Below, piece by piece: positions 1 to 64,000 of a stretch of DNA of 64,000 nucleotides. This DNA comes from Chthoniobacterales bacterium (GTDB lineage: Bacteria > Verrucomicrobiota > Verrucomicrobiia > Chthoniobacterales > JACTMZ01): positions 62,001-126,000 of the forward strand of contig JAGYIO010000005.1 in NCBI GenBank assembly GCA_018402585.1, given 5' to 3'. The number at the start of each line of letters is the position of its first letter. Within the stretch, counting starts at the first letter, position 1. The position numbers and the translations under genes are program-made. The notes under the pieces were generated by a model. It saw nothing but the letters and a program-made list of their open reading frames with translations. It was not told where the DNA came from and searched no databases.

Positions 1-2
1 AG

Positions 3-539
3 CATCACCAAGCTTACATCACCAACGCGAACAACGCGCTGAAGGACCATCCCGAGCTCGCAGCCAAACCGGTCAACGAACTGATCGCCGGCCTCGCCTC
101 TGTGCCCGAGGCCGTCCGCACCGCCCTGCGCAACAACGCCGGCGGCCACGCCAACCACTCCTTCTTCTGGACCATCATGGGTCCGAACGCCGGAGGTGAA
201 CCCAAGGGCAAACTGGCCGAGGCGATCAACACCAAATTCGGCAGCTTCGACGCTTTCAAGGAAGCCTTCGAAAAAGCCGGGACCACCCGCTTCGGTAGCG
301 GTTGGGCCTGGCTCGTCGTGAACAAAGGCGAACTCGAAGTGGTCTCCACCGCCAACCAAGACAGCCCCCTCATGGGCAAAGCCGTGGCCGGCGTCGAAGG
401 CACCCCGGTCATCGGCTGCGACGTCTGGGAGCACGCCTATTACCTCCATTACCAAAACCGCCGCCCCGACTACCTCAAAGCCTGGTGGCACACGGTCAAC
501 TGGGACCAAGCCGAGAAGAACTACCTCGCCGCGCTCTAA
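3..539 (+). CDS. sodA: Superoxide dismutase, Mn/Fe family (5' end outside window)
   Basis: Converts superoxide to hydrogen peroxide and oxygen in the cytoplasm. The frame is open from the first bases of the window, so the N-terminus and the first metal-ligand histidine lie outside. Visible: the HHQAYI segment of the N-terminal helical domain, the NHSFFW motif carrying the second histidine ligand, and DVWEHAYY carrying the Asp and the last His ligand. The glutamine of ANQDSPLM together with the AGG segment is the pattern of the manganese or cambialistic type rather than strict Fe-SOD. The C-terminus ([14 protein letters not shown]) matches the normal family end, so the gene is complete at 3'. 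A hairpin plus T-run follows directly. Identification is firm; metal choice is inferred. Confidence 0.95.
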
Positions 540-559
540 TCCGCAAAGACCAGCTGACC

Positions 560-592
560 AAAAAACCCGAGGCCCCACCGCTTCGGGTTTTT
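560..592 (+). terminator. Rho-independent terminator after sodA
   Basis: A 13-base inverted repeat (aaaaacccgaggc / gcttcgggttttt, one G-T pair) with a short loop, 21 bases after the sodA stop. The right arm ends in T residues. Because the left arm begins with A residues it could work in both directions. Confidence 0.8.
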
Positions 593-613
593 CTTTTGCT
601 CGTCACCGTCCTC

Positions 614-641
614 TTGAGCCGCTGGCCAAAGCCGGGATAAT
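614..641 (+). promoter_or_regulatory. Sigma-70-type promoter, near-leaderless
   Basis: TTGAGC at 614-619, a 16-base spacer and GATAAT at 636-641. The next gene's ATG is at 650, so a start 6-8 bases after the -10 box would leave almost no leader. No Shine-Dalgarno sequence is seen. Confidence 0.5.
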
Positions 642-649
642 CTTCGGCC

Positions 650-1498
650 ATGATTCCTCCGCAAAAACAAATGACCGGCATGCTCGGTCACCCGGTGGCC
701 GAGAACCCGATCGACCGGATGTTCGACGCGGTCTATGCGCACTACGAGCTCAGCTGGCAGTTTTGGAAGAACAACATCGCTTTCGAAAAAGATCTGGCTC
801 TCGTCTTGCCCGCTTTGGCGCCGCTCGGCTACCGCGGGATGTGCGTCACCGTGCCCTACAAAGTGGCGGTTATTCCGCTGCTCGACGAAGTCGACGATGA
901 CGTGCGCGCCATCGGCGCCACCAATTACATGACGATCGAAAAGGGTCGTCTGGTCGGCCACAACAACGACGGCAAGGGCGTGGTCAAAGCGATCGAAAAA
1001 GTGGTGCCTCTGCGTGGTCAGCACGTGGTCATGCTTGGCGCCGGCGGAGCCGGACGCGCCATGGCCGTGGAAATCGCCTGGGCCGGAGCCGCCAAGATGA
1101 CCCTCGTGACGCGCCGCGAAGAGCAGGGGCGCGAAGTGGCCGCCCTGGTCGAGAAAGCCAGCGGCGTGCCCTGCCAATGGCAGGCATGGCAACGCGAAGT
1201 GGAAGTGCCGGCCGGCACCACGTTGCTCATGAACGCCACCCATCTGGGCTGCGCGCCCGAACTGGAACCGGTGCCGGTGCGTTGGGATACAGTGAGCACG
1301 GACTGTACGGTGGTCGATGTGATCACCAATCCACGAATCACCCCTTTCCTCGCCACCGCCCGCGACCGCGGTTGCCGCACCGTCGACGGGGTGGAAATGC
1401 TCGTGCAACTGGCCATGCAAATTTTCCAGCGCTGGACCGGCCTCACCCCCGAGGAATCCGTCTTCCAGCGCGCGGTGGCCGACGCCCTCGGTGAATAG
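650..1498 (+). CDS. Shikimate dehydrogenase-like oxidoreductase
   Basis: 282 residues, the usual length of AroE-family NAD(P)-dependent dehydrogenases. Visible: the VTVPYK motif with the catalytic lysine, GATN, a GHNNDGKG segment with the catalytic Asp, a Rossmann GAGGAGRA loop, and the C-terminal NPRITPFL and WTG elements. The odd part is the N-terminus: canonical enzymes have a serine-rich HSLSP-type segment that binds the shikimate carboxylate, while this protein reads HPVAENPIDRMF, so the two serines are absent. The Thr of the usual NTDG is also Asn. The fold is clear, but true shikimate dehydrogenase activity is uncertain; a quinate- or aminoshikimate-type substrate, or another one, is possible. 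It is monocistronic, with its own promoter just upstream. Confidence 0.8.
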   Translation: MIPPQKQMTGMLGHPVAENPIDRMFDAVYAHYELSWQFWKNNIAFEKDLALVLPALAPLGYRGMCVTVPYKVAVIPLLDEVDDDVRAIGATNYMTIEKGRLVGHNNDGKGVVKAIEKVVPLRGQHVVMLGAGGAGRAMAVEIAWAGAAKMTLVTRREEQGREVAALVEKASGVPCQWQAWQREVEVPAGTTLLMNATHLGCAPELEPVPVRWDTVSTDCTVVDVITNPRITPFLATARDRGCRTVDGVEMLVQLAMQIFQRWTGLTPEESVFQRAVADALGE

Positions 1499-1671
1499 AC
1501 GACTCACTCGGTCATCCTCGTTTATTCGCCTGCGGCCTTGCGGCCGCAGCGACCAACCTCCAATCCGTTACCATTCGCAGAATCAGCTGCGTCTAGCGGT
1601 GGCTAAGTTTTCCTTCCTCCCCAGTTTCGTCTTCCTCCAGCGGATGACGTTCCTAAGATGCCCGGCAATGC

Positions 1672-1950
1672 ATGATTGTTTCCTTCGGCGATGACAACAC
1701 AGAGGAACTCTTCCGGGAGGAGGCCAACCGCCGCTTTTCCCAGATTGCCCGAGTCGCCCTGCGCAAGCTGATCGCGGTGGATGCGGCTGAACAGGTGCAG
1801 GACCTTGCCGTTCCACCGGGAAACAGACTTGAACCACTCAGGGGCCGGGCAGCCGGCTGGCACTCGATCCGGATCAACGACCAGTGGCGCATTGTCTTCC
1901 GCTGGACCGCACAAGGCCCCGCCGATGTCTCGATCACGGACTACCATTGA
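1672..1950 (+). CDS. higB: HigB-like type II toxin (RelE superfamily)
   Basis: 92 residues, typical for HigB mRNA interferases that cleave mRNA on the ribosome. The core LRGRAAGWHSIRINDQWRIVF is the RelE-fold beta-strand block, with the basic residues expected at the active site, followed by DVSITDYH. The antitoxin gene starts 30 bases downstream, the toxin-first order normal for higBA. Start chosen at the first ATG that gives the family length; there is no good Shine-Dalgarno. It is probably repressed by HigA, alone or in complex. Confidence 0.88.
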   Translation: MIVSFGDDNTEELFREEANRRFSQIARVALRKLIAVDAAEQVQDLAVPPGNRLEPLRGRAAGWHSIRINDQWRIVFRWTAQGPADVSITDYH

Positions 1951-1956
1951 CAGCCC

Positions 1957-1972
1957 CCTATAACGCTATAGG
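1957..1972. promoter_or_regulatory. Inverted repeat between higB and higA
   Basis: cctata, four bases, tatagg: a perfect 6-base inverted repeat in the 30-base gap between toxin and antitoxin. HigA operators usually lie before higB; here it sits just before the higA start and its GGATATAGG. It could be an internal operator or a small hairpin that tunes higA translation. Confidence 0.4.
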
Positions 1973-1980
1973 ATATAGGA

Positions 1981-2277
1981 ATGAAAACGCCGCTCACTCC
2001 CGGGGAAATCCTGCTCGAAGACTACCTTGAGCCGATGGGCATTTCGCAGAACGCGCTGGGCCGGGCTTTGGGTGTCAGCCCTCGCAGTATCAACGAAATC
2101 GTGCTCGGGCGCCGCGCCATTACGCCAGAGATGTCACTCAAGCTGGGCAAATTTTTCAAACAAAGCCCACAGTTCTGGTTCAATATCCAAACAGTCTGCG
2201 ATTTCCGCCGGATCATGAAACAAGCCAACCGGATCACCGCCAAAGTCAAAGGCGACTTCACCAAGTTGGCGGCTTGA
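1981..2277 (+). CDS. higA: HigA-like antitoxin (HTH XRE family)
   Basis: 98 residues. It begins with the typical [19 protein letters not shown] segment of HigA, followed by a helix-turn-helix ([19 protein letters not shown]) and the [12 protein letters not shown] helix. It neutralises HigB and is expected to repress the operon. A purine-rich GGATATAGGA lies directly before the ATG. The gene is complete, so the pair with higB appears intact. Confidence 0.9.
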
Positions 2278-2324
2278 GAGGCGTTAATTTGCACGCTGCG
2301 CTCAACTCTTCGAGCTCTCTGTTT

Positions 2325-2383
2325 GGTCGCCGCGGCGACCCATCTCCACTGCGTTACGGTATCAATTGATCGCCACGGCGACC
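2325..2383. repeat. Pair of REP-like palindromes (GGTCGCCGCGGCGACC family)
   Basis: A perfect 16-base palindrome GGTCGCCGCGGCGACC at 2325-2340 and a variant GATCGCCACGGCGACC at 2368-2383, in direct orientation, each followed by a related tail (CATCTCC, TATCTCG). Partial copies of the same core occur near 6158 and 42252. They lie in the higA-dapL intergenic region, which shows no gene. Confidence 0.6.
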
Positions 2384-2498
2384 TATCTCGCCAAGCCTCG
2401 GTTCGAGGACTCGGCTGTCGCTGGATTGCCTCTGCGCTTGGTTGATATGTGCCGAAGAGGAGAGCAGGCCACGGCTGGAGGTCGCATCCCGTCGCCCT

Positions 2499-2526
2499 TT
2501 GACATCTTCGCTCTAAATTCTAAACT
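2499..2526 (+). promoter_or_regulatory. Strong sigma-70-type promoter of dapL
   Basis: A consensus TTGACA at 2499-2504, a 16-base spacer and TAAACT at 2521-2526. The dapL ATG is at 2542, so the leader would be about 9 bases and has no Shine-Dalgarno. Confidence 0.65.
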
Positions 2527-2541
2527 CCACCTTCTTTTCCC

Positions 2542-3792
2542 ATGGCCTATCTCAACGAAAACTATTCCAAACTCAAAGCCGGCTACCTCTTTCCCGAGAT
2601 TGCCCGCCGGGTCAAAGCTTTCACCGAGGCTCATCCCGACGACGCCGGCCGGGTCATTCGCTGCGGAATCGGTGATGTGACCGAACCCCTCCCGGCGGCC
2701 TGCCGCGAAGCTTTGCACGCGGCCGTCGATGAACTCGGCCAGCGTGACACCTTCCGTGGATACGGCCCCGAACAAGGTTACGACTTCCTCCGCCAAGCAA
2801 TCGCAGAGCACGACTTCCGCGACCGCGGACTCGACCTCGCCGACGACGAAATTTTTGTCTCCGACGGCTCGAAGTGCGACTGCGGCAACATCCTCGACAT
2901 CTTCGGCCCCGGCAACCGCGTGGCCATCACCGATCCGGTCTATCCCGTTTACGTCGACACCAATGTCATGGTCGGCAACACGGGTGAGGCCGACGCCCAT
3001 GGCACCTACGCCGGACTGGTCTACCTGCCCTGCACCGCGGAAAACGGCTTTGTCCCCGCCCTCCCGCCCGAACCCGTCGACCTGATCTACCTCTGCTATC
3101 CGAACAACCCGACCGGTGCCGTGGCCACTCGTGAACAACTCGCCGCCTGGGTCGATTATGCGCGCCAGCACCAGGCCATCATTCTCTTCGACGCGGCCTA
3201 CGAAGCCTACGTGCGGACGCCCGGTGTACCTCATTCCATTTACGAAATCGACGGCGCCCGCGAGTGCGCCATCGAGTTCCGCAGCTTTTCCAAGAATGGC
3301 GGATTCACCGGACTGCGTTGCGCCTTCACCGTCGTCCCGAAATCCCTCCAGGCCCAAACCCGCGACGGGGAAAACAAACCCCTCTATCCGCTCTGGCTGC
3401 GCAACCACACCACGAAGTTCAACGGCGTCTCCTACCCCGTGCAACGCGCCGCCGAGGCGATCTACTCGCCGCAAGGCCGCCGGCAGGTCGATGCCCTGGT
3501 CGATTTCTACCTGGAAAACGCGCACATCCTGCGCGAAGCCGTTGCCGGGGCCGGGCTCAAGGTCTATGGCGGTCTCGACGCGCCCTACATTTGGGTGCGG
3601 GGACCGGAAGGCGTGCCCAGCTGGACCATGTTCGATTTCCTCCTCCGCGAGGCCAATCTCGTCACCACGCCCGGCAGCGGCTTCGGACCGGCCGGCGAGG
3701 GTTACTTCCGGATCTCCGCTTTCAACAGCCGGGAGCGCGCGATCGAAGCGGCTCGGCGCCTTGCCGCCCTGGACTTCACAAAGGCCGGTTGA
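2542..3792 (+). CDS. dapL: LL-diaminopimelate aminotransferase
   Basis: 416 residues, a fold-type I PLP aminotransferase of the DapL family. It makes LL-diaminopimelate directly from tetrahydrodipicolinate, bypassing the succinylase and acetylase steps of lysine and peptidoglycan synthesis. The start [20 protein letters not shown] is diagnostic of Dap[36 protein letters not shown] and [12 protein letters not shown] (PLP lysine about residue 251) follow in order, and the C-terminal [10 protein letters not shown] binds substrate carboxylate. The presence of DapL fits Verrucomicrobiota and related phyla. It has its own promoter and no overlapping partner. Confidence 0.95.
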
Positions 3793-3811
3793 CCCGCCTA
3801 CCCTCTCAGCC

Positions 3812-4012
3812 ATGAAAGCCCTCCTCCTCGCCGTCGCCCTTACGTCCGTCGGCTGTGCGAATCGAGATCCCTACCAGGACCCGACCTACACACTGCAACG
3901 CGATCTTTACCACCGCAACCAGAAGTGGGACCGGACAATGAATAACGTCTACCTGCGCAACCAGGCGCGCGACCAGCGTTACGAGTCTTGGTTCAATGCG
4001 GTGATGGAATAA
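3812..4012 (+). CDS. Small lipoprotein of unknown function
   Basis: 66 residues. The N-terminus MKALLLAVALTSVGCANRD is a lipoprotein signal with lipobox SVGC, so the mature protein would start with a lipidated Cys. The mature part is only about 50 residues, charged and rich in Arg, Asn and Tyr (repeated LYHRNQKWDR and YLRNQARDQR), suggesting a helix or coiled-coil. No family is recognised. The start is 20 bases after dapL, with no clear Shine-Dalgarno. Confidence 0.65.
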   Translation: MKALLLAVALTSVGCANRDPYQDPTYTLQRDLYHRNQKWDRTMNNVYLRNQARDQRYESWFNAVME

Positions 4013-4096
4013 AGCACCGCAGAACCCCGGCGCGCCACCCGTCCGGAACCGCGTCGACCCGCCGCACTCCACGACCCATTCACCCCGCGCCGGGTC

Positions 4097-4125
4097 CTTT
4101 TGGAGTGCGGGGGCACCGCCACCGC
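4097..4125 (+). repeat. Dispersed repeat TTTTGGAGTGCGG..., degenerate copy
   Basis: Reads ccttttggagtgcggg, then a GC-rich partial hairpin. The same family occurs at 23443, 36018 and 37316. It lies in the 146-base gap between two convergent genes. Confidence 0.5.
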
Positions 4126-4158
4126 TTGCGTTGCCAGGGGGCGCCGCAATAAAGCGCG

Positions 4159-4611
4159 TCAAAACCCCTGCGCCACGCGCTGCAACTCCTGCTGGAAAGT
4201 CAGCACATCCGCTTGCGACGGACGGTAACCCGGGGTGACCGGATTCAGGCCGAGCCGTCCCGTCTGATCGAGCATCCACTCGGCCGTTTCACCATCGGAA
4301 AACGTCACCTTCCCGCTGGCCATGGACTGCGGCTTGGTGATGCTGTCCATCGTCACGCTGACCCCGGCGGGCGCCGGACCGGAGCGCGCACTCTCGCCCT
4401 CCTGCTTGGCCGCGGCCAAACGCTCGACCGCCTCGCTTTGCCGCGGCTGCTCCTTGACCTGCAACTGCAAGTCGTCGACCAAAAAACGCACATCCATGTA
4501 GGTCGCGGAGATGGCGCATTCCTCTTTCAAGCGCTGCTGCACTTCGGCCAGCGAGGCACCCTCCGCCACCCACGCAGCGACCAGTTTTTTCTGTTCTTCG
4601 CTCAGGTTCAT
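4159..4611 (-). CDS. Conserved hypothetical protein
   Basis: 150 residues from the chosen start MNLSEEQKKLVAAWVAEG; an upstream in-frame ATG would add 28 unlike residues. The N-terminal half is helical and looks like a small DNA-binding or scaffolding helix bundle (SLAEVQQRLKEE, then FLVDDLQLQVKEQ). A flexible Pro/Ala linker follows, then a compact C-terminal segment (GKVTFSDGETAEWMLDQTGRLGL) resembling a small beta domain. No catalytic motif is visible and no function is assigned. It is divergent from the lipoprotein gene at 4712. Confidence 0.6.
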   Translation of the reverse strand: MNLSEEQKKLVAAWVAEGASLAEVQQRLKEECAISATYMDVRFLVDDLQLQVKEQPRQSEAVERLAAAKQEGESARSGPAPAGVSVTMDSITKPQSMASGKVTFSDGETAEWMLDQTGRLGLNPVTPGYRPSQADVLTFQQELQRVAQGF

Positions 4612-4711
4612 GATGCCGGAATCTAACCTACACTCCGGCGCCTGCAAAGCCCCGCGGCCCGTCTTTGCATCTGCGGCTTGCAGATTCTCCATCATGCCTT
4701 ATGGAGGATCC

Positions 4712-5206
4712 ATGCAACCCGCCCTCCGCTACTGCACCGCCCTCGCTGCCGCCGGCTCGCTGGTCACTTCGGGCTGTGAAAACTTCAGCGCAACCGAAGC
4801 AGGCCTGCTCGCCGCCGGTCTGGCCGGAGCCGCCACCGGTATCGCCCTCGGCACCACCGGGGTGCCGGCCAGTTCCTCCATTCCCATCGCCCTCGGCGCC
4901 GCGGCGGGCGCGGGCGCGCTCGCCGTGGCCGCGACCAACATGCAAGTCGGCCGCGACCAGCGCATGCTGGCCGAACAACGCGGACAAATGCTCGTCGAAC
5001 AAGCCCGCCAACGCGGCGCGCAGAACATCCCCCGCTACGTGCTTGTCGACACCATCTCGCCCCGGCCGACCGGCGGCGGACGGCCCGTCATGATTTTCGA
5101 CACCGCTTCCGGTAAAGTGGCGAGCAACCGCCTCTACTACGTGGGCCTGCCGGCCGGTCCTTACGGCTACACCGAAGCCCCTCCCGGGATGATGGGCAAC
5201 CGCTGA
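4712..5206 (+). CDS. Lipoprotein with glycine-zipper-like segment
   Basis: 164 residues. The signal peptide ends in lipobox TSGC, so the protein should be membrane-anchored by lipid. The mature part begins with a long Ala/Gly-rich hydrophobic stretch (LLAAGLAGAATGIALG and GAAAGAGALAVAA) like a glycine zipper, then an Arg/Gln-rich helix, then a small C-terminal domain (YVLVDTISP... MIFDTASGKVASNRLYYV). GGAGG lies 4 bases before the chosen ATG; this is one of few clear Shine-Dalgarno sites here and decides against the ATG at 4694. Function unknown. Confidence 0.7.
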   Translation: MQPALRYCTALAAAGSLVTSGCENFSATEAGLLAAGLAGAATGIALGTTGVPASSSIPIALGAAAGAGALAVAATNMQVGRDQRMLAEQRGQMLVEQARQRGAQNIPRYVLVDTISPRPTGGGRPVMIFDTASGKVASNRLYYVGLPAGPYGYTEAPPGMMGNR

Positions 5207-5217
5207 CGCGGTCCGGG

Positions 5218-6102
5218 GTGGACCCAGCCTGCGTGGAAGAACATCCGCCATTCCAGATCCTGCCGGCGGATCGCCGCGCCCGGGTCTTCGGGGTCGACTA
5301 TGCCTGGTCTCCGCAGCCGGATGGCGGCGAGCTCTACATCAGCCGGCCGGCCTGGCATTGGTCCGGCTACCTGCAACCCGAACGCTGGTGGGACCGGGAA
5401 AACTTGAGCGTGCGGGGCGAACGGCTCGGGGGCAGCACCGGCACGGTTTACCGCGCAAGGAGCACTCCGCGCGGACTCCCGCCGCGCGACCTTGTGGTGA
5501 AATTTTCCCGGATCGCCCAGGATGTTCCGTTGTTCATTCCGGACGATTTCCTCGATTCGCTGCCCCGCAGCGCGGTGGCCGATGCGCGCTTCCTCTCGCC
5601 ATTCGCCGAATTCGGGCTCATCGACCAACTGCGCCACAATATCCTCAACCACGGCCCGCACCGCCTGCGCACGAAATTCCCGCTCGCAGTCTATTCCCCG
5701 CCGGAAAAATACCCGCTGTGGCAGACCGGACGCCACGTCGATATCTTCCGCGCCCACCAAGAAGCCATGGCCGAGGACCAGTTCGAGAACGGATTGACGC
5801 AGGTAACCCTCGATTATGAACGGGACTACATCGAAATCTTCGCCTGGATCGACGGGATTGATGCCGAGGAGGCCTCACGGTGCGGTTTGCTCGACGAGGA
5901 GCTGCTTGTTCTGCTCACCCGCTCAAGCAACCACGCCTTGTCGCGCCTCGGTTACCGCGTGCTCGACAACAAACCACGGCACCTCATCGTGCGCCCGCGC
6001 TCCGACGGCACCCTGCTGCACCGCCACGGGAGGATCGTTTACACCATGATCGACTTCGAGTTGCTCCAACGCCACGAAGACACCGCAGAAAAGAGGAGAT
6101 GA
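5218..6102 (+). CDS. Protein with divergent protein-kinase-like fold
   Basis: 294 residues from a GTG start that follows the previous stop by 11 bases, so it may be co-transcribed. The N-lobe looks kinase-like: a glycine-rich GERLGGSTGTVYRA, then a beta-strand with an invariant-type lysine in DLVVKFSR. Later YRVLDNKPRHLIV resembles the catalytic loop (HRDLKPxN in classic kinases) but lacks the His-Arg, and YTMIDFELL resembles the metal-binding DFG strand. These elements are in the right order and spacing for a RIO/APH-like kinase fold. Substrate unknown. The stop codon overlaps the ATG proposed for the transposase gene. Confidence 0.6.
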   Translation: MDPACVEEHPPFQILPADRRARVFGVDYAWSPQPDGGELYISRPAWHWSGYLQPERWWDRENLSVRGERLGGSTGTVYRARSTPRGLPPRDLVVKFSRIAQDVPLFIPDDFLDSLPRSAVADARFLSPFAEFGLIDQLRHNILNHGPHRLRTKFPLAVYSPPEKYPLWQTGRHVDIFRAHQEAMAEDQFENGLTQVTLDYERDYIEIFAWIDGIDAEEASRCGLLDEELLVLLTRSSNHALSRLGYRVLDNKPRHLIVRPRSDGTLLHRHGRIVYTMIDFELLQRHEDTAEKRR

Positions 6103-6677
6103 ACAGTGCGGCCAAGGTGGATCGAAATGTTTGCCTCAGGGCGATCTGCGCGGTCGGTTGGTCGCCGCGGCGGACTCCGGATCGCTTAGGTTCTATCGCG
6201 ATCAAGCCCCAAGACACATCGCGCCGGGACGGCGCGATCCACCCGCCTTTCGGAAAAAAGCTGCACCACGCGGTGCCGTCTTGGATTCCTGACGGATCAC
6301 GATTTCATATCCGCGTCCGCGTGTCCCAGGAATACCTCCGTCCGTTGACAGACCCGAAGATTGCTACACATCTCCTAGACTCGGTCGCTTTTTACCAAAA
6401 CCGGCAGCGCTGGCATGCGACAATTTTCCTGCTCATGCCCGATCATCTGCACGCCATCTTGTCCTTCCCAGCGCAGGAATCGATGTCACGCGTCATCGGC
6501 CAGTGGAAAAGATACCATACCAAAGAGCACGGAATTGCCTGGCAGGACAACTTCTTCGACCACCGTCTGCGCAACGAGGCCGAAGCCAATTTGAAATACG
6601 ACTACATCCGCCGCAATCCGGTCGTCAAACATCTCTGTGCCAGTCCCGACGATTGGCAATGGTACGTCGCTCTCTGA
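6099..6677 (+). CDS. REP-associated tyrosine transposase (RAYT, Y1/HUH family)
   Basis: The conserved core runs from LHHAVPSWIPDG to PDDWQWYVAL. It contains FLLMPDHLHAIL, the metal-binding DHLH form of the HUH motif, then WKRYHTKEHGIAWQDNFFDHRL and the tyrosine-bearing KYDYIRRNPV helix typical of RAYTs. Such enzymes nick and mobilise REP palindromes. The start is unclear: the ATG at 6099 overlaps the previous stop, a GTG lies at 6117, and no start codon is found nearer the core, so about 45 N-terminal residues would be read through REP sequence. REP copies lie at 6218-6244 and immediately after the stop. The enzyme core looks intact. Confidence 0.85.
   Translation: MNSAAKVDRNVCLRAICAVGWSPRRTPDRLGSIAIKPQDTSRRDGAIHPPFGKKLHHAVPSWIPDGSRFHIRVRVSQEYLRPLTDPKIATHLLDSVAFYQNRQRWHATIFLLMPDHLHAILSFPAQESMSRVIGQWKRYHTKEHGIAWQDNFFDHRLRNEAEANLKYDYIRRNPVVKHLCASPDDWQWYVAL
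6218..6244 (-). repeat. REP palindrome upstream of RAYT core
   Basis: atcgcgcc-gggac-ggcgcgat followed by CCACC, i.e. the reverse complement of a GGTGG head plus hairpin. A partial head, AGGTGGATCG, starts near 6115 in the opposite orientation. The same hairpin recurs at 6718 and, degenerate, at 63408. Confidence 0.8.
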
Positions 6678-6745
6678 GGTGGATCGCGATGTCCCTATCG
6701 CGATAAGCCACACGATTGATCGCGCCGGGACGGCGCGATCCACCT
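6678..6745. repeat. BIME: two inverted REPs directly after RAYT
   Basis: The first REP (GGTGG head, then atcgcgat-gtccct-atcgcgat) starts at the base after the RAYT stop. The second (gatcgcgccgggacggcgcgat then CCACCT) is in inverted orientation and ends at 6745. Spacing and tails match the upstream copies. Confidence 0.85.
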
Positions 6746-6757
6746 CCCGCACCAAAC

Positions 6758-7441
6758 TCAGCGCCGCGCCATGAAAAGGCGCAGCACATACCAAAACATC
6801 ATCGCCATGCCGGCAAAGAGCTGGATCGAAGCCGCCACATCGGCATTGGGCGGGAATCCGCGCATCACATTCGAGGTCGTGTAGAGCACCGACCCGCCGG
6901 CCAGCACAATCATGGCCACGCTGAACCAGGTCCCCAGATCGAATTTGAAAAGAACGGCACAAACGATCACCGCCAAAGCGAACAAGCCACCCCAGATGAG
7001 AAAAGTGCGCAGAAAGGAAAAGTTCCGGCCGGTGGTCACGACCACCGCGGTGAGGAGCAGGAATCCGCCAATCGTGGCTTGTGCTGCGCTGGCAATGACC
7101 CCCGGCGCCGCATTGTCCGCCGCGGCCAGCAACGGGATGGTGATCAGCGCCTGGAGGAGTACGTAGAGAAGGAACCCGAGGTATTGCAGCGGTCGTGAGA
7201 CTGAGGGGACGGCAATCAGCGTCGCGACCCACGAGAGAAGCATGAAGCCGCCGAGCACGACGAGCCAGGAGACACCGGAAAAGATTTGCAGCACGGTATT
7301 GGCCATCCCGCTGCGGAAAAACCAAACTTCCAAACCGACGAAAAGAACCATGGCAAGAATGAGATGCGCGTAAACCCGGACGAGGAAGCTGCCCTGCTCC
7401 CGCGCGGCCAGATCGGCGACGGGCGTGGCGTAGGTGGACAT
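6758..7441 (-). CDS. Bax inhibitor-1 (BI-1/YccA-like) family membrane protein
   Basis: 227 residues from MSTYATPVADLAAREQ, the family's normal length. Seven hydrophobic segments are visible after a short cytoplasmic N-terminus that ends in SFLVRVYAHL, the usual entry into helix 1. Family members act as pH-sensitive Ca2+ leak channels or associate with membrane proteases such as FtsH; which applies here is unknown. An in-frame extension upstream would add about 90 low-complexity residues and is rejected. It sits 38 bases after xerD on the same strand, so it may be the last gene of a purC-xerD unit. Confidence 0.85.
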   Translation of the reverse strand: MSTYATPVADLAAREQGSFLVRVYAHLILAMVLFVGLEVWFFRSGMANTVLQIFSGVSWLVVLGGFMLLSWVATLIAVPSVSRPLQYLGFLLYVLLQALITIPLLAAADNAAPGVIASAAQATIGGFLLLTAVVVTTGRNFSFLRTFLIWGGLFALAVIVCAVLFKFDLGTWFSVAMIVLAGGSVLYTTSNVMRGFPPNADVAASIQLFAGMAMMFWYVLRLFMARR

Positions 7442-7479
7442 GATCGGAGAATTGCCCAATCCCGCGCGGGCGGCACGCT

Positions 7480-8376
7480 TTACTTTTTGGCCCGCGGATG
7501 AAACTGACGGTGGGCCGATTGCAGGCCGCGCGTGTCGACATGCGTGTAGACTTGGGTCGTGGCAATGTCGGCATGGCCGAGCAATTCCTGGATGATCCGC
7601 AAGTCGGCCCCGCCTTGGAGCAAGTGGGTCGCGAAGGAGTGCCGCAGCATGTGCGGATGGACGTTTTTTGCCAAACCGGCCCGCGCGGCCAACTCCCCGA
7701 GCAATTGCCAAATCCGCTGGTTGGTTAATTTTCTTCCCCGCACGGACAAAAACACTTCACCGCCCGTTTTCGCGCCGACCAGTTCGGGGCGGCCCGACGA
7801 AAGGTAACGCTCGAGTGACTTTCGCGCATCCGAACCGACCGGCACCAACCGTTGTTTGTTCCCTTTGCCGACCACGCGGATGAAACCGTGCTCCAGATCG
7901 AGGTTTTCCAGACGCGCTTGGCAGAGTTCGGAAACACGCAACCCGCTGGCGTAAAGCAATTCAACGATGGCGCGGTCGCGCCTTTCCAGCGGTGTCCCGC
8001 CGGCCGCCGCTTGGATCAGGCGGGTTACCTCCGGAGCGGAAAGCGTTTCGGGCAAGTAGCGCTCGACCTTCGGGACGCCGAGGAATTCGGTCGGATCACC
8101 TTCGAGCATCCTGCGCTGCACGAGGAAGCGGAAAAAAATGCGCAAGGCCACGGCATGAAGGCGGATGGTTGCCGCGGCGGCCCCGCCCTTTTTGCGCCAG
8201 CCGAGGAATTCCCCGATTTGCTCGGGGGTCACCGCCGACCAAACCGGTGGGCGCTTGGCCTCCGCCGACCATTCAGCGAAAAGTTCGAGCGAGGACCGCG
8301 TGCTCAATTGGTAGTTGTCGGACAGTCCCCGCTCGGTGGCGAGATAAAGGATGAACTGGTCGATTTCCGCGTTCAC
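7480..8376 (-). CDS. xerD: Tyrosine recombinase XerD
   Basis: 298 residues, exactly the normal XerD length. It resolves chromosome dimers at dif together with XerC and FtsK. An N-terminal SAM-like core-binding domain (residues 1-90) precedes the catalytic domain with all residues visible: Arg147 (GLRVSEL), Lys171 (GKGNKQR), His242 and Arg245 (HMLRHSFA), His268 (GHAD) and Tyr277 (VYTHVD). The start is the GTG at 8376, which overlaps the purC stop as GTGA, implying translational coupling. It could be another XerC/D-type chromosomal recombinase, but length and context favour the housekeeping enzyme. Confidence 0.9.
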   Translation of the reverse strand: MNAEIDQFILYLATERGLSDNYQLSTRSSLELFAEWSAEAKRPPVWSAVTPEQIGEFLGWRKKGGAAAATIRLHAVALRIFFRFLVQRRMLEGDPTEFLGVPKVERYLPETLSAPEVTRLIQAAAGGTPLERRDRAIVELLYASGLRVSELCQARLENLDLEHGFIRVVGKGNKQRLVPVGSDARKSLERYLSSGRPELVGAKTGGEVFLSVRGRKLTNQRIWQLLGELAARAGLAKNVHPHMLRHSFATHLLQGGADLRIIQELLGHADIATTQVYTHVDTRGLQSAHRQFHPRAKK

Positions 8377-9251
8377 GCCGGATGAGGGCCGAGCGCAAGG
8401 CGTTCGTACGCTTCGCGGTATTTCGCCGCGGTCTGCGCGATGATCTCTGCGGGCAAGTGCGGGGCGGGGGGGTGGCGGTCCCAACCGGACTGCAACAACC
8501 AGTCCCGCACGAATTGTTTGTCGAAACTTGGCGGATGGTGGCCCGGAACCCAGGCCTCGGCCGGCCAGAAACGCGAAGAGTCGGGCGTGAGGCATTCGTC
8601 AATGAGCAGGAGTTCGTCGCCGAGCAACCCGAATTCAAACTTGGTATCGGCGATGATCACGCCGGCCCGCGCGGCCTGCACCCGGCCGTAATCATAGACC
8701 TCAAAACTGGCCTCGCGCACCGCATGGGCTAAATCATCCCCGAGCAAGCGGCGGCATTTTTCCCAGGTGATCGCCTCATCATGCCCCTCCGCGGCTTTTG
8801 TTGTCGGGGTAAAAAGGGGTTGGGGAAGTTTGGCTGCCTCGCGCAGCCCACGCGGCACTTGGTGTCCGCCCACCGTACCATGCTCCCGGTACTCCTCCCA
8901 CGCGGCACCAGCCAGATACCCGCGGACGACACATTCAACGGGCAGAGGCTCTGTCTTGCGGCAGAGCATGGCGCGGCCCGACAAGTCGCCCGCCAAGGCC
9001 TGCAACTCGGCGGGAAAGGTGGCCAAGTCGGCTGAAAGGAAGTGATTTGGCATGAAGTCCAGCCGCTGGAACCAAAAAGCGGAGAGCTGGGTGAGCAACT
9101 CGCCCTTGCCCGGGATCGGGTCGGGCAGCATGCAGTCGAAGGCGGAGAGACGGTCGCTGGCCACGAGAAGGACGCGGTCGCCCGACGCGTAGACCTCGCG
9201 GACTTTGCCGCGGCGGAGCAATTTCCAGCCAGGAAGTTCAAGTTCCGTCAT
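8373..9251 (-). CDS. purC: SAICAR synthase (phosphoribosylaminoimidazole-succinocarboxamide synthase)
   Basis: 292 residues, the long (yeast-like) PurC form. It ligates CAIR and aspartate with ATP in purine synthesis. Visible: GKVREVYASGDRVLLVASDRLSAFD at the N-terminus, carrying the SAICAR synthetase signature, VECVVRGYLAGAAWEEY, and IADTKFEFG with LLIDECLTPDSSRFWP, which bind nucleotide and Mg. It overlaps xerD by four bases and is divergent from yajC. Confidence 0.95.
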   Translation of the reverse strand: MTELELPGWKLLRRGKVREVYASGDRVLLVASDRLSAFDCMLPDPIPGKGELLTQLSAFWFQRLDFMPNHFLSADLATFPAELQALAGDLSGRAMLCRKTEPLPVECVVRGYLAGAAWEEYREHGTVGGHQVPRGLREAAKLPQPLFTPTTKAAEGHDEAITWEKCRRLLGDDLAHAVREASFEVYDYGRVQAARAGVIIADTKFEFGLLGDELLLIDECLTPDSSRFWPAEAWVPGHHPPSFDKQFVRDWLLQSGWDRHPPAPHLPAEIIAQTAAKYREAYERLALGPHPA

Positions 9252-9314
9252 CGGGGTTTGTTACTACCGGCCCGCTCCGGCCCCGCAAAGTCCAAAGAAG
9301 GGTCCGCAAATTCC

Positions 9315-9343
9315 TTGGATCCGACCCGTCCCTCGCCTACCCT
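9315..9343 (+). promoter_or_regulatory. Putative promoter of yajC-secDF
   Basis: TTGGAT at 9315-9320, a 17-base spacer, then TACCCT at 9338-9343. The yajC ATG is at 9354. A TACCCT box at similar distance also precedes rpsU, so it may be a local form of the -10 element. Confidence 0.4.
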
Positions 9344-9353
9344 GCGCGGTTCT

Positions 9354-9674
9354 ATGGAATTCATCACTCTTCTGGCCCAAGCGGCACCGAGCGCCCCCGA
9401 GCAACCACCGGTGCTTTTCCAGTTCCTCCCGCTCATCATCATCGCGGTCCTCTTCTACTTCCTCCTCATCCGCCCGCAGCAGAGAAAACAGAAGGAACAC
9501 CAGAAGCTGGTCACCGCGATCAAGACGGGCGACAAAGTCATCAGCAGCGGGGGAATCCACGGCATCGTGGCCAACGTCAAGGAAGCAACCATCCTCCTCA
9601 AGGTCGCCGATAACGTGAAAATCGAAATGGACAAGGCCGCCGTGGTTTCCGTGAGCAAGTCGACCGAAGCCTGA
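9354..9674 (+). CDS. yajC: Preprotein translocase subunit YajC
   Basis: 106 residues. One membrane helix (FLPLIIIAVLFYFLLIRPQQ) ends in the hallmark RPQQRKQKEHQK, followed by the GDKVISSGGIHGIVANV domain. YajC associates with SecDF in the inner membrane. The gene is followed by secDF after 37 bases, the standard order, supporting co-transcription. Confidence 0.95.
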   Translation: MEFITLLAQAAPSAPEQPPVLFQFLPLIIIAVLFYFLLIRPQQRKQKEHQKLVTAIKTGDKVISSGGIHGIVANVKEATILLKVADNVKIEMDKAAVVSVSKSTEA

Positions 9675-9711
9675 CCCCTCCGCGCGCCCCGCGGCCCGCC
9701 ACACCCCGACC

Positions 9712-12030
9712 ATGAGCCCGACCTTCACCTTCAGTTTCGGCCTTCTTCTTCTCGGCCTGTTCATCTGGTATTTTTTCACCGATTTCTCGCTCCGCAAGCG
9801 GATGATCGGGCTGGTCCTCACCGTCCTCCTCCTCACTTTCTGCCTCGAAGCCGTCATTCCGCCGGAGAAAAAAATCCGTCTCGGTCTCGACTTGCAGGGC
9901 GGCACTTCGTTCCTTCTGCGTCTGGTCGGCGCCGACGGCGAGGAAATCACCCCGACGACCCTCGATCAGGCCATCGAGGTCATCCGCAAACGGGTCGACC
10001 AGTTCGGGGTGAGCGAACCAGTCATTGCCGCCCAGGGCCGCGACCGCATCCTCGTGCAAATCCCCGGGCTCGACACCGAGAAACTCGCCCAGACCCGCGA
10101 GCAACTCCAACGCGTGGCGAAACTCGAGTTCGCCCTCGTTCACCCGCAAAGCAGCTCCGTCCTGGCCCAAGTCGAAGCCGGAGAAGGCGTCCTTCCCCCC
10201 GGCTTCGTCATCAAGGAGTACGGCGAGGTGATCGAAGGCAAAGAGGAGACCGTGCGCCTGCTGGTCAAACAGCGCGCCGACCTTACCGGCGACCGCGTCA
10301 CGGCGGCCAATCCGTTCTACGACGTCGCGGGCTATGGCGTGTCCATGACCCTCGACAGCGAGGGCGGCAAAATCTTCGGTGATCTCACGGCCAACAATGT
10401 CGGCCAGCGCCTGGCCATCATGCTCGACGGCGACGTGCAAAGTGCCCCGAATATCCGTCAACCCATCTACGGCGGCGAAGCGGTCATCACCGGGAATTTC
10501 TCCGACCAGGAGGCCCGCAACCTGGCCAGCGTGCTGGAAAACCCGCTCAAAACCCCGGTCGAGATCGAGGAAACCCGCAGCGTTTCCTCTTCGCTCGGAG
10601 CAGACTCCATCCGCAGCGGCGTCGGCGCCGGCATGCTCGGGCTCGCCCTCACCCTCCTTTTCGTTCTCTTTTACTACCACCTGGCCGGGCTCATCGCCTG
10701 CCTGGCCTTGTCCGTGAACCTCATCCTGCTCTTTGGCGCGATGAGCATGTTCAACTTCGTCCTCACCCTGCCCGGCATCGCCGGCATCATCCTGACCATC
10801 GGCATGGCCATCGACGCCAATGTCCTCATTTACGAGCGCCTGCGCGAGGAAATGGCGGCGGGCAAATCGCTCGGGGCCGCGGTCAATTCGGCCTACAACA
10901 AAGCCTTCTCCGCCATCTTCGACGCCAACGTCACCACCTTGATTACCTCGGCCATTCTTTTCTGGCAGGCCACCGGACCGGTCAAGGGTTTCGCCATCAC
11001 CCTGACTCTCGGCATCATTGCCTCGATGTTCTCAGCCCTGCTTTTCACCCGCACGGTCTTCGGGTTCATGCTCGATAATTTCGGACTGAAAAAGTTGACC
11101 ATGCTCAACTGGATCCCGTCCCACCGCATCGACTTTCTCGGCAAACGCCGCCTCGCCCTCGCCCTCTCGGTCATCGTCCTTCTTGGCTCGGTCGGGTTCT
11201 TTGCCTGGCGCGGAGAGGAAAACTTCGGGGTCGACTTCACCGGCGGCGACCTCGTGGTCCTCGCGGCGACCGGGGATATCCCGCTGGCCGACCTGCGGCG
11301 CAGTGTGGCAGCCGCCGACCTGGGCGAGACCACTCTGCAAACCGCGACGGAAGAAGGCCGGGAACTTATCACCATGCAAAGCCGCTTCGGCACCGCCGAT
11401 GCCTTGGTCGCGAAGCTGCAACAAGACTTCCCCGCGGCCGGACTGACCATTGAACAGACCGACACGGTCGGACCCCGGGTGGGCAAGGAACTGGCCGGAC
11501 GCTCGCTCTTTGCCCTCGGCCTCGGCCTCCTCGGCATCCTCATTTACGTCACGCTGCGTTTTGAATTCTCCTTTGCCCTTGGGGCGCTCGTTGCGGTGCT
11601 CCATGACGTCATCATCACGATCGGCATCTTTGCACTGCTCGGCCGGGAAGTTTCCCTCGTCATGGTCGGTGCCGTGCTGACCATCGCCGGTTACTCGATC
11701 AACGACACCATCGTGGTTTTCGACCGCGTCCGCGAGGGACTGCGGTCCGGACGCCGCGGCACCGTGACGCAAATCATGAACGCCTGCCTCAACGAAACCC
11801 TCGGCCGCACCATTCTGACCGGCGGCACCACGCTCCTCGCCACCACGGCCTTATTTTTCCTCGGCGGCCCCGTTCTGAGCGACTTTGCCCTCGCCATCAT
11901 CATCGGCGTGCTCGTTGGCACCTACTCCTCCATCTTCGTCGCCGCACCCATCGTTCTCTGGTGGGCCAAACGCACCGGCAAAAGTATCAAGCGCGAAGTA
12001 CTCGGTGATCTGGAGAACGCAACGGTCTGA
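9712..12030 (+). CDS. secDF: Protein translocase SecDF, fused SecD and SecF
   Basis: 772 residues combining SecD (about 1-450) and SecF (about 460-772) in one chain. Uses the proton gradient to pull preproteins through SecYEG. SecD part: one N-terminal membrane helix, GLDLQGGTSFLLR, the large P1 periplasmic domain, then a block of membrane helices with TIGMAIDANVLIYERLREE. SecF part repeats the layout: RIDFLGKRRLAL, GVDFTGGD, and the helices with TIAGYSINDTIVVFDRVRE. The conserved Asp of the first half is present in AIDANVLI. Fusion of SecD and SecF is common in Bacteroidetes and Verrucomicrobiota. Downstream of yajC. Confidence 0.96.
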   Translation: MSPTFTFSFGLLLLGLFIWYFFTDFSLRKRMIGLVLTVLLLTFCLEAVIPPEKKIRLGLDLQGGTSFLLRLVGADGEEITPTTLDQAIEVIRKRVDQFGVSEPVIAAQGRDRILVQIPGLDTEKLAQTREQLQRVAKLEFALVHPQSSSVLAQVEAGEGVLPPGFVIKEYGEVIEGKEETVRLLVKQRADLTGDRVTAANPFYDVAGYGVSMTLDSEGGKIFGDLTANNVGQRLAIMLDGDVQSAPNIRQPIYGGEAVITGNFSDQEARNLASVLENPLKTPVEIEETRSVSSSLGADSIRSGVGAGMLGLALTLLFVLFYYHLAGLIACLALSVNLILLFGAMSMFNFVLTLPGIAGIILTIGMAIDANVLIYERLREEMAAGKSLGAAVNSAYNKAFSAIFDANVTTLITSAILFWQATGPVKGFAITLTLGIIASMFSALLFTRTVFGFMLDNFGLKKLTMLNWIPSHRIDFLGKRRLALALSVIVLLGSVGFFAWRGEENFGVDFTGGDLVVLAATGDIPLADLRRSVAAADLGETTLQTATEEGRELITMQSRFGTADALVAKLQQDFPAAGLTIEQTDTVGPRVGKELAGRSLFALGLGLLGILIYVTLRFEFSFALGALVAVLHDVIITIGIFALLGREVSLVMVGAVLTIAGYSINDTIVVFDRVREGLRSGRRGTVTQIMNACLNETLGRTILTGGTTLLATTALFFLGGPVLSDFALAIIIGVLVGTYSSIFVAAPIVLWWAKRTGKSIKREVLGDLENATV

Positions 12031-12071
12031 GTCCGCCTCCGCTCGCGCCGCCTGACGTCCTTCCACTTTCC

Positions 12072-13718
12072 ATGGAAACCATCGTCATCGGCCACCGCAA
12101 CCCGGATATGGATTCGGTCTGTTCCGCCGTGGCTTACGCCGCGCTGAAGGAACGGCTGGGCGAGATAGGGGTCCGCCCGGCCCGGGCCGGCGCGCTGAAC
12201 GAACGGATCGCTTTCGTTTTGCAAAAATTCGGCGTGGCCCAGCCCGAATTCCTCCCCGATGTCACCCCGCGGGTCCGCGACGCCATGATCAAGGATTTCG
12301 TGGGCATCCATCCGGACCAACCCATCGCCGAAGCCCTCGGCCTGATGTCCGCGAAACGCCTGCGCGCGCTGCCCGTGGTGGATGAGAACCTCCGCTTCCA
12401 CGGCACGATCAGCGCAAGCACGCTGCTCGGATTGGTCATGCCCTCCCGCGCGGCGGCCCAACACGCCCGCGAGGTGCTGGCCAGCCTGGCCAATATCGCC
12501 GGGACCTTTGAAGGACGCTCCCTCACCGGGCCGCTTTCTTCCCGCGAGGAGACGTATGCCCTCGTGGTGGCCGCGATGGATGCGGAATCCCTCGCCAGCC
12601 GCCTGCGCCACCTCGAGCCCGCCCGCACCGTCCTCTTCGTGGGCGACCGCGAGAACGTGCACCGCACCGCCCTCGAAGGCGGGGTGAGCGCGCTTGTCGT
12701 CACCGGCGGGGCCGAGGTTGATCCCGCCTTCGCCGCCGAGGCGCAGGCCGCAGGCATGGCGGTCCTCGTTTCCCCCTGGGACACCGCGACCAGTGTCATT
12801 TTCGCCCGCAGTGCGATGATCGCCCGGCACGCGCTTGAGGAGGTTGCGGAAAAATTCGACGGCGACGCCCCGCTTGAATTGGCTCGCCGCAGCGTGGCCC
12901 TTTCAAACAAGTTCATCTTCCCCGTGCTCGACGGTGAATCGCGCCTCGAGGGCATTCTCTCCAAGAGCGACTTTCTCAAGGCGCCGGCGCGGCAGCTCAT
13001 CTTGGTCGATCACAACGAGCTCTCCCAAGCCGTGCCCGGCGCGGATGACCTGCCGGTAGTCGAAATCATCGACCACCACCGGCTGGGCAACCGGCCGACC
13101 GAGACGCCCATCCTTTTTCTCAACCAGCCGGTCGGCTCGACTTGCACCATCGTGGCCGACCTCTACCGGCGGCACGCCATCGTTCCCGATCGCCCCGTGG
13201 CCGGACTCCTCCTTGCCGGCATCATTGCCGACACCCTGAACGGCACCTCGCCGACCGCCACGGAAACCGACCGGAGGTTTCTCGCCGAGTTGGGTCAGAT
13301 CGCGGGTATCACGGCCGGAGATCTCGCGGCGGAAATTTTTGCCGTCGGCTCACCCTTGCAAACCCTGAGCCCGGATAAAGTGGTCGAGGCCGACGCCAAG
13401 CACTACGAGGAAAAAGGGCTCCGCTTCAGCGTGGCGCAAATCGAAGAAGTCACCTTCGCCAACTTCGACGCCCAACGCGAGCACCTCCTCGCCGCGCTGC
13501 GTCACCGGGTCGGATCCGAAGGCCTTTTCTTCGCGGCGCTGCTCGTCACCGAGATCAACGAGCAAAATTCTTATCTCCTCGTCGAGGGAAACAGCGACTT
13601 TCTCCGCACCATCACCTATCCGGAGCAGTCGGACCACGTTTGGTTCCTCGCAGGCGTGGTTTCGCGCAAAAAACAACTCCTGCCCTACCTGACCGAGTGC
13701 CTCGCCCGGGTGCGTTGA
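12072..13718 (+). CDS. ppaC: Manganese-dependent inorganic pyrophosphatase with CBS and DRTGG domains
   Basis: 548 residues, family II (DHH) pyrophosphatase. GHRNPDMDSVCSAVAYA supplies metal-binding His and Asp residues. Between the halves of the DHH domain lie CBS motifs (MSAKRLRALPVVDE), a DRTGG-like segment, and a second CBS motif (FIFPVLDGESRLEGILSKSD), so adenine nucleotides probably regulate it. The catalytic part resumes with VDHNE, IDHHRLGNR and GIIADTLNGTSPT. The DHHA2 domain follows, with the SRKKQLLPYL motif near the end. It drives biosynthesis by removing pyrophosphate. It lies 41 bases after secDF and may be transcribed with it. Confidence 0.93.
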   Translation: METIVIGHRNPDMDSVCSAVAYAALKERLGEIGVRPARAGALNERIAFVLQKFGVAQPEFLPDVTPRVRDAMIKDFVGIHPDQPIAEALGLMSAKRLRALPVVDENLRFHGTISASTLLGLVMPSRAAAQHAREVLASLANIAGTFEGRSLTGPLSSREETYALVVAAMDAESLASRLRHLEPARTVLFVGDRENVHRTALEGGVSALVVTGGAEVDPAFAAEAQAAGMAVLVSPWDTATSVIFARSAMIARHALEEVAEKFDGDAPLELARRSVALSNKFIFPVLDGESRLEGILSKSDFLKAPARQLILVDHNELSQAVPGADDLPVVEIIDHHRLGNRPTETPILFLNQPVGSTCTIVADLYRRHAIVPDRPVAGLLLAGIIADTLNGTSPTATETDRRFLAELGQIAGITAGDLAAEIFAVGSPLQTLSPDKVVEADAKHYEEKGLRFSVAQIEEVTFANFDAQREHLLAALRHRVGSEGLFFAALLVTEINEQNSYLLVEGNSDFLRTITYPEQSDHVWFLAGVVSRKKQLLPYLTECLARVR

Positions 13719-13800
13719 CTTCGCTGGACCGGAAAATGGGGGGCTGGGCGGGGGTCAAATCATGCGTAAAGTACTGGCTGGCAAGGATTAAAAGTATTAT

Positions 13801-13830
13801 TTGACGCCCCTCGGCACGGCCTCCTACCCT
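13801..13830 (+). promoter_or_regulatory. Putative rpsU promoter
   Basis: TTGACG at 13801-13806, an 18-base spacer and TACCCT at 13825-13830. An AT-rich stretch (aaaagtattat) directly precedes the -35 box and could be an UP-like element. Here the leader is longer (about 35 bases) and has AGAAAGGA. Confidence 0.5.
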
Positions 13831-13871
13831 TGGCTTACCCCCGAAACGCCCAGAAAGGATGTGAATCACTA

Positions 13872-14069
13872 ATGCCCGAAGTCATCGTTCGCAAAGGAGA
13901 ATCGATCGACCGCGCGATCAAGCGGTTGAAGTCGAAATTGGACTCCGAGGGAATCATGGATGAAGTGCGCCGCCTGCGCGCCTTCGAGACGCCAACCCAG
14001 AAAACCCGTCGTAAAGCCAAGGCCAACGCCAAACGCGCGAAAATGAAGCACCGTTTCAATCCATCCTGA
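13872..14069 (+). CDS. rpsU: 30S ribosomal protein S21
   Basis: 65 residues: PEVIVRKGESIDRAIKRLKSKL then the basic tail of S21 (KTRRKAKANAKRAKMKHR). It sits near the anti-Shine-Dalgarno end of 16S rRNA and helps initiation. The purine-rich AGAAAGGATG lies about 10 bases before the ATG. The stop TGA overlaps the proposed CTG start of the next gene. Confidence 0.95.
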   Translation: MPEVIVRKGESIDRAIKRLKSKLDSEGIMDEVRRLRAFETPTQKTRRKAKANAKRAKMKHRFNPS

Positions 14070-14899
14070 GTACATCCGTTCCAACTCCGCGCATCTTCCT
14101 CGCTGGCTGTGGCTACACCGGCGAAAGATGCGCGGATTTTTTTCAAGAGGCGGGCTACGACGTGACCGCACTTGTTTCCTCTGCAGAATCCGCCCGCCGT
14201 CTCGCCGGAAAACCTTACCGCGTCATCGCCGCGGATGCCACGGACCCCGAAAAACTAAGCGCCGCCCTCTCCGGCCAAGCCAAACCGGATCTGCTCATCC
14301 ACTGCTTGAGCGGCAAGGATGGCCGCAACCCGGAAGCCTACCGCACGGTGTATTGCCAGACCCTGCGCAACCTCCGCGAAATCCTCCATCCCGCCTTCAC
14401 CGTTTTCACCAGCAGCACCTCGGTCTATGCGCAAAATGACGCCAGCGAGGTCGAGGAATCATCCCCGACTGGCGGCACACCGACCGGCGACATCCTGCTC
14501 GAAGCCGAGCAACTCGCCCTCCAGGCCGGCGGAGCAGCCGTCCGCCTCGGCGGCATCTACGGCCCGGACCGCGCCCGCTTCATCGAAGCCGCCCGGGCCG
14601 GCGAGCCCCTGCCCTTCGGTGCCCCCGACGCTTTCATTAATCTCATCCACCGCGACGATGCCGCCCGCGCCCTCTTTCAAGTCGGATCCCAGCGCCTCCC
14701 CGGCATTTTCAACGCGGTCGACGACCACCCCTCCCGCCGCGACGACCTCGCCGAATCCATCCGCAGGGGCTCGCTGAGCCCGGCCCGGCCACCCGAAGGC
14801 TCGACCGGCAAGCGGGTCCGCAACCGCAAGCTCCGCCAGACCGGATGGTCCCCCCGCTTCCCCTCGGTCCTCGACGCGGTCAAATTCCATTCTCTTTGA
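14066..14899 (+). CDS. NAD(P)-dependent epimerase/reductase-like protein (SDR family)
   Basis: About 277 residues. The Rossmann loop LAGCGYTGERCADFF is intact but lies upstream of the first usual start codon (GTG at 14162), so translation must begin earlier. The only near-cognate start before the beta-strand is CTG at 14066, overlapping the rpsU stop as CTGA; ATC at 14093 is another option. Downstream: AADATDPEKL (nucleotide-binding loop), FTSSTSVYAQND (SSTSVY catalytic-type segment), AVRLGGIYGPDR and INLIHRDDAARAL are typical of extended SDR/YeeZ-like proteins. Substrate unknown. The start is uncertain; the coding call is firm. Confidence 0.75.
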   Translation: MSTSVPTPRIFLAGCGYTGERCADFFQEAGYDVTALVSSAESARRLAGKPYRVIAADATDPEKLSAALSGQAKPDLLIHCLSGKDGRNPEAYRTVYCQTLRNLREILHPAFTVFTSSTSVYAQNDASEVEESSPTGGTPTGDILLEAEQLALQAGGAAVRLGGIYGPDRARFIEAARAGEPLPFGAPDAFINLIHRDDAARALFQVGSQRLPGIFNAVDDHPSRRDDLAESIRRGSLSPARPPEGSTGKRVRNRKLRQTGWSPRFPSVLDAVKFHSL

Positions 14900-15035
14900 G
14901 CAGGGCCAAGCAAGGTTGGCTCCTTCCCCGCTTCGCATCTTCTCCCGCGTCCCGGGAGAAAGGGGGGTTGGCCTGCCTGGCCAGTCTCCCGAAGGGTCTC
15001 GCCTCGCGGATCGGTTTGATCCACTTTGCCGCCGA

Positions 15036-15620
15036 ATGCAGCGGCTCATCGACAACTGGGTTTACGGCGGATTCTTGGCCGGGATTCTTCTCCTCGGCTT
15101 GTTTGCGACCATCGGTGGTGACTGGAGCACCGCGTTCTGGCTCGTGGCCCTTCAATTGCCCATCTACATGCTCCACCAGTATGAGGAGCACGATGCGGAC
15201 AGGTTTCGGATTTTTGTGAACCAACTCGCGGGCGGTGGACGCGATGTCCTCACGCGCAAGGCCGTCTTCCTGATCAACATCCCGGGAGTATGGGGGGTCA
15301 ATCTCATTGCCATCGCCCTGGCCCACTTTGTCAATCTGGGTTTCGGGCTCATCGCGATTTGGCTGACGCTCCTCAATGGAATCATCCACCTTGCCCAAGG
15401 GCTGGCCCTCCGCCGTTACAACCCCGGGTTGGTCACCGCCGTTGGCTTGTTTTTGCCCGCTGGAATCAGCGGGGTTTGGGTGCTCCACGCGTGCGGCCAC
15501 GGATCAGCCCAGTGGCAAGCCCTTGGACTGGCCGTGGCCCTCGCCATCCATCTTGCCATTATCGCGCACGTGCGCAGGAGGATACAAAAAGCGCCCTCGC
15601 AATCAGAGTCTCACTCTTAG
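15036..15620 (+). CDS. HXXEE-domain membrane protein
   Basis: 194 residues from MQRLIDNWVYGGFLAG. About six hydrophobic helices. The segment MLHQYEEHDADRF carries the HxxEE motif that names the family. Further conserved-type residues are VLTRKAVFLINIPGVWGVN and NGIIHLAQGL. Members are predicted membrane enzymes of unknown reaction; the His/Glu cluster suggests metal binding. An in-frame extension to 14916 exists but starts with non-conserved sequence. It ends overlapping pxpA by four bases in convergent orientation. Confidence 0.75.
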   Translation: MQRLIDNWVYGGFLAGILLLGLFATIGGDWSTAFWLVALQLPIYMLHQYEEHDADRFRIFVNQLAGGGRDVLTRKAVFLINIPGVWGVNLIAIALAHFVNLGFGLIAIWLTLLNGIIHLAQGLALRRYNPGLVTAVGLFLPAGISGVWVLHACGHGSAQWQALGLAVALAIHLAIIAHVRRRIQKAPSQSESHS

Positions 15621-16339
15621 GCTGCATCGAGTGCCGCCCGGACCACCCGCGCCATCTCGACACTTCCCGGTGAATCCGCATGGAGACCAACCGTCTCCGC
15701 CTCGACCAACCATGCCTTCCCGCCGCCCACCTCCCAATACCCCGTCCTCCGCCAATCCCTGATCCGGCCCGCCACCCGCACCGGATCGTCCATCATCGCC
15801 CCCGCTGCACCGCGCGGAAGCAAACGCGCCTCAGCCGCATAACCGCGCTCGGCAAAAATTTCCCGCCAGAGCGGCACGCCCCGAGCCTCGCCCACCGCGT
15901 GAAGGAGTCCGCCTGCCCCAACAATGAGCGGTACGCCTTCCAGCTCCAGCTCCATCCAATCGACACACGCCTCGGCCAGATCCGTGCGTTCGTCGCAAAG
16001 ATGGTAAAGCACCCCGTGCAACTTCACATGACCCACCCGGGCGCCCTCAACCGCTGCCACCCGCTGCAAGGCACCCACCTGCTCAGCGAGCAGTCGCGTT
16101 AAGTCAGCCGCTCTGACCTCCACCGCCGCGCGTCCGAAATTTTCCCGGTCGGCCCAGCCCGGATGCGCCCCGGTCTGCACCCCGCGCCCCAGCGCCTCCC
16201 GTACCACCCGGCGCATGGTCTCCTCGTCGCCCGCATGTCCACCACAGGCAACATTGGCCACATCGACCAATCCGAGCAATGCAGTCGTCGTCTCCGCAGA
16301 CTCGCCCTCTCCCAGATCGCAATTGAGTAGAACTGTCAT
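15617..16339 (-). CDS. pxpA: 5-oxoprolinase subunit A (LamB/YcsF family)
   Basis: 240 residues. Works with PxpB and PxpC to open 5-oxoproline (pyroglutamate) to glutamate using ATP. Motifs: LLNCDLGEGE, ANVACGGHAGD, GAHPGWADRENFGR, HVKLHGVLYHL and GLHADSPGSVEMAR, all at family positions. It is the last gene of the minus-strand order pxpB-pxpC-pxpA; its ATG overlaps the pxpC stop as ATGA, so translation is coupled. Confidence 0.93.
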   Translation of the reverse strand: MTVLLNCDLGEGESAETTTALLGLVDVANVACGGHAGDEETMRRVVREALGRGVQTGAHPGWADRENFGRAAVEVRAADLTRLLAEQVGALQRVAAVEGARVGHVKLHGVLYHLCDERTDLAEACVDWMELELEGVPLIVGAGGLLHAVGEARGVPLWREIFAERGYAAEARLLPRGAAGAMMDDPVRVAGRIRDWRRTGYWEVGGGKAWLVEAETVGLHADSPGSVEMARVVRAALDAA

Positions 16340-17181
16340 TTTTTCCACGGCTCGAATCGGACGGTTCCGCCCGGCGGCAATTGCGCCAGAGAACAACACC
16401 CTGCTTGGTCAAGCCAACCTATCTTCGGATAACCACCCACCGTCGGTCCATCCCGCATCGTCACCACCGGTTGACCTTCACCCGTGATCTGCACGGACCC
16501 AACCAAGACCGGCTCGCTCAACATCGTCCCCCCCGGCCCTTTGATCGAAGCCCCCTCCAAACGCACCCCCATCCGGTCGCTCCTGGCGGAAACCCGCCAT
16601 TCCGTGGCGAAAAAAGCGGACCGCGCAGCCGCGCTGAATTCACTCCATTGCGGCCCCGGCCAGAGACACGCCTCAATCCTTGGTCGATAGCCGACGGACT
16701 GCCCGGCCGGCGCCGCACCTTCTGGGCCGCGGCACGTCGGGTCCCGGCGGCTGGAAATGACCTCTCCCGCCGCCAAACCCCGCCCCAACCCGCTGCGGGC
16801 CGAAACCGCCGCGCTGCCCAAGTATTGCGGCGCCGCCCAGCCACCCGGCGCGGCGAGATAAGCATAAACCCCGTTTTCAGGGCGCAGAAACGAGATCTCC
16901 TCGTCGCGCAGGACCACGCGCACCGAGCCCGGCGTCCAGCCCATTGACGCTCCCGCCAACCCGAGCCACCCGTCGCGCAAAACACGGAACCGCGCCCCTT
17001 GCAGCGCCAATTCGAGCACCACCGCATCCGCCGGATTCCCGATCAACTCATTGGCCAAACCCGCCGCCGCCGGATCCATCCATCCGCCCGCCGGCACCCC
17101 GAAGCGCTTCCAACCCGGACGCCCCGCATCCTGGAACGAGGCCCCGCAACCCGGCGAAAGCACTTCGAGAAATTCAAACAT
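16336..17181 (-). CDS. pxpC: 5-oxoprolinase subunit C (biotin-dependent carboxyltransferase-like)
   Basis: 281 residues from MFEFLEVLSPGCGASFQDAGRPGW, the diagnostic N-terminus of the KipA/PxpC family. Other marks: GVPAGGWMDPAAAGLANELIGN, FSAAARSAFFATEWRVSARSDRMGVRLEG, and the C-terminal GSVQITGEGQPVVTMRDGPTVGGYPKIG. Forms a complex with PxpB. It overlaps pxpB by 8 bases and pxpA by 4, so the three genes are one unit. Confidence 0.93.
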   Translation of the reverse strand: MFEFLEVLSPGCGASFQDAGRPGWKRFGVPAGGWMDPAAAGLANELIGNPADAVVLELALQGARFRVLRDGWLGLAGASMGWTPGSVRVVLRDEEISFLRPENGVYAYLAAPGGWAAPQYLGSAAVSARSGLGRGLAAGEVISSRRDPTCRGPEGAAPAGQSVGYRPRIEACLWPGPQWSEFSAAARSAFFATEWRVSARSDRMGVRLEGASIKGPGGTMLSEPVLVGSVQITGEGQPVVTMRDGPTVGGYPKIGWLDQAGCCSLAQLPPGGTVRFEPWKK

Positions 17182-17842
17182 CCCCCACCTCCACCGGGAC
17201 GAACCGTACCGCATCACCCGGACGGAGCAAAAACGGCTCGGCCCGCTCCGGATCGAACATCCGCCGCGCTGTCCGGCCCAGGATATGCCATCCGCCTGCA
17301 CTTTCGCTCGGATAAATTCCGGTCTGCGCCCCGGCCATGGCCACACTCCCGGCTGCAATGCGCGCCCGGGGGGAATCGCGCCGCGGAAGCTGCAGCGCTT
17401 CATCCAACACCCCGAGATAAGGAAACCCCGGCGCAAAGCCCAGCATCCACACGCGGTAGTCGCGCCCGCTATGACACTTGATCACTTCCCCGGCCTCCAG
17501 TCCCGTCCGCCGCGCCACCTCCCCGAGATCCTCCCCGTCGTAAACCACCGGGATTTCCACCGTCCGGGTCGCCGCTGCGGCCTCCGGTTCAAGCGCACGC
17601 CATGCTTCGATCAACCCGGGCAGGACCTGCCGGCCCCAGCGGGCCGCGCCCTCCCCGTCCTGCGCGCACTCCAAAAGCACCGACCCATACCCCATGGTGA
17701 ACTCCGACAATCCCTCCGGCCGCCGCTCTGCCAAATCACGCGCCAGGGACAACGCCCGGCACATCGTTTCCTCCGACAAATCCCGCCCGAACCGCACCAA
17801 CCAGGCGTGCGGTCCATAGGGCTGGAAGGACCAATCCCGCAT
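17174..17842 (-). CDS. pxpB: 5-oxoprolinase subunit B (KipI family)
   Basis: 222 residues from MRDWSFQPYGPHAWLVRFG; an ATG four codons earlier is possible. PVVYDGEDLGEVARRTGL, the central GRDYRVWMLGFAPGFPYLGVLDE and the C-terminal SVAMAGAQTGIYPSESAGGWHILGRT are signature PxpB/KipI segments. First gene of the 5-oxoprolinase operon. Confidence 0.93.
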   Translation of the reverse strand: MRDWSFQPYGPHAWLVRFGRDLSEETMCRALSLARDLAERRPEGLSEFTMGYGSVLLECAQDGEGAARWGRQVLPGLIEAWRALEPEAAAATRTVEIPVVYDGEDLGEVARRTGLEAGEVIKCHSGRDYRVWMLGFAPGFPYLGVLDEALQLPRRDSPRARIAAGSVAMAGAQTGIYPSESAGGWHILGRTARRMFDPERAEPFLLRPGDAVRFVPVEVGDV

Positions 17843-17860
17843 GACCCGGCACACTCGCGC

Positions 17861-18331
17861 TCAGTAAAGCCCGATGAAGTCCCCGGCCCATGCGTCGGGG
17901 TAACCAAAGCCAAAGGGCGCCATCCCGGCATAACCCGGGTCAGACCAATAAGGATGCAGGCCGGCGGTGGAGGAAGGAATGTTGCCGGCGTCTTCCAGAT
18001 AGATTCCCTTCGCTTTGCCCAAATAATTGACCAGCGTGCTGTCCGCTCCCGCCTCGACCAGCCCGTTGATTTGCCCGCTGGCAAAATTGTAGGGCGTCTT
18101 GGTCGCCCGCAAATAGGGCACGACCATCTTGCCCGGGATGCCCTTGGTAACCAGGTTCCGGATGTCGTCATACCCGAGGACGCGCCCGTGCGCGATCCGC
18201 GCGTAAGTCGCCGGGGCAACCTTCTTCGCCGCGAGCACTTTCATGTAACCCGGTTGCTCGAGTTGCGGAACACGGGTCGTGGCGCAAGCGCACAAGGCCA
18301 GAGCGAGAAACAGGCACAAAGCATTCTGCAT
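17861..18331 (-). CDS. Predicted lipoprotein of unknown function
   Basis: 156 residues. Signal MQNALCLFLALALCACATTR with lipobox LCAC gives lipidation at one of two nearby cysteines. The mature part has LAAKKVAPATYARIAHGRVLGYDDIRNLVTKGIPGKMVVPYL, a helical segment seen in small bacterial SHOCT/helix-hairpin-like lipoproteins, and a Gly/Tyr-rich C-terminus. No function is assigned. It lies between glnK and pxpB on the same strand, 18 bases before pxpB, so it may be co-transcribed with the pxp genes. Confidence 0.65.
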   Translation of the reverse strand: MQNALCLFLALALCACATTRVPQLEQPGYMKVLAAKKVAPATYARIAHGRVLGYDDIRNLVTKGIPGKMVVPYLRATKTPYNFASGQINGLVEAGADSTLVNYLGKAKGIYLEDAGNIPSSTAGLHPYWSDPGYAGMAPFGFGYPDAWAGDFIGLY

Positions 18332-18370
18332 CCCGGCAGCCTGCACCATGACCGTCCCGACATAAAGAGG

Positions 18371-18401
18371 AAAGCGGCGGGGATCGTTTCCCCCGCCGCC
18401 T
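18371..18401 (-). terminator. Terminator after glnK
   Basis: Reading the minus strand, gcggcgggg pairs with ccccgccgc across a short A-containing loop, followed by CTTTCCTCTTT. It lies 45 bases after the glnK stop and separates the ammonium operon from the downstream lipoprotein gene. Confidence 0.7.
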
Positions 18402-18445
18402 CCCGCTCGATCAACCCAAACAAACCCCACCCGGGGGAGAATTTG

Positions 18446-18811
<366 letters not shown>

Positions 18812-20308
18812 TTATTTGTTCGCCACGAAGTTCGGGTAAGCCTCTTGCCCGTGTTCCCCGATGTCGAGACCCCCTTCCTCTTCCTCGGCATCAACCCGCA
18901 GGCCGAAGACGGCCTTGATCACGAGAAAGATGATCAGCGAGGTGAAAAATGCAAAGCCGCAGATCGACAACGTGCCGATCAACTGAGTTCCCAAGCTCAG
19001 GTCCTCGTTGCGGCCGTTGAAGATGGCCAGACCCACGGCCAGCGTGCCCCAGATCCCGCACACCCCGTGCACCGAGATGGCACCCACCGGGTCGTCGATC
19101 TTGATCCGGTCAAAAAAGAGGATCGAGAAAACCACCAGCACCCCGGCAATCGCGCCGATGATCAATGCCGCGTAGAGCGTGACCGCATCGGCCCCGGCCG
19201 TGATGCCGACCAGACCGGCCAGAATGCCGTTCAAGGCCATCGAGAGATCCGGTTTCTTGATGAAAGCCCATGAGGTAAAGATGGAGGCCAGACCGCCCGC
19301 CGACGCTGCCACCGCCGTGGTCACGAAGACAAAGGAAACGGCCTCCGGATTCGCGCTCAGCACCGAACCGCCGTTGAAGCCGAACCAGCCCACGAAGAGC
19401 AGAAACACCCCGATGGTCGCCAACGGCATGCTGTGCCCGAGGATCGGCTTGATCCTGCCGTTCACGTATTTGCCGGCCCGCGGACCGAGCACGATGACCG
19501 CCGCCAGCGCGGCGAAGCCCCCGAAGCCGTGGACCAGCGAGGAGCCAGCGAAGTCGTAAAAGCCCATCTCGTCGAGCCAACCCCCGCCCCACTTCCACGA
19601 ACCGGTGATCGGGTAAATGAAGAGCACCAGCAGAGTCGCCCCGAGCATGAAGGCCGGCAGCTTAATGCGCTCGGCCACCGCACCGGAGACAATGGTCGCA
19701 GCCGTGGCGGCAAACATCGCCTGGAAAATAAAATCCGTCCAAGCCGTCATGGCCAAACCCGTGCCGCCGTAGCCAAAGGTCACTTCCTTGCCATAAGCGG
19801 CCATGGTCACGGGCGAACCCCAGGCGAACCAGCCGTTGAAGTCGCCCGGATACATCGCGTTGAACCCGTAGACCAGGTAGGTGATGATGCCCATACAGAT
19901 GATAAACACGTTTTTGAACAGGATGTTCGTCGTGTTCTTTGACTGCGTGAGACCACTCTCCAGCGAGGCGAAACCAAGGTGCATGATCAGGACCAAGACC
20001 GCCGCGATCAGCACCCAAAGGTTGCTGATCGTGAAAAAGTCGAAGGCCGCACCATGCTTGGCCAGCAAGGCCAGGTATTCCTCGTCGGGCTCCGGAGCCC
20101 CGGCGGGCCCTTGATCGGCCGTCTCGGGGGTGGCCACCGCCACCGCTTCGGTCGCCACGACCGCCACATCACCGGCCGCATCGGTTAATACCGCCGCCGT
20201 TTCTTCGACCACCACCACCGGGGTGGCCATCGGATCATCTTGCGCTTGCAGCGGAAGCGCGGTCGCCAGGACCAGCATCAGGACGCCCAGAATTTGTTTA
20301 GTTTGCAT
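18812..20308 (-). CDS. amtB: Ammonium transporter
   Basis: 498 residues with an N-terminal signal sequence (MQTKQILGVLMLVLATALPL), then an unusual 75-residue Val/Ala/Thr/Glu-rich extracytoplasmic linker, then about 11 membrane helices. Conserved pore elements include the twin histidines in FYDFAGSSLVHGFGG and ISVHGVCGIWGTL, LGFASLESGLTQSKN, and AMTAWTDFIFQAMFAATAATIVSGAVAER. It conducts ammonium when nitrogen is scarce. Start chosen at the ATG giving a clean signal peptide; an upstream in-frame extension has no such signal. A sigma-54 promoter precedes it. Confidence 0.95.
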   Translation of the reverse strand: MQTKQILGVLMLVLATALPLQAQDDPMATPVVVVEETAAVLTDAAGDVAVVATEAVAVATPETADQGPAGAPEPDEEYLALLAKHGAAFDFFTISNLWVLIAAVLVLIMHLGFASLESGLTQSKNTTNILFKNVFIICMGIITYLVYGFNAMYPGDFNGWFAWGSPVTMAAYGKEVTFGYGGTGLAMTAWTDFIFQAMFAATAATIVSGAVAERIKLPAFMLGATLLVLFIYPITGSWKWGGGWLDEMGFYDFAGSSLVHGFGGFAALAAVIVLGPRAGKYVNGRIKPILGHSMPLATIGVFLLFVGWFGFNGGSVLSANPEAVSFVFVTTAVAASAGGLASIFTSWAFIKKPDLSMALNGILAGLVGITAGADAVTLYAALIIGAIAGVLVVFSILFFDRIKIDDPVGAISVHGVCGIWGTLAVGLAIFNGRNEDLSLGTQLIGTLSICGFAFFTSLIIFLVIKAVFGLRVDAEEEEGGLDIGEHGQEAYPNFVANK

Positions 20309-20412
20309 ATTTTTCTCGGGATTCGGTTTTGAGTTGAGTTTCCGGCCCTGCCCCCACCCGACCCCTCTCACGAGGCCCGCATGGATCGGCAAGATACCGG
20401 TCAAAGCTCTAC

Positions 20413-20429
20413 AGCAACCTCCGTGCCAA
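20413..20429 (-). promoter_or_regulatory. Sigma-54 (RpoN) promoter of amtB-glnK
   Basis: On the minus strand TTGGCACGGAGGTTGCT fits the -24/-12 consensus (TGGCACG, four bases, TTGC) with exact GG-N10-GC spacing. Transcription would start near 20401, giving a leader of about 95 bases. This implies nitrogen control through an NtrC-type activator. Confidence 0.85.
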
Positions 20430-20468
20430 GTCCGCGCGAACCAGTGTCGGAGGAATCGCCAGCCCTCC

Positions 20469-20485
20469 GGTGGTTAATTTCCACC
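20469..20485. promoter_or_regulatory. Candidate activator-binding inverted repeat upstream of sigma-54 promoter
   Basis: ggtgg-ttaattt-ccacc, about 45-60 bases upstream of the -24 element, is the kind of dyad used by NtrC-like activators. The sequence is not the classical NtrC site, so this is a suggestion from position and symmetry. Confidence 0.35.
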
Positions 20486-20602
20486 ACCCGCGCCAGGGCA
20501 AAGGCTGATCATATTTAGCCAAACTCCGCTGCGCTTTCCCCATCCTCCTCGGCGAGGGACATCTCGCCCCGCCGCCCGAAACCCTTTAGTCTTTGCTCCC
20601 CC

Positions 20603-22348
20603 ATGCCGCCCGATCAATCCCCGCGCATCCTTGCCCGCGTCTTCGCCTACCTCCGCCGCTATCCGCTCCTCGCCGCGGCCACCCTGCTTTGTGCGCTCGG
20701 CGCCTCCGTCATGGTTGTCATCTTTCCGGTCGTCACCCAGCGGATCATCGACGATGTGCTGCGCGGCGGCAACCCGGACGCACTCTGGCCGATGATCGCT
20801 CTCGCGGCCTTCGGCTTCTTGGCCCAAGACGGGCTCAACACCCTGCGCATTCTCCTCAACAATATCTTCGAACAAAAAGTTCTTTTCGATCTGCGCAGCG
20901 ATCTTTATGCGCGGCTCCAATCTCTCCCCCTCACCTGGTTCGACCACCGCGCCACCGGCGACATCATGACCCGCGTGGTCGAAGACGTGGGCAATGTCGA
21001 ACGCGTCCTCATCGACGGCATCGAACAAGGCGCCGTGGCCACGCTGCAGATCAGCGTCGTCCTCGCCCTCATGTTTTGGTGGAGCCCCGCCCTCGCGCTC
21101 TGCGCCCTCACCCCCGTCCCCTTCCTCATCGCCGGCGCCCTCGCCTACACCCTCACCGCCAGCCACCGCTACCGCGCGCAGCGCCGCGCCGCCTCCGACC
21201 TCAACTCCCTCCTCCACGACAACCTCGACGGGATCCGCCAGATCAAAGGCTACGCCCGCGAAACCGCCGAACACCAAAGCTTCAACACCACGAGCGAAAA
21301 ACTGCGCCAAGCCACCCTCGTCGTCATGCGCGCCTGGGCCTTCTACAACCCGAGCATGAGCCTCTTCTCCTCGCTCGGTAGCCTCGTCGTCCTCGGCTAC
21401 GGCGGCTACGCCGCGATCAATGGACAACTCGACCTCGGCGTCCTCGTCGCCTTCCTCGTCCTCGTCCGCTTCCTCTACGAACCCGTCGGCCGCCTCCACC
21501 AACTCAACCAGATCATCCAAGCCGGCCGCGCCGCCGGCCGCCGCGTCTTCGACATCCTCGACGCCACCCCCGAACCCGACGCCGGCCACGCCCCCGTCCC
21601 GTCCCCGCTCCACGGGGAAATAAAATTCGAAAACATCCGCTTCGCCTACGGCGACGGACCCGACGTCCTCCACGAGATCAATCTCACCGCCCGACCCGGG
21701 GAAACCATCGCCCTTGTCGGCCCCACCGGCGCGGGCAAATCCTCCCTTGTCGGCCTCCTCATGCGCTTCTACGAATCGACCGGCGGCCGCATCACGCTCG
21801 ACGGGCAGGACATCCAAAGCTTCGCCAAGCACGATCTCCGCCGTGTGGTCGGACTCGTCTCGCAGGAAAGCTTCCTCTTCAACGGCACCGTGGCCGACAA
21901 CCTCCGCTTCGGCAAAACCGGCGCGACCGACGAAGAGCTTTGGTCCGCCCTCCGCGCCGCCAACGCCGCCACCTTCGTCGAAAAACTCCCCTCACAACTC
22001 GACACCGAAGTCGGCGAGCGCGGCGTGCGCCTCAGCGTCGGCGAAAAACAACGCATCTCCATCGCCCGCGCCTTGCTCAAAGACCCGCCCGTCCTCCTCC
22101 TCGACGAAGCCACCGCCAGCGTGGACAACGCCACCGAGAAACTCATTCAGGAAGCCCTCGACCACCTCCTGCAGAAACGCACCAGCTTTGTCATCGCCCA
22201 CCGCCTCTCGACCGTGCGCCACGCCGACCAGATCTTGGTCCTCGACCACGGCCGCATCGTCGAACGCGGCAAACATGACGAGCTTCTGGCCCGCGGCGGC
22301 CTCTACGCCAAACTCTGCGCCGGCACCGGCCTGCTCAACGAATCCTAA
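20603..22348 (+). CDS. ABC exporter, MsbA-like (fused permease and ATPase)
   Basis: 581 residues, a half-size exporter that should act as a homodimer. Six membrane helices in residues 1-310, then the ATPase: Walker A GPTGAGKSSL, Q-loop VSQESFLFNGTV, signature LSVGEKQRISIARALL, Walker B PVLLLDEATASVD, and the H-loop IAHRLSTV. Sequence is closest in style to MsbA/lipid A or multidrug exporters; the real substrate is unknown. A strong GC hairpin (22366-22391) follows the stop. Confidence 0.92.
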   Translation: MPPDQSPRILARVFAYLRRYPLLAAATLLCALGASVMVVIFPVVTQRIIDDVLRGGNPDALWPMIALAAFGFLAQDGLNTLRILLNNIFEQKVLFDLRSDLYARLQSLPLTWFDHRATGDIMTRVVEDVGNVERVLIDGIEQGAVATLQISVVLALMFWWSPALALCALTPVPFLIAGALAYTLTASHRYRAQRRAASDLNSLLHDNLDGIRQIKGYARETAEHQSFNTTSEKLRQATLVVMRAWAFYNPSMSLFSSLGSLVVLGYGGYAAINGQLDLGVLVAFLVLVRFLYEPVGRLHQLNQIIQAGRAAGRRVFDILDATPEPDAGHAPVPSPLHGEIKFENIRFAYGDGPDVLHEINLTARPGETIALVGPTGAGKSSLVGLLMRFYESTGGRITLDGQDIQSFAKHDLRRVVGLVSQESFLFNGTVADNLRFGKTGATDEELWSALRAANAATFVEKLPSQLDTEVGERGVRLSVGEKQRISIARALLKDPPVLLLDEATASVDNATEKLIQEALDHLLQKRTSFVIAHRLSTVRHADQILVLDHGRIVERGKHDELLARGGLYAKLCAGTGLLNES

Positions 22349-22365
22349 TTCCTGCGGTGCTCTCG

Positions 22366-22391
22366 TCCCGGCCCGCTTCAACGGGCCGGGA
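22366..22391 (+). terminator. Hairpin after ABC exporter gene
   Basis: tcccggcccg-cttcaa-cgggccggga, a perfect 10-base stem starting 18 bases after the stop. There is no T-run, so it may be an RNA-stabilising hairpin or a weak terminator. Confidence 0.45.
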
Positions 22392-22477
22392 CCAATCAAA
22401 GCCGTTCATCCTCTTCAATCCGCGGCTAAAATTCTTTCCGCATTGACACCCCCACCCCAAAAACCGATCCCACCCCC

Positions 22478-22858
22478 ATGGAAAACCTGCCACCGCCCGT
22501 CCCCGCGCCATCGAACAACCAGCCGACCACCGACAACTCCCTCGCCGTGGTCATGCAACTCCTCGGCTTCGCCGGCTTCGTCTTCCCCTTCGGCAACATC
22601 ATCGCCCCGCTCATCCTCTGGCTGGTCAAACGCACCGAAAGCCCCCTTCTCGACCGCACCGGCAAGGAAGTCGTCAACTTCCAAATCAGCTTCACCATCT
22701 ACGCCGCCATCGCCGGCGTCCTCTGCTTTGTCCTCATCGGACTCCTCATTCTGCCCGTCATCTTCGTCCTCTGGATCGTCTTCATGGTCATCGCCGCGGT
22801 CAAAACCGGCAACGGCGAAGATTACCGCTACCCCGCCACCATCCGCCTCCTGCAGTAG
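22478..22858 (+). CDS. DUF4870 family membrane protein
   Basis: 126 residues. A Pro/Asn-rich N-terminus is followed by four hydrophobic segments in the DUF4870 pattern: AVVMQLLGFAGFVFPFGNIIAPLILWL, then PLLDRTGKEVVNFQISFTIY, then two more helices and the terminal GEDYRYPATIRLL. Function of the family is unknown. No operon partner; the start lacks a Shine-Dalgarno. Confidence 0.85.
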   Translation: MENLPPPVPAPSNNQPTTDNSLAVVMQLLGFAGFVFPFGNIIAPLILWLVKRTESPLLDRTGKEVVNFQISFTIYAAIAGVLCFVLIGLLILPVIFVLWIVFMVIAAVKTGNGEDYRYPATIRLLQ

Positions 22859-23007
22859 CTCGGGGCCTGGCGGGCGCATCCGCCTTGCCAGCCGGTTCTC
22901 TGGGACAAGCCAACCTTCCGTGGGGCGCAACCAACCAGTATTCTTGCCGCTTGGCGCGATCGAACGTGTCGTCCGCCGCCGCTCTGGCTGCGCGGCCCTC
23001 CCAAGAA

Positions 23008-23360
23008 TGGAGGCGAGGGGAGTCGAACCCCTGTCCTCATGCCGCTGAACGCCGCCTACTACATGCTTAGCGGCCGGTGAGTATTCGGACTTGGGCTGCT
23101 CGGCCGCACGCTACCCTCGTCCTATCGTCCACGAGAAGATCCCCGGCGGCAGCGGTCGATCCCGACGCCGAGTTGCCTGCTGTCGTCGGCTTCCCGCCTA
23201 GCAGGCGTCAACTGGAAGCCGTCGCGGGCGTTTAAGCCGCGAGAGCGAGATCTTCGTTCTCTGCTGTTATTTTTTTGATCCGATTTTTAACGAGGCCAAC
23301 GAATCATCCTCGGCATGCAGACGTCGCTTCGCACCATAAGTCGAAACCATATACGCCCCC
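23008..23360 (-). ncRNA. ssrA: tmRNA (transfer-messenger RNA)
   Basis: Rescues stalled ribosomes with SmpB. On the minus strand the 5' end GGGGGCG pairs with CGCCTCC at the 3' end to form the 7-base acceptor stem. The 5' part has the conserved GGTTTCGAC of the tRNA-like D region. The 3' part has AGGGGTTCGACTCCCCT, a T-arm with five-base stem. The CCA end is not encoded. The message at 23232-23264 reads GCA GAG AAC GAA GAT CTC GCT CTC GCG GCT TAA, giving tag AENEDLALAA, which has the same length and LALAA ending as the E. coli tag. Length of 353 bases is normal. Several spurious reading frames overlap it. Confidence 0.95.
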
Positions 23361-23442
23361 TTACGAGGAAGAGGCTAAGCGCGCACGGCACGCTTGTCAA
23401 ACGACCGGGCTGCCGCCGGTCGGGCCGCGGCGGCTCCCGGTC

Positions 23443-23476
23443 CATTTTGCAGTGCGGCGGCTTGCCGCCGTTTTGC
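23443..23476 (+). repeat. Dispersed repeat TTTTGCAGTGCGGCGG..., hairpin copy
   Basis: cattttgcagtgcggcgg followed by cttgccgccg: the head TTTTGnAGTGCGGCGGC and a hairpin with arms cggcgg/ccgccg. Same family as the copies at 4097, 36018 and 37316. It lies in the leader of the following gene. Confidence 0.65.
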
Positions 23477-23488
23477 TATCTTCTCCCC

Positions 23489-24112
23489 ATGTTCGGCCTG
23501 ACCCCCCGCGAAACCGCCACCCTGCGCCGACTCTCCACCCCGCGCAAAATCCAGGACTTCCTCGACCGGGTCCCGATCAATTTCGAAAAACAGGGCGACA
23601 CCCACATGTCGCCGCGGCGCGTCCTCCGCGAGGACAAAGCCCACTGCGTGGAAGGCGCCCTCCTCGCCGCCGCCGCCCTCTGGCTGCAGGGCAAACCCCC
23701 GCTCCTCCTCGACCTCAGGACCATCGAATGCGACGACGAGCACGTCGTGGCCCTCTTCAAAGAACTCGGCCGCTGGGGCGCCATCTCCAAAACCAACCAC
23801 GCCGTCGTCTGCTACCGCGACCCGATCTACAAAACCGTCCGAGAACTGGCCCTCTCCTACTACCACGAATATTTCCGCGACGACGGACTGAAAACCCTCG
23901 CCTCTTACTCCCGCCCTTTCGACCTCCGCACCATGGGCGACTACTGGGTCACCACGCACGAAGACCTCTGGGAAATCGACGACAAACTCAACGCCATCCC
24001 CCACTACCAATTCGTGCCCAAAAAAAACAAAAAACTCATCCGCCCAGCCACCCCCTTCGAACGCCGCGTGCTCAATACCCGCGAGTGGTCAAAGGACGAT
24101 CCACGAACGTAG
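23489..24112 (+). CDS. Conserved protein, putative papain/transglutaminase-like fold
   Basis: 207 residues. The core RVLREDKAHCVEGALLAAA places a cysteine at a helix start, followed by LLLDLRTIECDDEHVVALFK with a histidine on a strand, then WGAISKTNHAVVCYRD. A Cys then His in this arrangement, with Asn/Asp following, is what transglutaminase-like or papain-like folds show. The C-terminal half (LALSYYHEYFRDDGLKTLASYSRPFDL) is strongly patterned, as in a conserved family. Function not known; fold is inference. TATCTT ends only 6 bases before the ATG, suggesting a leaderless message. Confidence 0.6.
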   Translation: MFGLTPRETATLRRLSTPRKIQDFLDRVPINFEKQGDTHMSPRRVLREDKAHCVEGALLAAAALWLQGKPPLLLDLRTIECDDEHVVALFKELGRWGAISKTNHAVVCYRDPIYKTVRELALSYYHEYFRDDGLKTLASYSRPFDLRTMGDYWVTTHEDLWEIDDKLNAIPHYQFVPKKNKKLIRPATPFERRVLNTREWSKDDPRT

Positions 24113-24200
24113 CCGTAACAATGCAGAAGTCGTGGTGTTTTCGTACTTTGACCGAGGGACACGTATTTTCAAGGCGACCCACTTTATGGTGAACAGTTGC

Positions 24201-24263
24201 GCCCGTGCCCCCTGGACAAACCGAGCCCAGCCGCGTCCAAAGCACGTCTTCGACTGCATCGTT
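24201..24263. repeat. Dispersed repeat with GTGCCCCCTGGACA core, copy 1
   Basis: GCCCGTGCCCCCTGGACA, then ACCGAGCC and a second part with GTCTTC-ACTGC. A copy at 41133-41193 matches over roughly 60 bases with a few changes. On the minus strand it could encode the run RLGSVCPGGTG, which creates spurious reading frames. Confidence 0.7.
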
Positions 24264-24287
24264 GCGGCTGAGGCTCTTCCGGACGGA

Positions 24288-24320
24288 ATTTTTTGTGCCG
24301 GTGTCCAACGGCACAAAAAT
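24288..24320 (-). terminator. Terminator of ald
   Basis: attttttgtgccg-loop-cggcacaaaaat: a stem of 11-12 bases with A/T tails on both sides, 30 bases after the ald stop. It could act in both directions. Confidence 0.8.
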
Positions 24321-24349
24321 CATCTTCTCTTATCTTCCCCAATCCGTGG

Positions 24350-25456
24350 CTACGCCTTTCCCAACTCCAGCGGGGCCGCCTGCATCCCAAACGCCTCGGC
24401 CACCATCGGACAAATCAGCTTCCCCTCGTGCACATTGATCCCGCCCCGCAAGGCCGGCACCTGCCCACACGCGCCGACCAGCCCGAGATCGGCAATCATT
24501 TCGACATAGCGTGCCGTCACATTGGTCAGCGCCTGTGTCGCGGTGCGGGCATACGCCCCGGGCATGTTAGCCACGCAATAATGGATCACCCCCTCCTCCA
24601 CAAAGGTCGGATTTTCGTGCGTGGTCGGACGCGACGTCTCCGCGCAGCCACCCTGGTCAATCGCGATATCGACAAACACGCTCCCAGGCTTCATGCAGCG
24701 CAACATCTCCCGTGTGATCAAGCGCGGCGCCCGCGCGCCAGGCACCAGCACCGCGCCGATCAAAAGATCCACCTGCGGCAACACTTCCTGCAAGTGCGCC
24801 TCGTTCGAGTAAAGCGTATGCGCCGTGTGCAGCGTGATATCGAGGAAACGCATCCGCTCGAGATCGACTTCCAAGATCGTCACATCCGCCCCCAACCCCT
24901 GCGCCATGCGCGCCGCATTGATTCCCGAGGTCCCTCCTCCGATCACCACCACTTTGCCCGGGAGCACCCCGGGCACTCCACCGAGCAAGACACCGGTGCC
25001 CCCGTGGTGCTTAGCCAGCAAGTTGGCCCCGACCACGACCGACATGCGGCCGGCAATTTCGCTCATCGGTTCGAGCAGCGGAAGGTGCCGGTTGATCTCG
25101 ATTGTCTCGTACGCCAACCCCGTCACTCCGCTCCGCAGCAGCGACTCGGTCAGCGCTTTGTCCGCCGCGAGGTGCAGGTAGGTGAACAGAATCTGGCCTT
25201 GGCGCAGCAGCGGAATCTCCTCCGTTTGCGGTTCCTTCACCTTGACGATCAAATCCGCGGCAAACACCGCCTCGTGCGTGTCCACCAGCGTCGCTCCCGC
25301 CGCCTCGTAGTCGCTGTCCGGATAACCACAACCTGCCCCTGCCCCGCGCTCGACCAGCACCTCATGCCCGCGCTTTTTCAGTTGGTATGCGGTGGCCGGC
25401 AACAGCGCGACCCGATACTCCTGCTTTTTGATTTCACGAGGGACGCCAATTTTCAT
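24350..25456 (-). CDS. ald: Alanine dehydrogenase
   Basis: 368 residues, normal for the hexameric NAD-dependent enzyme that interconverts alanine with pyruvate and ammonia. Motifs: IGVPREIKKQEYRVALLP, VKVKEPQTEE with the catalytic lysine, FTYLHLAADKALTE with the catalytic histidine, the NAD loop VIGGGTSGINAARMA, and DIAIDQGGCAETSRPTTH. It ends in the usual CPMVAEAFGM segment. A good terminator follows. It may assimilate or release ammonia. Confidence 0.95.
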   Translation of the reverse strand: MKIGVPREIKKQEYRVALLPATAYQLKKRGHEVLVERGAGAGCGYPDSDYEAAGATLVDTHEAVFAADLIVKVKEPQTEEIPLLRQGQILFTYLHLAADKALTESLLRSGVTGLAYETIEINRHLPLLEPMSEIAGRMSVVVGANLLAKHHGGTGVLLGGVPGVLPGKVVVIGGGTSGINAARMAQGLGADVTILEVDLERMRFLDITLHTAHTLYSNEAHLQEVLPQVDLLIGAVLVPGARAPRLITREMLRCMKPGSVFVDIAIDQGGCAETSRPTTHENPTFVEEGVIHYCVANMPGAYARTATQALTNVTARYVEMIADLGLVGACGQVPALRGGINVHEGKLICPMVAEAFGMQAAPLELGKA

Positions 25457-25547
25457 GAGGGGAGTGACCCTTTATACCCCTGCTTCTAGCCCCAGTCCAC
25501 GCCCGTCGGTCCCGAGCTGAGAGGCAGGTTGCGGTTTTCAAAACAAC

Positions 25548-25583
25548 AACTTAAAACTTACAATCCTAAAACTTGAAACTTCC
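25548..25583. repeat. AT-rich TTAAAACTTA-type repeat cluster
   Basis: acttaaaacttacaatcctaaaacttgaaac in a GC-rich background. Near-identical runs lie at 27515-27546 and, in looser form, at 56251-56345. Roughly 11-base spacing between units. Confidence 0.5.
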
Positions 25584-25627
25584 TCCCCCTCCCCCCCACC
25601 ACCGCACACAGGCTTCTTACTCAAGTC

Positions 25628-25942
25628 TCATCCCTCCTTCTCCAACCTCTCCGCCAACCACTGCTTGATCATGCTCTGGTAATTCAAATACCGCGAACGG
25701 GCCACCCGTTTGATCCGCGCCAGCATCCGCGGATCAAAACGCAAGGTCACGGTGGCCGACTCCCGCGCGTCGCTCTTCGGGATCGACGCATTCATCAGCT
25801 TCGGGTCGAGGCTGTGCGTCAACCAGAATGCCGCCTCGGCCGCGGCGTGAGCGAAGGCGGGCACCTCCGACCAGGAGCGCAAGACGCGCAACTCGTTTGC
25901 TTCGCTATTCGGCATTTTTCCTTTCGAAAAAGTTTTCCTCAT
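25628..25942 (-). CDS. BrnA-like antitoxin (ribbon-helix-helix/CopG type)
   Basis: 104 residues, or 95 from the second ATG at 25915. The C-terminal part (SATVTLRFDPRMLARIKRVARSRYLNYQSMIKQWLAERL) is a ribbon-helix-helix DNA-binding domain of the kind found in BrnA antitoxins; the N-terminal part would bind the toxin. It overlaps the upstream toxin gene by 38 bases, so expression is coupled. Antitoxin role is inferred from the pair and the RHH domain. Confidence 0.7.
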   Translation of the reverse strand: MRKTFSKGKMPNSEANELRVLRSWSEVPAFAHAAAEAAFWLTHSLDPKLMNASIPKSDARESATVTLRFDPRMLARIKRVARSRYLNYQSMIKQWLAERLEKEG

Positions 25943-26171
25943 CCTTCGTCATGGGCCGCGCCGCCACCACCCGCAACATTTTGCCATCCGTCCAAAACAC
26001 GCTGAAAATGCCCCGCCCCTCGACCGAACGTCCGAGGTTGAAATAACGCGCCTCACCCTGATCGTAGTCGGGCAAGAGCCGCAGACTAAAGGGATCCTCG
26101 AAGGATTCTTCGATCGCCCGCGGGGTCAACGCCTTGAGGTCGAAAGATGCCTCCAGCCAGTCGAATTCCAT
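25905..26171 (-). CDS. BrnT-like ribonuclease toxin
   Basis: 88 residues. MEFDWLEASFDLKALTPRAIEESFEDPFSLRLLPDYDQGEARYFNLGRSVEGRGIFSVFWTDGKMLRVVAARPMTKDE follows the BrnT layout: N-terminal FDWLEA, the helix before FEDPFSLRL, GEARYFNLGRS, and a final strand with RVVAARPMTKDEE. The N-terminal region is diverged from typical BrnT (the KHxVSFEEA portion is altered), so activity is uncertain. Toxin-first order before the RHH gene supports the call. Confidence 0.65.
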   Translation of the reverse strand: MEFDWLEASFDLKALTPRAIEESFEDPFSLRLLPDYDQGEARYFNLGRSVEGRGIFSVFWTDGKMLRVVAARPMTKDEENFFERKNAE

Positions 26172-26181
26172 AGGACCGCGC

Positions 26182-26562
26182 CTATTCCGGCGCTTGGATC
26201 AACTCGATCTCGTAGCCCTCGGGCGCGTCGATGAAAGCGAAAACTGTTCCGGTCGAGGAGGTGGTCGGACCATCGGAAAGCGGGTACCCCTTGGCGGCCG
26301 CCTCTTGGGCGAATTTTTGCAAATCCTCCACCTCGAAAGCCAGATGGGTCAGGTCGGGTCCGACCACGACCGGACCGCTCGACGGATAAGCACAAATTTC
26401 GATCAATTCCTCGCTGCCCGGCGTCTTGAGAAAGACCAACTCGGACCCGCGCGGGGACTTGTGACGCCGGATTTCGGCCAAGCCGAGCACGTCCTTGTAA
26501 AAGTTGACCGTCTTTTCCAAATCGTTCACCCGATAGCGGGTGTGGAGCAATTTCGTCACCAT
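26182..26562 (-). CDS. gloA: Glyoxalase I (lactoylglutathione lyase)
   Basis: 126 residues, VOC superfamily. Isomerises the methylglyoxal-thiol hemithioacetal. LLHTRYRVNDLEKTVNFYKDVLGL supplies the first metal His, ELIEICAY a Glu, DLTHLAFEVEDL the second His, and YEIELIQ the last Glu. All four ligands are present. It lies 10 bases before brnT-like on the same strand, possibly by chance. Confidence 0.88.
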   Translation of the reverse strand: MVTKLLHTRYRVNDLEKTVNFYKDVLGLAEIRRHKSPRGSELVFLKTPGSEELIEICAYPSSGPVVVGPDLTHLAFEVEDLQKFAQEAAAKGYPLSDGPTTSSTGTVFAFIDAPEGYEIELIQAPE

Positions 26563-26574
26563 GGGTTATGCCTA

Positions 26575-27420
26575 TCACACCGCGGTATCTGCTGTCTCCC
26601 CGTTTCGCGGGATACCCTGGGCACAGAGCTCCCACGAATGCACCTGGTCGAGGATCACCTCCCCCATCCCCGGATCCGTCCCCACGGCCCGCGAATAGTA
26701 AAGCCGCCGCCCGTCGAGCAAATGCGGATTCTTCTGCTCCCGCTCCCCGGCATCGCCACCGCCCGTGATGCCGAGCAAACCCGGGATGTCCTCGTCGCTG
26801 TGCAATCCGTCCGCGATGAAGAACGGCACCGCGATCACCTCCCGGCACGGCGTGATCGTCCGCCAGTCTTCGATCTTGGGTGGCGTTTCCATGAATGCCC
26901 CTTGCACCTCGGCGAAAATTCCGCGCGCCCGGATGGCCTCGACCTGCGCCTCGACCGCTTCCGAACTCCGCGTGTCGAGCGGCGTACCGTGGCCGAGCAC
27001 GAGCAAAGCCGCCTGCGCATAATCCACCCCCGGGGCCACTTCCCGCGCGCGATGGAGCAACACTTCGGTCATGCGCGGATGTCCCCCCACGGGCAGACAC
27101 AGCCGCAGAACCTGTCCCTGGTCATTGGTGGTCACCGGTCCGGTCAGCCCGAGTTCCTTCGGAATCACATTGCGCACGAAATACCCCTCGACCGTGAAAT
27201 TCGGCACGATGAAAATTTCCGGTTTGGTCAACGCATCCAAAGCTTCCCCCAGTCCGGGCTTTTCCTTCCAAAACCCGCAAGCCACCTCGCCGAACAGTCC
27301 CGAGTCCCGCAACCGCTCGGTCAATTCCCGGGTCGGCCGGCTCGAGGTCGCATTGACACTCGACCCGTGCGCCAGGATCAAAAGCGCGGCATCAAGCTTC
27401 GGAGCAAAAGGAGCCTTCAT
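26575..27420 (-). CDS. cbiX: CbiX-type sirohydrochlorin chelatase, two-domain
   Basis: 281 residues from MKAPFAPKLDAALLILAHGSS. Two CbiX halves are visible: LLILAHGSSVNATS at residue about 11 and LLVLGHGTPLDTRSSE at about 140, each with the catalytic His of the chelatase fold, and PNFTVEGYFVRNVIP and VPFFIADGLHSDEDIP. It inserts Co2+ (or Fe2+) into sirohydrochlorin for cobalamin or siroheme. Duplicated chelatase domains in one chain suit monomeric or intramolecular-dimer enzymes. It is next to gloA on the same strand. Confidence 0.85.
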   Translation of the reverse strand: MKAPFAPKLDAALLILAHGSSVNATSSRPTRELTERLRDSGLFGEVACGFWKEKPGLGEALDALTKPEIFIVPNFTVEGYFVRNVIPKELGLTGPVTTNDQGQVLRLCLPVGGHPRMTEVLLHRAREVAPGVDYAQAALLVLGHGTPLDTRSSEAVEAQVEAIRARGIFAEVQGAFMETPPKIEDWRTITPCREVIAVPFFIADGLHSDEDIPGLLGITGGGDAGEREQKNPHLLDGRRLYYSRAVGTDPGMGEVILDQVHSWELCAQGIPRNGETADTAV

Positions 27421-27514
27421 CACCCCCCTTGTAGCGCCAGCTGACAATCGCCGGAACCCAAATATATCACCTCTCTGGTCGTCGGGCGGGGCCTCCGGAC
27501 CCGCCGCTCCAACC

Positions 27515-27546
27515 ACTTAAAACTTACGAACCTAAAACTTTAAACT
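27515..27546. repeat. AT-rich TTAAAACTTA-type repeat cluster
   Basis: acttaaaacttacgaacctaaaactttaaac between divergent cbiX and the exchanger gene. Closely matches the cluster at 25548. Position would suit a promoter-proximal role. Confidence 0.5.
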
Positions 27547-27657
27547 CTCCCCTCCCCCCTCACCCCCTCACTCAGTTCTCCAACTCGGGTCTCAGGCTTT
27601 GTCGTTCCACTTCTCCTTTATCTCCCTCCCGACAAACGCTAATTCTCCCCGCCTGCC

Positions 27658-28608
27658 ATGACCCTAGCCCTCCTTTCCCTCGCCCTCGGACTCGGCCTCC
27701 TCTACTTCGGCGCGGAGGCGTTGGTGCGCGCGAGTTCTTCGCTCGCCCTGCGTCTCGGACTCTCCCCGCTGGTCATCGGCCTCACCGTGGTCGCCTTCGG
27801 GACCAGCTCACCGGAGCTGGTGGTCAGCCTCAAAGCCGGCTTGGCCGGCCAAGGTAACATTAGCGTGGGCAATGTGGTCGGTTCCAACATTTGCAACCTC
27901 GGACTGATCCTCGGCCTCTGCGCCCTCGTCACCCCCATCGCGACCACCTCGCAAATCGTACGGATCGATATTCCGATCATGATCGCGGCCACCGCATTCA
28001 CCACGTTCCTCCTCTGGGACGGCACCCTCGGACGGACCGAAGGAGTCACTCTCTTCGCCTTGCTCCTCGTTTACATTGTTTTCAGCGTCCATCTGGCCCG
28101 GCGTCAGCCGGCCGACGCCCTCGGCGCCGAATTCGACGCGGAGGTAAAAGCTTCCCAGCGGGGACTCTCTCTCGACCTACTCATGGTCGCGGGCGGGCTG
28201 GTCCTCCTCATCTTCGGCGCGCGCTTTCTGGTCGACGGCGCCGTGGTCATCGCACGGGCCTTCGGTTGGAGTGAAGCTCTGATTGGACTGACCGTCATCG
28301 CGATCGGCACCAGCCTGCCGGAATTGGCCACTTCGCTTGTTGCCGCGGTAAAAAAAGAAACAGACATTGCGGTAGGCAACATCGTCGGGTCGAATATTTT
28401 CAATCTCCTCGGCATCCTCGGCCTCACCGCCATGGTCACTCCTCTTGCCGCCTCGGGCCTCAGCTTAACCGACTATGCCGTCATGGCGCTCTTTGCCCTC
28501 GTCCTCTGGCCCATGGCCTACCACCAAAAACGCATCACGCGTCTCGAAGGCGCTATCCTTCTCGCCGGCTACGCCGCCTACCTGTCCTGGCTGATTCTCT
28601 CAACCTGA
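27658..28608 (+). CDS. Calcium/sodium antiporter, CaCA family (YrbG-like)
   Basis: 316 residues, about ten membrane helices in two homologous halves. Each half has an alpha-repeat: GLTVVAFGTSSPELVVSL with GNVVGSNICNLGLILG, and GLTVIAIGTSLPELATSLVAA with GNIVGSNIFNLLGILG; these form the cation site. Exchanges Ca2+ for Na+ or H+ across the inner membrane. It ends overlapping mnhG by 31 bases in convergent orientation, next to the Mrp operon, so both may serve cation balance. Confidence 0.92.
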   Translation: MTLALLSLALGLGLLYFGAEALVRASSSLALRLGLSPLVIGLTVVAFGTSSPELVVSLKAGLAGQGNISVGNVVGSNICNLGLILGLCALVTPIATTSQIVRIDIPIMIAATAFTTFLLWDGTLGRTEGVTLFALLLVYIVFSVHLARRQPADALGAEFDAEVKASQRGLSLDLLMVAGGLVLLIFGARFLVDGAVVIARAFGWSEALIGLTVIAIGTSLPELATSLVAAVKKETDIAVGNIVGSNIFNLLGILGLTAMVTPLAASGLSLTDYAVMALFALVLWPMAYHQKRITRLEGAILLAGYAAYLSWLILST

Positions 28609-28952
28609 TCCGGCCGCGCCTCCGCGCGGACCGCAATGTGGTCGCGCCCCTCGTCCAGCACGGAATGTTCCCAGAGCGGCGTGCGCCGCGCGTAAGCCGC
28701 GCGTCCGAGCAAACTGGCCGCCACCGGCGCGGTGAGAAAGATAAAGACGATGGTCACCACCGCTTTGGTCACCACCATCGTCTCTTGGAAGAAAAAGGCC
28801 GCGGCCAAGAGCAAGAGTGCCACCCCGAGCGAGGCGCTCTTCGTCGCCGCATGCATGCGGGTGAAAATATCCGGCATGCGTACCAACCCGACACCGGTGA
28901 GAAACATGAGAAACGCCCCGATGACCAGACAGCCGCCGATCACCCAGATCAT
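28578..28952 (-). CDS. mnhG: Na+/H+ antiporter subunit G
   Basis: 124 residues. Three membrane helices with GVGLVRMPDIFTRMHAATKSASLGVALLLLA, the MnhG/MrpG signature. It is the last gene of the operon and overlaps mnhF by four bases. The C-terminal tail after the helices is hydrophilic and runs into the convergent exchanger gene. Confidence 0.92.
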   Translation of the reverse strand: MIWVIGGCLVIGAFLMFLTGVGLVRMPDIFTRMHAATKSASLGVALLLLAAAFFFQETMVVTKAVVTIVFIFLTAPVAASLLGRAAYARRTPLWEHSVLDEGRDHIAVRAEARPDQVERISQDR

Positions 28953-29230
28953 TTGAAAACCCCCCTTTCGATCGTGGTGGCCATGGCGATCGTGCCGAGA
29001 AAAACGACCAGGGCAATGGCCAGCGCGATATCGAGCAGTAGCGAGGTGCCGGTGACAATCGAGGTGAGCACGAGCACTCCGATCACCATGGTAGCCAACG
29101 CATCAATGGCCACCACCCGGTCGGCCAGCGTCGGGCCGGCCACCAGACGGATGAAGGTCAAAATCATGCCGAGCGAAAGGACGGCACCGGCCACCCAGGC
29201 CACCATGATGAGAGCGGGCGTGCTTTCCAT
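28949..29230 (-). CDS. mnhF: Na+/H+ antiporter subunit F
   Basis: 93 residues, three membrane helices, with FIRLVAGPTLADRVVAIDALATM, the hallmark of MrpF. Overlaps mnhG and follows mnhE by three bases. Confidence 0.92.
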   Translation of the reverse strand: MESTPALIMVAWVAGAVLSLGMILTFIRLVAGPTLADRVVAIDALATMVIGVLVLTSIVTGTSLLLDIALAIALVVFLGTIAMATTIERGVFK

Positions 29231-29233
29231 GGT

Positions 29234-29707
29234 TTATCTCAAGAGAGCGAGCACCCGAGGCTCGAAGTTTTCTTTGATCTCGCGGCGCAATTCCTCGGGG
29301 TCATGGATATACATGGCGTGCACGTAGAGCGTCTTGCGGTCGGGCGAAATGTCGAGACTGAGCGTGCCCGGCGTCATGGTGATCAAGTTGGCCAGCGCGG
29401 TGATCTCGAGGTCGGTCTTCGCCTCGATCGGGATGCCGATCACCCCCGGCTTCATGTGGTGCGTCGGGGTCAGCACGTCGTAGGCGATGATGGCATTCGA
29501 TTTGACCAGCTCCCAGAGATAGTAACCGATGAAACCCAAGACCCGCGGCAATTTTCCGAAGTAGCCGTCATGCCCGCGCTGACCGCGCGTGACCAGCCAA
29601 AGGAGGAAGTAGCTAACGGCAAACCCGGAGACCAGATTGGACAGGGTGATGCCGCCGAGCAGGCCTGACCAGACCAGTGTGAGGATCAGATTGATCGCCG
29701 CATACAT
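29234..29707 (-). CDS. mnhE: Na+/H+ antiporter subunit E
   Basis: 157 residues. Two membrane helices then a cytoplasmic domain with ELVKSNAIIAYDVLTP, then TDLEITALANLITMTPGTLSLDISPDRKTLYVHAMYI, all standard for MrpE. It lies between mnhD and mnhF with one- to three-base gaps. Confidence 0.93.
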   Translation of the reverse strand: MYAAINLILTLVWSGLLGGITLSNLVSGFAVSYFLLWLVTRGQRGHDGYFGKLPRVLGFIGYYLWELVKSNAIIAYDVLTPTHHMKPGVIGIPIEAKTDLEITALANLITMTPGTLSLDISPDRKTLYVHAMYIHDPEELRREIKENFEPRVLALLR

Positions 29708-29708
29708 C

Positions 29709-31223
29709 TCAGTTTGTCCCCCCCAGCACGGCGTTGATGTAAATCTCCGGTTGCAACAACTGCTCGGCCGAGCGGGCTGCGAAATCGAAGAAATATTGCG
29801 GGAAAAATCCGATGGCCAGGGTCAAGGCGGCCAGCGCGGCCACCGGCGCAAGGAGCAGGAATCTTTCCGCGGGCGGAACATTGCCCGGGTGCGGCGCATG
29901 CCCCTCCGGAGCCGGCTTCCAGAAAACTTCCGCCCAGATCTTGGTCATGGAAAACAAAGTAAGCAGTCCGACCGCCAAGGCCACCACGGCCAAGACCGTC
30001 GCCCATCCGCCGAACATGGTGTCCCCGGCCAAACCGGCCTTGACCACGGCGAACTTGGCGAAAAATCCCGAGAGCGGCGGAATCCCGCCGAGCGACATGG
30101 CCGGAATGAAAAACAACAGCGCGAGGAGCGGCGTCGCCGCGTAAAAACCGCCCAACTTTTTCAAATCAAACGATCCCCCGTAGCGCGCCGTGATCCCGCT
30201 GATGAGGAACAAGTTCGCCTTCACCACGATGTGATGGAAAAGGTAGAACACCGTCCCCGCAATGGCCAGCGGGGTGAAAAGCGCCAAGCCCAGCACCATG
30301 TAGCCGATCTGGCTGATGATGTGGAAGGAGAGCAACCGGCGAAAATCGAATTGCACCATGGCCCCCAACACACCGGTCACCATGGTGAACCCGGCCAGCA
30401 CCAAGAGCAGCCCGTGGGTGAAGAGCACGTCTTCGGTGAAGATCAGGGTGAAGACCCGGACCAAGGCATACACGCCGACCTTGGTCAGCAGGCCGGCAAA
30501 AATCGCCGACACCGCGACCGGCGGCGTGTGATAAGACGCCGGTAGCCAGAAAAAGAGCGGGAAAATCGCCGCTTTGAGCCCGAAGGCCACCAGAAAAAGC
30601 ATCGCCGTCATGGTGAGCAACTCCGGACGCATCTCCCGTGCGGTCAAAGCCAGGTCCGCCATGTTCAGTGTGCCGGTCTGACCGTAAAGAATGCCGCACG
30701 CCGCGAGAAAGAAGCTCGAGGAAATGAGGTTGAGGGTGACGTATTTCACCGCGCCCTCCATCTGCGGCTTTTCCCCGCCGAGGCTCATCAGGACGAACGA
30801 GCTGATCAGCATGACCTCAAACCAGACGAACAAGTTGAAGATATCCCCCGTGAGGAAGGCCCCGCACACCCCGAACATCATGAAGTGCAGAAACGCGTAA
30901 TACCCGAACCGCACCCGTCTGGCGTCCACATCGGCGATCGAGTAGATCGCCACGGCCAGACCAATGATGGCCGAAACCAGCACCATGATGCCGGCGAGCA
31001 GATCCGCCACCAGGACGATGCCGAAGGGCGCCGGCCAGTTGCCGAAACGCACCACTTCAATCGTCCCGTCGCCCACTTCGGCCATCAAGCGCAGCGCGAC
31101 ACCGAGCAGCACGGCCATCCCCGCCACGCCGAAAAAGCGCTGCAGCGTCAGGGAACGCAGGGAAAACAAACAGAGCACCGCCGTGACCAGCGGGGTCAGG
31201 ATGGCCAGCGTCAGCGCGTTCAT
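29709..31223 (-). CDS. mnhD: Na+/H+ antiporter subunit D
   Basis: 504 residues, 14 or so membrane helices, homologous to complex I NuoN/NuoM. Marks: [19 protein letters not shown] with the conserved Glu, [26 protein letters not shown] with the conserved Lys, and [20 protein letters not shown]. One of two proton-pumping-type subunits of the Mrp complex. Four-base overlap with mnhC. Confidence 0.94.
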
Positions 31224-31570
31224 GTCTGGTCCGTCCCTTTCAAATCATCCACGTCATCCGTTCCCGTGGCCTGATCCGCGCGATGCACCATGGCCAGAGT
31301 GAAGGCGAGCACCCCGAAGCTGATCACGATCGCGGTGAGAATCAGCGCCTGCGGCAACGGATCGGCACTGGTCGCGGCCAGCGCGGTCTGACCCTCCGCG
31401 ATGAAGGGCACCCCGCCCTCGCGCAAACCGCCCGCCGTGAAAATGAGCAAATTGACCGCCTGGCTCAACAACGCGATGCCGAGAATGATGCGCACCACAC
31501 CGCGGCGGAGGAGCAGGTAAAAAGCCGCCGCGTAGAGCACGCCGATCGTGATGGCCAAGAGGAATTCCAT
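31220..31570 (-). CDS. mnhC: Na+/H+ antiporter subunit C
   Basis: 116 residues, NuoK-like with three membrane helices; [18 protein letters not shown] carries the conserved core. [20 protein letters not shown] is the third helix. Overlaps mnhD, lies 2 bases after mnhB. Confidence 0.93.
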
Positions 31571-31572
31571 GC

Positions 31573-31995
31573 TTATTCCTCCTCCTCCCCATCCTCACCC
31601 AAGCTGAAAACGATCAGCGTGGTCACCCCGAGCACGGCGAAATAAACCCCGAGATCGAAGAGCAACGGCGTCCCAAGCTTGCCGATCACCGGCAAGGGCG
31701 TCTTGTCCCACAAGCCGGTCAGAAACGGCAGTCCGGCCAGATTACCGGCCAATCCGGCAACAATCGCCACGACCAAGCCGCACCCGATGATGACGTGCGG
31801 GGTGAAAAATAACATGCTCCGGGCCGCGGGGAATCCGTTGGCAAAGGCGAAAAGCACAAACGCACTCGCCGCCACCAGTCCGCCGGAAAACCCGCCACCC
31901 GGCAGGTTGTGCCCGCGCAAGAGGAGAAAGACCGAGAAGACCAAGAGCACACCCGTGAGCAAGCGACTCACCGTGGCCAAAATCACGCTGTTCAT
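31573..31995 (-). CDS. mnhB: Na+/H+ antiporter subunit B
   Basis: 140 residues, four membrane helices, with [27 protein letters not shown], the MnhB-domain signature. Four-base overlap with mnhA. Confidence 0.93.
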
Positions 31996-34322
31996 TTGCC
32001 GTCCTCCTTCTTGGAACCCGGACGCAGCCGCATCATGGCGAAAACTCCCAAGGCCGCGATGGCCAGCACCGTGATTTCGCCCAGCGTGTCGAGGGCGCGG
32101 AAATCGACGAGGATGACGTTCACCACATTGCGCCCGTTGGCCAGGGTGAGGCTGTTCTCGCTCATGAAACGCGACACATCATTGTCCGCCGCCCGCGAGG
32201 ACTGCTCGACCAGCACGACCATGGCCATGACCGTGCCAAAGACCGCGGCGACCAGCGCGTCGCGCACCTTGACCGCTTTCTTCGAGTAGTTCCCGAAAAC
32301 CGGCAGCCGGTAAAAGGCCAGCACGAAGAGCACCAAGGTCAGCGTTTCGACCAGCACCTGCGTCATGGCCAGATCCGGCGCGCTGAACATGAAGTAAAGC
32401 ATGGCAATCCCGATCCCGACCACCCCGAGGGCGAGGATCGCGGTGAAACGCGAGCTGGTCAGGCAGGCAAAAACCGCACCGGCCATGATCAAGAGGCAAA
32501 CCGTGACGGTGAGCACATTCGGTCGCACCATCGCGCTCCAGTCGGGCGGAGGCACCACCCCGGGCAACATCCAGCCAACCAGAACCACGGTAAAGAGCAC
32601 CACGGTCATGATGTAGTTGCGCAGATACCCGTTCTGCAGCACGCCCGTCTGCCAGCGGGCGAAGGACAAGACACCCTCCAATAGATTGTCATAGCCGCGC
32701 TCCGGACCAAAACGCGCCAACCCCGCATAAATCCCGCGCGCCGCCCGGATCCGCGGCAGCAACCCATAAAGGGCCAACCCGAGCACCACCGTCACCGCAC
32801 TCAGCCCCAGCGCCGTGGTCCAGCCATGCCACAACTTCAAGCCACCCACGAAACCCGCATCCCCCAACACCGCGGCCGCGGCTGGACCGACCAGCCCTGC
32901 CCCCGCGTAGGACGGAAACAACCCCGTTTTGATCCCCGCCACCCCAAGCAGCAACGGCCCCAGCCACATGGTCCACGGTGCCTCGTGCGCTTTTTTCGGC
33001 GTCGGCTTCAGTCTGCCCCAAAACGGTTTGAAACCCGCCGTGATGGCCAGCGCCACCATGACCACGCTGGCCGAAACCCCGAGCACCTCCCACCACACGC
33101 CCGAGCCTGGCGCGTCGAGCAGCGCCTTGTAAAAATATTCCTTACTCACAAAACCGAGCAGCATCGGCACGCCGGCCATGGAGAGCCCGCCGATCAAGGC
33201 CGCCGCCGCGGTGAAGGGCATGGCGCGGCGCAGGCCGCCGAGCAGATCCGGATCCCGCGTGCCCGTTTCGTGGTCGACCGTTCCGGAGGTCATGAAGAGC
33301 GTCGCCTTGTAAAGCGCGTGGGCCAGCAGGTAAGCCATGGCCGCCTGCACCGCCAACTCCGTCCCGATTCCGAGCAGCATGGTCAAGGTGCCGAGCACGG
33401 CAACCGTGGTGTAGGCGAGGATCTTTTTTAGATCATTCTGCCCCAGCGCCATGACCACACCCAAAATCATGGTCACCGCCCCGACCGGAGCGACGATCGG
33501 AAACCACAGCGGACTGGCCGAGAGGAGCGGGAACAAACGCGCGAGGAGAAAGATGCCCGCTTTCACCATGGTGGCCGAGTGCAAATACGCGCTGACCGGC
33601 GCCGGTGCCTCCATCGCATTGGGCAACCAGAAATGGAACGGGAACTGCGCCGACTTGGTGAAGGCCCCGAGCAAAATCAAAACCAGCACCGTGGTGAACC
33701 CCGGTTGCGCCACCAGCGTCGCCGCGTCCATTTGCAGCAACTCCGAAATCAAAAACGTCCCCGCCATCCGCCCCAACAAAATCACCCCCGCCAAGAAACA
33801 AAGCCCGCCCGCCCCCGTGACGAGCAAAGCCTGCAAGGCCGCCGCCCGCGACTTCGCCTCATTGTGGTAGTAGCCGATGAGCAGATAGGACGAAATGCTG
33901 GTCAGCTCCCAGAAAATGAAAAGCAGCACGAGGTGATCCGCGCTGACCACCCCCAGCATCGAGCCCATGAACCCGAACAAAAACAGATAGAACCGCCCGA
34001 GGTCCTTCTTCCCCGCCAGATACCCCGCCGCATACCACGTGACAAACGCCCCGATCACGCTGATCAGCAGCAGGAAAAGCAAACTCAACCCATCGACATA
34101 AAAATCCAGGGCAATCCCCAGCGACGGCACCCAGGCGTGACGAAAACTCACCACCCCTCCCGCCATGATCTGCGGCAGCATCAAGGCATACCCCGTCGCC
34201 CCCGCCAGCGGCACCAGACTCAAAACCAACCCGCAACGGTCCCCCAGCACGCGATGGAGCCACGGCGCAAGAAACGCCGCGAGAAAGATCGCGACGAGAA
34301 TGATCACGGGGAAATTCTCCAT
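31992..34322 (-). CDS. mnhA: Na+/H+ antiporter subunit A
   Basis: 776 residues from MENFPVIILVAIFLAAF, normal for MrpA. The NuoL-like N-terminal part has FWELTSISSYLLIGYYHNEAKSR with the conserved Glu and KSAQFPFHFWLPNAMEAPAPVSAYLHSATMVKAG. The C-terminal part is the MbhD/MbhE-like domain (FSAPDLAMTQVLVETLTLVLFVLAFYRLP). The complex exports Na+ in exchange for H+ and supports salt and alkali tolerance. First gene of the seven-gene operon mnhABCDEFG; a longer in-frame extension upstream lacks membrane character. Confidence 0.95.
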   Translation of the reverse strand: MENFPVIILVAIFLAAFLAPWLHRVLGDRCGLVLSLVPLAGATGYALMLPQIMAGGVVSFRHAWVPSLGIALDFYVDGLSLLFLLLISVIGAFVTWYAAGYLAGKKDLGRFYLFLFGFMGSMLGVVSADHLVLLFIFWELTSISSYLLIGYYHNEAKSRAAALQALLVTGAGGLCFLAGVILLGRMAGTFLISELLQMDAATLVAQPGFTTVLVLILLGAFTKSAQFPFHFWLPNAMEAPAPVSAYLHSATMVKAGIFLLARLFPLLSASPLWFPIVAPVGAVTMILGVVMALGQNDLKKILAYTTVAVLGTLTMLLGIGTELAVQAAMAYLLAHALYKATLFMTSGTVDHETGTRDPDLLGGLRRAMPFTAAAALIGGLSMAGVPMLLGFVSKEYFYKALLDAPGSGVWWEVLGVSASVVMVALAITAGFKPFWGRLKPTPKKAHEAPWTMWLGPLLLGVAGIKTGLFPSYAGAGLVGPAAAAVLGDAGFVGGLKLWHGWTTALGLSAVTVVLGLALYGLLPRIRAARGIYAGLARFGPERGYDNLLEGVLSFARWQTGVLQNGYLRNYIMTVVLFTVVLVGWMLPGVVPPPDWSAMVRPNVLTVTVCLLIMAGAVFACLTSSRFTAILALGVVGIGIAMLYFMFSAPDLAMTQVLVETLTLVLFVLAFYRLPVFGNYSKKAVKVRDALVAAVFGTVMAMVVLVEQSSRAADNDVSRFMSENSLTLANGRNVVNVILVDFRALDTLGEITVLAIAALGVFAMMRLRPGSKKEDGK

Positions 34323-34402
34323 GGCTGATTCCGGACAGAACCCGCGAATTGGGCGGGAACAAAGCCCCCAAGTCAAGGACCACCGGATCACTCGCCAGGG
34401 AG

Positions 34403-34457
34403 GGACGAGCGGCCTCTCCGAGCCGTAGGCTCTACGAGCCCGGAGCGCCGCTCGTCC
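34403..34457. repeat. Long cruciform with GGACGAGCGGC arms
   Basis: Outer arms ggacgagcggc and gccgctcgtcc with further inner pairing (tccgagc... gagcccgga). A shorter palindrome of the same family, GGACGAGCGG-CCCGCTCGTCC, lies at 40905-40925. Confidence 0.6.
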
Positions 34458-34576
34458 GCCACCTTCGCCGCCCCCGGCGTCACCCGTGCTGAGCGGCGCC
34501 CCTGACCTTGTGTCAGGGGACCGCCACAGGCCCGAAGAGCGCAACGCACTCTTTGTCTACCGCGCGCTCCTCCCGT

Positions 34577-34683
34577 AGCATTGGCATCCTGCCAATGACC
34601 TCTCCCCACAAGGGACACGGGCAGCCTGCCCGCCGTGCGCGGGTCCCGCCCGTCACCATCCAAGCCCATCGGCAGGATGCCGA
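34577..34683. repeat. Inverted pair of GGCATCCTGCC palindromes
   Basis: cattggcatcctgccaatg at 34577-34595 and catcggcaggatgccgatg at 34665-34683. Each is itself nearly palindromic and the two are in opposite orientation, about 70 bases apart. Confidence 0.65.
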
Positions 34684-34867
34684 TGCCACGCCCCACTAAT
34701 TTGGGTTGCGGGCGCCCCGCCCGTGTGGTCTGTCGGAAAACGGGTGAACCGAAGTCCGCCGCGGCGGACGTAAATCGCCCATAGGCAAACGCCCATTCCC
34801 CCTGGGCTTTGCCCGCCCCAGTTACTTCCCAGCACACGCCCGCCGCGCGCAGGTTCAGGGACTGCCC

Positions 34868-34940
34868 ATTCACACCCCCGCCCCATGGGCTAATTTGATG
34901 TTGATGAAAGCAGCCGCCCTCCTCGCCCTGCTCACCGCCT
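34868..34940 (+). repeat. Direct repeat carrying promoter and signal-peptide start, copy 1
   Basis: About 85 percent matched by eye to 35417-35490: the -35/-10 region, ATG and the codons for MKAAALLALL are shared. In this copy the -35 box reads TTCACA rather than TTGACA. Confidence 0.65.
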
Positions 34941-34978
34941 CGAAGATCCACGCCCGCGCAGCGACTTTACGCGCATGA
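34904..34978 (+). pseudogene. Truncated copy of the Cys-rich exported protein gene
   Basis: ATG then MKAAALLALL identical to the start of the gene at 35454, but the frame leaves homology after about 12 codons and stops at 34978. The stop overlaps the ATG of the hicB-like gene. It looks like a remnant left by duplication, with hicBA now lying between the two copies. Confidence 0.5.
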
Positions 34979-35202
34979 AATACCCGGTCGTCCTGATCAA
35001 AAGCGACGAAGACTACGCAGCCGGTTGCCCGGTGCTTTCTGGTTGCTGGACCCAGGGCGCCACCCGCACCGAGGCCATGGAGAACATCACCATCGCCATC
35101 CGCGAAGTGCTCGAAGTCAAAGCCGAACTCAAGGACGAGCAATGGCGCCGCGAAGGTGAAGTTGTCGAGTCCGCCCAGGTAGACGTTCCGGTCCAGGCCT
35201 AA
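34975..35202 (+). CDS. HicB-like antitoxin
   Basis: 75 residues: MKYPVVLIKSDEDYAAGCPVLSGCWTQGATRTEAMENITIAIREVLE is the partial-RNase-H fold of short HicB proteins (UPF0150), which bind HicA. No DNA-binding extension is present. The partner hicA directly downstream is broken, so this antitoxin is probably an orphan. Confidence 0.75.
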   Translation: MKYPVVLIKSDEDYAAGCPVLSGCWTQGATRTEAMENITIAIREVLEVKAELKDEQWRREGEVVESAQVDVPVQA

Positions 35203-35405
35203 AATCCCCGGCATTCGACACAAGGATGCCAACCGCGCCTTGGAGAAAACGGGTTGGCGGGTCGTGCGCGAGGGCAAACACACCATCCTGGGCAAAGGAA
35301 CGGAAGCTTTGCCCATCCCGGCAGAACCCTGTCAACGCCATGACAATGGGTGCCATCGCCAAAGCCGCCGGCCTCACGCCCGAAGAGTTCCGCCGTCTCA
35401 TTTGA
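35183..35405 (+). pseudogene. Broken hicA toxin gene
   Basis: The frame gives KIPGIRHKDANRALEKTGW RVVREGKHTILGKG, the dsRBD-like HicA core with its catalytic histidine, but there is no start codon after the hicB stop. After ALPIP the reading frame shifts: QNPVNAMTMGAIAKAAGL TPEEFRRLI continues in another frame. A missing pair of bases (or one extra) near 35322 explains it. The toxin cannot be made as a normal protein. Confidence 0.75.
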
Positions 35406-35416
35406 TCTAGCTCCTT

Positions 35417-35490
35417 ATTGACAACCCCCACCCCATGGACTAATCTGCTCGTAATGAAAGCAGCCGCCCTCCTCGCTCTGCTCGCCTCCT
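35417..35490 (+). repeat. Direct repeat carrying promoter and signal-peptide start, copy 2
   Basis: Second copy of the 34868-34940 segment, with the intact TTGACA box and the functional gene start. Confidence 0.65.
35418..35446 (+). promoter_or_regulatory. Near-consensus promoter, leaderless
   Basis: TTGACA at 35418-35423, exactly 17 bases, TAATCT at 35441-35446. The ATG is at 35454, where transcription would itself start, so the message should be leaderless. Confidence 0.7.
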
Positions 35491-35762
35491 TGGCCCTCGC
35501 GCCGCTCTCCACTGCCTTTGCCACGGTCAGCCCGGTGAATTGCGCCGCCCAGTGCTGTCAGACCGACCCGGACTGCTGCGAGACCGCGGCCTGTCCGTGT
35601 CCGCCCTTCGCCTGCCACCCGACCGGCGCCGCCTTGATCAACATTCCCGCGCTCGCTCCAATTTCCGTTTTCGAGCCCCGCTCCTTTGCCGCGGCCGACC
35701 TCGAGAACGACTCCTACCTGGTGCGGACCTCACGTCCGCCCGTTCCCCCGCCCCGAGCCTGA
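35454..35762 (+). CDS. Exported cysteine-rich protein
   Basis: 102 residues. Signal peptide MKAAALLALLASLALAPLSTAFA with an AFA cleavage site. The mature part opens with a cysteine cluster of pattern C-x3-CC-x5-CC-x4-C-x-C-x4-C (eight Cys in about 23 residues), then a Cys-free Pro/Leu-rich tail. Such clusters bind thiophilic metals or form disulfides. The next small gene encodes a similar cluster, so the two may act together in the periplasm. No family recognised. A longer frame starting at TTG 35418 would swallow the promoter and is rejected. Confidence 0.65.
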   Translation: MKAAALLALLASLALAPLSTAFATVSPVNCAAQCCQTDPDCCETAACPCPPFACHPTGAALINIPALAPISVFEPRSFAAADLENDSYLVRTSRPPVPPPRA

Positions 35763-35840
35763 AGGCTCACTCAGCGTCGGCTTCCGTCCTGGGCGGACGG
35801 AAGAAAACCTCGGAACTTAACCTTAATGGAGATTATCAAA

Positions 35841-35972
35841 ATGAAAAAATTCCTCTTCACAAGCTTGGCTGTCCTCGCCCTGTCCTTCACGGCCACGGCG
35901 CAAGAAGTCTGCACGTGCACCGACTGCGGCGGCCAATGCTGCCCCTGCGCCTGCGCGGCCGGCTGCTGCTAA
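35841..35972 (+). CDS. Tiny exported cysteine-rich peptide, metallothionein-like
   Basis: 43 residues, too short for usual gene calls. MKKFLFTSLAVLALSFTATAQ is a clear signal peptide with Sec-type ATAQ end. The mature 22-23 residues read EVCTCTDCGGQCCPCACAAGCC: nine cysteines as CxC, CC and CxCxC motifs, typical of thiolate metal-binding peptides. GGAG lies about 10 bases before the ATG. A GC hairpin (cttccgtcc/cggacggaag, about 35780-35802) precedes it and a strong terminator follows. Metal binding is inferred from composition; a disulfide-rich toxin-like peptide is an alternative. Confidence 0.65.
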   Translation: MKKFLFTSLAVLALSFTATAQEVCTCTDCGGQCCPCACAAGCC

Positions 35973-35997
35973 ACGGGACCGCCTGGTCAGAAATCAC

Positions 35998-36031
35998 ACG
36001 CGCCCCGGGAAACCGGGGCGCGTCTTTTTTT
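35998..36031 (+). terminator. Strong Rho-independent terminator with GAAA loop
   Basis: acgcgccccgg-GAAA-ccggggcgcgt followed by CTTTTTTT. An 11-base perfect stem with a stable tetraloop, 25 bases after the Cys-rich peptide. The right arm and T-run are duplicated at 37316 after the ATPase gene. Confidence 0.92.
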
Positions 36032-36072
36032 GGAGTGCGCCGGCTCGACGCCGCTTTTCCCCAGTCCACCCA
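36018..36072 (+). repeat. Direct repeat flanking the AAA ATPase, left copy
   Basis: gcgcgtctttttttggagtg then cgccggctcgacgccgcttttccc...tccaccca. It contains the TTTTGGAGTGCG dispersed-repeat core plus flanks. Matches the right copy at 37316-37364 with few differences. Confidence 0.75.
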
Positions 36073-36125
36073 TCGCCCCCAACCGCCGCAATGTGCCCGA
36101 GCAACCCCACCAACGAACGAAAGCA

Positions 36126-36157
36126 GACTTTACATTCTCCGAGGTAGATGTAAAGTC
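36126..36157. promoter_or_regulatory. Perfect 10-base inverted repeat before AAA ATPase
   Basis: gactttacat and atgtaaagtc separated by 12 bases, ending 9 bases before the ATG at 36166. Probably an operator for autoregulation or for an outside repressor; it could also form an RNA hairpin hiding the start. Confidence 0.7.
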
Positions 36158-36165
36158 GACCTTCA

Positions 36166-37308
36166 ATGATCGACCGTCCTCTCTGGAAACAGCGCCTGGC
36201 GGCCGCTTGGCGCAAAGTCCCTCTGGTCTGGCTGGCCGGCGTACGTCGCGTGGGGAAAACCGTCCTCGCCAAGGAACTCGGTGACGCGGAATTCCTCAAC
36301 TGCGACCTGCCGGCCGAAGCCGCACGTCTCGCCGACCCGGAAGCGTTCTTCCGTGCCGTGAGCAAACCCCTCGTGATCCTCGACGAGGTCCACCAATTAC
36401 CCGACCCCAGCCGCGTGCTGAAGATCGCCACCGATGCCTTCCCCGGATTGAAAATCCTGGCCACCGGATCCTCCACGCTGGCCGCGACCCGCAAATTCCG
36501 CGACACCCTGACCGGACGCAAACGCTCGGTTGTTCTCGAGCCCGTGCTGGTGGAAGAACTTCCCGCCTTCAGTATCCAAGACCTCAAGGTCCGCTTGCTG
36601 CACGGCGGTCTGCCCCCGGCCTTGTTGTCCGCCACACCCGACTGGGAATTCTACGCCGAATGGCTTGACTCCTACTTTGCGCGCGATGTGCAGGAGCTTT
36701 TCCGGGTCGAAAAAAGAAGCGCCTTCCTTTTGCTCGTGGAACTCATCCTGCGCCAGAGCGGCGGACTCGCCGAGATTACCTCCCTAGCCAAACACGCCGG
36801 CGTGAGCCGGCCCACGGTGATGAGCTGGCTCGAAGTGCTCCAAGCCACGCACGCGGTCCGTCTGCTCCGTCCGTTCTCAGGCGGCGGCCGGCGCGAGTTG
36901 CTGGCCCGTCCGAAAATCTACGGATTCGACACCGGTTTCATTTGCCACGCCCGCGGCTGGGACCGCTTGCGCCTCGAAGACTGCGGACAGCTCTGGGAGC
37001 ACCTAGTGCTGGACACACTGCTCTCCATCCCGTTGCCACGTCTGCATTTCTGGCGCGACGAATCCGGCCGCGAGATCGATTTCGTCATCCCGCAAACCCG
37101 CAGCCGCGTCGATGCGCTCGAAACCAAATGGAACGCCGAGGCCTTCGAAGCAAACAGCCTCGCCCGCTTCCGCGAGTCCTACCCTCACGGCCGCAACCTC
37201 GTCATCGCCCCCAACATCACCAAACCCTACACCCGTCGCATCAAAAATCTGGAAATCGAGTTCCTCCCCGTCGAACAACTCCGGCCAATCCTGACCAACC
37301 ACCCCTGA
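36166..37308 (+). CDS. AAA-family ATPase with DUF4143
   Basis: 380 residues. N-terminal AAA domain with Walker A AGVRRVGKTVLAK and Walker B LVILDEVHQLP. The middle holds an arginine-containing sensor block, then a winged-helix segment (LAKHAGVSRPTVMSWLEVL), and a C-terminal DUF4143 nuclease-like fold with ESGREIDFVI, the Asp-containing motif of PD-(D/E)XK-type domains, and ALETKW. Such genes are mobile, solitary and of uncertain role; links to defence or plasmid maintenance are suggested. Flanking direct repeats suggest it arrived as a unit. The start follows an operator-like repeat. Confidence 0.85.
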   Translation: MIDRPLWKQRLAAAWRKVPLVWLAGVRRVGKTVLAKELGDAEFLNCDLPAEAARLADPEAFFRAVSKPLVILDEVHQLPDPSRVLKIATDAFPGLKILATGSSTLAATRKFRDTLTGRKRSVVLEPVLVEELPAFSIQDLKVRLLHGGLPPALLSATPDWEFYAEWLDSYFARDVQELFRVEKRSAFLLLVELILRQSGGLAEITSLAKHAGVSRPTVMSWLEVLQATHAVRLLRPFSGGGRRELLARPKIYGFDTGFICHARGWDRLRLEDCGQLWEHLVLDTLLSIPLPRLHFWRDESGREIDFVIPQTRSRVDALETKWNAEAFEANSLARFRESYPHGRNLVIAPNITKPYTRRIKNLEIEFLPVEQLRPILTNHP

Positions 37309-37315
37309 GCACAGG

Positions 37316-37364
37316 CCGCGTCTTTTTTTGGAATGCGGCGGCTCGATGCCGCTTTTCAATCCAC
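37316..37364 (+). repeat. Direct repeat flanking the AAA ATPase, right copy
   Basis: ccgcgtctttttttggaatg then cggcggctcgatgccgctttt...tccacca, beginning 8 bases after the ATPase stop. Includes the T-run and right arm of the terminator found at the left copy, but not its left arm. Confidence 0.75.
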
Positions 37365-37506
37365 CACATTGCAGCATGACCGCGCTCCAAGCCTGCAATA
37401 AACTTTGGAAAGGCTACCAGCGGAGACGGCCGGAGGTAATTTATGGTTGATAGCCGGAGTCCGCTGCGGCGGATGCTTCGGCCGTCAGGCGGCGGTGTGT
37501 CCAATG

Positions 37507-37524
37507 TCAAGATCTGACCCCTCA
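37507..37524 (-). repeat. GGGGTCAGATCTTGA motif at the hsdS break
   Basis: Reads GTGAGGGGTCAGATCTTGA on the minus strand. The same motif is at 46153 on the plus strand. The stop of the hsdS fragment is the TGA formed at its edge, so the break in hsdS coincides with this motif. Confidence 0.6.
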
Positions 37525-37761
37525 CCCGCACACTACATTCCCCCAGCTCCGCACATGCAGCGACCCCGGCTCCAAATGCTCCATCGCCACAAACCGCTGC
37601 AACCCCGCCTCCTCTGGATCGCAGGTCTCAGCACAATTCTTCACCACGTCCCCAAGGCGCACCCGCTTCCACCCCGTGCGGTCGAAGAGCGGGAGGGAGG
37701 CCCAGGCCGGATTGGGAACCACGGATTTCACCGATGACACGGACGGGAGGGTGACAGTCAT
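37522..37761 (-). pseudogene. Truncated type I restriction specificity subunit (HsdS)
   Basis: 79 codons. RTGWKRVRLGDVVKNCAETCDP then LQRFVAMEHLEPGSLHVRSWGNVV is the start of the first target-recognition domain of HsdS; normal proteins are about 400 residues and continue with a DGTTF-type segment. Here it ends at once in CG and a stop, at a GGGGTCAGATC repeat. Its ATG overlaps the abiEii-like stop as ATGA, so it was translated with the toxin gene. No hsdR or hsdM is in the window. Confidence 0.75.
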
Positions 37762-38783
37762 GCGGTGGCATTAAAGGTTTTCTCGAACTCGGTCGCTGCG
37801 GTCATCATTTGCTCGAAGGTGGGTGTATCACCGAAGAACATCGGCCCGAGCATGTCCTGGTAGTCGCGGCGCCAGTTGGGCAGATGGTCTGCGGGCGGCG
37901 AGAGGCGGAAGGTGCCGGGCTTGTGGGTGGAGTAGTCCACCCATGAGTGCCGGAAGAAGATTTCCCGGTGCTCGGCGACACGCTGAAAGAGGGCGGTATT
38001 GGCCAGCGCTCGCTCGCCGACTCCGGCCTGGAGCAGGCACCAAAGGTCGTAATAATGCCGGGCCATGCGGAGCTTTCGCGGCTTATCGGCAGGACGAAAA
38101 GTCTCCTCGTGGAGCAGGCAGGCCTTTTCCCAAAAGGTGCGCTCGGCAGCGAGGACGCGGACGGGAAAGGCACCATCGGGATCGAAAGCGGGGAAGTGTT
38201 CGATGACGTAGGGAAGGATCGCCTTTTCATCGTGGGGCCAGTCATCAGAGCGTGCTCCGAGTTCGATCTTCACGACGGGGCGCACATAACCTGCACTGCC
38301 GGCGGGGAAGACCGTCGGATAATGAAACAGCAGGCACTGACCATCGGGCATGTCGGGATCGACCTCGATCTTCCAACCGGTGTCGCCGAGAGCGGCTTGG
38401 ATGCGCTCGGTGAGGCCAGGCATCAAACTGCCCTGCACCCACTCCAGGGAGGCCGCCATGAGTGCCTCCAAACGCAACCTGCGCTGTTTGTTGCTGGGAG
38501 CTTTGTCCGGGGCGACATCACCGCCCAAGCCGAGCACCTCCTTGTCCACGATGAGATCAATATCCTCGGAGAAGCGCTGGATGAGCTTCCAGGCCTTTGA
38601 GAGCGAGGTGCCGCCTTTGAAGGTGAGATGTTCGCCGATGCCGGGCAGGGTGAAGAGTTCGCGCAGGGTCCAGCAGACCCAGAGGTCTTTCTCGACGCTG
38701 ATGGCATCCAACCGGGTGACGCGGGAAACCTCCAGAAATGCCCCCAGGCGTTCTTGTGCCGTCCGTTGAAGAAACGCATTCAT
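37758..38783 (-). CDS. AbiEii/AbiGii-type nucleotidyltransferase toxin
   Basis: 341 residues from MNAFLQRTAQERLGAFLEV. ISVEKDLWVCWTLRELF, then LTFKGGTSLSKAWKLIQRFSEDIDLIVD is the DNA-polymerase-beta-like nucleotidyltransferase core (GG-S and D-x-D). ERTFWEKACLLHEE and RMARHYYDLWCLL are also standard. AbiEii transfers nucleotides to tRNA or another target and stops growth on phage infection. It begins one base after the partner antitoxin gene and overlaps the hsdS fragment, an arrangement seen where AbiE pairs sit inside type I restriction loci. Looks intact. Confidence 0.85.
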   Translation of the reverse strand: MNAFLQRTAQERLGAFLEVSRVTRLDAISVEKDLWVCWTLRELFTLPGIGEHLTFKGGTSLSKAWKLIQRFSEDIDLIVDKEVLGLGGDVAPDKAPSNKQRRLRLEALMAASLEWVQGSLMPGLTERIQAALGDTGWKIEVDPDMPDGQCLLFHYPTVFPAGSAGYVRPVVKIELGARSDDWPHDEKAILPYVIEHFPAFDPDGAFPVRVLAAERTFWEKACLLHEETFRPADKPRKLRMARHYYDLWCLLQAGVGERALANTALFQRVAEHREIFFRHSWVDYSTHKPGTFRLSPPADHLPNWRRDYQDMLGPMFFGDTPTFEQMMTAATEFEKTFNATA

Positions 38784-38784
38784 C

Positions 38785-39408
38785 TCAAGAAACGGGCTCT
38801 TCCGTTGCGACACGTCGGAAGATGTCGGCAATCCAAGCGGGAGCGCATGCCGCATCGGCGGTAAGACTGGCGCGGTCTGCTGGCGAGAGGTGACGGCGCA
38901 GCCTAGCAATCACATCATCATCCACGAATCGCTTGCCGATCCAGCGCAGGGCAAGGATCACCCGTGCGCTCGTCGGATTCTTCGTTGAAACGAAACGCGG
39001 CGAAACATGGCGCAGGACGGTCTCGGATTTCCCGTGCCGAATACGGCAGCTCCGACCAGTGGTAAGATACCAGGGTCGCATCGGCACCTGATCGCTCAAT
39101 CCAAGGGCATTGGCAGCATGGGCGCCCGTCGGAAAGATGTCGCCGTTGCTTTTCCGGCGCAGAAGATCCTGCCATCCGTCAAAGCTGGGGCCAATGCTGC
39201 CCATAATGGGGTCGTGACGGGGGATATGATACAGCCCGCGCCCGGCGCGGCGGAGGTGCCCGGACTGGCCGTTGCGTGAGAGCGCCTTGTCCACCGCCGC
39301 ACGCGGACCGAGATCAAGGAAATCCGCAGGCGTCCAGACGCGATCCTTCGGCCCGGACCGGATACGGTCGAGGATTGCGGCGTCGATGGAATTTGAGCGT
39401 TTCTTCAT
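38785..39408 (-). CDS. AbiEi-like antitoxin (DUF6088 type)
   Basis: 207 residues. The N-terminal winged-helix (AAILDRIRSGPKDRVWTPADFLDLGPRAAVDKALSRN) with RRAGRGLYHIPRHDP is the AbiEi/DUF6088 DNA-binding part; the C-terminal half (ANALGLSDQVPMRPWYLTTG) is the AbiEi-like domain. It is expected to bind and repress its own promoter and counter the toxin encoded one base downstream. The AT-rich upstream region (39420-39460) contains TTGTC/GACAA arms and probably the promoter. Confidence 0.8.
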   Translation of the reverse strand: MKKRSNSIDAAILDRIRSGPKDRVWTPADFLDLGPRAAVDKALSRNGQSGHLRRAGRGLYHIPRHDPIMGSIGPSFDGWQDLLRRKSNGDIFPTGAHAANALGLSDQVPMRPWYLTTGRSCRIRHGKSETVLRHVSPRFVSTKNPTSARVILALRWIGKRFVDDDVIARLRRHLSPADRASLTADAACAPAWIADIFRRVATEEPVS

Positions 39409-39696
39409 GGAAGACGGAGATTATTGTCAGAAGTATGTAATATATTTCGGACAAAAGCAACCCTCGATTTGCGAATCATCGTAGAAGAATGGTTTGGCGG
39501 CTTTGCCGGGCAGCTGTGGAGCTTTCGATCCATGCGGGGAGCACGTCCGGCAAGACGATGCTTTTCCGTCTCTTCCCAGCTCCATGATCAGAGCCCGCCA
39601 AGGATTTCTTCTTTCGAGACACCTTTGTGGTTGGCCACCAGTCTTATACCAACTCCGAAAGGGATGTGGACTTTACCTCTTAAGGTAGCAACTGTC
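39409..39696. other. Intergenic remnant region
   Basis: 288 bases with no intact gene between the AbiE locus and the IS110 gene. The AT-rich left edge holds the probable AbiE promoter. A short plus-strand frame around 39530 contains AGSTSGKTMLF, which fits the P-loop consensus but stops after a few residues; it may be a piece of a lost ATPase gene. The right edge should contain one end of the IS110 element. Confidence 0.4.
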
Positions 39697-40644
39697 TTAA
39701 CATTGGGATGGTTGAAGGGTGTGGATTTTGAGTTGGGAGTTGAGGTGGACGACGAGTTTGCGCATGAGTGCGGTGAGGGCGACTTTAGGTGCTTTGCCTT
39801 TGGAGAGCAGGTGCTGGTAGAAGTCACGCAGGACGGGATTGCAACGGCTGCCGACCAGAGCGGCCATGTAAAGGGCCTTGCGTGCGGTGGCTCGTCCGCC
39901 GCGGATCGAGCGTTTGCCGCGCAGGGTGCCGCTATCGCGGTTGAAGGGTGCCACGCCGGCCAAAGCCGGAGCGGCTTGGCGCGGAAGACTGCCGAGTTCA
40001 GGTAGATCGGCCAGGAGAGTGGCGGCAATCAGATTACCCACTCCTTGGGTGGCGACCAGCACCTGACGTTTGTGCCGCAAGACCGGATCCTCAGTGATGG
40101 TCTCTTCCATGAGTTTTTCGATCTGGGCGATGTTTGTGTCAAACCAGCGAAGGTGGTTTTTGATCATGCGCCGCATGGTGGGATCCTCCAGATAACTGAG
40201 GCGGTTGGACTCGGCCGCGCGCTGGGCTTTGAGATCCTCGCGCCGAGCCACCAACTCCGCCAAGCGAACCTGCTGGGCGCTGGGCTCAGGGGTGCATTTC
40301 GGCGTGAAGACTGAACCGTAATCAGCCAAGACCCGTGCATCGATGGCATCGGTCTTGGCCAAAAGGCCCTTGCTACGGGCAAAGGCTCGCACCCAAGTCG
40401 GGTTGAGCTGGCTGACGGGCACCTTGGCTTGCCAGCAGGCGCGCAACAGCGCGTTCTCACATCCTCCGGTCGACTCGCACACCACGTGGATCTCGGGGTG
40501 TTCGACGAGCAACCGTCGTAACCAAGCGACGATGGTTTTGGGGTTATTGTTGAGCCGGGTCGGCAGCTTTAAGCCGGAGCTGAAAAGCTCCAGGTGATCT
40601 TTGGCCACATCGACTCCGATGAATTTGACGCTTCTTTCCTTCAT
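39697..40644 (-). mobile_element. IS110-family recombinase (transposase) gene
   Basis: 315 residues, intact. KFIGVDVAKDHLELFSSG opens the RuvC-like DEDD domain; VVCESTGGCENALLRAC and KTDAIDARVLADYG supply further acidic residues. The C-terminal half holds the transposase_20 domain with VATQGVGNLIAATLLADLPELG and GVAPFNRDSGTLRGKRSIRGGR, ending with the conserved serine-containing segment. IS110 elements move as circles without terminal repeats and use a bridge RNA from a non-coding end to choose target and donor. The element ends cannot be fixed by eye. Confidence 0.92.
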
Positions 40645-40960
40645 GATTTACTCTTCCTTGTGTTACGAGCTGGCGGCGGACATTGACGCCCGTCGTCGCT
40701 CTGGCAACTGTTCGAGTTAGAAAACCAAAAGGCACCGGCGGCCAAACTACCTTCGGACTCCCCATCAAGGGGGGCGCGAGGGACGAAACGACCTGCCGGC
40801 GCCGACCCGCTGCTGCTGCGCAGCAGCAGCGGGTCTCTTCTGGCTCCCATCGGACACACTCGTGCCCGACAGGTGCAGAGATTAGCACAGGAGGAAGAAA
40901 CAAGGGACGAGCGGCCCGCTCGTCCGCTCTCTAAAAAACGGACACGCGGGCCGCGTGTCC
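40645..40960 (-). ncRNA. Candidate IS110 non-coding end with bridge RNA
   Basis: No gene in these 316 bases upstream of the recombinase start. IS110-group elements encode a structured bridge RNA in this position. The stretch contains a perfect 32-base palindrome (40804-40835), a GGACGAGCGG hairpin (40905-40925) and a GGACACGCGG hairpin (40940-40960). Whether the transcript exists, and whether the hairpins belong to the element or to host repeats, is not known. Confidence 0.4.
40804..40835. repeat. Perfect 32-base palindrome
   Basis: gacccgctgctgctgc joined without loop to its exact reverse complement. It lies 160 bases upstream of the IS110 recombinase start. Long perfect palindromes are unstable, so its presence suggests recent origin or selection. 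Confidence 0.85.
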
Positions 40961-41132
40961 CTACCCGACGATCGTCATTCGTGCGTCCAAGTCCTTTTGA
41001 GGATTGGTCTTAGCCGTAACCATGCAAAACATTCTGCCATTTCTGGCACTGCCGCAGAGGCGCGTCTGGGCGAGAGTTGACTAACTATTTGGTGAGCGAG
41101 TTGGCACGTGGCCAAGGGGGTACGGGCAGGCT
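40961..41132. other. Gene-free stretch
   Basis: No gene supported. It includes AGCCGTAACCATGCAAAA, which also resembles sequence at 24108, next to the other copy of the dispersed repeat, and an ACGGGCAGGCTGCCCGT palindrome at 41122-41138. Confidence 0.5.
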
Positions 41133-41193
41133 GCCCGTGCCCCCTGGACAGACCGAGCCAAGCCGCGCTTTTATTGCGTCTTCAACTGCCTGG
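41133..41193. repeat. Dispersed repeat with GTGCCCCCTGGACA core, copy 2
   Basis: Second copy of the repeat at 24201-24263. Here it is joined to the 3' end of a broken hicA gene, replacing that gene's natural end. Confidence 0.7.
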
Positions 41194-41385
41194 ATACGGA
41201 TTAGGGTCGAGCTGAGCGTCCCCCACGCGCAGCGCAGGGTGCTCGGGCACGGGCAGCCGTTGATGCGCGGGAACCTCCGTCTACAAAATAACATGACTGC
41301 CGACTTGGTGAACTATCCGGTAGTCCCAGTTTTTGCAGAGATGCTTGATCAGGGCGCTCCCCGAAAGATCCCGCGGCAGTTTCAT
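41194..41385 (-). pseudogene. Broken hicA toxin gene (second locus)
   Basis: MKLPRDLSGSALIKHLCKNW DYRIVHQVGSHVIL is a good HicA start with the catalytic histidine in GSH. A TAG at 41281-41283 interrupts it; reading on gives TEVPAHQRLPVPEHPALRVG. A run of five C (plus strand 41220-41224) shifts the frame before TLSSTLIRIQ, and the 3' end is then replaced by a dispersed repeat. Three independent lesions make it a pseudogene. Confidence 0.75.
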
Positions 41386-41388
41386 ACC

Positions 41389-41604
41389 TCAGGCCAGGGC
41401 GAAGCTCTCGTCACGCACCAAGTGGAGGCGCACGCGCTCCGGTTGCGAGTGCGGCTCATCAAAGAAGGAGCCCTTGACCACCTCGTTCACCGCCTCGCGC
41501 AATTCTGGCCATGTGTCGCCTTGCGTCACGATCGGCTCGGTCAAGCATTCCGCGACAAACCCGCCATCCGATTCCTGCGTCACCTCAAAAATCAAATCAT
41601 TCAT
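41389..41604 (-). CDS. HicB-like antitoxin (second locus)
   Basis: 71 residues: MNDLIFEVTQESDGGFVAECLTEPIVTQGDTWPELREAVNEVVKGSF is the short HicB fold, with FFDEPHSQPERVRLHLVRDE completing it. It lies three bases before the broken hicA. The antitoxin is intact while the toxin has decayed, the same pattern as at 34975. Confidence 0.75.
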   Translation of the reverse strand: MNDLIFEVTQESDGGFVAECLTEPIVTQGDTWPELREAVNEVVKGSFFDEPHSQPERVRLHLVRDESFALA

Positions 41605-41616
41605 GCGAGGGAATCT

Positions 41617-41957
41617 ATGCTCTCCACCAACCCCGCGCGATCCCGGCTTCTTTCTCCTCCGCCTCTTGTCGTGCCGAAGTCGCCTGCAACATCGGCAAAT
41701 TCGGAGACGAAGCAACAGCAGATTGGACGACCTTGCGCACTAAACTGGAGAAGGTACCCGATGCCCTCACGAGCAAACGTCCGCTCCTCCTCACCGCCTC
41801 CAAAGACAAGCCCGTCCTCATCTCCACCCTCACCGACCGCAGCAAGGTCCTCCTCACCCTCGACCTCGACGACTTCGGTCCCCTCCTTGGCACCGAAGTC
41901 TACGGCACCCTCGTCACCACAACGCGCGACTTTCTGGTGAGTCAGGATCTGGGGTGA
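41617..41957 (+). pseudogene. Broken PIN-domain toxin gene
   Basis: The last 90 codons before the stop at 41957 read LEKVPDALTSKRPLLLTASKD KPVLISTLTDRSKVLLTLDLDDF GPLLGTEVYGTLVTTTRDFL, which is the C-terminal half of a PIN ribonuclease (conserved Asp before the helix, LD-DF, then VYG and T-RDFL). The N-terminal part with the first catalytic Asp is not in this frame; the ATG at 41617 is in another frame. A frameshift plus decay is likely. Confidence 0.55.
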
Positions 41958-42268
41958 GCGGCCGTCCTCGGCCGCGACGGCGGCTGATCAAAGAAGGATG
42001 TACCCCCACGCGGGGCATTACCCGTCAGCCTTCAGTCACCTCACGTGCGCTCAATTTTTGCCCACGGACCCAGCTAAAATCCTCTCTGAGCCCACGAAAA
42101 AGCTACGATCTCTTTCTCACAGGAATTTGACCATCTTACAAATCGTCAATCGGCAAAGTTCGTTTCCAATGGTCGCCTGGCCGTTATTCATCGCGCGGTC
42201 GATTTTCCAAGAACGCGACCGGCTCTTTATTTTTCTACGTTCAAGACAACGTTGGTCGCCGCGGCGTG
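41958..42268. other. Gene-free stretch
   Basis: 311 bases without a supported gene. Contains a GCGGCCGTCCTCGGCCGC hairpin near 41959 and a partial GGTCGCCGCGGCG repeat at 42253. The rest is of lower GC and shows nothing recognisable. Confidence 0.5.
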
Positions 42269-45200
42269 TCACGGAGAGTCGACACTCACAGAGACTGAGA
42301 GTCGTAAGAATGCCTTGGTTGCTCCGCGCGGCAGCCGAGCCTCCCAGGTCTCCATGACGCCCTCGGATTTCCGCTCATGAACAACGGTGTTGGTGCCCCA
42401 CGACGTGAGATCCGTAGATGCTTCGACGACGTAGCTCACATCGGTTCGGTCGGCGGGACGCAAGTAGGTGAATATCCAATACTGCTCGGTGGCAGTGACG
42501 GTGGACGGAGCCGTCGTGACCGATCGCGGATCCGTTCCCAAGGCATACTCGATGAGATTGGAAAGCCCGTCATGGTCCGGGTCGGCCGCCAGCGACGAAA
42601 CGAGGGAGTCTTCAAGTTCGCTCGAGCTGAAATAATCGAGAAGCCAAGCGGCCAGAGAACCTTCCCGAAGGACGGAAACCGTCGCGGGGGCGCTGCTGAC
42701 GCTGCCAAACCCATTGGTCACTCTGACCGTATAATCGCCGGCGTTGCCCGTTTGCAGGTCGTCCAGCGTGAGTGTCCGATCGGTTGCACCGGGAAGGTCC
42801 GTGCCGTCCCGTTGCCATTGATACGATAGTTCCGGGTTGCCTGCGGCAAGGACCGTCAAGCTGACCGAATTTCCCACCCGGCCGGTCTGGCTGACGGGTT
42901 GCGTCTTGATTTGCGGGGGGCCGAAAGCATCGACCTCGCCATAAGTAATCCCCGTTGCGTTCGCAATATTGATGTTGTTCGTTCCTCCAGGGCCGTTGTT
43001 CACGATGGTGTTGTCGGTGACAAACGTCCTGTCACAGACGCCGGTTGCAAATAGACCGACCGCGGTGTTCAGCGTAATCAGGTTTTTTACGATCTCGTTG
43101 TCGGTCGAACTTTCGATGTCAAGCCCCGCGCCTGTGTTGCCTTGGATTGTATTTTGGAAAGCAGCTTCGTGGCCGCCGATTTTCGTGCCGCGTGTGCCGG
43201 CACCAAGCAGAATGCCGCCAAATCCATTGGGGATTGCTTGCGGGTTTAGTCCGGCACCAAGGCCGACAAACGACCCGTAAATGAAGTTGTCGAATGCATT
43301 ATCGATAATTGCGATGCCGTAGCCGACGTTTCCGGACATGTGCACGGCACGTTCCACCGATGGCTGGTAGCCGCCGATCGCATTGTTGTGTGCGGTGCCG
43401 CTGATCACGATGCCGGATCCCTGGTTTGGAATTGCGCCTGCGATCTCGGTGTTTGTGCCGGCCGCGGTATCGGTGATCTGCACGCCGGATGCATTTCCGC
43501 CAATCTCGATGCCATGCGCGGCATTGCCCGAAATGATGCACGTTTGGACCGTAATGTTCCCGCCTGTCGCAGTGATCAAAATTCCGTTCAACCCATTCGG
43601 CGATGCGAACTCCTGGAATGCGGCAATTCCTGTGAAGGTATTGAATGAGATAAAGCCGGACACGGTGTCGCGGACTTCAATGCCGTGGCCGGTATTACCC
43701 GCGATCACGTTGCCAAGGGGGATTACACCTCCGACTTGAGTATTGGCCGAGCTGCCAGCGACTACCAAGCCATTGAGTCCGTTTGGCACACTGGTTGCAT
43801 TGTCTGCTCCCATGCCAAGGAAGTTCGCTTGGATCGTCACATTGTCGGAGCTTTCGACCCGGACACCATTTCCGCCGTTTCCAGACACGACATTGTAGGC
43901 AACAAAGGGGTTCTCAAATAACGTGCACCCGATCAGCGAATTCTGTGGGGCGTTGCGGATGACGACCCCGTCGACTACGTTTCCTGCCGCGGTTAAGCCG
44001 GACTCATCTGTTCCGATGAAATTTCCACTCAGCACGTTGTTGCTGGAATTCTCGTCAATCAGGACGCCATTGAGGCCGTTTCGCGAGATGAGATTTCCCT
44101 GCGGAGGACGCTGAAAAACCGCGTTAGCCGGGTTTTTACTGCCAGTCGGGTTGTTTATTCCACCAGAAGGACCGCCGATCAGGTTGCCGGATGCTCCGCG
44201 TGTGACGTAAATGCCCTGCCCGGCATTTCCAAAGCCCTCAGCCGCACTGCCAGCCGCGTCCGTGCCGATGAAGTTCATCGCGATCACATTGTCGCTTGCT
44301 CCGTCCAGAGTGATGCCGTTACCGCCGTTGCCGCTGATCACATTTGAAAGTTGGAACTCGACGTTGACCGATGCCTGATATGAGAAAGAAGCATCGTTTA
44401 TTACCAAGCCAACGACCTGATTGCCGTAAACCGAATTTGAACTCGTGACCCCCGCCGCGACGACATTGTTGTCGGTGTAGTTCAAATCAACCCAATCCTG
44501 CTGACTGAGCGTAGTGTCCGCGTTGCGGACCACGTTGACCCAGCTGCCCTGCGCGGGATTCGTCGTCCCTGCTTCGACCGAGTCTGCATTGAGCGTATAG
44601 ACTCCGGGCTCTTGGCTGCTGATGCCTTCGAAATGGGTTATGAAGTCCACGCCGACCGGACCATTCGGGTAATCAAACGCAGTCCAGTTGGAAAATTCTT
44701 TGGTCTCCGGGTTGTAGTCCACAAGGAAGGCCTTGCCCTGCTCCAAAGGAATTCCCGGGGTCTGCAGGTTATTGGTCACCAACGGGCTGAATCCGCCGCA
44801 GATGGTGTAGCTCACCTCGCTGTTCTTCCAAATTCCATACGCGGTGTTGCTCTTGGATCCTGGAAACTCAATCGTGTCCACAAATTGCTCGGTGTCCACG
44901 TCGTAGATGTATGCGATGCCCGGGCCGATTGGCAGGTCGCCTGCCGGGCCGTCCGCATTGCCAACAGCCAGCTTGCCCATGGTGCTGTGCGTGTATTGAT
45001 ACGTGGCCCCCGGGTAGGCGATCTCGCGCCATGTGCCGCCCGATGGAAGCTGGGCGAGCGTGCCCTCCCAGATAAATCCGAAATTAAATTCGGTTGAGTT
45101 GTTCCTCTTATACGACCCTACAAGGCGAAGCCTGTCGCCTTCGAGGTTGTCCGGACCGTAAACACTGGTCGACTCGGTGCTCGCTCCCGGGAAGTTGGCC

Positions 45201-45904
45201 AGGTAGGAAGTCCCGCCGCCAAAAAGCGGGCCGACGTAGAGCAATCCATTGTCATCGGCTGAGCCGCAGATCAGGAACGCATCGGGATCCGCCGCATAAT
45301 TCCGGATGCCCCGCCACGCCGATACCGGCTGCACCGTGAAATCTGCCGCGTTTGACGTATCGCCATAGGTGACTCCTGAAACCGGGTTGAAATTCCCAAT
45401 CACATTCCCCGCGGAGGTCGCCAGCACACGAATTCCATCGCCTGCGTTCGCGTTTACAGTGCCATTCGGCAAAAGTCCGATATAGCAGCCGTGAATCGTA
45501 ATCCTCGATGCTGCCAGCGTGATGCCCGCGTTGGACGCTCCGACAAAAGACAGCGATCGAATGCTGGAATCCTCGGCGCCGGAACCCACCATCAGGCCCG
45601 TGTTACCATTGAAATCTACTGCCACCACCGGCGGTTCTGGCGACGGTTTCGGTTGCGCAAATCCCGGTGCGGTGGTGCCGTCGATAATGACCCGGCGGGA
45701 AAGCGCAGGAAGAGGCGATGAGAGCGTAATCGTGCCGGAAATTGCAAAACTAACGGTGTTGCCGTCTGATTCATTTGCCGAGAGAATCGCCTGTCGGAGC
45801 GAGCCAAGCCCCGAGTCATTAACGTTATCAACTACAAAGGTTGCGGCAGAAAGGGACGACGAAAGAGCAAAAACTGCGCTCACCGCAAACAGCCGGAGAG
45901 GCAT
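42269..45904 (-). CDS. Large secreted parallel beta-helix protein
   Basis: 1211 residues from MPLRLFAVSAVFALSSSLSA, a signal peptide. The mature start TFVVDNVNDSGLGSLRQAIL is the classic opening of right-handed beta-helix surface proteins. Many imperfect repeats follow (GNVIAGNTGHGIEV, GNGGNGVRVESS, SRNGLNGVLI), about 24-32 residues each, forming the helix. Residues about 215-480 are a non-helical insertion with aromatic YxGPLFGGG-like repeats, suggestive of a propeller. An Ig-like domain (PVSQTGRVGNSVSLTVLA... YQWQRDGTDLPG) and a calcium-type DPDHDGLSNLIEYALGTDP segment end the protein. Probably an adhesin or polysaccharide-acting exoprotein. Base composition is less GC-rich than its neighbours. 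Confidence 0.85.
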   Translation of the reverse strand: MPLRLFAVSAVFALSSSLSAATFVVDNVNDSGLGSLRQAILSANESDGNTVSFAISGTITLSSPLPALSRRVIIDGTTAPGFAQPKPSPEPPVVAVDFNGNTGLMVGSGAEDSSIRSLSFVGASNAGITLAASRITIHGCYIGLLPNGTVNANAGDGIRVLATSAGNVIGNFNPVSGVTYGDTSNAADFTVQPVSAWRGIRNYAADPDAFLICGSADDNGLLYVGPLFGGGTSYLANFPGASTESTSVYGPDNLEGDRLRLVGSYKRNNSTEFNFGFIWEGTLAQLPSGGTWREIAYPGATYQYTHSTMGKLAVGNADGPAGDLPIGPGIAYIYDVDTEQFVDTIEFPGSKSNTAYGIWKNSEVSYTICGGFSPLVTNNLQTPGIPLEQGKAFLVDYNPETKEFSNWTAFDYPNGPVGVDFITHFEGISSQEPGVYTLNADSVEAGTTNPAQGSWVNVVRNADTTLSQQDWVDLNYTDNNVVAAGVTSSNSVYGNQVVGLVINDASFSYQASVNVEFQLSNVISGNGGNGITLDGASDNVIAMNFIGTDAAGSAAEGFGNAGQGIYVTRGASGNLIGGPSGGINNPTGSKNPANAVFQRPPQGNLISRNGLNGVLIDENSSNNVLSGNFIGTDESGLTAAGNVVDGVVIRNAPQNSLIGCTLFENPFVAYNVVSGNGGNGVRVESSDNVTIQANFLGMGADNATSVPNGLNGLVVAGSSANTQVGGVIPLGNVIAGNTGHGIEVRDTVSGFISFNTFTGIAAFQEFASPNGLNGILITATGGNITVQTCIISGNAAHGIEIGGNASGVQITDTAAGTNTEIAGAIPNQGSGIVISGTAHNNAIGGYQPSVERAVHMSGNVGYGIAIIDNAFDNFIYGSFVGLGAGLNPQAIPNGFGGILLGAGTRGTKIGGHEAAFQNTIQGNTGAGLDIESSTDNEIVKNLITLNTAVGLFATGVCDRTFVTDNTIVNNGPGGTNNINIANATGITYGEVDAFGPPQIKTQPVSQTGRVGNSVSLTVLAAGNPELSYQWQRDGTDLPGATDRTLTLDDLQTGNAGDYTVRVTNGFGSVSSAPATVSVLREGSLAAWLLDYFSSSELEDSLVSSLAADPDHDGLSNLIEYALGTDPRSVTTAPSTVTATEQYWIFTYLRPADRTDVSYVVEASTDLTSWGTNTVVHERKSEGVMETWEARLPRGATKAFLRLSVSVSVDSP

Positions 45905-46393
45905 TTTTTCATCTTTGGATTTTAAAGGGAGAGAATTAACTTCTTCGCAACATGGAGCTTGAATCAACAATGTCAAAGGATAACGCGGAAAGTCGCGAGG
46001 GAATCCACAAATCTTTGACATCGCCGGAGTGCTGGGATCGCGCGGCTAAGTTTTTTTGACAGGATGTGCAGGCCCTGCAGGATTTGTAGGATTGAATGCC
46101 AGCCCGACGCATTTCCTGTTCATCCTGAATATCCTGTCGCCACGTATCCCGCGTGTGGGGTCAGATCTTGATTTTTGACATTTCTCGCGTCGAGCCCCGC
46201 CAATCGATTTTGGCCCCTCTCCGATTCCACGGCCAACCGCTCGGAACCCCGCATCGCTCAGGCTGCAGGATTGTTTGGTCTGGGTGCTGTCAATGAACTC
46301 TGAGTTCACCCGGGATAGGAGTGGAACGGCGGATTGTTTCCGGAAGTTTGAGCGGCATATCCAGAACAGAGTGATGATCCATTAACTCGCTTT
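45905..46393. other. Gene-free stretch with CAGGAT repeats
   Basis: No supported gene. 46055-46140 is built from related CAGGAT/ATCCTG units (caggatgtgcagg, ctgcaggatttgtaggatt, cctgttcatcctgaatatcctg), an arrangement common in intergenic DNA of this kind of genome. A GGGGTCAGATCTTGA motif lies at 46158. Confidence 0.5.
46153..46180 (+). repeat. GGGGTCAGATCTTGA motif, second copy
   Basis: gtgtggggtcagatcttgat then ttttgaca. Pairs with the copy at the hsdS break (37507). Confidence 0.6.
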
Positions 46394-46426
46394 ATTTCAA
46401 ACATCTGCCTTGCTATTGTTTGAAAT
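46391..46426 (+). promoter_or_regulatory. Operator-promoter of the second AbiE locus
   Basis: A perfect 10-base inverted repeat, atttcaaaca and tgtttgaaat, separated by 13 bases (46394-46426). A possible TTTATT (-35) and TATTGT (-10) overlap it, so protein binding would block transcription. AbiEi proteins are known to repress through inverted repeats. GGAGG follows at 46427, 13 bases before the start. Confidence 0.7.
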
Positions 46427-46444
46427 GGAGGCTACTAACCGAGT

Positions 46445-47188
46445 ATGTATCGATCTGAAAGCGGCAGCATAATCAAGAGGCTACAAACCACCGCCCCACG
46501 CGGGCGTCCGCTGGACAGCGCGGATCTTGCCACTTACGGGGTTTCTTCCGACCTCGCTTATTGCTACGCCAAGTCCGGCTGGCTCGAAAGGCTGGCCCGC
46601 GGGACCTACCTTCTGGCTGGCGACACGCTGGGTCGGGACGGATGTCTGCGGTTTCTCGCGGACCACTTGCCCGGATTGCACATCGGCGGAAAGACGGCGT
46701 TGGCCTGGCAGGGAGTTCGGCACAACCTGCCGGCGCGGGAGACACTGACGCTTTGGGGGCGCAAGAATACCCGATTGCCGGACTGGTTTTCGGCGCGGTT
46801 CCCAGCCCGGCTGACCGTGCGCGAGCTATTCTCCGCCCAGCTGCCGCGTGACTTTGGTCTGCAGCCGCTGGCCGAATCGCCCGCAGGCCCGCCAGTATCC
46901 GTGCCCGAGAGGGCGTTGCTGGAAATGCTCAGCGAAGTGGGGGTTCACCAGGAAATCGAGGAGGCCCGGCTGATCATGGAATCCGCGCGATCGTTGAGAC
47001 CTGACATTCTCGCCACGTTGCTCCGGACATGCCGGCAGCAAAAGGCCTTGCGTCTTTGTGTGGGTTGGGCGGAGGAGCTTTCGCTCCCGTGGGCCTCGCG
47101 GGCGCGCGAAGCAGCGGGAAAGAAAATCGGGCCGAGCCGTTGGGTGGCGCGGGTCAGAGGCGGGCGGACTCTCATCCTGAAACCGTGA
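46445..47188 (+). CDS. AbiEi-family antitoxin
   Basis: 247 residues. N-terminal winged helix (GRPLDSADLATYGVSSDLAYCYAKSGWLERLARGTYLLAG) followed by the AbiEi C-terminal domain with LHIGGKTALAWQGVRHNL and SVPERALLEMLSEVG. It represses the operon and neutralises the toxin without direct binding in known type IV systems. Its stop overlaps the toxin ATG (TGATG), so expression is coupled. Confidence 0.88.
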   Translation: MYRSESGSIIKRLQTTAPRGRPLDSADLATYGVSSDLAYCYAKSGWLERLARGTYLLAGDTLGRDGCLRFLADHLPGLHIGGKTALAWQGVRHNLPARETLTLWGRKNTRLPDWFSARFPARLTVRELFSAQLPRDFGLQPLAESPAGPPVSVPERALLEMLSEVGVHQEIEEARLIMESARSLRPDILATLLRTCRQQKALRLCVGWAEELSLPWASRAREAAGKKIGPSRWVARVRGGRTLILKP

Positions 47189-48105
47189 TGGACAAAGAAT
47201 ACATCGCACTGGTCCGCCTCTTGGTCGAAGCCGCACCATCCGTCTTCGAGGGTAGTCCTTTTGCCCTGAAAGGCGGGACCGCGATCAATCTTTTCGCGGC
47301 CGACATGCCGCGCCTTTCAGTCGATCTCGACCTGGTCTTCGTTGATCACCGCGGCGGAAGGGAGGCCGCGCTGCGCTCCATCGCAGACTCCCTTTCCTCG
47401 GCCTGCGGGAAGCTGCGGCGCCTTGGTCTCGAGGCGGAGCTGGTCGCCTCCAAGAGCGGCGAAGAGAGCAAGATGTTCATCCGCCGCGGCCCGGGTTTGG
47501 TGAAGTTGGAAGCCAACCACGTCTTCCGCGGAACCGTGCTTCCTGTCGAGCAGAGGCTGATGGTTCCGGTGGCGCGAGATCTTTTCGCCACCGGTCTCTC
47601 GCTCCCCACCCTCGCCGTGGCGGAACTTTACGGGAGCAAATTGGTGGCGGCGATGGACCGGCAGCATCCTCGGGATCTGTTCGACGTGCATGGGCTCTAT
47701 GCGGGTGGTGGTCTTGCGAAGGATGTGGTGGACTGTTTCGTTTGCTACCTCGCCGGACATAACCGCCCGGTCCACGAAGTACTCTTTGCGCGACCACTGG
47801 ATATCACCGCGGCCTTCACCAATGAGTTTGCCGGCATGGCCCGCGAACCGGTGGCCTTGGATGAACTGCTGGCCGTGCGCGAACGGTTGCGATCGGAACT
47901 CCCCGCCGCACTGTCACCCGAGCACCGGCGATTTCTCGTAAGTCTGGTCGAGGCGGAACCGGACTGGACCGCGTCCCCCTGCCCGCATCTCTCGGAGATG
48001 CCCGCGGTCCAATGGAAACTCCAGAACCTCCGGAAACTCCGAAGGTCGAGCCCGCCAAAGTTTGCCGATCAATCCAAGGAGTTGAAGGAGCGGCTGGGGC
48101 TGTGA
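47188..48105 (+). CDS. AbiEii-type nucleotidyltransferase toxin
   Basis: 305 residues. SPFALKGGTAINLFAADMPRLSVDLDLVFVD is the nucleotidyltransferase active site (GG-T and D-x-D). LATLAVAELYGSKLVAAMDRQHPRDLFDVHGL-like segments are the AbiEii C-terminal hallmark: here PTLAVAELYGSKLVAAMDRQ HPRDLFDVHGLY. Probably stops growth of infected cells. Not closely similar to the toxin at 37758, so the two loci are separate systems. Confidence 0.9.
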   Translation: MDKEYIALVRLLVEAAPSVFEGSPFALKGGTAINLFAADMPRLSVDLDLVFVDHRGGREAALRSIADSLSSACGKLRRLGLEAELVASKSGEESKMFIRRGPGLVKLEANHVFRGTVLPVEQRLMVPVARDLFATGLSLPTLAVAELYGSKLVAAMDRQHPRDLFDVHGLYAGGGLAKDVVDCFVCYLAGHNRPVHEVLFARPLDITAAFTNEFAGMAREPVALDELLAVRERLRSELPAALSPEHRRFLVSLVEAEPDWTASPCPHLSEMPAVQWKLQNLRKLRRSSPPKFADQSKELKERLGL

Positions 48106-48193
48106 TTTCGCGTGTCACATTTTTCCTCCTGGCCCGCGCTGATTCGCCAAAACTCGTCACGCCGCCCAAGGCGCCAGAACCTTGATCAGCCGC

Positions 48194-48985
48194 TCAGGGT
48201 GCAGCCTTCACTTCCGCCAATTCAGCGAAGACGTGGCCGATGAAGACTTTGACTTCGACGCGCAAGGGGAGACGCACTTCGTCGTCGCTCACCCAGACTG
48301 TGCCGCGTTGGAATTTTTTGTGCGGCTGGAGGGAGTAGTCTTTGCCGATCCCATCGATGTCCATGGCACAACGGATGACCTTGCGCTGCTCACCCCGCCA
48401 GCGGAGTGTCTCGCGACCGATGACTTTGAGGCGCACCAGATACATCCATTCCCCGGGAAAGACGGCGAGCTTGAGCGTGTCGCCGGTGGCCAAGGGTTGA
48501 CTGCGGGCCAGGAGTAAAGCACCGGCCATGTCGCGCAGACCGCCGACGTAAAAGTTGAGCCACTTCGGGTCCGAGCCTTCATCTTTCGAATTGACCCGGC
48601 GCGAGCGCACTCCGCCCGGACGGAACTCGGTCGTCTCGGTCACGCGGTAACGTTTGTATTTCTCGATCAGGGTGAACTTGATGGACCGCCAGCCGTCTTG
48701 GGAAACTTCCGCATCATAGTCCGCATCGAGCTTCCACAACTTGCGCACCACGCCGGTCGTTCCGCCGCGCACCGTGGCATTCCAAGTCCGTCCGGCCCCG
48801 CGTTCGAGCCGCACGTCGGCGGCCGCCGCCTCGAAACCGCCCCAACCGAAAATGTAACGCGCCCGGAGATTATCCGGCGGGGGCGGATAAGGTCCGGGAC
48901 GGAGCGCGGCGGCCTCGGTCCGCCAATCGGCCCGGGCTTCCCCGATGGAGAAAGCCAAGACCGCAAAGATGAGGGCCCGGATCAC
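48194..48985 (-). CDS. DUF3108 exported protein
   Basis: 263 residues from a GTG start that overlaps the batE stop (GTGA). Signal peptide VIRALIFAVLAFSIGEARA. The mature part RARYIFGWGGFEAAAADVRLE and DPLSLLYYVR-like elements (here KWLNFYVGGLRDM), and the C-terminal GEQRKVIRCAMDIDGIGKDYSL with VWVSDDEVRLPLRVEVKVFIGHV fit DUF3108, a beta-rich periplasmic family of unknown role. It is the last gene of the Bat operon by position and overlap. Confidence 0.8.
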   Translation of the reverse strand: MIRALIFAVLAFSIGEARADWRTEAAALRPGPYPPPPDNLRARYIFGWGGFEAAAADVRLERGAGRTWNATVRGGTTGVVRKLWKLDADYDAEVSQDGWRSIKFTLIEKYKRYRVTETTEFRPGGVRSRRVNSKDEGSDPKWLNFYVGGLRDMAGALLLARSQPLATGDTLKLAVFPGEWMYLVRLKVIGRETLRWRGEQRKVIRCAMDIDGIGKDYSLQPHKKFQRGTVWVSDDEVRLPLRVEVKVFIGHVFAELAEVKAAP

Positions 48986-49743
48986 GGAATGACAGGCACA
49001 GCTCCGGGGAAGACCGGTTCGAGCGCACTGCTGCGCACCCAGCCGTCGACGCCGACCGGCAGACGGACGAGCGACCAATCGTCGCGCGCGGCAATAACCC
49101 GCACCGGCGTGCCAATCGGCAGGTCGGCTAGCTTTTGCCCATTGTCAGCCGGCGTGCTCCGCGCGTCGGTTGCGTCGCCCACCATGATCGACATCTTGGA
49201 CAAGGCGATGCGCGAGTCGCCGGCCCAAGAGAGCGCAACCAAAGTGGCCCCAAGCAGTGCGGCAAGCACACTGGCGGCGAGCAGACCCGGACGTCGCACC
49301 ACGGAGAAGATGGCGAAAACCAAGGCGATGGTTCCGGCCCAGAAAAGCAGGCTGCCAATCAAGGCAAGCAGGTCGAAGCGGATGTATTGCCCGACAATTT
49401 CCGCCGCCCCGAGTCCGGGTGCGGGCACGCCGAGCTCGCCGAGCACGTGCTCGAGACTGCTGCGGGCCGCGGTGTTGGCCGGATCAAGCGCGAGGGCCCG
49501 GCGGTAGTTGATCGCGGCGGGCACTTCGCGGCCCAGACGGTAGTCGGCATGGCCGAGATTGAGAAAGACCGCGGGGTTGCGCGATCCGGACTTGACCAGT
49601 TGCTCGTAAGCTTCGCGCGCCGCAGCGTAGTCGCCTTCGGCATAAGCCCGGTTGCCCTGCTCGAAGAGGGTGTTTTCCTCGGCCGGTTGGGCCGCGGCCG
49701 TGGCGACAGCAAGCAGGAGTGGAAGGAGAAGTTTTCTAACCAT
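48982..49743 (-). CDS. batE: BatE-like TPR and SH3-domain protein
   Basis: 253 residues. Signal peptide MVRKLLLPLLLAVATAAA, two TPR units (ENTLFEQGNRAYAEGDYAAAREAYEQLV and NLGHADYRLGREVPAAINYRRALALDP), two membrane helices, then a bacterial SH3 domain (ARSTPADNGQKLADLPIGTPVRVIAARDDWSLVRL). Members of Bat operons of this shape are linked to envelope stress and oxygen tolerance. Overlaps batD by 8 bases. Confidence 0.85.
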   Translation of the reverse strand: MVRKLLLPLLLAVATAAAQPAEENTLFEQGNRAYAEGDYAAAREAYEQLVKSGSRNPAVFLNLGHADYRLGREVPAAINYRRALALDPANTAARSSLEHVLGELGVPAPGLGAAEIVGQYIRFDLLALIGSLLFWAGTIALVFAIFSVVRRPGLLAASVLAALLGATLVALSWAGDSRIALSKMSIMVGDATDARSTPADNGQKLADLPIGTPVRVIAARDDWSLVRLPVGVDGWVRSSALEPVFPGAVPVIP

Positions 49744-51646
49744 GATGTTTGGCAAATTTTTCCAGCAGGTCGGTGACACGGCGCCGCTCTGCGGGGTCAA
49801 GCGCCCCACCGCTGGTCCGTCCGTAATGGAGTTCATCGCGTTTGGCCAACACGGATTGCAATTGGCGCCGCTCGGCGGGATCGGCAATCCGCCGCGCCAG
49901 GGCCTCGGCCGGATCGACCAAAGTCGCGGGTTTGTCCTCCCACAAGGCGAGCCGCGCGACCATGAATTGCCCGGCGGCGGCATAGAACTCCATCGGGTCG
50001 TTCGCCTTCTGCCAGGCGGCCTTGGCCGTGCGGACCGAGGACTCGAGTTCGACCGTCCGGGCATCCTTTTTCGCCCGGCGGCGCATCCAGATGAGGAAGG
50101 GAATGGAAATGATCAGCGCGGCGAGGACGGCAAAGTTGAGCAAGTGGTACCAATCGGAAGTGATCCACGGACGGAAGTCCGGACCACGCGCGGAAAGGAC
50201 CGCAGCGGGTGCGGCGATATCATTCGGGGCGCCGGCCGTGGGCGGCAGATCGGCGTCGGCTCCGGCCGCCGCGGTGCTGTCGGCTGCTGATGCGGAACCC
50301 GCTGCCGTGACCGTGACCGGCTCGGACTTGAGGGTGACGTATTTTTTCTTGATCGGGTCAAAATAAGAAAACTCCGCGCCGGGCGTGGCGGGCCGATCTT
50401 CTCGCGCCACCATGCTGACCTCGAAGGTCTTGGTGCCGCCGAAACCGATGGCATCGTTACCAGCGAAAGATTCCTTCGGCGCGTAAGAGCGCCAGCCGTC
50501 GGCGCCGGTCAGGGTCGGCGGTCCCATCGCATCGAAGTTGCCCCGGCCCTCCACCGTGAGGGTGAGAGTGACCGGCTCACCCGGGCCGGCTTTCTTCGGA
50601 TCGGCGGAGGCCTTGAGCGTGAATTGGCCGACCGCACCGGAGAAATTTTCCGGCCGGTCTGCTTTGGGCAGCGCCTGGACGTCGAATCGGCGTTCGTTGG
50701 TAATCGCCTGGATATTTTCCGCGCGGCCGATCCCGGGCATGGGAAAATTTTGGAAAAATTGATCGAAGAAGGGATCGAGCCCGGCTGGTCCGCCCGGCGT
50801 CACCATGCGTCCTTCCATCTGCGCGGGCGGAATCTCGAGCGGGCCGCTCTTCGCCGGGGTGATCGCACTGCGGAAAGTGACGATGTTGTAGAGAATATCG
50901 TCGAGGTATTGCTCGGTCTGTTCGGGTTCGCTCAGTGCCGCGGCGGTGAATCCGTCGCCGCCGAAGGTCGGACGCTGCAAGTTGTCAAATTGGCAATCGG
51001 CGCGGAAATAGAAGCGCAACTCGACCGGCACCACTTCGCCCACGTAGGCCGTCTTTTTCTCGCCCATGACAATCTCACCGTAATAAGGCGCGGGCTCTCC
51101 GGTGCTGGTGCGCGGCGGGGTGCGAGCGGAGGGTTGTCCGGACGGCGCCAGCTGGCGGCCCGGCGGGCCTTGCTGCGAAGGTTGCTGTGGCGGCATCGGC
51201 GGTCCGGGAATCGGGCGCTGCAGGCCGGGGCCAGGGGGTGGAGGCATACTGCCGCCTGCACCGGCCACGCGCAGGCTTACCGCTTGGGTCCGGACCTGAC
51301 GTCCGTCGACCTGCACGGCAAAACCGGGAATGGTAAAATTACCCGGACGGTTCGGCATGACGGTGTAAGCGTAGATGAACATCGAGGTGCTCCGCAGGTT
51401 GACCATTTCCACCCGGCGCGAGGTGCCGGTGAGCCGGATTTCCAGGCCGTCGACCATGATCGAGCGCGGCATGTCCGCGGGTTTGCCGACGTTGCTGAAT
51501 TGGTATTGCAACTGCAGCGGAACGCCGACTTGGCCGGTCTGCGAACTCAGACTCGTCGCGACCTGCCCGCGGACCGGACCGGCCGCGAGCATGAGCAAGG
51601 CCGCAACGGTCAAGAGGCGGGGAGCGGAATTCATGCGCAGGGTCAT
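49736..51646 (-). CDS. batD: BatD family protein
   Basis: 636 residues from the ATG at 51646, or 632 from 51634. Signal peptide, then several Ig-like beta domains (QVATSLSSQTGQVGVPLQLQYQF; VTLTLTVEGRGNFDAM), a Pro/Gln-rich linker near residue 170, and near the C-terminus one membrane helix (LLNFAVLAALIISIPFLIWMRRR). The cytoplasmic tail is helical. BatD is membrane-anchored and works with the BatA/BatB VWA proteins. Start overlaps the batBC stop region closely. Confidence 0.85.
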   Translation of the reverse strand: MTLRMNSAPRLLTVAALLMLAAGPVRGQVATSLSSQTGQVGVPLQLQYQFSNVGKPADMPRSIMVDGLEIRLTGTSRRVEMVNLRSTSMFIYAYTVMPNRPGNFTIPGFAVQVDGRQVRTQAVSLRVAGAGGSMPPPPGPGLQRPIPGPPMPPQQPSQQGPPGRQLAPSGQPSARTPPRTSTGEPAPYYGEIVMGEKKTAYVGEVVPVELRFYFRADCQFDNLQRPTFGGDGFTAAALSEPEQTEQYLDDILYNIVTFRSAITPAKSGPLEIPPAQMEGRMVTPGGPAGLDPFFDQFFQNFPMPGIGRAENIQAITNERRFDVQALPKADRPENFSGAVGQFTLKASADPKKAGPGEPVTLTLTVEGRGNFDAMGPPTLTGADGWRSYAPKESFAGNDAIGFGGTKTFEVSMVAREDRPATPGAEFSYFDPIKKKYVTLKSEPVTVTAAGSASAADSTAAAGADADLPPTAGAPNDIAAPAAVLSARGPDFRPWITSDWYHLLNFAVLAALIISIPFLIWMRRRAKKDARTVELESSVRTAKAAWQKANDPMEFYAAAGQFMVARLALWEDKPATLVDPAEALARRIADPAERRQLQSVLAKRDELHYGRTSGGALDPAERRRVTDLLEKFAKHHG

Positions 51647-51647
51647 C

Positions 51648-53843
51648 TTACCAGTCTCGTGAGGCATCCTGAAAGGTCCGACCTTCGCGCAAATCGACCT
51701 GTTCTTCTTCCGACTGTAAAGAGCGCAACAGAGCCCGCGCTTGGGAGGCGCTCATCTTGCCCTCCACTTCTTCCTCCGCCTCTGCGGCGGCGGCCGCGGC
51801 CATGGCTGCGGCTTCTTCCCGGCCACCGCCCTCTCCGGCCGTGCCGCGCAATTCGCCCTCCTTTTTCTCCCCGTCCTGCTGCGGAACGGGCGCGGGTTGA
51901 TCGCCGGATTGACCGGGATCGGGACGACTGCCGGGGCTAGCACCCTGCTCTGCTTCCTCGGAATCTTCGCCCTCGCCTTCCCTCTGTGCTTCGCCCTCGC
52001 GATCTTGGCCCTCCTTCTGCTTTTCCTCCTCCTGGTCACCGGGACCACCTTGTGCTTGGTCTTTTTTCTCCTCCTCACCGTCCTGCGGCTGATCCTCTTC
52101 TTCCTTGCCGCCCCCACCTTGCTGCTCATCCTTCGAAGGGTCGCCCTGCTTCTCCTCCTCATCCTGGCCTCCGTCCGCCGAGGGTTGGTCCTCTTTTTGG
52201 TCGCCTTTTCCTTGGTTCTGCTTGTCCTGCTCTCCGCCTTGCTCGTCTTTCTTCTCTTCTTCGCCGCCCTGCTGCGGCTCGTCTTTCTTCTCCTGCTCGC
52301 CACCCTGCTGCTCATCTTTCCCGCCTTGTTGCTCGTCCTTTTGATCCTCTTGATCGCCCTTTTCCTGCTCTTGCTTCTCGTCTTTTTTTTGCTCGTCTTT
52401 CTCCGGCTGTTCCTGCTCGAGCTGCTGGAGCAACTCTTCGACCCGCTCTTTATTTTCCTTGGCCTCCGTGTAGTCGGGGCGCGTCTTCAGCGCGGCTTCG
52501 TATTTGGCGATGGCGTCTTTCCAATCGGTGACTTTTTTCGCCTGGTCCACCTGCCCTTCACCCTGACGGAAGAGCGTGTTGCCCAGGTTGAATTCCGCGG
52601 AAGAACGCAGGACCGGTTCGTCGGCCAGCATGGCCCGGGAAAAGAATTCCGAGGCCTTGCCGTAATCCTGCAGACGGTAAGCCGCCGTGCCGGCGTTGAG
52701 TTGCAACCCCGGCGCATCGGGCTCCAAGCGCAACCTTTGTTCGAATTCCTGACGGGCCTGCTCGTAATTTCCAGCCTTGTATTGGTCGAGGCCGGAGGCC
52801 CACCCGGAGGAAGCCGAGACCATGCAGAGAGCCGCCGCGGCGAACGGACGGCGACGGCGCTCGCCGACCAGGGCCTGCAAGCAGAGCAGCGCGACGGCGG
52901 CGCCCAAAGGCCATTGGTAGCGCTCGATCGGACGACGCGAAGCACTGGCGCTCATCTCGACTTCTTGCATCCGGCCGATACCCTCGGTTGACAACAAGCG
53001 CGCGGCATCCTCGTCGAGCGGGAGATAAAAGCCGCCGGTCACTTCTGCGATCTCCCGCATACGGCCGGCATCAAGGCGCGATTGGACCACCTTGCCCGAC
53101 TGGTCGCGCACAAATTCACCCGGGCCGAGCGGAATCTCCGAACCCTCCTCCGAGCCCACCCCCACGGTGAAGATACGGATCCCGGCCGCACCCGCCTGAC
53201 GCGCCGCCTCCAAGCCGTCCGCATCAAGTTCTTCCCCGTCCGAAATAACCACAATGGCCCGCGAAAAGCCCTCCGCTTTGCCGAAGGCCTCTGCACAGGA
53301 GCGGATGGCCGCCGCAATATTGCTTCCGCCCTTGGGAATAAGCTCCGTGTCGAGTTCGTCCACCGCCGCGAGCACCGCACCATGATCCAGGGTGAGCGGC
53401 GCCTGCAAAAAGGCCGACCCGGCAAAGGCAACCAGACCGAGGCGGTCACTCCCCAGTTCGCCGACCAGATCCTCCGCGAGAAGCTTGGCGCGCTGCAAAC
53501 GGGTCGGCGCCACATCGGTGGCCAGCATGGAACGTGAGACGTCCATGGCGATGATAACATCGCGTCCACGGTGGGGCACCTCCAGAGTGTCATAGCCCAG
53601 CTGCGGACCGGCCAAGGTCACCGCGAGCAGCCCGAGGGCGCCGAGCACGCAGGCCGCGCGCAACCAGCGCCGAAAGGGACTGGTGTTGCCGGCTAAAAGG
53701 CTGCGCAGCTTGGGGGCGACGATGCGCGCAATGAGCGCACGCCGCCGCTGCTCGGCCCACCGAAAGAGCGCCACGCCGAGGGGCAGAAGCCACAAGGCAT
53801 GGAGCCACTCGGGGCGGGCGAAGGTCAGGGCAGACGTCTCCAT
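51648..53843 (-). CDS. batB: BatB-BatC fusion: VWA domain, TPRs and acidic low-complexity tail
   Basis: 731 residues from METSALTFARPEWLHALW. Membrane helices at the start, then a VWA domain with an intact MIDAS (DVSRSMLATDV; T and SDGEEL). From about residue 350 TPR units follow (ASGLDQYKAGNYEQARQEFEQRL; EFNLGNTLFRQGEGQVDQAKK), equal to BatC. About 200 residues are then almost only E, K, Q, D and G, before an Ala/Glu helix and a short conserved end. BatB and BatC are usually separate genes, so this is a natural fusion. Overlaps batA by 19 bases. Confidence 0.85.
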   Translation of the reverse strand: METSALTFARPEWLHALWLLPLGVALFRWAEQRRRALIARIVAPKLRSLLAGNTSPFRRWLRAACVLGALGLLAVTLAGPQLGYDTLEVPHRGRDVIIAMDVSRSMLATDVAPTRLQRAKLLAEDLVGELGSDRLGLVAFAGSAFLQAPLTLDHGAVLAAVDELDTELIPKGGSNIAAAIRSCAEAFGKAEGFSRAIVVISDGEELDADGLEAARQAGAAGIRIFTVGVGSEEGSEIPLGPGEFVRDQSGKVVQSRLDAGRMREIAEVTGGFYLPLDEDAARLLSTEGIGRMQEVEMSASASRRPIERYQWPLGAAVALLCLQALVGERRRRPFAAAALCMVSASSGWASGLDQYKAGNYEQARQEFEQRLRLEPDAPGLQLNAGTAAYRLQDYGKASEFFSRAMLADEPVLRSSAEFNLGNTLFRQGEGQVDQAKKVTDWKDAIAKYEAALKTRPDYTEAKENKERVEELLQQLEQEQPEKDEQKKDEKQEQEKGDQEDQKDEQQGGKDEQQGGEQEKKDEPQQGGEEEKKDEQGGEQDKQNQGKGDQKEDQPSADGGQDEEEKQGDPSKDEQQGGGGKEEEDQPQDGEEEKKDQAQGGPGDQEEEKQKEGQDREGEAQREGEGEDSEEAEQGASPGSRPDPGQSGDQPAPVPQQDGEKKEGELRGTAGEGGGREEAAAMAAAAAAEAEEEVEGKMSASQARALLRSLQSEEEQVDLREGRTFQDASRDW

Positions 53844-54847
53844 AGGGTTTGCCCGAGCAGGGTTTCCACGGCGAGCACGACGGTGCCGATGAGCACGAAC
53901 CACGGGAAGATATCGCGGTATTGCGCAACTTTTTGGATTTCAACTTCCGATTTTTCCAACTTGTCGATTTCGGAAAAGATGCGCTGCAAGGACTGGGTGT
54001 CCGTGGCCCGGAAATACTCGCCGCCGGTCATGGCCGCGATCGCGTTGAGACTTTCCTCGTCAAACTCCACCGGGATCTGGCGGTAAACCGTGCGCCCGAA
54101 CGGGTCGACAAAGGGAAAGGGCGCATTGCCCCGACTGCCCGAACCAACGGTATAGACTTTGATCCCGAGGGCCTTGGCCGCTTCGGCCGCGGTCGAGGGC
54201 GTGACCCGGCCCATGTTGTTGTCACCGTCGGTCAGGAGGACGACGATTTTCGATTTGGCCTCTTTGTCTTTCAGGCGGTTGGAGGCCGCGGCGAGAGCCG
54301 ACCCGATGGCCGTGCCGTCCTCGACCAGGCCGATCCGGATGCGCTCGAGGTTGGTGATCAGCCAATCGTGGTCAAGGGTGAGCGGGCTGACCAAATACGG
54401 GCGCCCGGCGAAGGCAACCAGCCCGATGCGGTCGTTCGGCCGGCCTTCGATGAATTTTTCGGTCACTTGTTTGACCGCCTCGAGACGGTTGGCCCGCTGG
54501 GCGCCGATGGTGAAATCCTCGGCCAGCATGGAACGCGAGACATCGATGACCAGCATGATATCAACGCCGCTCGCTTGGGTGCGGGTGACCGTCTTGCCCA
54601 ATTGCGGGCGGGCCAGTGCGAGAATAAGGAAGACAAGCGCGAGATAGAGCAGACCGGTAAGAAAGTCTCCCGAGCGCGAACGGCGGCGTCCGCCAATTTT
54701 GGCCAAGGTCTTCGTGGTGGAGAACATCACGCCCGGGGTGCCCCCAAATTTGCCCTTCAACCAAGCAAGCAGGGGAATAAGCAAAAGCAGCCAGAGGAGC
54801 TGCGGATAAACGAAACTGAGGGCGGAGAAATCAGGCAGCGACGGCAT
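53825..54847 (-). CDS. batA: BatA-like VWA-domain protein
   Basis: 340 residues. N-terminal helices (YPQLLWLLLLIPLLAWLKGKFGG), a VWA domain with MIDAS DVSRSMLAEDF and TDGDNNMG, and a C-terminal helix (YRDIFPWFVLIGTVVLAVETLL). Inner-membrane protein with the VWA domain in the periplasm. Overlaps the DUF4381 gene by 17 bases and batB by 19. Confidence 0.9.
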   Translation of the reverse strand: MPSLPDFSALSFVYPQLLWLLLLIPLLAWLKGKFGGTPGVMFSTTKTLAKIGGRRRSRSGDFLTGLLYLALVFLILALARPQLGKTVTRTQASGVDIMLVIDVSRSMLAEDFTIGAQRANRLEAVKQVTEKFIEGRPNDRIGLVAFAGRPYLVSPLTLDHDWLITNLERIRIGLVEDGTAIGSALAAASNRLKDKEAKSKIVVLLTDGDNNMGRVTPSTAAEAAKALGIKVYTVGSGSRGNAPFPFVDPFGRTVYRQIPVEFDEESLNAIAAMTGGEYFRATDTQSLQRIFSEIDKLEKSEVEIQKVAQYRDIFPWFVLIGTVVLAVETLLGQTLWRRLP

Positions 54848-55352
54848 GGGGCACCTCCTCTTTGACCAAATTCTCCGCCAGCTCGGCCAGCTGGGCATTG
54901 TCCGCCCCGCTCGCCTCGGCCCGGGCGAATTTGATCGCGTCGGCCTGGTCGAGAAAGCGGGCCAACCCCGCCAATCGCTCCGCGTTGAAAACCGCACTGC
55001 TCCGCGCGGTTTGCAGAAATTCGTAGGAAGTCTGGGTCGTGGCCGGCAGGTGATGTTCCGCTCCGAGGTAAGTCCGGAGCACGTCGCAGACCTCGATACT
55101 GAACTCGTAAGGTGCAGCCTCCACCGCGCGGGCCTGCGCCGCGGCGAGGGCGGCCAGCGCTTTTTCGCGGGCCGTGAGGATGCGCCGGGCTCGGCGTTGC
55201 CGCCAACGCACCAAGGCCCAGACCGCGGCCGCGAGCAGAAGCAGGAGCAGGAGCGCCGCGGTAACCATGACCGGCCACGGATAGGGCAGATACCAGACCG
55301 GGCCGGCAATTTCGTGCGGCAGAAGGTCGGCGTTGGGATCGACGGGCGGCAT
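54831..55352 (-). CDS. DUF4381 family membrane protein
   Basis: 173 residues from MPPVDPNADLLPHEIAGPVWYLPYPW, a DUF4381 N-terminus. One membrane helix (VMVTAALLLLLLLAAAVWALV) and a cytoplasmic helical domain with EVCDVLRTYLGAEHHLPATTQTSYEFLQ. Found between DUF58 and VWA genes in Bat operons; function unknown. Confidence 0.85.
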   Translation of the reverse strand: MPPVDPNADLLPHEIAGPVWYLPYPWPVMVTAALLLLLLLAAAVWALVRWRQRRARRILTAREKALAALAAAQARAVEAAPYEFSIEVCDVLRTYLGAEHHLPATTQTSYEFLQTARSSAVFNAERLAGLARFLDQADAIKFARAEASGADNAQLAELAENLVKEEVPHAVAA

Positions 55353-55356
55353 GGCT

Positions 55357-56244
55357 TCAGGCGGAAAAGCGTCGTTTCTCGCGCCGGGCAAAAAATGCGC
55401 GGAGGACGTGCAAATAGTCTTCGTTTGTGCGCAGCGGGATCATGTCGATGCCGACCTTGAGGAATTCCTGCTCGACGGATTTCTTCCGCCGGTCCTCCAG
55501 GGCGAGATAGGCGCCGCGCAGGGCGCGGTTCGAGGTGTTGATCTCGATCTGCTCGCCCGTCTCGGGATCCTCGAGCGTGACAATGCCGACCTCGGGTAAA
55601 TCCTCCTCGCCCGGATCGACCACCGGGATGGCAATGAGGTCATGGCGGCGGGCGGCGATGGCGAGCGGACGCGAATAGCCCTCATCCATGAAATCGGAAA
55701 TAAGGAAGACCACCGCACGGCGGGTCACCACTTTGTTCAGGTATTCCAGCGCGGCGGTCAGATTGGTCCCGCGGTGCTTCGGCTCGAAGAAAAGCATTTC
55801 GCGGATGAGTCGCAAGGTGTGCAGGCGGCCTTTTTTCGGATGGATGAAAAGTTCGACTTCGTCGCTAAACAGGAGGAGTCCGACTTTGTCGTTATTCTGG
55901 ATCGCACTGAAGGCGAGGATCGAGGCGACTTCGGCGGCCAGCTCGCGCTTGCTCGTCTTCACGCTGCCGAAATTGCCCGAGGCACTGAGATCGACCACGA
56001 GCATGACGGTCAGTTCGCGCTCCTCGGTGAATTTTTTCACGAAGGGCGTGTTCATGCGCGCGGTGACATTCCAGTCGATCGAGCGGATTTCGTCACCCGG
56101 GGTGTATTCGCGCACCTCCTCGAAATTCATCCCCCGCCCCTTGAAGACGCTGTGATACGACCCGGCAAACATCGAGTCGACCAGCCGCCGGGTGCGCAAC
56201 TCAATACGCCGGATCTTTTTGAGGATCTCGCGGGTGTCCTGCAT
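55357..56244 (-). CDS. DUF58 domain protein
   Basis: 295 residues. ELRTRRLVDSMFAGSYHSVFKGRGMNFEEVREYTPGDEIRSIDWNVTAR is the DUF58 core, followed by a VWA-like fold (LMLVVDLSASGNFGS; FLISDFMDEGY). Cytoplasmic partner of MoxR ATPases. It lies 107 bases after moxR and 4 bases before DUF4381. Confidence 0.92.
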   Translation of the reverse strand: MQDTREILKKIRRIELRTRRLVDSMFAGSYHSVFKGRGMNFEEVREYTPGDEIRSIDWNVTARMNTPFVKKFTEERELTVMLVVDLSASGNFGSVKTSKRELAAEVASILAFSAIQNNDKVGLLLFSDEVELFIHPKKGRLHTLRLIREMLFFEPKHRGTNLTAALEYLNKVVTRRAVVFLISDFMDEGYSRPLAIAARRHDLIAIPVVDPGEEDLPEVGIVTLEDPETGEQIEINTSNRALRGAYLALEDRRKKSVEQEFLKVGIDMIPLRTNEDYLHVLRAFFARREKRRFSA

Positions 56245-56250
56245 GGTGCG

Positions 56251-56345
56251 GAAGTTTTAAGTATGTAAGTTTGTAAGTTTAAAGAGAGGACGCGCACGCT
56301 TTCCGAGGCGGCGCTCCTTAAGACTTAAGCTCTTAAAGCTTAACA
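56251..56345. repeat. AT-rich TTAAGTTT/CTTAAGAC repeat cluster
   Basis: gttttaagtatgtaagtttg-taagtttaaag at the left and ccttaagacttaagctctta-aagcttaac at the right of a short GC-rich segment, between moxR and DUF58. Related to the clusters at 25548 and 27515. Confidence 0.5.
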
Positions 56346-56351
56346 CTCTTC

Positions 56352-57341
56352 TCACGGCACCGGGAGGCCGGCGAAGATTTGTTCGATGATCATCTCGCTG
56401 GTCATTTCCTCCGCTTCCGCCTCGTAGCTCACCGCGATGCGGTGGCGCAGCACGTCGGCGCCGATCGATTTGACGTCCTGCGGCGTGACGTAGCCGCGGC
56501 CGTTGAGGAAGGCGTGGGCCTTGGCCGCGAGGGTGAGATAAATGGTGGCGCGGGGCGAGGCGCCGTAGCGGATCATCCCGTCCAGCTTGAGTCCGTGGGC
56601 CTGCGGTTGACGGCTGGCCCAGACGATATCGACGATGTAGTCCTTTACCCGGTCATCGACATAGATGCGGTTGACGATTTCGCGCGAACTGATGATGTCC
56701 TCCGGGGTAACCAGGGTGTTGACCCCGAGCTGCGGCGAGGAGGTCGACATGGCGTCGAGGATGGCGCGTTCTTCGGTGCGCGTGGGGTAGCCGACATGCA
56801 CCTTGAACATGAAGCGGTCGAGCTGCGCCTCGGGCAACTGGTAGGTGCCCTCCTGCTCGAGAGGATTCATCGTGGCGAGGACGAGGAAGGGGTCGGGCAA
56901 TTTGTAAGTCTTGTCCCCGAGGGTGACTTGGCGCTCCTGCATGGCTTCAAGCAGGGCGCTCTGCACTTTGGCCGGGGCGCGGTTGATTTCGTCGGCCAGG
57001 ATGAGGTTGGAAAAGATCGGCCCCAGCTTGGTCGAAAATTCGCCGTCGCGCGGATTGTAAATCAGGGTGCCGATCAAGTCGGCCGGGAGCAGGTCGGGGG
57101 TGAATTGCAGACGGGAGAATCCGGTGTGCAAGCAGGAGGCGAGGGTGCGCACGGTCAGCGTCTTGGCCAACCCGGGCACGCCCTCGAGGAGGACGTGACC
57201 ATTGGTCAGGAGTCCCGTGATCAGGCGCTCGACGAGGAGCTTCTGACCCACCACCACTTTACCCACCTCGGAGAAGAGCGGTTGCACCCACTGGCTGCCG
57301 CGCTGCACTTGTTCGTTCAGTTCATGCGTTGATTGACTCAT
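56352..57341 (-). CDS. moxR: MoxR-family AAA+ ATPase
   Basis: 329 residues. Walker A LEGVPGLAKT, Walker B ILADEINRAPAKVQSALLEAMQERQVT, sensor 1 VLATMNPLEQEGTYQLPEAQLDRFMF, and sensor 2 GASPRATIYL. Chaperone-like ATPase that likely acts on the VWA proteins encoded downstream. First gene of the Bat operon after the small membrane protein gene. Confidence 0.95.
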   Translation of the reverse strand: MSQSTHELNEQVQRGSQWVQPLFSEVGKVVVGQKLLVERLITGLLTNGHVLLEGVPGLAKTLTVRTLASCLHTGFSRLQFTPDLLPADLIGTLIYNPRDGEFSTKLGPIFSNLILADEINRAPAKVQSALLEAMQERQVTLGDKTYKLPDPFLVLATMNPLEQEGTYQLPEAQLDRFMFKVHVGYPTRTEERAILDAMSTSSPQLGVNTLVTPEDIISSREIVNRIYVDDRVKDYIVDIVWASRQPQAHGLKLDGMIRYGASPRATIYLTLAAKAHAFLNGRGYVTPQDVKSIGADVLRHRIAVSYEAEAEEMTSEMIIEQIFAGLPVP

Positions 57342-57442
57342 AAAGATTTTGTTCGCTTCATCCGGGGCGGAGGGCCACCGGCGGATTTTTCCTCATCAAA
57401 GAGACAGCCTGCCCTGCCGGACGTTCGATCTCCGGCCGGATT

Positions 57443-57796
57443 TCACGGGGTCGGGATGACGTAATAGGCATCACCCACTTTGTACTCCTCGTAAACCAAC
57501 CGGTCGACCCAGACATTGAAAACGCGCTTTCCGTCCGGCGTCTCCACCTTGAATAAATATTCCCCCTCAATGCGCGTGCTCTGCAGCCCGCCGGTCCCCA
57601 CGGTGATCTCCTGCGCCGGGGCGGGGGTGAATTCTTTGACCATGATTTTCCCGGTGAAGGAGCCGGCGCGCTGCATCGTGCGGTTGAGTGAGACGGTGGC
57701 CAGCACGATCGCGGCCAGGACCAAAACCGCAATGACAATGCCGGTCCAAAGGATGCGGCCGCGCTGCGGGTCAGGATAAACTTTCGGCGCTGGCAT
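57443..57796 (-). CDS. Small membrane-anchored protein of unknown function
   Basis: 117 residues: a short cytoplasmic N-terminus (PAPKVYPDPQRGR), one membrane helix (ILWTGIVIAVLVLAAIVLATVSL), and an extracytoplasmic beta-rich domain (GSFTGKIMVKEFTPAPAQEITVG; YLFKVETPDGKRVFNVWVDRLVYEEYKVGDAYYVIP). It resembles small OB/SH3-type domains but no family is recognised. About 100 bases upstream of moxR on the same strand, so it may lead the Bat transcript. Confidence 0.65.
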   Translation of the reverse strand: MPAPKVYPDPQRGRILWTGIVIAVLVLAAIVLATVSLNRTMQRAGSFTGKIMVKEFTPAPAQEITVGTGGLQSTRIEGEYLFKVETPDGKRVFNVWVDRLVYEEYKVGDAYYVIPTP

Positions 57797-57895
57797 GGTG
57801 TCCGAGCCTAGCTTCGGTCACCCCGGCCGGCACGCCCAAAGAGACGAAAGCCTTCCGCCGCCGCGCACCGCGCGATACGCTCGCACGGTTTACCC

Positions 57896-59791
57896 ATGGA
57901 TTACGCGGTTTACCTGCTGGCCCTTGCGCTGCTCGCTCTGCTCGGCCGGCTCCCACTCACGCTTGCCTTCCGGCTCGGCGGCCTGCTCGGTCTGGTCGCG
58001 TGGGCCGTGCTCCCCGGTTACCGCCGGCTGGCCCAACGCAACGTGGCCATCGCTTTCGGCGGGCCAATGAGCGAGCGCGAAGTGCGGCGCACCGTGCGGC
58101 AACACTTCCGCACGCTGGGCGCGAACCTGCTCAGCGTGCCGCGCCTCGCACGCTTGCCGGAAGAAAAGGTGCAAGCCCGGGTCGACTTGATCGGACTCCC
58201 CGCCCTCCGCGCTACCCTCGAATCCGGCCGCGGCGTGGTCATGGCGATCAACCACATCGGCAACTGGGAACTTTACGCGCAACTCATCGGACGCGTCCGC
58301 GAATTTCCGGTCGGGGCCATTTTCCAATCCCAGCGCAACAAGTATATCAACCGCCTGATCGAACGCAGCCGGTCACGGCTGGGCTTGCGGACCTTTGACC
58401 GGCGCAAAGGCTACCTCGATGCGATCGATCTGGTGGAGAAAGGCGGGATCCTTGCCATTCTGGTCGACCAGCACGCCGGGGACGGTGCGCTGTGGACCCC
58501 GCTCTTCCGCCGGTTCGCCTCGACCTCCCCGCTGGCCGCCATCATTGCCGATCGCACCGGCGCACCACTCGTTTCGGTCGCCATCCATACCACCGGAGTG
58601 GCGCGCTGGCGCTGCGTGATCGAGCCGCCCTTGCAAGCAGACGGCCGGTCCGTGGAAGAACTCACCCTCGAACTCAACCGCACCCTCGAGCGCAAAATTT
58701 CCGCCGGCCCACCCGATTGGTTCTGGGTCCACAACCGCTGGAAAACCCCCGGGCCCTTCCTCCTCGGCAAGGCACGGCGCGGATTCCATCCGCCCGAGGC
58801 GAAAGCCGTCGGCGGACTGCAACCCTTCCGGCTTTTGGTCCGCTCGAGTAATTGGCTCGGCGATGCCGTGATGAGTATTCCCGCGGTGGAAGCTTGCCGC
58901 CGGGGCCGGCCCGACCTCCACCTCACCATCCTCACTCCGGCCAAATTGGCCGCGCTCTGGCGGCGCGTCCCCGCGGTCGATGAGGTGATCGAAATCCAAC
59001 CGGGGGAATCTCCGCGCGCCTTGGCCCGGCGGGTCAGGGCAAGTTTCGACGCGGCCCTTCTTTTCCCCAACTCGCTGCGCTCCGCCCTCGAGGCGCGCGC
59101 CCTCCGCATCCCCACCGTGGTCGGTTATCCCGGCCACTGGCGTCGCTGGTTGCTCCAACGCATCCCGCAGGGCGCGCCGGAGTCGGGCGGACACCAGGCC
59201 GAACGCTACTTGCAGCTGGCCGCTTTCTGCGGGGCGCCGGTCACCCCCGGATCCGCCACCTTCCCCCGGGCACCGCGACGAAGCCCGGCTCCTAAGCTCC
59301 CGCGGATCGGCCTTTGCCCGGGAGCGGAATACGGACCGGCCAAACGTTGGCCGACGGAACGCTTCGCCGCGGCGGTGCGGGAATTCAACAGTCACTCCCC
59401 GGCTTCTTGGGTACTCTTCGGCGTGGCGGGCGACAAGGCAGCCGGCCAGGCCATTGCGGAGGCCTGCGACGGAGCCATTTCGAACCGCATCGGACAAACC
59501 ACGCTCGATCAACTCATGGACGAGCTGGCCGGGTGCGACGCTTTGCTGACCAACGATACCGGCACCATGCATCTGGCCGCCTTCCTCGGTATACCGACCG
59601 TCGCCCTCTTCGGCTCGACCGAACCGGCACTCACGGCACCGCTCGGCGACTTCCACCAAATCCTCCGGCACAAAGTAGAATGCAGCCCCTGCTTCCGCCG
59701 CGAGTGCCCGATCGACTTCCGCTGTATGACCCGCATTGCCCCGGCCGAGGCCGCCGCCGGCCTGCGCCGCATCCTCGACCCTACTTTTTGA
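57896..59791 (+). CDS. Fusion of LpxL-type lipid A acyltransferase and GT9 heptosyltransferase-like domain
   Basis: 631 residues. Residues 1-290: an N-terminal membrane helix, VVMAINHIGNWELYAQ with the H-x4-E acyltransferase motif, FQSQRNKYINRLIERSR and ILVDQHAGDGALW, all as in LpxL/HtrB. Residues 310-631: LLVRSSNWLGDAVMSIPAVEACRRGRPDLHLTIL, IGLCPGAEYGPAKRWP, LLTNDTGTMHLAAFLGIPTVALFGSTEP and the ECSPCFRRECPIDFRCM end as in GT9 heptosyltransferases. In most bacteria these are separate enzymes of outer-membrane lipid A and core synthesis. The fusion implies one protein acting on both. Exact acyl and sugar donors unknown. Confidence 0.88.
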   Translation: MDYAVYLLALALLALLGRLPLTLAFRLGGLLGLVAWAVLPGYRRLAQRNVAIAFGGPMSEREVRRTVRQHFRTLGANLLSVPRLARLPEEKVQARVDLIGLPALRATLESGRGVVMAINHIGNWELYAQLIGRVREFPVGAIFQSQRNKYINRLIERSRSRLGLRTFDRRKGYLDAIDLVEKGGILAILVDQHAGDGALWTPLFRRFASTSPLAAIIADRTGAPLVSVAIHTTGVARWRCVIEPPLQADGRSVEELTLELNRTLERKISAGPPDWFWVHNRWKTPGPFLLGKARRGFHPPEAKAVGGLQPFRLLVRSSNWLGDAVMSIPAVEACRRGRPDLHLTILTPAKLAALWRRVPAVDEVIEIQPGESPRALARRVRASFDAALLFPNSLRSALEARALRIPTVVGYPGHWRRWLLQRIPQGAPESGGHQAERYLQLAAFCGAPVTPGSATFPRAPRRSPAPKLPRIGLCPGAEYGPAKRWPTERFAAAVREFNSHSPASWVLFGVAGDKAAGQAIAEACDGAISNRIGQTTLDQLMDELAGCDALLTNDTGTMHLAAFLGIPTVALFGSTEPALTAPLGDFHQILRHKVECSPCFRRECPIDFRCMTRIAPAEAAAGLRRILDPTF

Positions 59792-61193
59792 GAATAGCGT
59801 AGGTTTCCTTGCCTTGGCGCTCGACGAGCAGGACCGCGCCATCCCCCTCGGCCAACTTGCCCAGCGCCAGAGCCAAACCCTCGCCATTCCCGACCGCATT
59901 TTCACCCACCGCGGTGATCACATCGCGCCGCTCCAACCCGGCCAGCGCGGCCGGACCACCCCGCTCCACGTGCGTCACGATGACACCGCCGGCCGGGAGC
60001 GACATTTCCGCCGCCACCTCGTCGGGCAAATTTTGAACCTGCAATCCGAAGAGCGCGAAAGGATCCCCCGCTCTATCGCTGCCCGGCGCGGGCGGACGGA
60101 AGGGGCCTGGACGGGCCGCCGCCTGCTTCACCTCGGGGGCGGCCGGCAACTCCTCGGCTTGGACCGAGACCGTCCGGTAGCCACCATCCTGCCTCCGCCA
60201 AACCTTGAGTTTGACCATCGCCCCAATGCCTTTGTTCAGGACGGAGAGCTGCAAGTCGCGGGCGCTGGCCACCGGATCGCCGTCCACATCGACTACCACA
60301 TCGGCCGGTTGCAATTCGCTGCGCGCCGCCGGGGTGTCGGCGAAAATTTCCCGCACCACCACGCCATTGTCCAAACCGAGCACTTTCTGCAGTGCCGGTT
60401 GATCGGCCAGCGTCTCGATCCGGATCCCCAACCACGGCCGCACCACGCGGCCCTGCGCGATCAACTGCTCGCTCACCGTTTGGGCTAGTTTTGCCGGAAT
60501 GGCGAAGCCCAAACTACTGTTCAGACGGTTGATCAGGGTGTTGACCCCGACAACTTTACCCTCGAGATCGACCAAGGGGCCACCGCTGTTCCCCGGGTTG
60601 ATCGCCGCATCGGTCTGCAGGTAGTCCTCGTAGACCGTGCTGGTCAGGTTGCTCCGGCCCTTCGCGCTGATCACTCCCGCGGTCAGGGTGTAATCCAATT
60701 CAAACGGTGCCCCGATACCGCAGACGAATTCCCCGACGCGCAACTTTTCGCTGTCCCCCCAAGTGATGGCCGGCAAATCCGAAACCTCGGCCTTGAGCAC
60801 CGCGAGGTCGGTCTTCACATCCACCCCCACCACCTTGAGCAGCAGGCGGGTGCCATTCTGCCGCCGCGCGACCACACCTTTCTCCGGATCGGCGCCTTCG
60901 ATGACATGGGCGTTGGTCAAAATGTAGCCTTCGTCCCCGATGACAAAGCCCGAGCCTTCGCTCTCTTCGGCCCGCGGACCGCGCGGTCCGCGCGGCCCAC
61001 CGAAAAGCGATTGCCAGTCGAAATTATCCTCCGCATCCGGTGATCTGGTCACCTCGAGCACCACCACGCTGGGCGCCACCTTTTCGTAGACGTCGGCAAA
61101 GGAGTTCCCGAGGGCGCGCGCCGCCGGATTGGCCGAAACCTCGCCAAGGACCAAAGCAAAGACCGCCAAAACTAGGACCAATACGCTTTTCAC
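59781..61193 (-). CDS. Deg/HtrA-type serine protease with two PDZ domains
   Basis: 470 residues with a signal peptide (MKSVLVLVLAVFALVLG). Catalytic triad visible: His96 (LTNAHVI), Asp129 (VKTDLAVLK), Ser203 (NPGNSGGPL). A Gly/Pro/Arg-rich loop (GGPRGPRGPR) near residue 70 takes the LA-loop position. Two PDZ domains follow (PWLGIRIETLADQPAL...; LFGLQVQNLPDEVAAEM...). Periplasmic quality control of envelope proteins. Its end overlaps the acyltransferase fusion by 11 bases in convergent orientation; it is divergent from ppk. Confidence 0.92.
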   Translation of the reverse strand: MKSVLVLVLAVFALVLGEVSANPAARALGNSFADVYEKVAPSVVVLEVTRSPDAEDNFDWQSLFGGPRGPRGPRAEESEGSGFVIGDEGYILTNAHVIEGADPEKGVVARRQNGTRLLLKVVGVDVKTDLAVLKAEVSDLPAITWGDSEKLRVGEFVCGIGAPFELDYTLTAGVISAKGRSNLTSTVYEDYLQTDAAINPGNSGGPLVDLEGKVVGVNTLINRLNSSLGFAIPAKLAQTVSEQLIAQGRVVRPWLGIRIETLADQPALQKVLGLDNGVVVREIFADTPAARSELQPADVVVDVDGDPVASARDLQLSVLNKGIGAMVKLKVWRRQDGGYRTVSVQAEELPAAPEVKQAAARPGPFRPPAPGSDRAGDPFALFGLQVQNLPDEVAAEMSLPAGGVIVTHVERGGPAALAGLERRDVITAVGENAVGNGEGLALALGKLAEGDGAVLLVERQGKETYAILKK

Positions 61194-61288
61194 GACGATT
61201 AGCTTACCACACTCCCCAGCGGCGGCAACGGACCTCTCGCCTTTCTCTTGTCTTTGCCCGAAGGCGACCGGACAATCTCCAACTGCCC

Positions 61289-63358
61289 ATGGACCTGGGA
61301 GACCCCAAATTTTTCATCAACCGCGAGCTGAGCTGGCTCGAATTCAACGGCCGCGTGCTTGACCAGGCGAAGGACCCCTCCGTCCCCCTGCTCGAGCGCC
61401 TCAAGTTCCTCTGCATCGTCTCCTCCAACCTTGATGAATTCTTCGAGGTACGGGTGGCCGGGCTCAAGCAAGTGGTCCAAGCCGGCTCGCAGGCCACCGG
61501 GCCGGACGGCCTGACCGCCGCGCAGCAGCTGGCCGCTATCTTCCATCGCGTGCACAAACTCGTCGCCGCGCAATACGATTGCTGGCGCCAAGAGATTAAG
61601 CCGCAACTCGCGGAGAAAGGCGTGCGCTTCCACCACTATCCCGAGGTCGATCCCGCGGTGAAGGCCCACTTCGCAGACTATTTCGAACGGGAAGTTTTCC
61701 CCGTGCTCACCCCGCTGGCCATCGATCCGGCGCACCCCTTCCCGCAACTCCTGAACAAGAGCCTCAACCTCATCGTCGAGCTGGAAGGCGAAGACCTGAG
61801 CACCGATCTCGCCGTCGTGCAGATTCCGCGCATTCTTCCCCGCCTGCTTCCCTTTCCCACGGCCGGCGGCGACAGCCAGGACTTCATCTTCCTGGGCAAC
61901 CTGATCCAGGCGCATGTCGGGCGCCTTTTCCACGGGGTCAAGGTGCGCGGCGCCTACCTGTTCCGCATCACCCGCAACAGCAACCTTTACGTCGACGAGG
62001 AGGAGGCGCGCAACCTCCTCCGGGCCATCGAGGACGAACTGCGCAAGCTCAACCGCGGCAATGCGGTCCGCCTTGAAGTACAGAACGTCCCGGAAGCATT
62101 GACCATACGGCTCTGCGACATTTTTAGTTTGGACAACGAGGACGTCTACCGCGTCGACTCTCCGCTCAATTTTGTGCGTCTCATGCCGGTCGCCACCGAA
62201 CTCGACCGGCCCGACCTCAAGTACAAACGTTTCACGCCCGTCACCGTGGTCGGGCTGGGCGAGGAGCACGACATCTTCTTCCACCTCCGCAAGGGTGACA
62301 TCTTGCTGCATCATCCCTATGACAGCTTCCAGACCGTGCTCGACTTCATCGGACAATCCGCCGAAGACCCGCAGGTGCTGGCCATCAAGCAGACCCTTTA
62401 CCGTACCAGCTCCGACTCCCCGCTCATCCCGCTCCTCGTCCAGGCCTCGCGTCAAGGCAAGCAGGTCGTGGTGGCCATCGAATTAAAGGCGCGCTTCGAC
62501 GAGGCGGCGAACATCAAGTGGGCCCGCCAACTCCGCGAAGCCGGGGTCGATGTGGTCTACGGCGTGGCCGGACTCAAAACCCACGCGAAAATGGCCATGG
62601 TGGTACGCAAGGAATACGACGGCATCCGCCGCTACGTCCACCTCGGCACCGGTAATTACCATCCGTCCACCGCCCGCCTTTACACCGACTTGAGCTTCTT
62701 CACCGCACGCCCCGAAATCACCGAGGACGTGGCCAATCTTTTCAACACCGTGACCGGAGTCTCCCAACTGCCCCCGCCGAACCGCTTGCTCGTCGCTCCC
62801 TGGCACCTGCACCGGGAAATCCTTGCCCTGATCGACCACGAAATCGCAAATGCCCGCGCGGGCCAACCGGCCGGCATTTACGCCAAACTCAATGCCCTGG
62901 TGCAGGAGGAAATCATCGAGGCCCTCTACCGCGCTTCGCGCGCCGGGGTCAAAGTGCAACTGCTTGTCCGCGGGATCTGCGCCCTGCGCCCCGGCCTGCC
63001 CGGGGTGAGCGAAAATATCGAAGTGCGCAGTATTGTCGGCCGTTTCCTCGAGCACAGCCGCATTTACCGTTTCGAGAATGCGGGCGACCCGCGCTACTTC
63101 ATCGCCAGTGCCGACTGGATGGAGCGCAACTCTTTCCACCGTGTCGAAGCCGTCTTCCCCGTGGAGAGCAAGGGGACGAAAGAGCATGTGCAGGAGATCA
63201 TCGACACTTTTGCCCGGGACAACGTCAAAGCCCGCATCCTCCAGCCCGACGGTTCCTATCTCCCCGCCCAACCCGGCCCGCCGTTCTGGGACGCCCAAGA
63301 AGAATTCCTGGCCGAAGCCGCCCGCCGGCGCAAACGCCGCGCCGCCGAGCAGGCCTAG
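61289..63358 (+). CDS. ppk: Polyphosphate kinase 1
   Basis: 689 residues from MDLGDPKFFINRELSWLEFN, the standard N-terminus; the frame extends upstream but would overlap the htrA region. NLDEFFEVRVAGLKQ, DPAHPFPQLLNKSLNL, and the catalytic histidine about residue 432 in GLKTHAKMAMVVRKEY with the second His in GTGNYHPSTARLYTDL. Makes long polyphosphate from ATP for phosphate and energy storage. Divergent promoter region shared with the protease gene. Confidence 0.95.
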   Translation: MDLGDPKFFINRELSWLEFNGRVLDQAKDPSVPLLERLKFLCIVSSNLDEFFEVRVAGLKQVVQAGSQATGPDGLTAAQQLAAIFHRVHKLVAAQYDCWRQEIKPQLAEKGVRFHHYPEVDPAVKAHFADYFEREVFPVLTPLAIDPAHPFPQLLNKSLNLIVELEGEDLSTDLAVVQIPRILPRLLPFPTAGGDSQDFIFLGNLIQAHVGRLFHGVKVRGAYLFRITRNSNLYVDEEEARNLLRAIEDELRKLNRGNAVRLEVQNVPEALTIRLCDIFSLDNEDVYRVDSPLNFVRLMPVATELDRPDLKYKRFTPVTVVGLGEEHDIFFHLRKGDILLHHPYDSFQTVLDFIGQSAEDPQVLAIKQTLYRTSSDSPLIPLLVQASRQGKQVVVAIELKARFDEAANIKWARQLREAGVDVVYGVAGLKTHAKMAMVVRKEYDGIRRYVHLGTGNYHPSTARLYTDLSFFTARPEITEDVANLFNTVTGVSQLPPPNRLLVAPWHLHREILALIDHEIANARAGQPAGIYAKLNALVQEEIIEALYRASRAGVKVQLLVRGICALRPGLPGVSENIEVRSIVGRFLEHSRIYRFENAGDPRYFIASADWMERNSFHRVEAVFPVESKGTKEHVQEIIDTFARDNVKARILQPDGSYLPAQPGPPFWDAQEEFLAEAARRRKRRAAEQA

Positions 63359-63366
63359 CCAAAGCG

Positions 63367-63434
63367 GCGCACCGCGCCGTCCCCAGCGCGATTTGATCTG
63401 CTCTTTTACCGCGCCGGGACGGCGTGGTCCACCT
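63367..63434. repeat. BIME-like pair of RAYT-type REPs
   Basis: A degenerate direct copy (accgcgccgtccccagcgcg) and an inverted copy (accgcgccgggacggcgtgg then CCACCT, 63408-63434). Same family as the REPs around the RAYT at 6.1-6.75 kb, 57 kb away. Confidence 0.7.
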
Positions 63435-63477
63435 CTCCTCTCGCAGAGATCGGCGCCCGCCCGGTGCCGCTCCCATT

Positions 63478-63507
63478 TTGACAAGCTCGGCGGCGCGGGC
63501 GAATGAT
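63478..63507 (+). promoter_or_regulatory. Putative promoter of msrB, near-leaderless
   Basis: TTGACA at 63478-63483, an 18-base spacer and AATGAT at 63502-63507, 6 bases before the ATG. Confidence 0.45.
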
Positions 63508-63513
63508 GTAGCG

Positions 63514-64000
63514 ATGACCGCCCTCCTCCTCGCGCTCCTTCTTCTCACCCCCGCCGCGGCCGAAGAATCCGCCGCTCCCACCGTGAACGTTGTTTTGCTG
63601 GACGAATGGGGAAACAATCTCCCCGCGCAAACCATGGAAAAAGTGAGCAAAACCGAGGCCGAATGGCGAACCCAGCTCGGGGAGGGCGAAGTCTACCAGG
63701 TGGCCCGTGGGAAAGGGACCGAGCGCCCCTTCTGCGGCGCTTTCCACGACAGCAAGCAGCCCGGTATCTACTCCTGCGTCTGTTGCGACCTCCCACTCTT
63801 CCGTTCCGACGCCAAATTCGATTCCGGCACCGGCTGGCCCAGCTTCTTCCAACCCGTCGCAAAGGAGAATGTGGTCACCGCAGCCGACCGCAGTCTCGGC
63901 ATGACCCGCGAAGAAATCCTCTGCGCCCGCTGCGACGCCCACTTAGGCCACGTTTTTCCCGATGGCCCCCCGCCAACCAGACTGCGTTACTGCGTCAACT
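63514..64000 (+). CDS. msrB: Peptide methionine-R-sulfoxide reductase, exported (3' end outside window)
   Basis: 162 residues visible. Signal peptide [18 protein letters not shown], so the enzyme repairs oxidised methionines in periplasmic proteins. GVYRCVCC-like zinc motifs are visible ([12 protein letters not shown] and [17 protein letters not shown]), [13 protein letters not shown], and the active-site cysteine in LRYCVN at the very edge. An extra 45 residues precede the MsrB domain. The normal C-terminus lies just outside. Confidence 0.92.

Follow-up and report, generated by a model that had tools for sequence, protein, structure and literature searches.

A putative CutF-like leader and a predicted exported metallothionein-like peptide encoded by a two-gene unit of a Chthoniobacterales bacterium

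The stretch of DNA analysed, hereafter the window, comprises 64,000 nt of a Chthoniobacterales contig and carries a compact unit of two small genes on its forward (+) strand, on which all features of the unit lie. The first gene, ORF1 (35454..35762), which we propose to encode an exported CutF-like leader and metal sensor, specifies a protein of 102 aa with eight cysteines after a hydrophobic N-terminus. The cysteines are clustered from C30 to C54 (35541..35615) as CxxxCC, CC and CxC, and the C-terminal RPPVPPPRA-stop (35733..35762) is a proposed ribosome-pausing tail. The second gene, ORF2 (35841..35972), encodes a predicted exported metallothionein-like peptide of 43 aa, with a signal-like part of 20 residues (35841-35900) and a mature part of 23 residues containing nine cysteines (35901-35969). 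The ORF listing begins ORF2 at an in-frame upstream ATG at 35826; the ATG at 35841 was preferred because it is preceded by the Shine-Dalgarno sequence GGAG (35828..35831) and because the relatives, most of which have GGAG or AGGAGG at this place, align from there. Signal peptides of ORF1, ORF2 and their relatives were judged by eye and with a hydropathy filter. An earlier sequence-only reading of the window had placed two adjacent exported Cys-rich mini-proteins in one unit here; both ORFs were confirmed and were found to be conserved together.

The putative promoter of the unit is located at 35418..35446, with TTGACA at 35418-35423 and TAATCT at 35441-35446, separated by 17 nt. The −35 box is a perfect match and precedes the start codon of ORF1 by 36 nt; the −10 candidate matches the consensus at three of six positions. 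A promoter scan of the window did not have the TTGACA/TAATCT pair among its predictions, and gave no promoter in the gap between ORF1 and ORF2. In all seven loci of the genus, TTGAC is found at −33 to −36 nt from the leader start codon, so that the transcript probably starts at or beside the ORF1 ATG, and the ORF1 mRNA is probably leaderless or nearly so. The near-consensus leaderless promoter claimed earlier thus held for its −35 half and its conserved position, but not for its −10 half, and the scan was silent on it. The strong terminator claimed at the end of the unit was found as an intrinsic terminator (35998..36023) with an 11-bp stem and a T run, and a similar stem is present in the 3′ flanks of all seven genus loci. 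An Rfam search gave two sub-threshold matches only, both at this terminator.

Upstream of the unit, a 74-nt decayed partial copy (34867-34940) of the ORF1 promoter and signal-sequence start (35416-35490) suggests that the unit was once duplicated. It is followed at 34975-35405 by an ORF for a HicB-like antitoxin (PF15919, E 1.2e-4, below cut-off) and then a HicA-like remnant that appears broken by eye. Directly 3′ of the unit is the gene of an AAA_14/DUF4143 ATPase (36166-37308), a near-identical gene being also found 3′ of the unit in genome G009, and beyond it an AbiEii-type nucleotidyltransferase gene with a DUF6088 partner (37758-39408). A dispersed repeat, GTGCGGCGGCTNGACGCCGCTTT, occurs at 23452, 36035 and 37333 with one or two mismatches, where none would be expected by chance.

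A leader ORF is located 69-84 nt upstream of ORF2 in each of the seven genus loci (78 nt in the window). Searching with the ORF1 sequence alone recovered six of the seven genus orthologues, and the copy in genome G004 was reached only by a profile. Across the genus, ORF1 identity drops to 35%, and the number and spacing of its cysteines differ between loci, yet PPVPPPRA-stop is invariant in all seven. The last eight codons have a pN of 0 and a pS of 0.38, compared with 0.38 and 0.63 for ORF1 without its last 12 codons. No Pfam family, DUF2946 included, was matched by ORF1 at E values up to 1.

Full-length ORF2 was found in 7 of the 11 genomes of the family, all of one genus and counting the window's own genome; the four genomes lacking it are 65-90% complete. 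All nine cysteines are invariant in the genus (six distinct sequences at seven loci), with the consensus CxCTDCGGxCCPCxCxAGCC, and the cysteine spacing on which the sequence-only reading depended is therefore kept at all seven loci. The mature part has a pN/pS of 0.60, which by this measure and with the fixed cysteines aside is a weak constraint. Searches against Pfam and NCBIfam, including the metallothionein families, gave for ORF2 sub-threshold matches only, to signal-like parts. As neither ORF has a match above cut-off in these databases, the earlier statement that neither family is recognised still applies. Nothing significant was found in the PDB, the best match being a defensin (E 0.34), and a pattern search of viral contigs gave 34 fitting stretches with no relative among them. 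At E 0.1 the ORF2 profile matched 51 of the 213 genomes of the order, 7 of them with the full-length genus loci. Seventeen weak loci of this profile were inspected and were mostly signal-part or chance matches, with the exception of L045; a second ORF2 match in the window's own genome (L002, E 0.027) was rejected, having neither a start codon nor an ORF2-like Cys layout. A coding artefact as an account of the two ORFs was set aside because the ORFs are conserved.

The leader profile matched 27 of the 213 order genomes, comprising the 7 of the genus and 20 others. In 18 of these 20 the next gene encodes an exported Cys-rich peptide, frameshifted in one; the remaining two are one degenerate locus and one apparent chance match. 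The reverse search from the peptide of family f11 matched 38 of the 213 genomes. Among 30 of the loci reached in this way, the leader tail was found by pattern in 24 and as a variant by eye in three, while one locus is truncated where its contig stops and two have none. Fourteen of the 30 sit in genomes already known from the leader search; of the 16 newly reached genomes, 13 showed a leader (10 of them by pattern and 3 by eye). A second leader profile, applied to even samples of 387 genomes from the phylum and 384 from the class, matched 8 and 35 of them respectively, counts which include the genus and order genomes already known. These searches revealed a recurring arrangement of leader, short gap and exported Cys-rich peptide, found by filter at 45 of 57 inspected loci in seven families of the class; this proportion is no frequency, because the 57 loci came from the matches of earlier searches. 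The 12 loci failing the filter were L068 (peptide frameshifted), L073, L074, L097 (CusF fusion), L099, L107 (contig begins 77 nt upstream), L126, L128, L145, L028, L030 and L040, the last three being other small exported Cys peptides for which the filter found no such leader. A set of 25 loci was used for the intergenic region, with gaps of 56-96 nt between leader and peptide; L073, a degenerate locus whose leader frame enters the peptide, and L074, without Cys and taken as chance, were omitted from it.

Motifs of the peptides are specific to families, with CC..CC..CC in f11, SCPxCCKDxDCxTCCKGKC in f10 and a motif of its own in the window's genus; depending on the locus, the peptides contain 5 to 18 cysteines, and homology between peptides of different families is not obvious from their sequences. 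The leaders of family f4 have a tail of another type, SHAPP. A CxxxC motif (C30-x3-C34 in the window) is present in six of the seven genus leaders and in 30 of 45 leaders over all families. The distance from the last Cys motif to the tail is 41 residues in 19 of 25 f11 leaders and 34-38 residues in the other six. In the genus this distance is 45-47 residues in five of seven leaders and 18 in the other two, because an extra CC sits nearer the tail there. GTT encodes the valine of the tail in 20 of 27 cases, versus 40 of 152 for valines in the rest of the leaders, a contrast inflated by kinship.

An intergenic RNA hairpin with a 9-bp stem and a 5-nt loop is located at 35781..35803 (p 0.01 versus shuffles at the window locus). 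Against dinucleotide shuffles, the best perfect stem is superior at p ≤0.05 in 17 of the 25 loci. Over all 25, it begins 17-20 nt past the stop of ORF1 in 15 and stops 26-37 nt short of ORF2 in 23; the hairpin leaves the ORF2 Shine-Dalgarno uncovered. Folding of the whole region gave a mean z of −0.81, with values below −1.5 in 9 of the 25 loci, and the fold of the entire window unit gave a z of −1.61. When 17 of the 25 intergenic regions were aligned with MAFFT, RNAalifold returned no consensus structure, and the 3′ arms were misaligned also in a second alignment, of 15 hairpins. With stems anchored at the base, 17 of the 25 loci gave 11 distinct arm pairs, in which seven of eight positions were changed on both sides. 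That eight of eight pairs form in these loci is by construction, because a stem of 8 bp or more was the condition for selecting them; arms swapped among the 11 distinct pairs gave 5.05 of 8 pairs. The support for the hairpin consists of the shuffle test and the variety of stem sequences. The PPV codons of the tail can also pair with the ORF2 Shine-Dalgarno, with 11 pairs in genome G119. Over 35 loci, swapped and synonymous controls each matched or beat the loci's own pairing in 9 of 300 trials, which is weak overall; individually, 3 of the 35 reach 0.05, and in the window the pairing is no better than in synonymous controls (a fraction of 0.53 of trials equal or better).

Genes related to metals were found beside the unit in several relatives. 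An HMBD motif is encoded 3′ of the pair on the same strand at 8 of 30 f11 loci, and four of the proteins were confirmed by Pfam. In genome G534, the gene after the leader encodes a CusF domain (PF11604, E 1.6e-12) with the N-terminal sequence CDQCACPDCKGKSACCCH. In G046, the peptide gene is followed by that of a CCxxC protein without Pfam match and further on by OEP, multicopper oxidase and CusB-like genes. OEP and CusB-like genes are divergent from the unit in G107, and in G441 the genes of the leader and of an RND pump flank that of a peptide with 18 cysteines. Units of the window's genus had no recognised metal gene beside them (by eye, with Pfam for the window only), and the P-type ATPase matches to TIGR01511 in the window's own genome were all below cut-off. 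Judged from the sequences, copper or silver would be the likeliest ligand, and copper is the candidate adopted below. Behind the pair at locus L081 (2265-3737) is the gene of an exported, Met-rich protein, about 490 aa long, in which an N-terminal HMBD is the sole Pfam match.

ORF1 is similar to CutF of Rhodobacter capsulatus. CutF has the tail PEPEGPPPRL (PMC8456105) and governs cutO translation via a CxxxC motif, a Pro-rich tail and a stem-loop that shields the cutO Shine-Dalgarno (PMC9973294). ORF1 is likewise small, predicted to be exported and Cys-containing, and is the first gene of its unit, with a Pro-rich C-terminus in which PPPR and one hydrophobic residue precede the stop, and with a short gap to the next gene that contains a stem-loop. 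With 102 aa, a signal by eye and hydropathy, and PP in its last 15 residues, it falls within the filters applied to CutF-like proteins (<150 aa, N-terminal signal peptide, PP within the last 15 residues; PMC9973294). It differs from CutF in its target, an exported Cys-rich mini-peptide and not a multicopper oxidase, in its larger number of cysteines (eight, in CC and CxC), in a hairpin that excludes the Shine-Dalgarno and in a probably leaderless mRNA. With CruR (DUF2946) of Bordetella pertussis, ORF1 shares the idea of a nascent-chain copper sensor in which the spacing between a Cys motif and a Pro motif at the C-terminus is conserved; the spacing is 45 residues in CruR (PMC9426467), whose stalling was shown later in vitro (PMC12992588).

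ORF2 is like the metallothioneins (bacterial SmtA/PmtA and MymT, and a fungal copper metallothionein of 25 residues) in being tiny and very rich in cysteine, with CxC and CC clusters. Unlike them, it has no Pfam or NCBIfam match above cut-off, carries a signal peptide and is, as proposed here, controlled by a leader; bacterial metallothioneins are mostly cytoplasmic. As a proposed Cys-based metal store outside the cytoplasm, ORF2 would resemble Csp1 and the periplasmic NGO1701. Csp copper storage proteins are Cys-lined four-helix bundles, and ORF2, whose 23 mature residues could not accommodate four helices, is not one of them. CutF-like sensors have been described upstream of oxidases, pumps and transporters. 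Neither the CutF nor the CruR papers use the word metallothionein in their main text, and no paper on a leader target of this kind was found in the literature covered, preprints and most subscription journals being outside that coverage.

We consider it fairly probable that ORF1 acts as a CutF-like leader regulating ORF2, and that the latter is a metallothionein-like exported peptide turned on by a metal-paused ribosome. ORF1 is taken as a leader because of its invariant Pro tail, its variable body, the hairpin after its stop and the differing Cys-rich genes behind it. Conservation, gene order, the tail, the narrow Cys-to-tail spacing, the hairpin and the metal-gene contexts of relatives are observed; pausing, the identity of the metal, induction by metal, the working of the RNA switch and metal binding by ORF2 are conditional parts of the scheme. 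ORF1 would be made from a leaderless or nearly leaderless mRNA and exported by Sec while bound to the ribosome. Judged from sequence spacing, the Cys motif, some 38-47 residues before RPPVPPPRA, would be just clear of the ribosome when the tail is reached. A metal, most likely Cu(I), on this motif would retain the nascent ORF1, and the ribosome would pause on the proline codons, altering the mRNA fold between the genes and permitting ORF2 translation. The exported ORF2, with about 23 mature residues and nine thiols, could then buffer the metal outside the cytoplasm.

The sequence-only reading had taken both ORFs for effectors, a periplasmic thiol metal-binding pair, in which case the Pro tail of ORF1 would be a protein-interaction element. 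ORF1 and ORF2 are indeed both predicted to be exported, Cys-rich and co-occurring, but the cysteines of ORF1 vary in number and spacing while its final residues before the stop are fixed, a hairpin lies 3′ of that stop, and the genes downstream change, the same leader type preceding unrelated peptides and a related type preceding larger proteins in other genomes of the class. ORF1 therefore looks like a leader, and a pair of effectors is improbable. A thiol-redox system, raised in the same reading, was set aside since no evidence supporting it was found.

We also regard as improbable a control of opposite direction, in which metal would relieve the ORF1 pause and ORF2 would be switched off, for example by Rho termination, and would serve acquisition or delivery. 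CruR answers copper in this direction, and both its Pro motif at the C-terminus and the distance from its Cys to that motif are conserved (PMC9426467); moreover, CutF-like proteins include both directions (PMC9973294). ORF1, however, has neither a DUF2946 match nor RAPP, ending in RPPVPPPRA instead, and its gaps are shorter, 56-96 nt at 25 loci versus 162 nt for cruR-bfrG; the neighbours in relatives are efflux and oxidase genes, from which induction by metal is expected. It is very unlikely that ORF2 is a disulfide-rich secreted peptide of bacteriocin or defensin type that binds no metal. Short, exported and Cys-rich, it would suit such a role, and its top PDB match, not significant, is the defensin; but its neighbouring CC and CxC pairs fit thiolate clusters, the Cys count varies widely between loci, a comparable Cys segment occurs as a fusion with CusF, other peptides adjoin RND or oxidase genes, and no immunity gene was seen among the window neighbours run through Pfam. 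A bacteriocin was set aside on these gene contexts.

Several observations count against the reading of ORF1 as a CutF-like leader of ORF2: the uncovered Shine-Dalgarno, the weak pairing of the tail with it, the absent RNAalifold consensus, the pN/pS of ORF2, the genus units without a recognised metal neighbour and the lack of CxxxC in 15 of the 45 leaders. By analogy, the known systems may also weigh against it, given the opposite copper response of CruR and a LepB fusion test of CutF in which a strong stall was not demonstrated (PMC9973294). If the reading is true, a leader sensing metal beyond the membrane would, together with an exported thiol peptide of some 23 residues, make a complete two-gene metal buffer that works without a transcription factor and a compact metal-responsive cassette, a set of unannotated Cys-rich mini-genes would be accounted for, and it would become testable how the thiols of such a peptide are maintained in an extracytoplasmic setting. 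A wider proposition is possible but doubtful: that extracytoplasmic mini-metallothioneins under nascent-chain metal sensors recur across Verrucomicrobiota, family-specific and with mature parts of about 20-60 residues and 5-18 cysteines, and that in some of them the pausing codons double as an anti-Shine-Dalgarno, one sequence being both arrest peptide and RNA switch.

The small peptide is not universal behind such leaders, as larger proteins follow those at L140, L151 and other loci, in which the body of the leader is different. These belong to a second CutF-like leader type in the class, with the motif TFDGxHPCxLC and the tail PPxPPPR, found at L140, L141, L143, L144, L147, L149, L150 and L151. 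The proteins downstream at L140 and L151 have a CACGCG motif after the signal and, by eye, the look of outer-membrane barrels.
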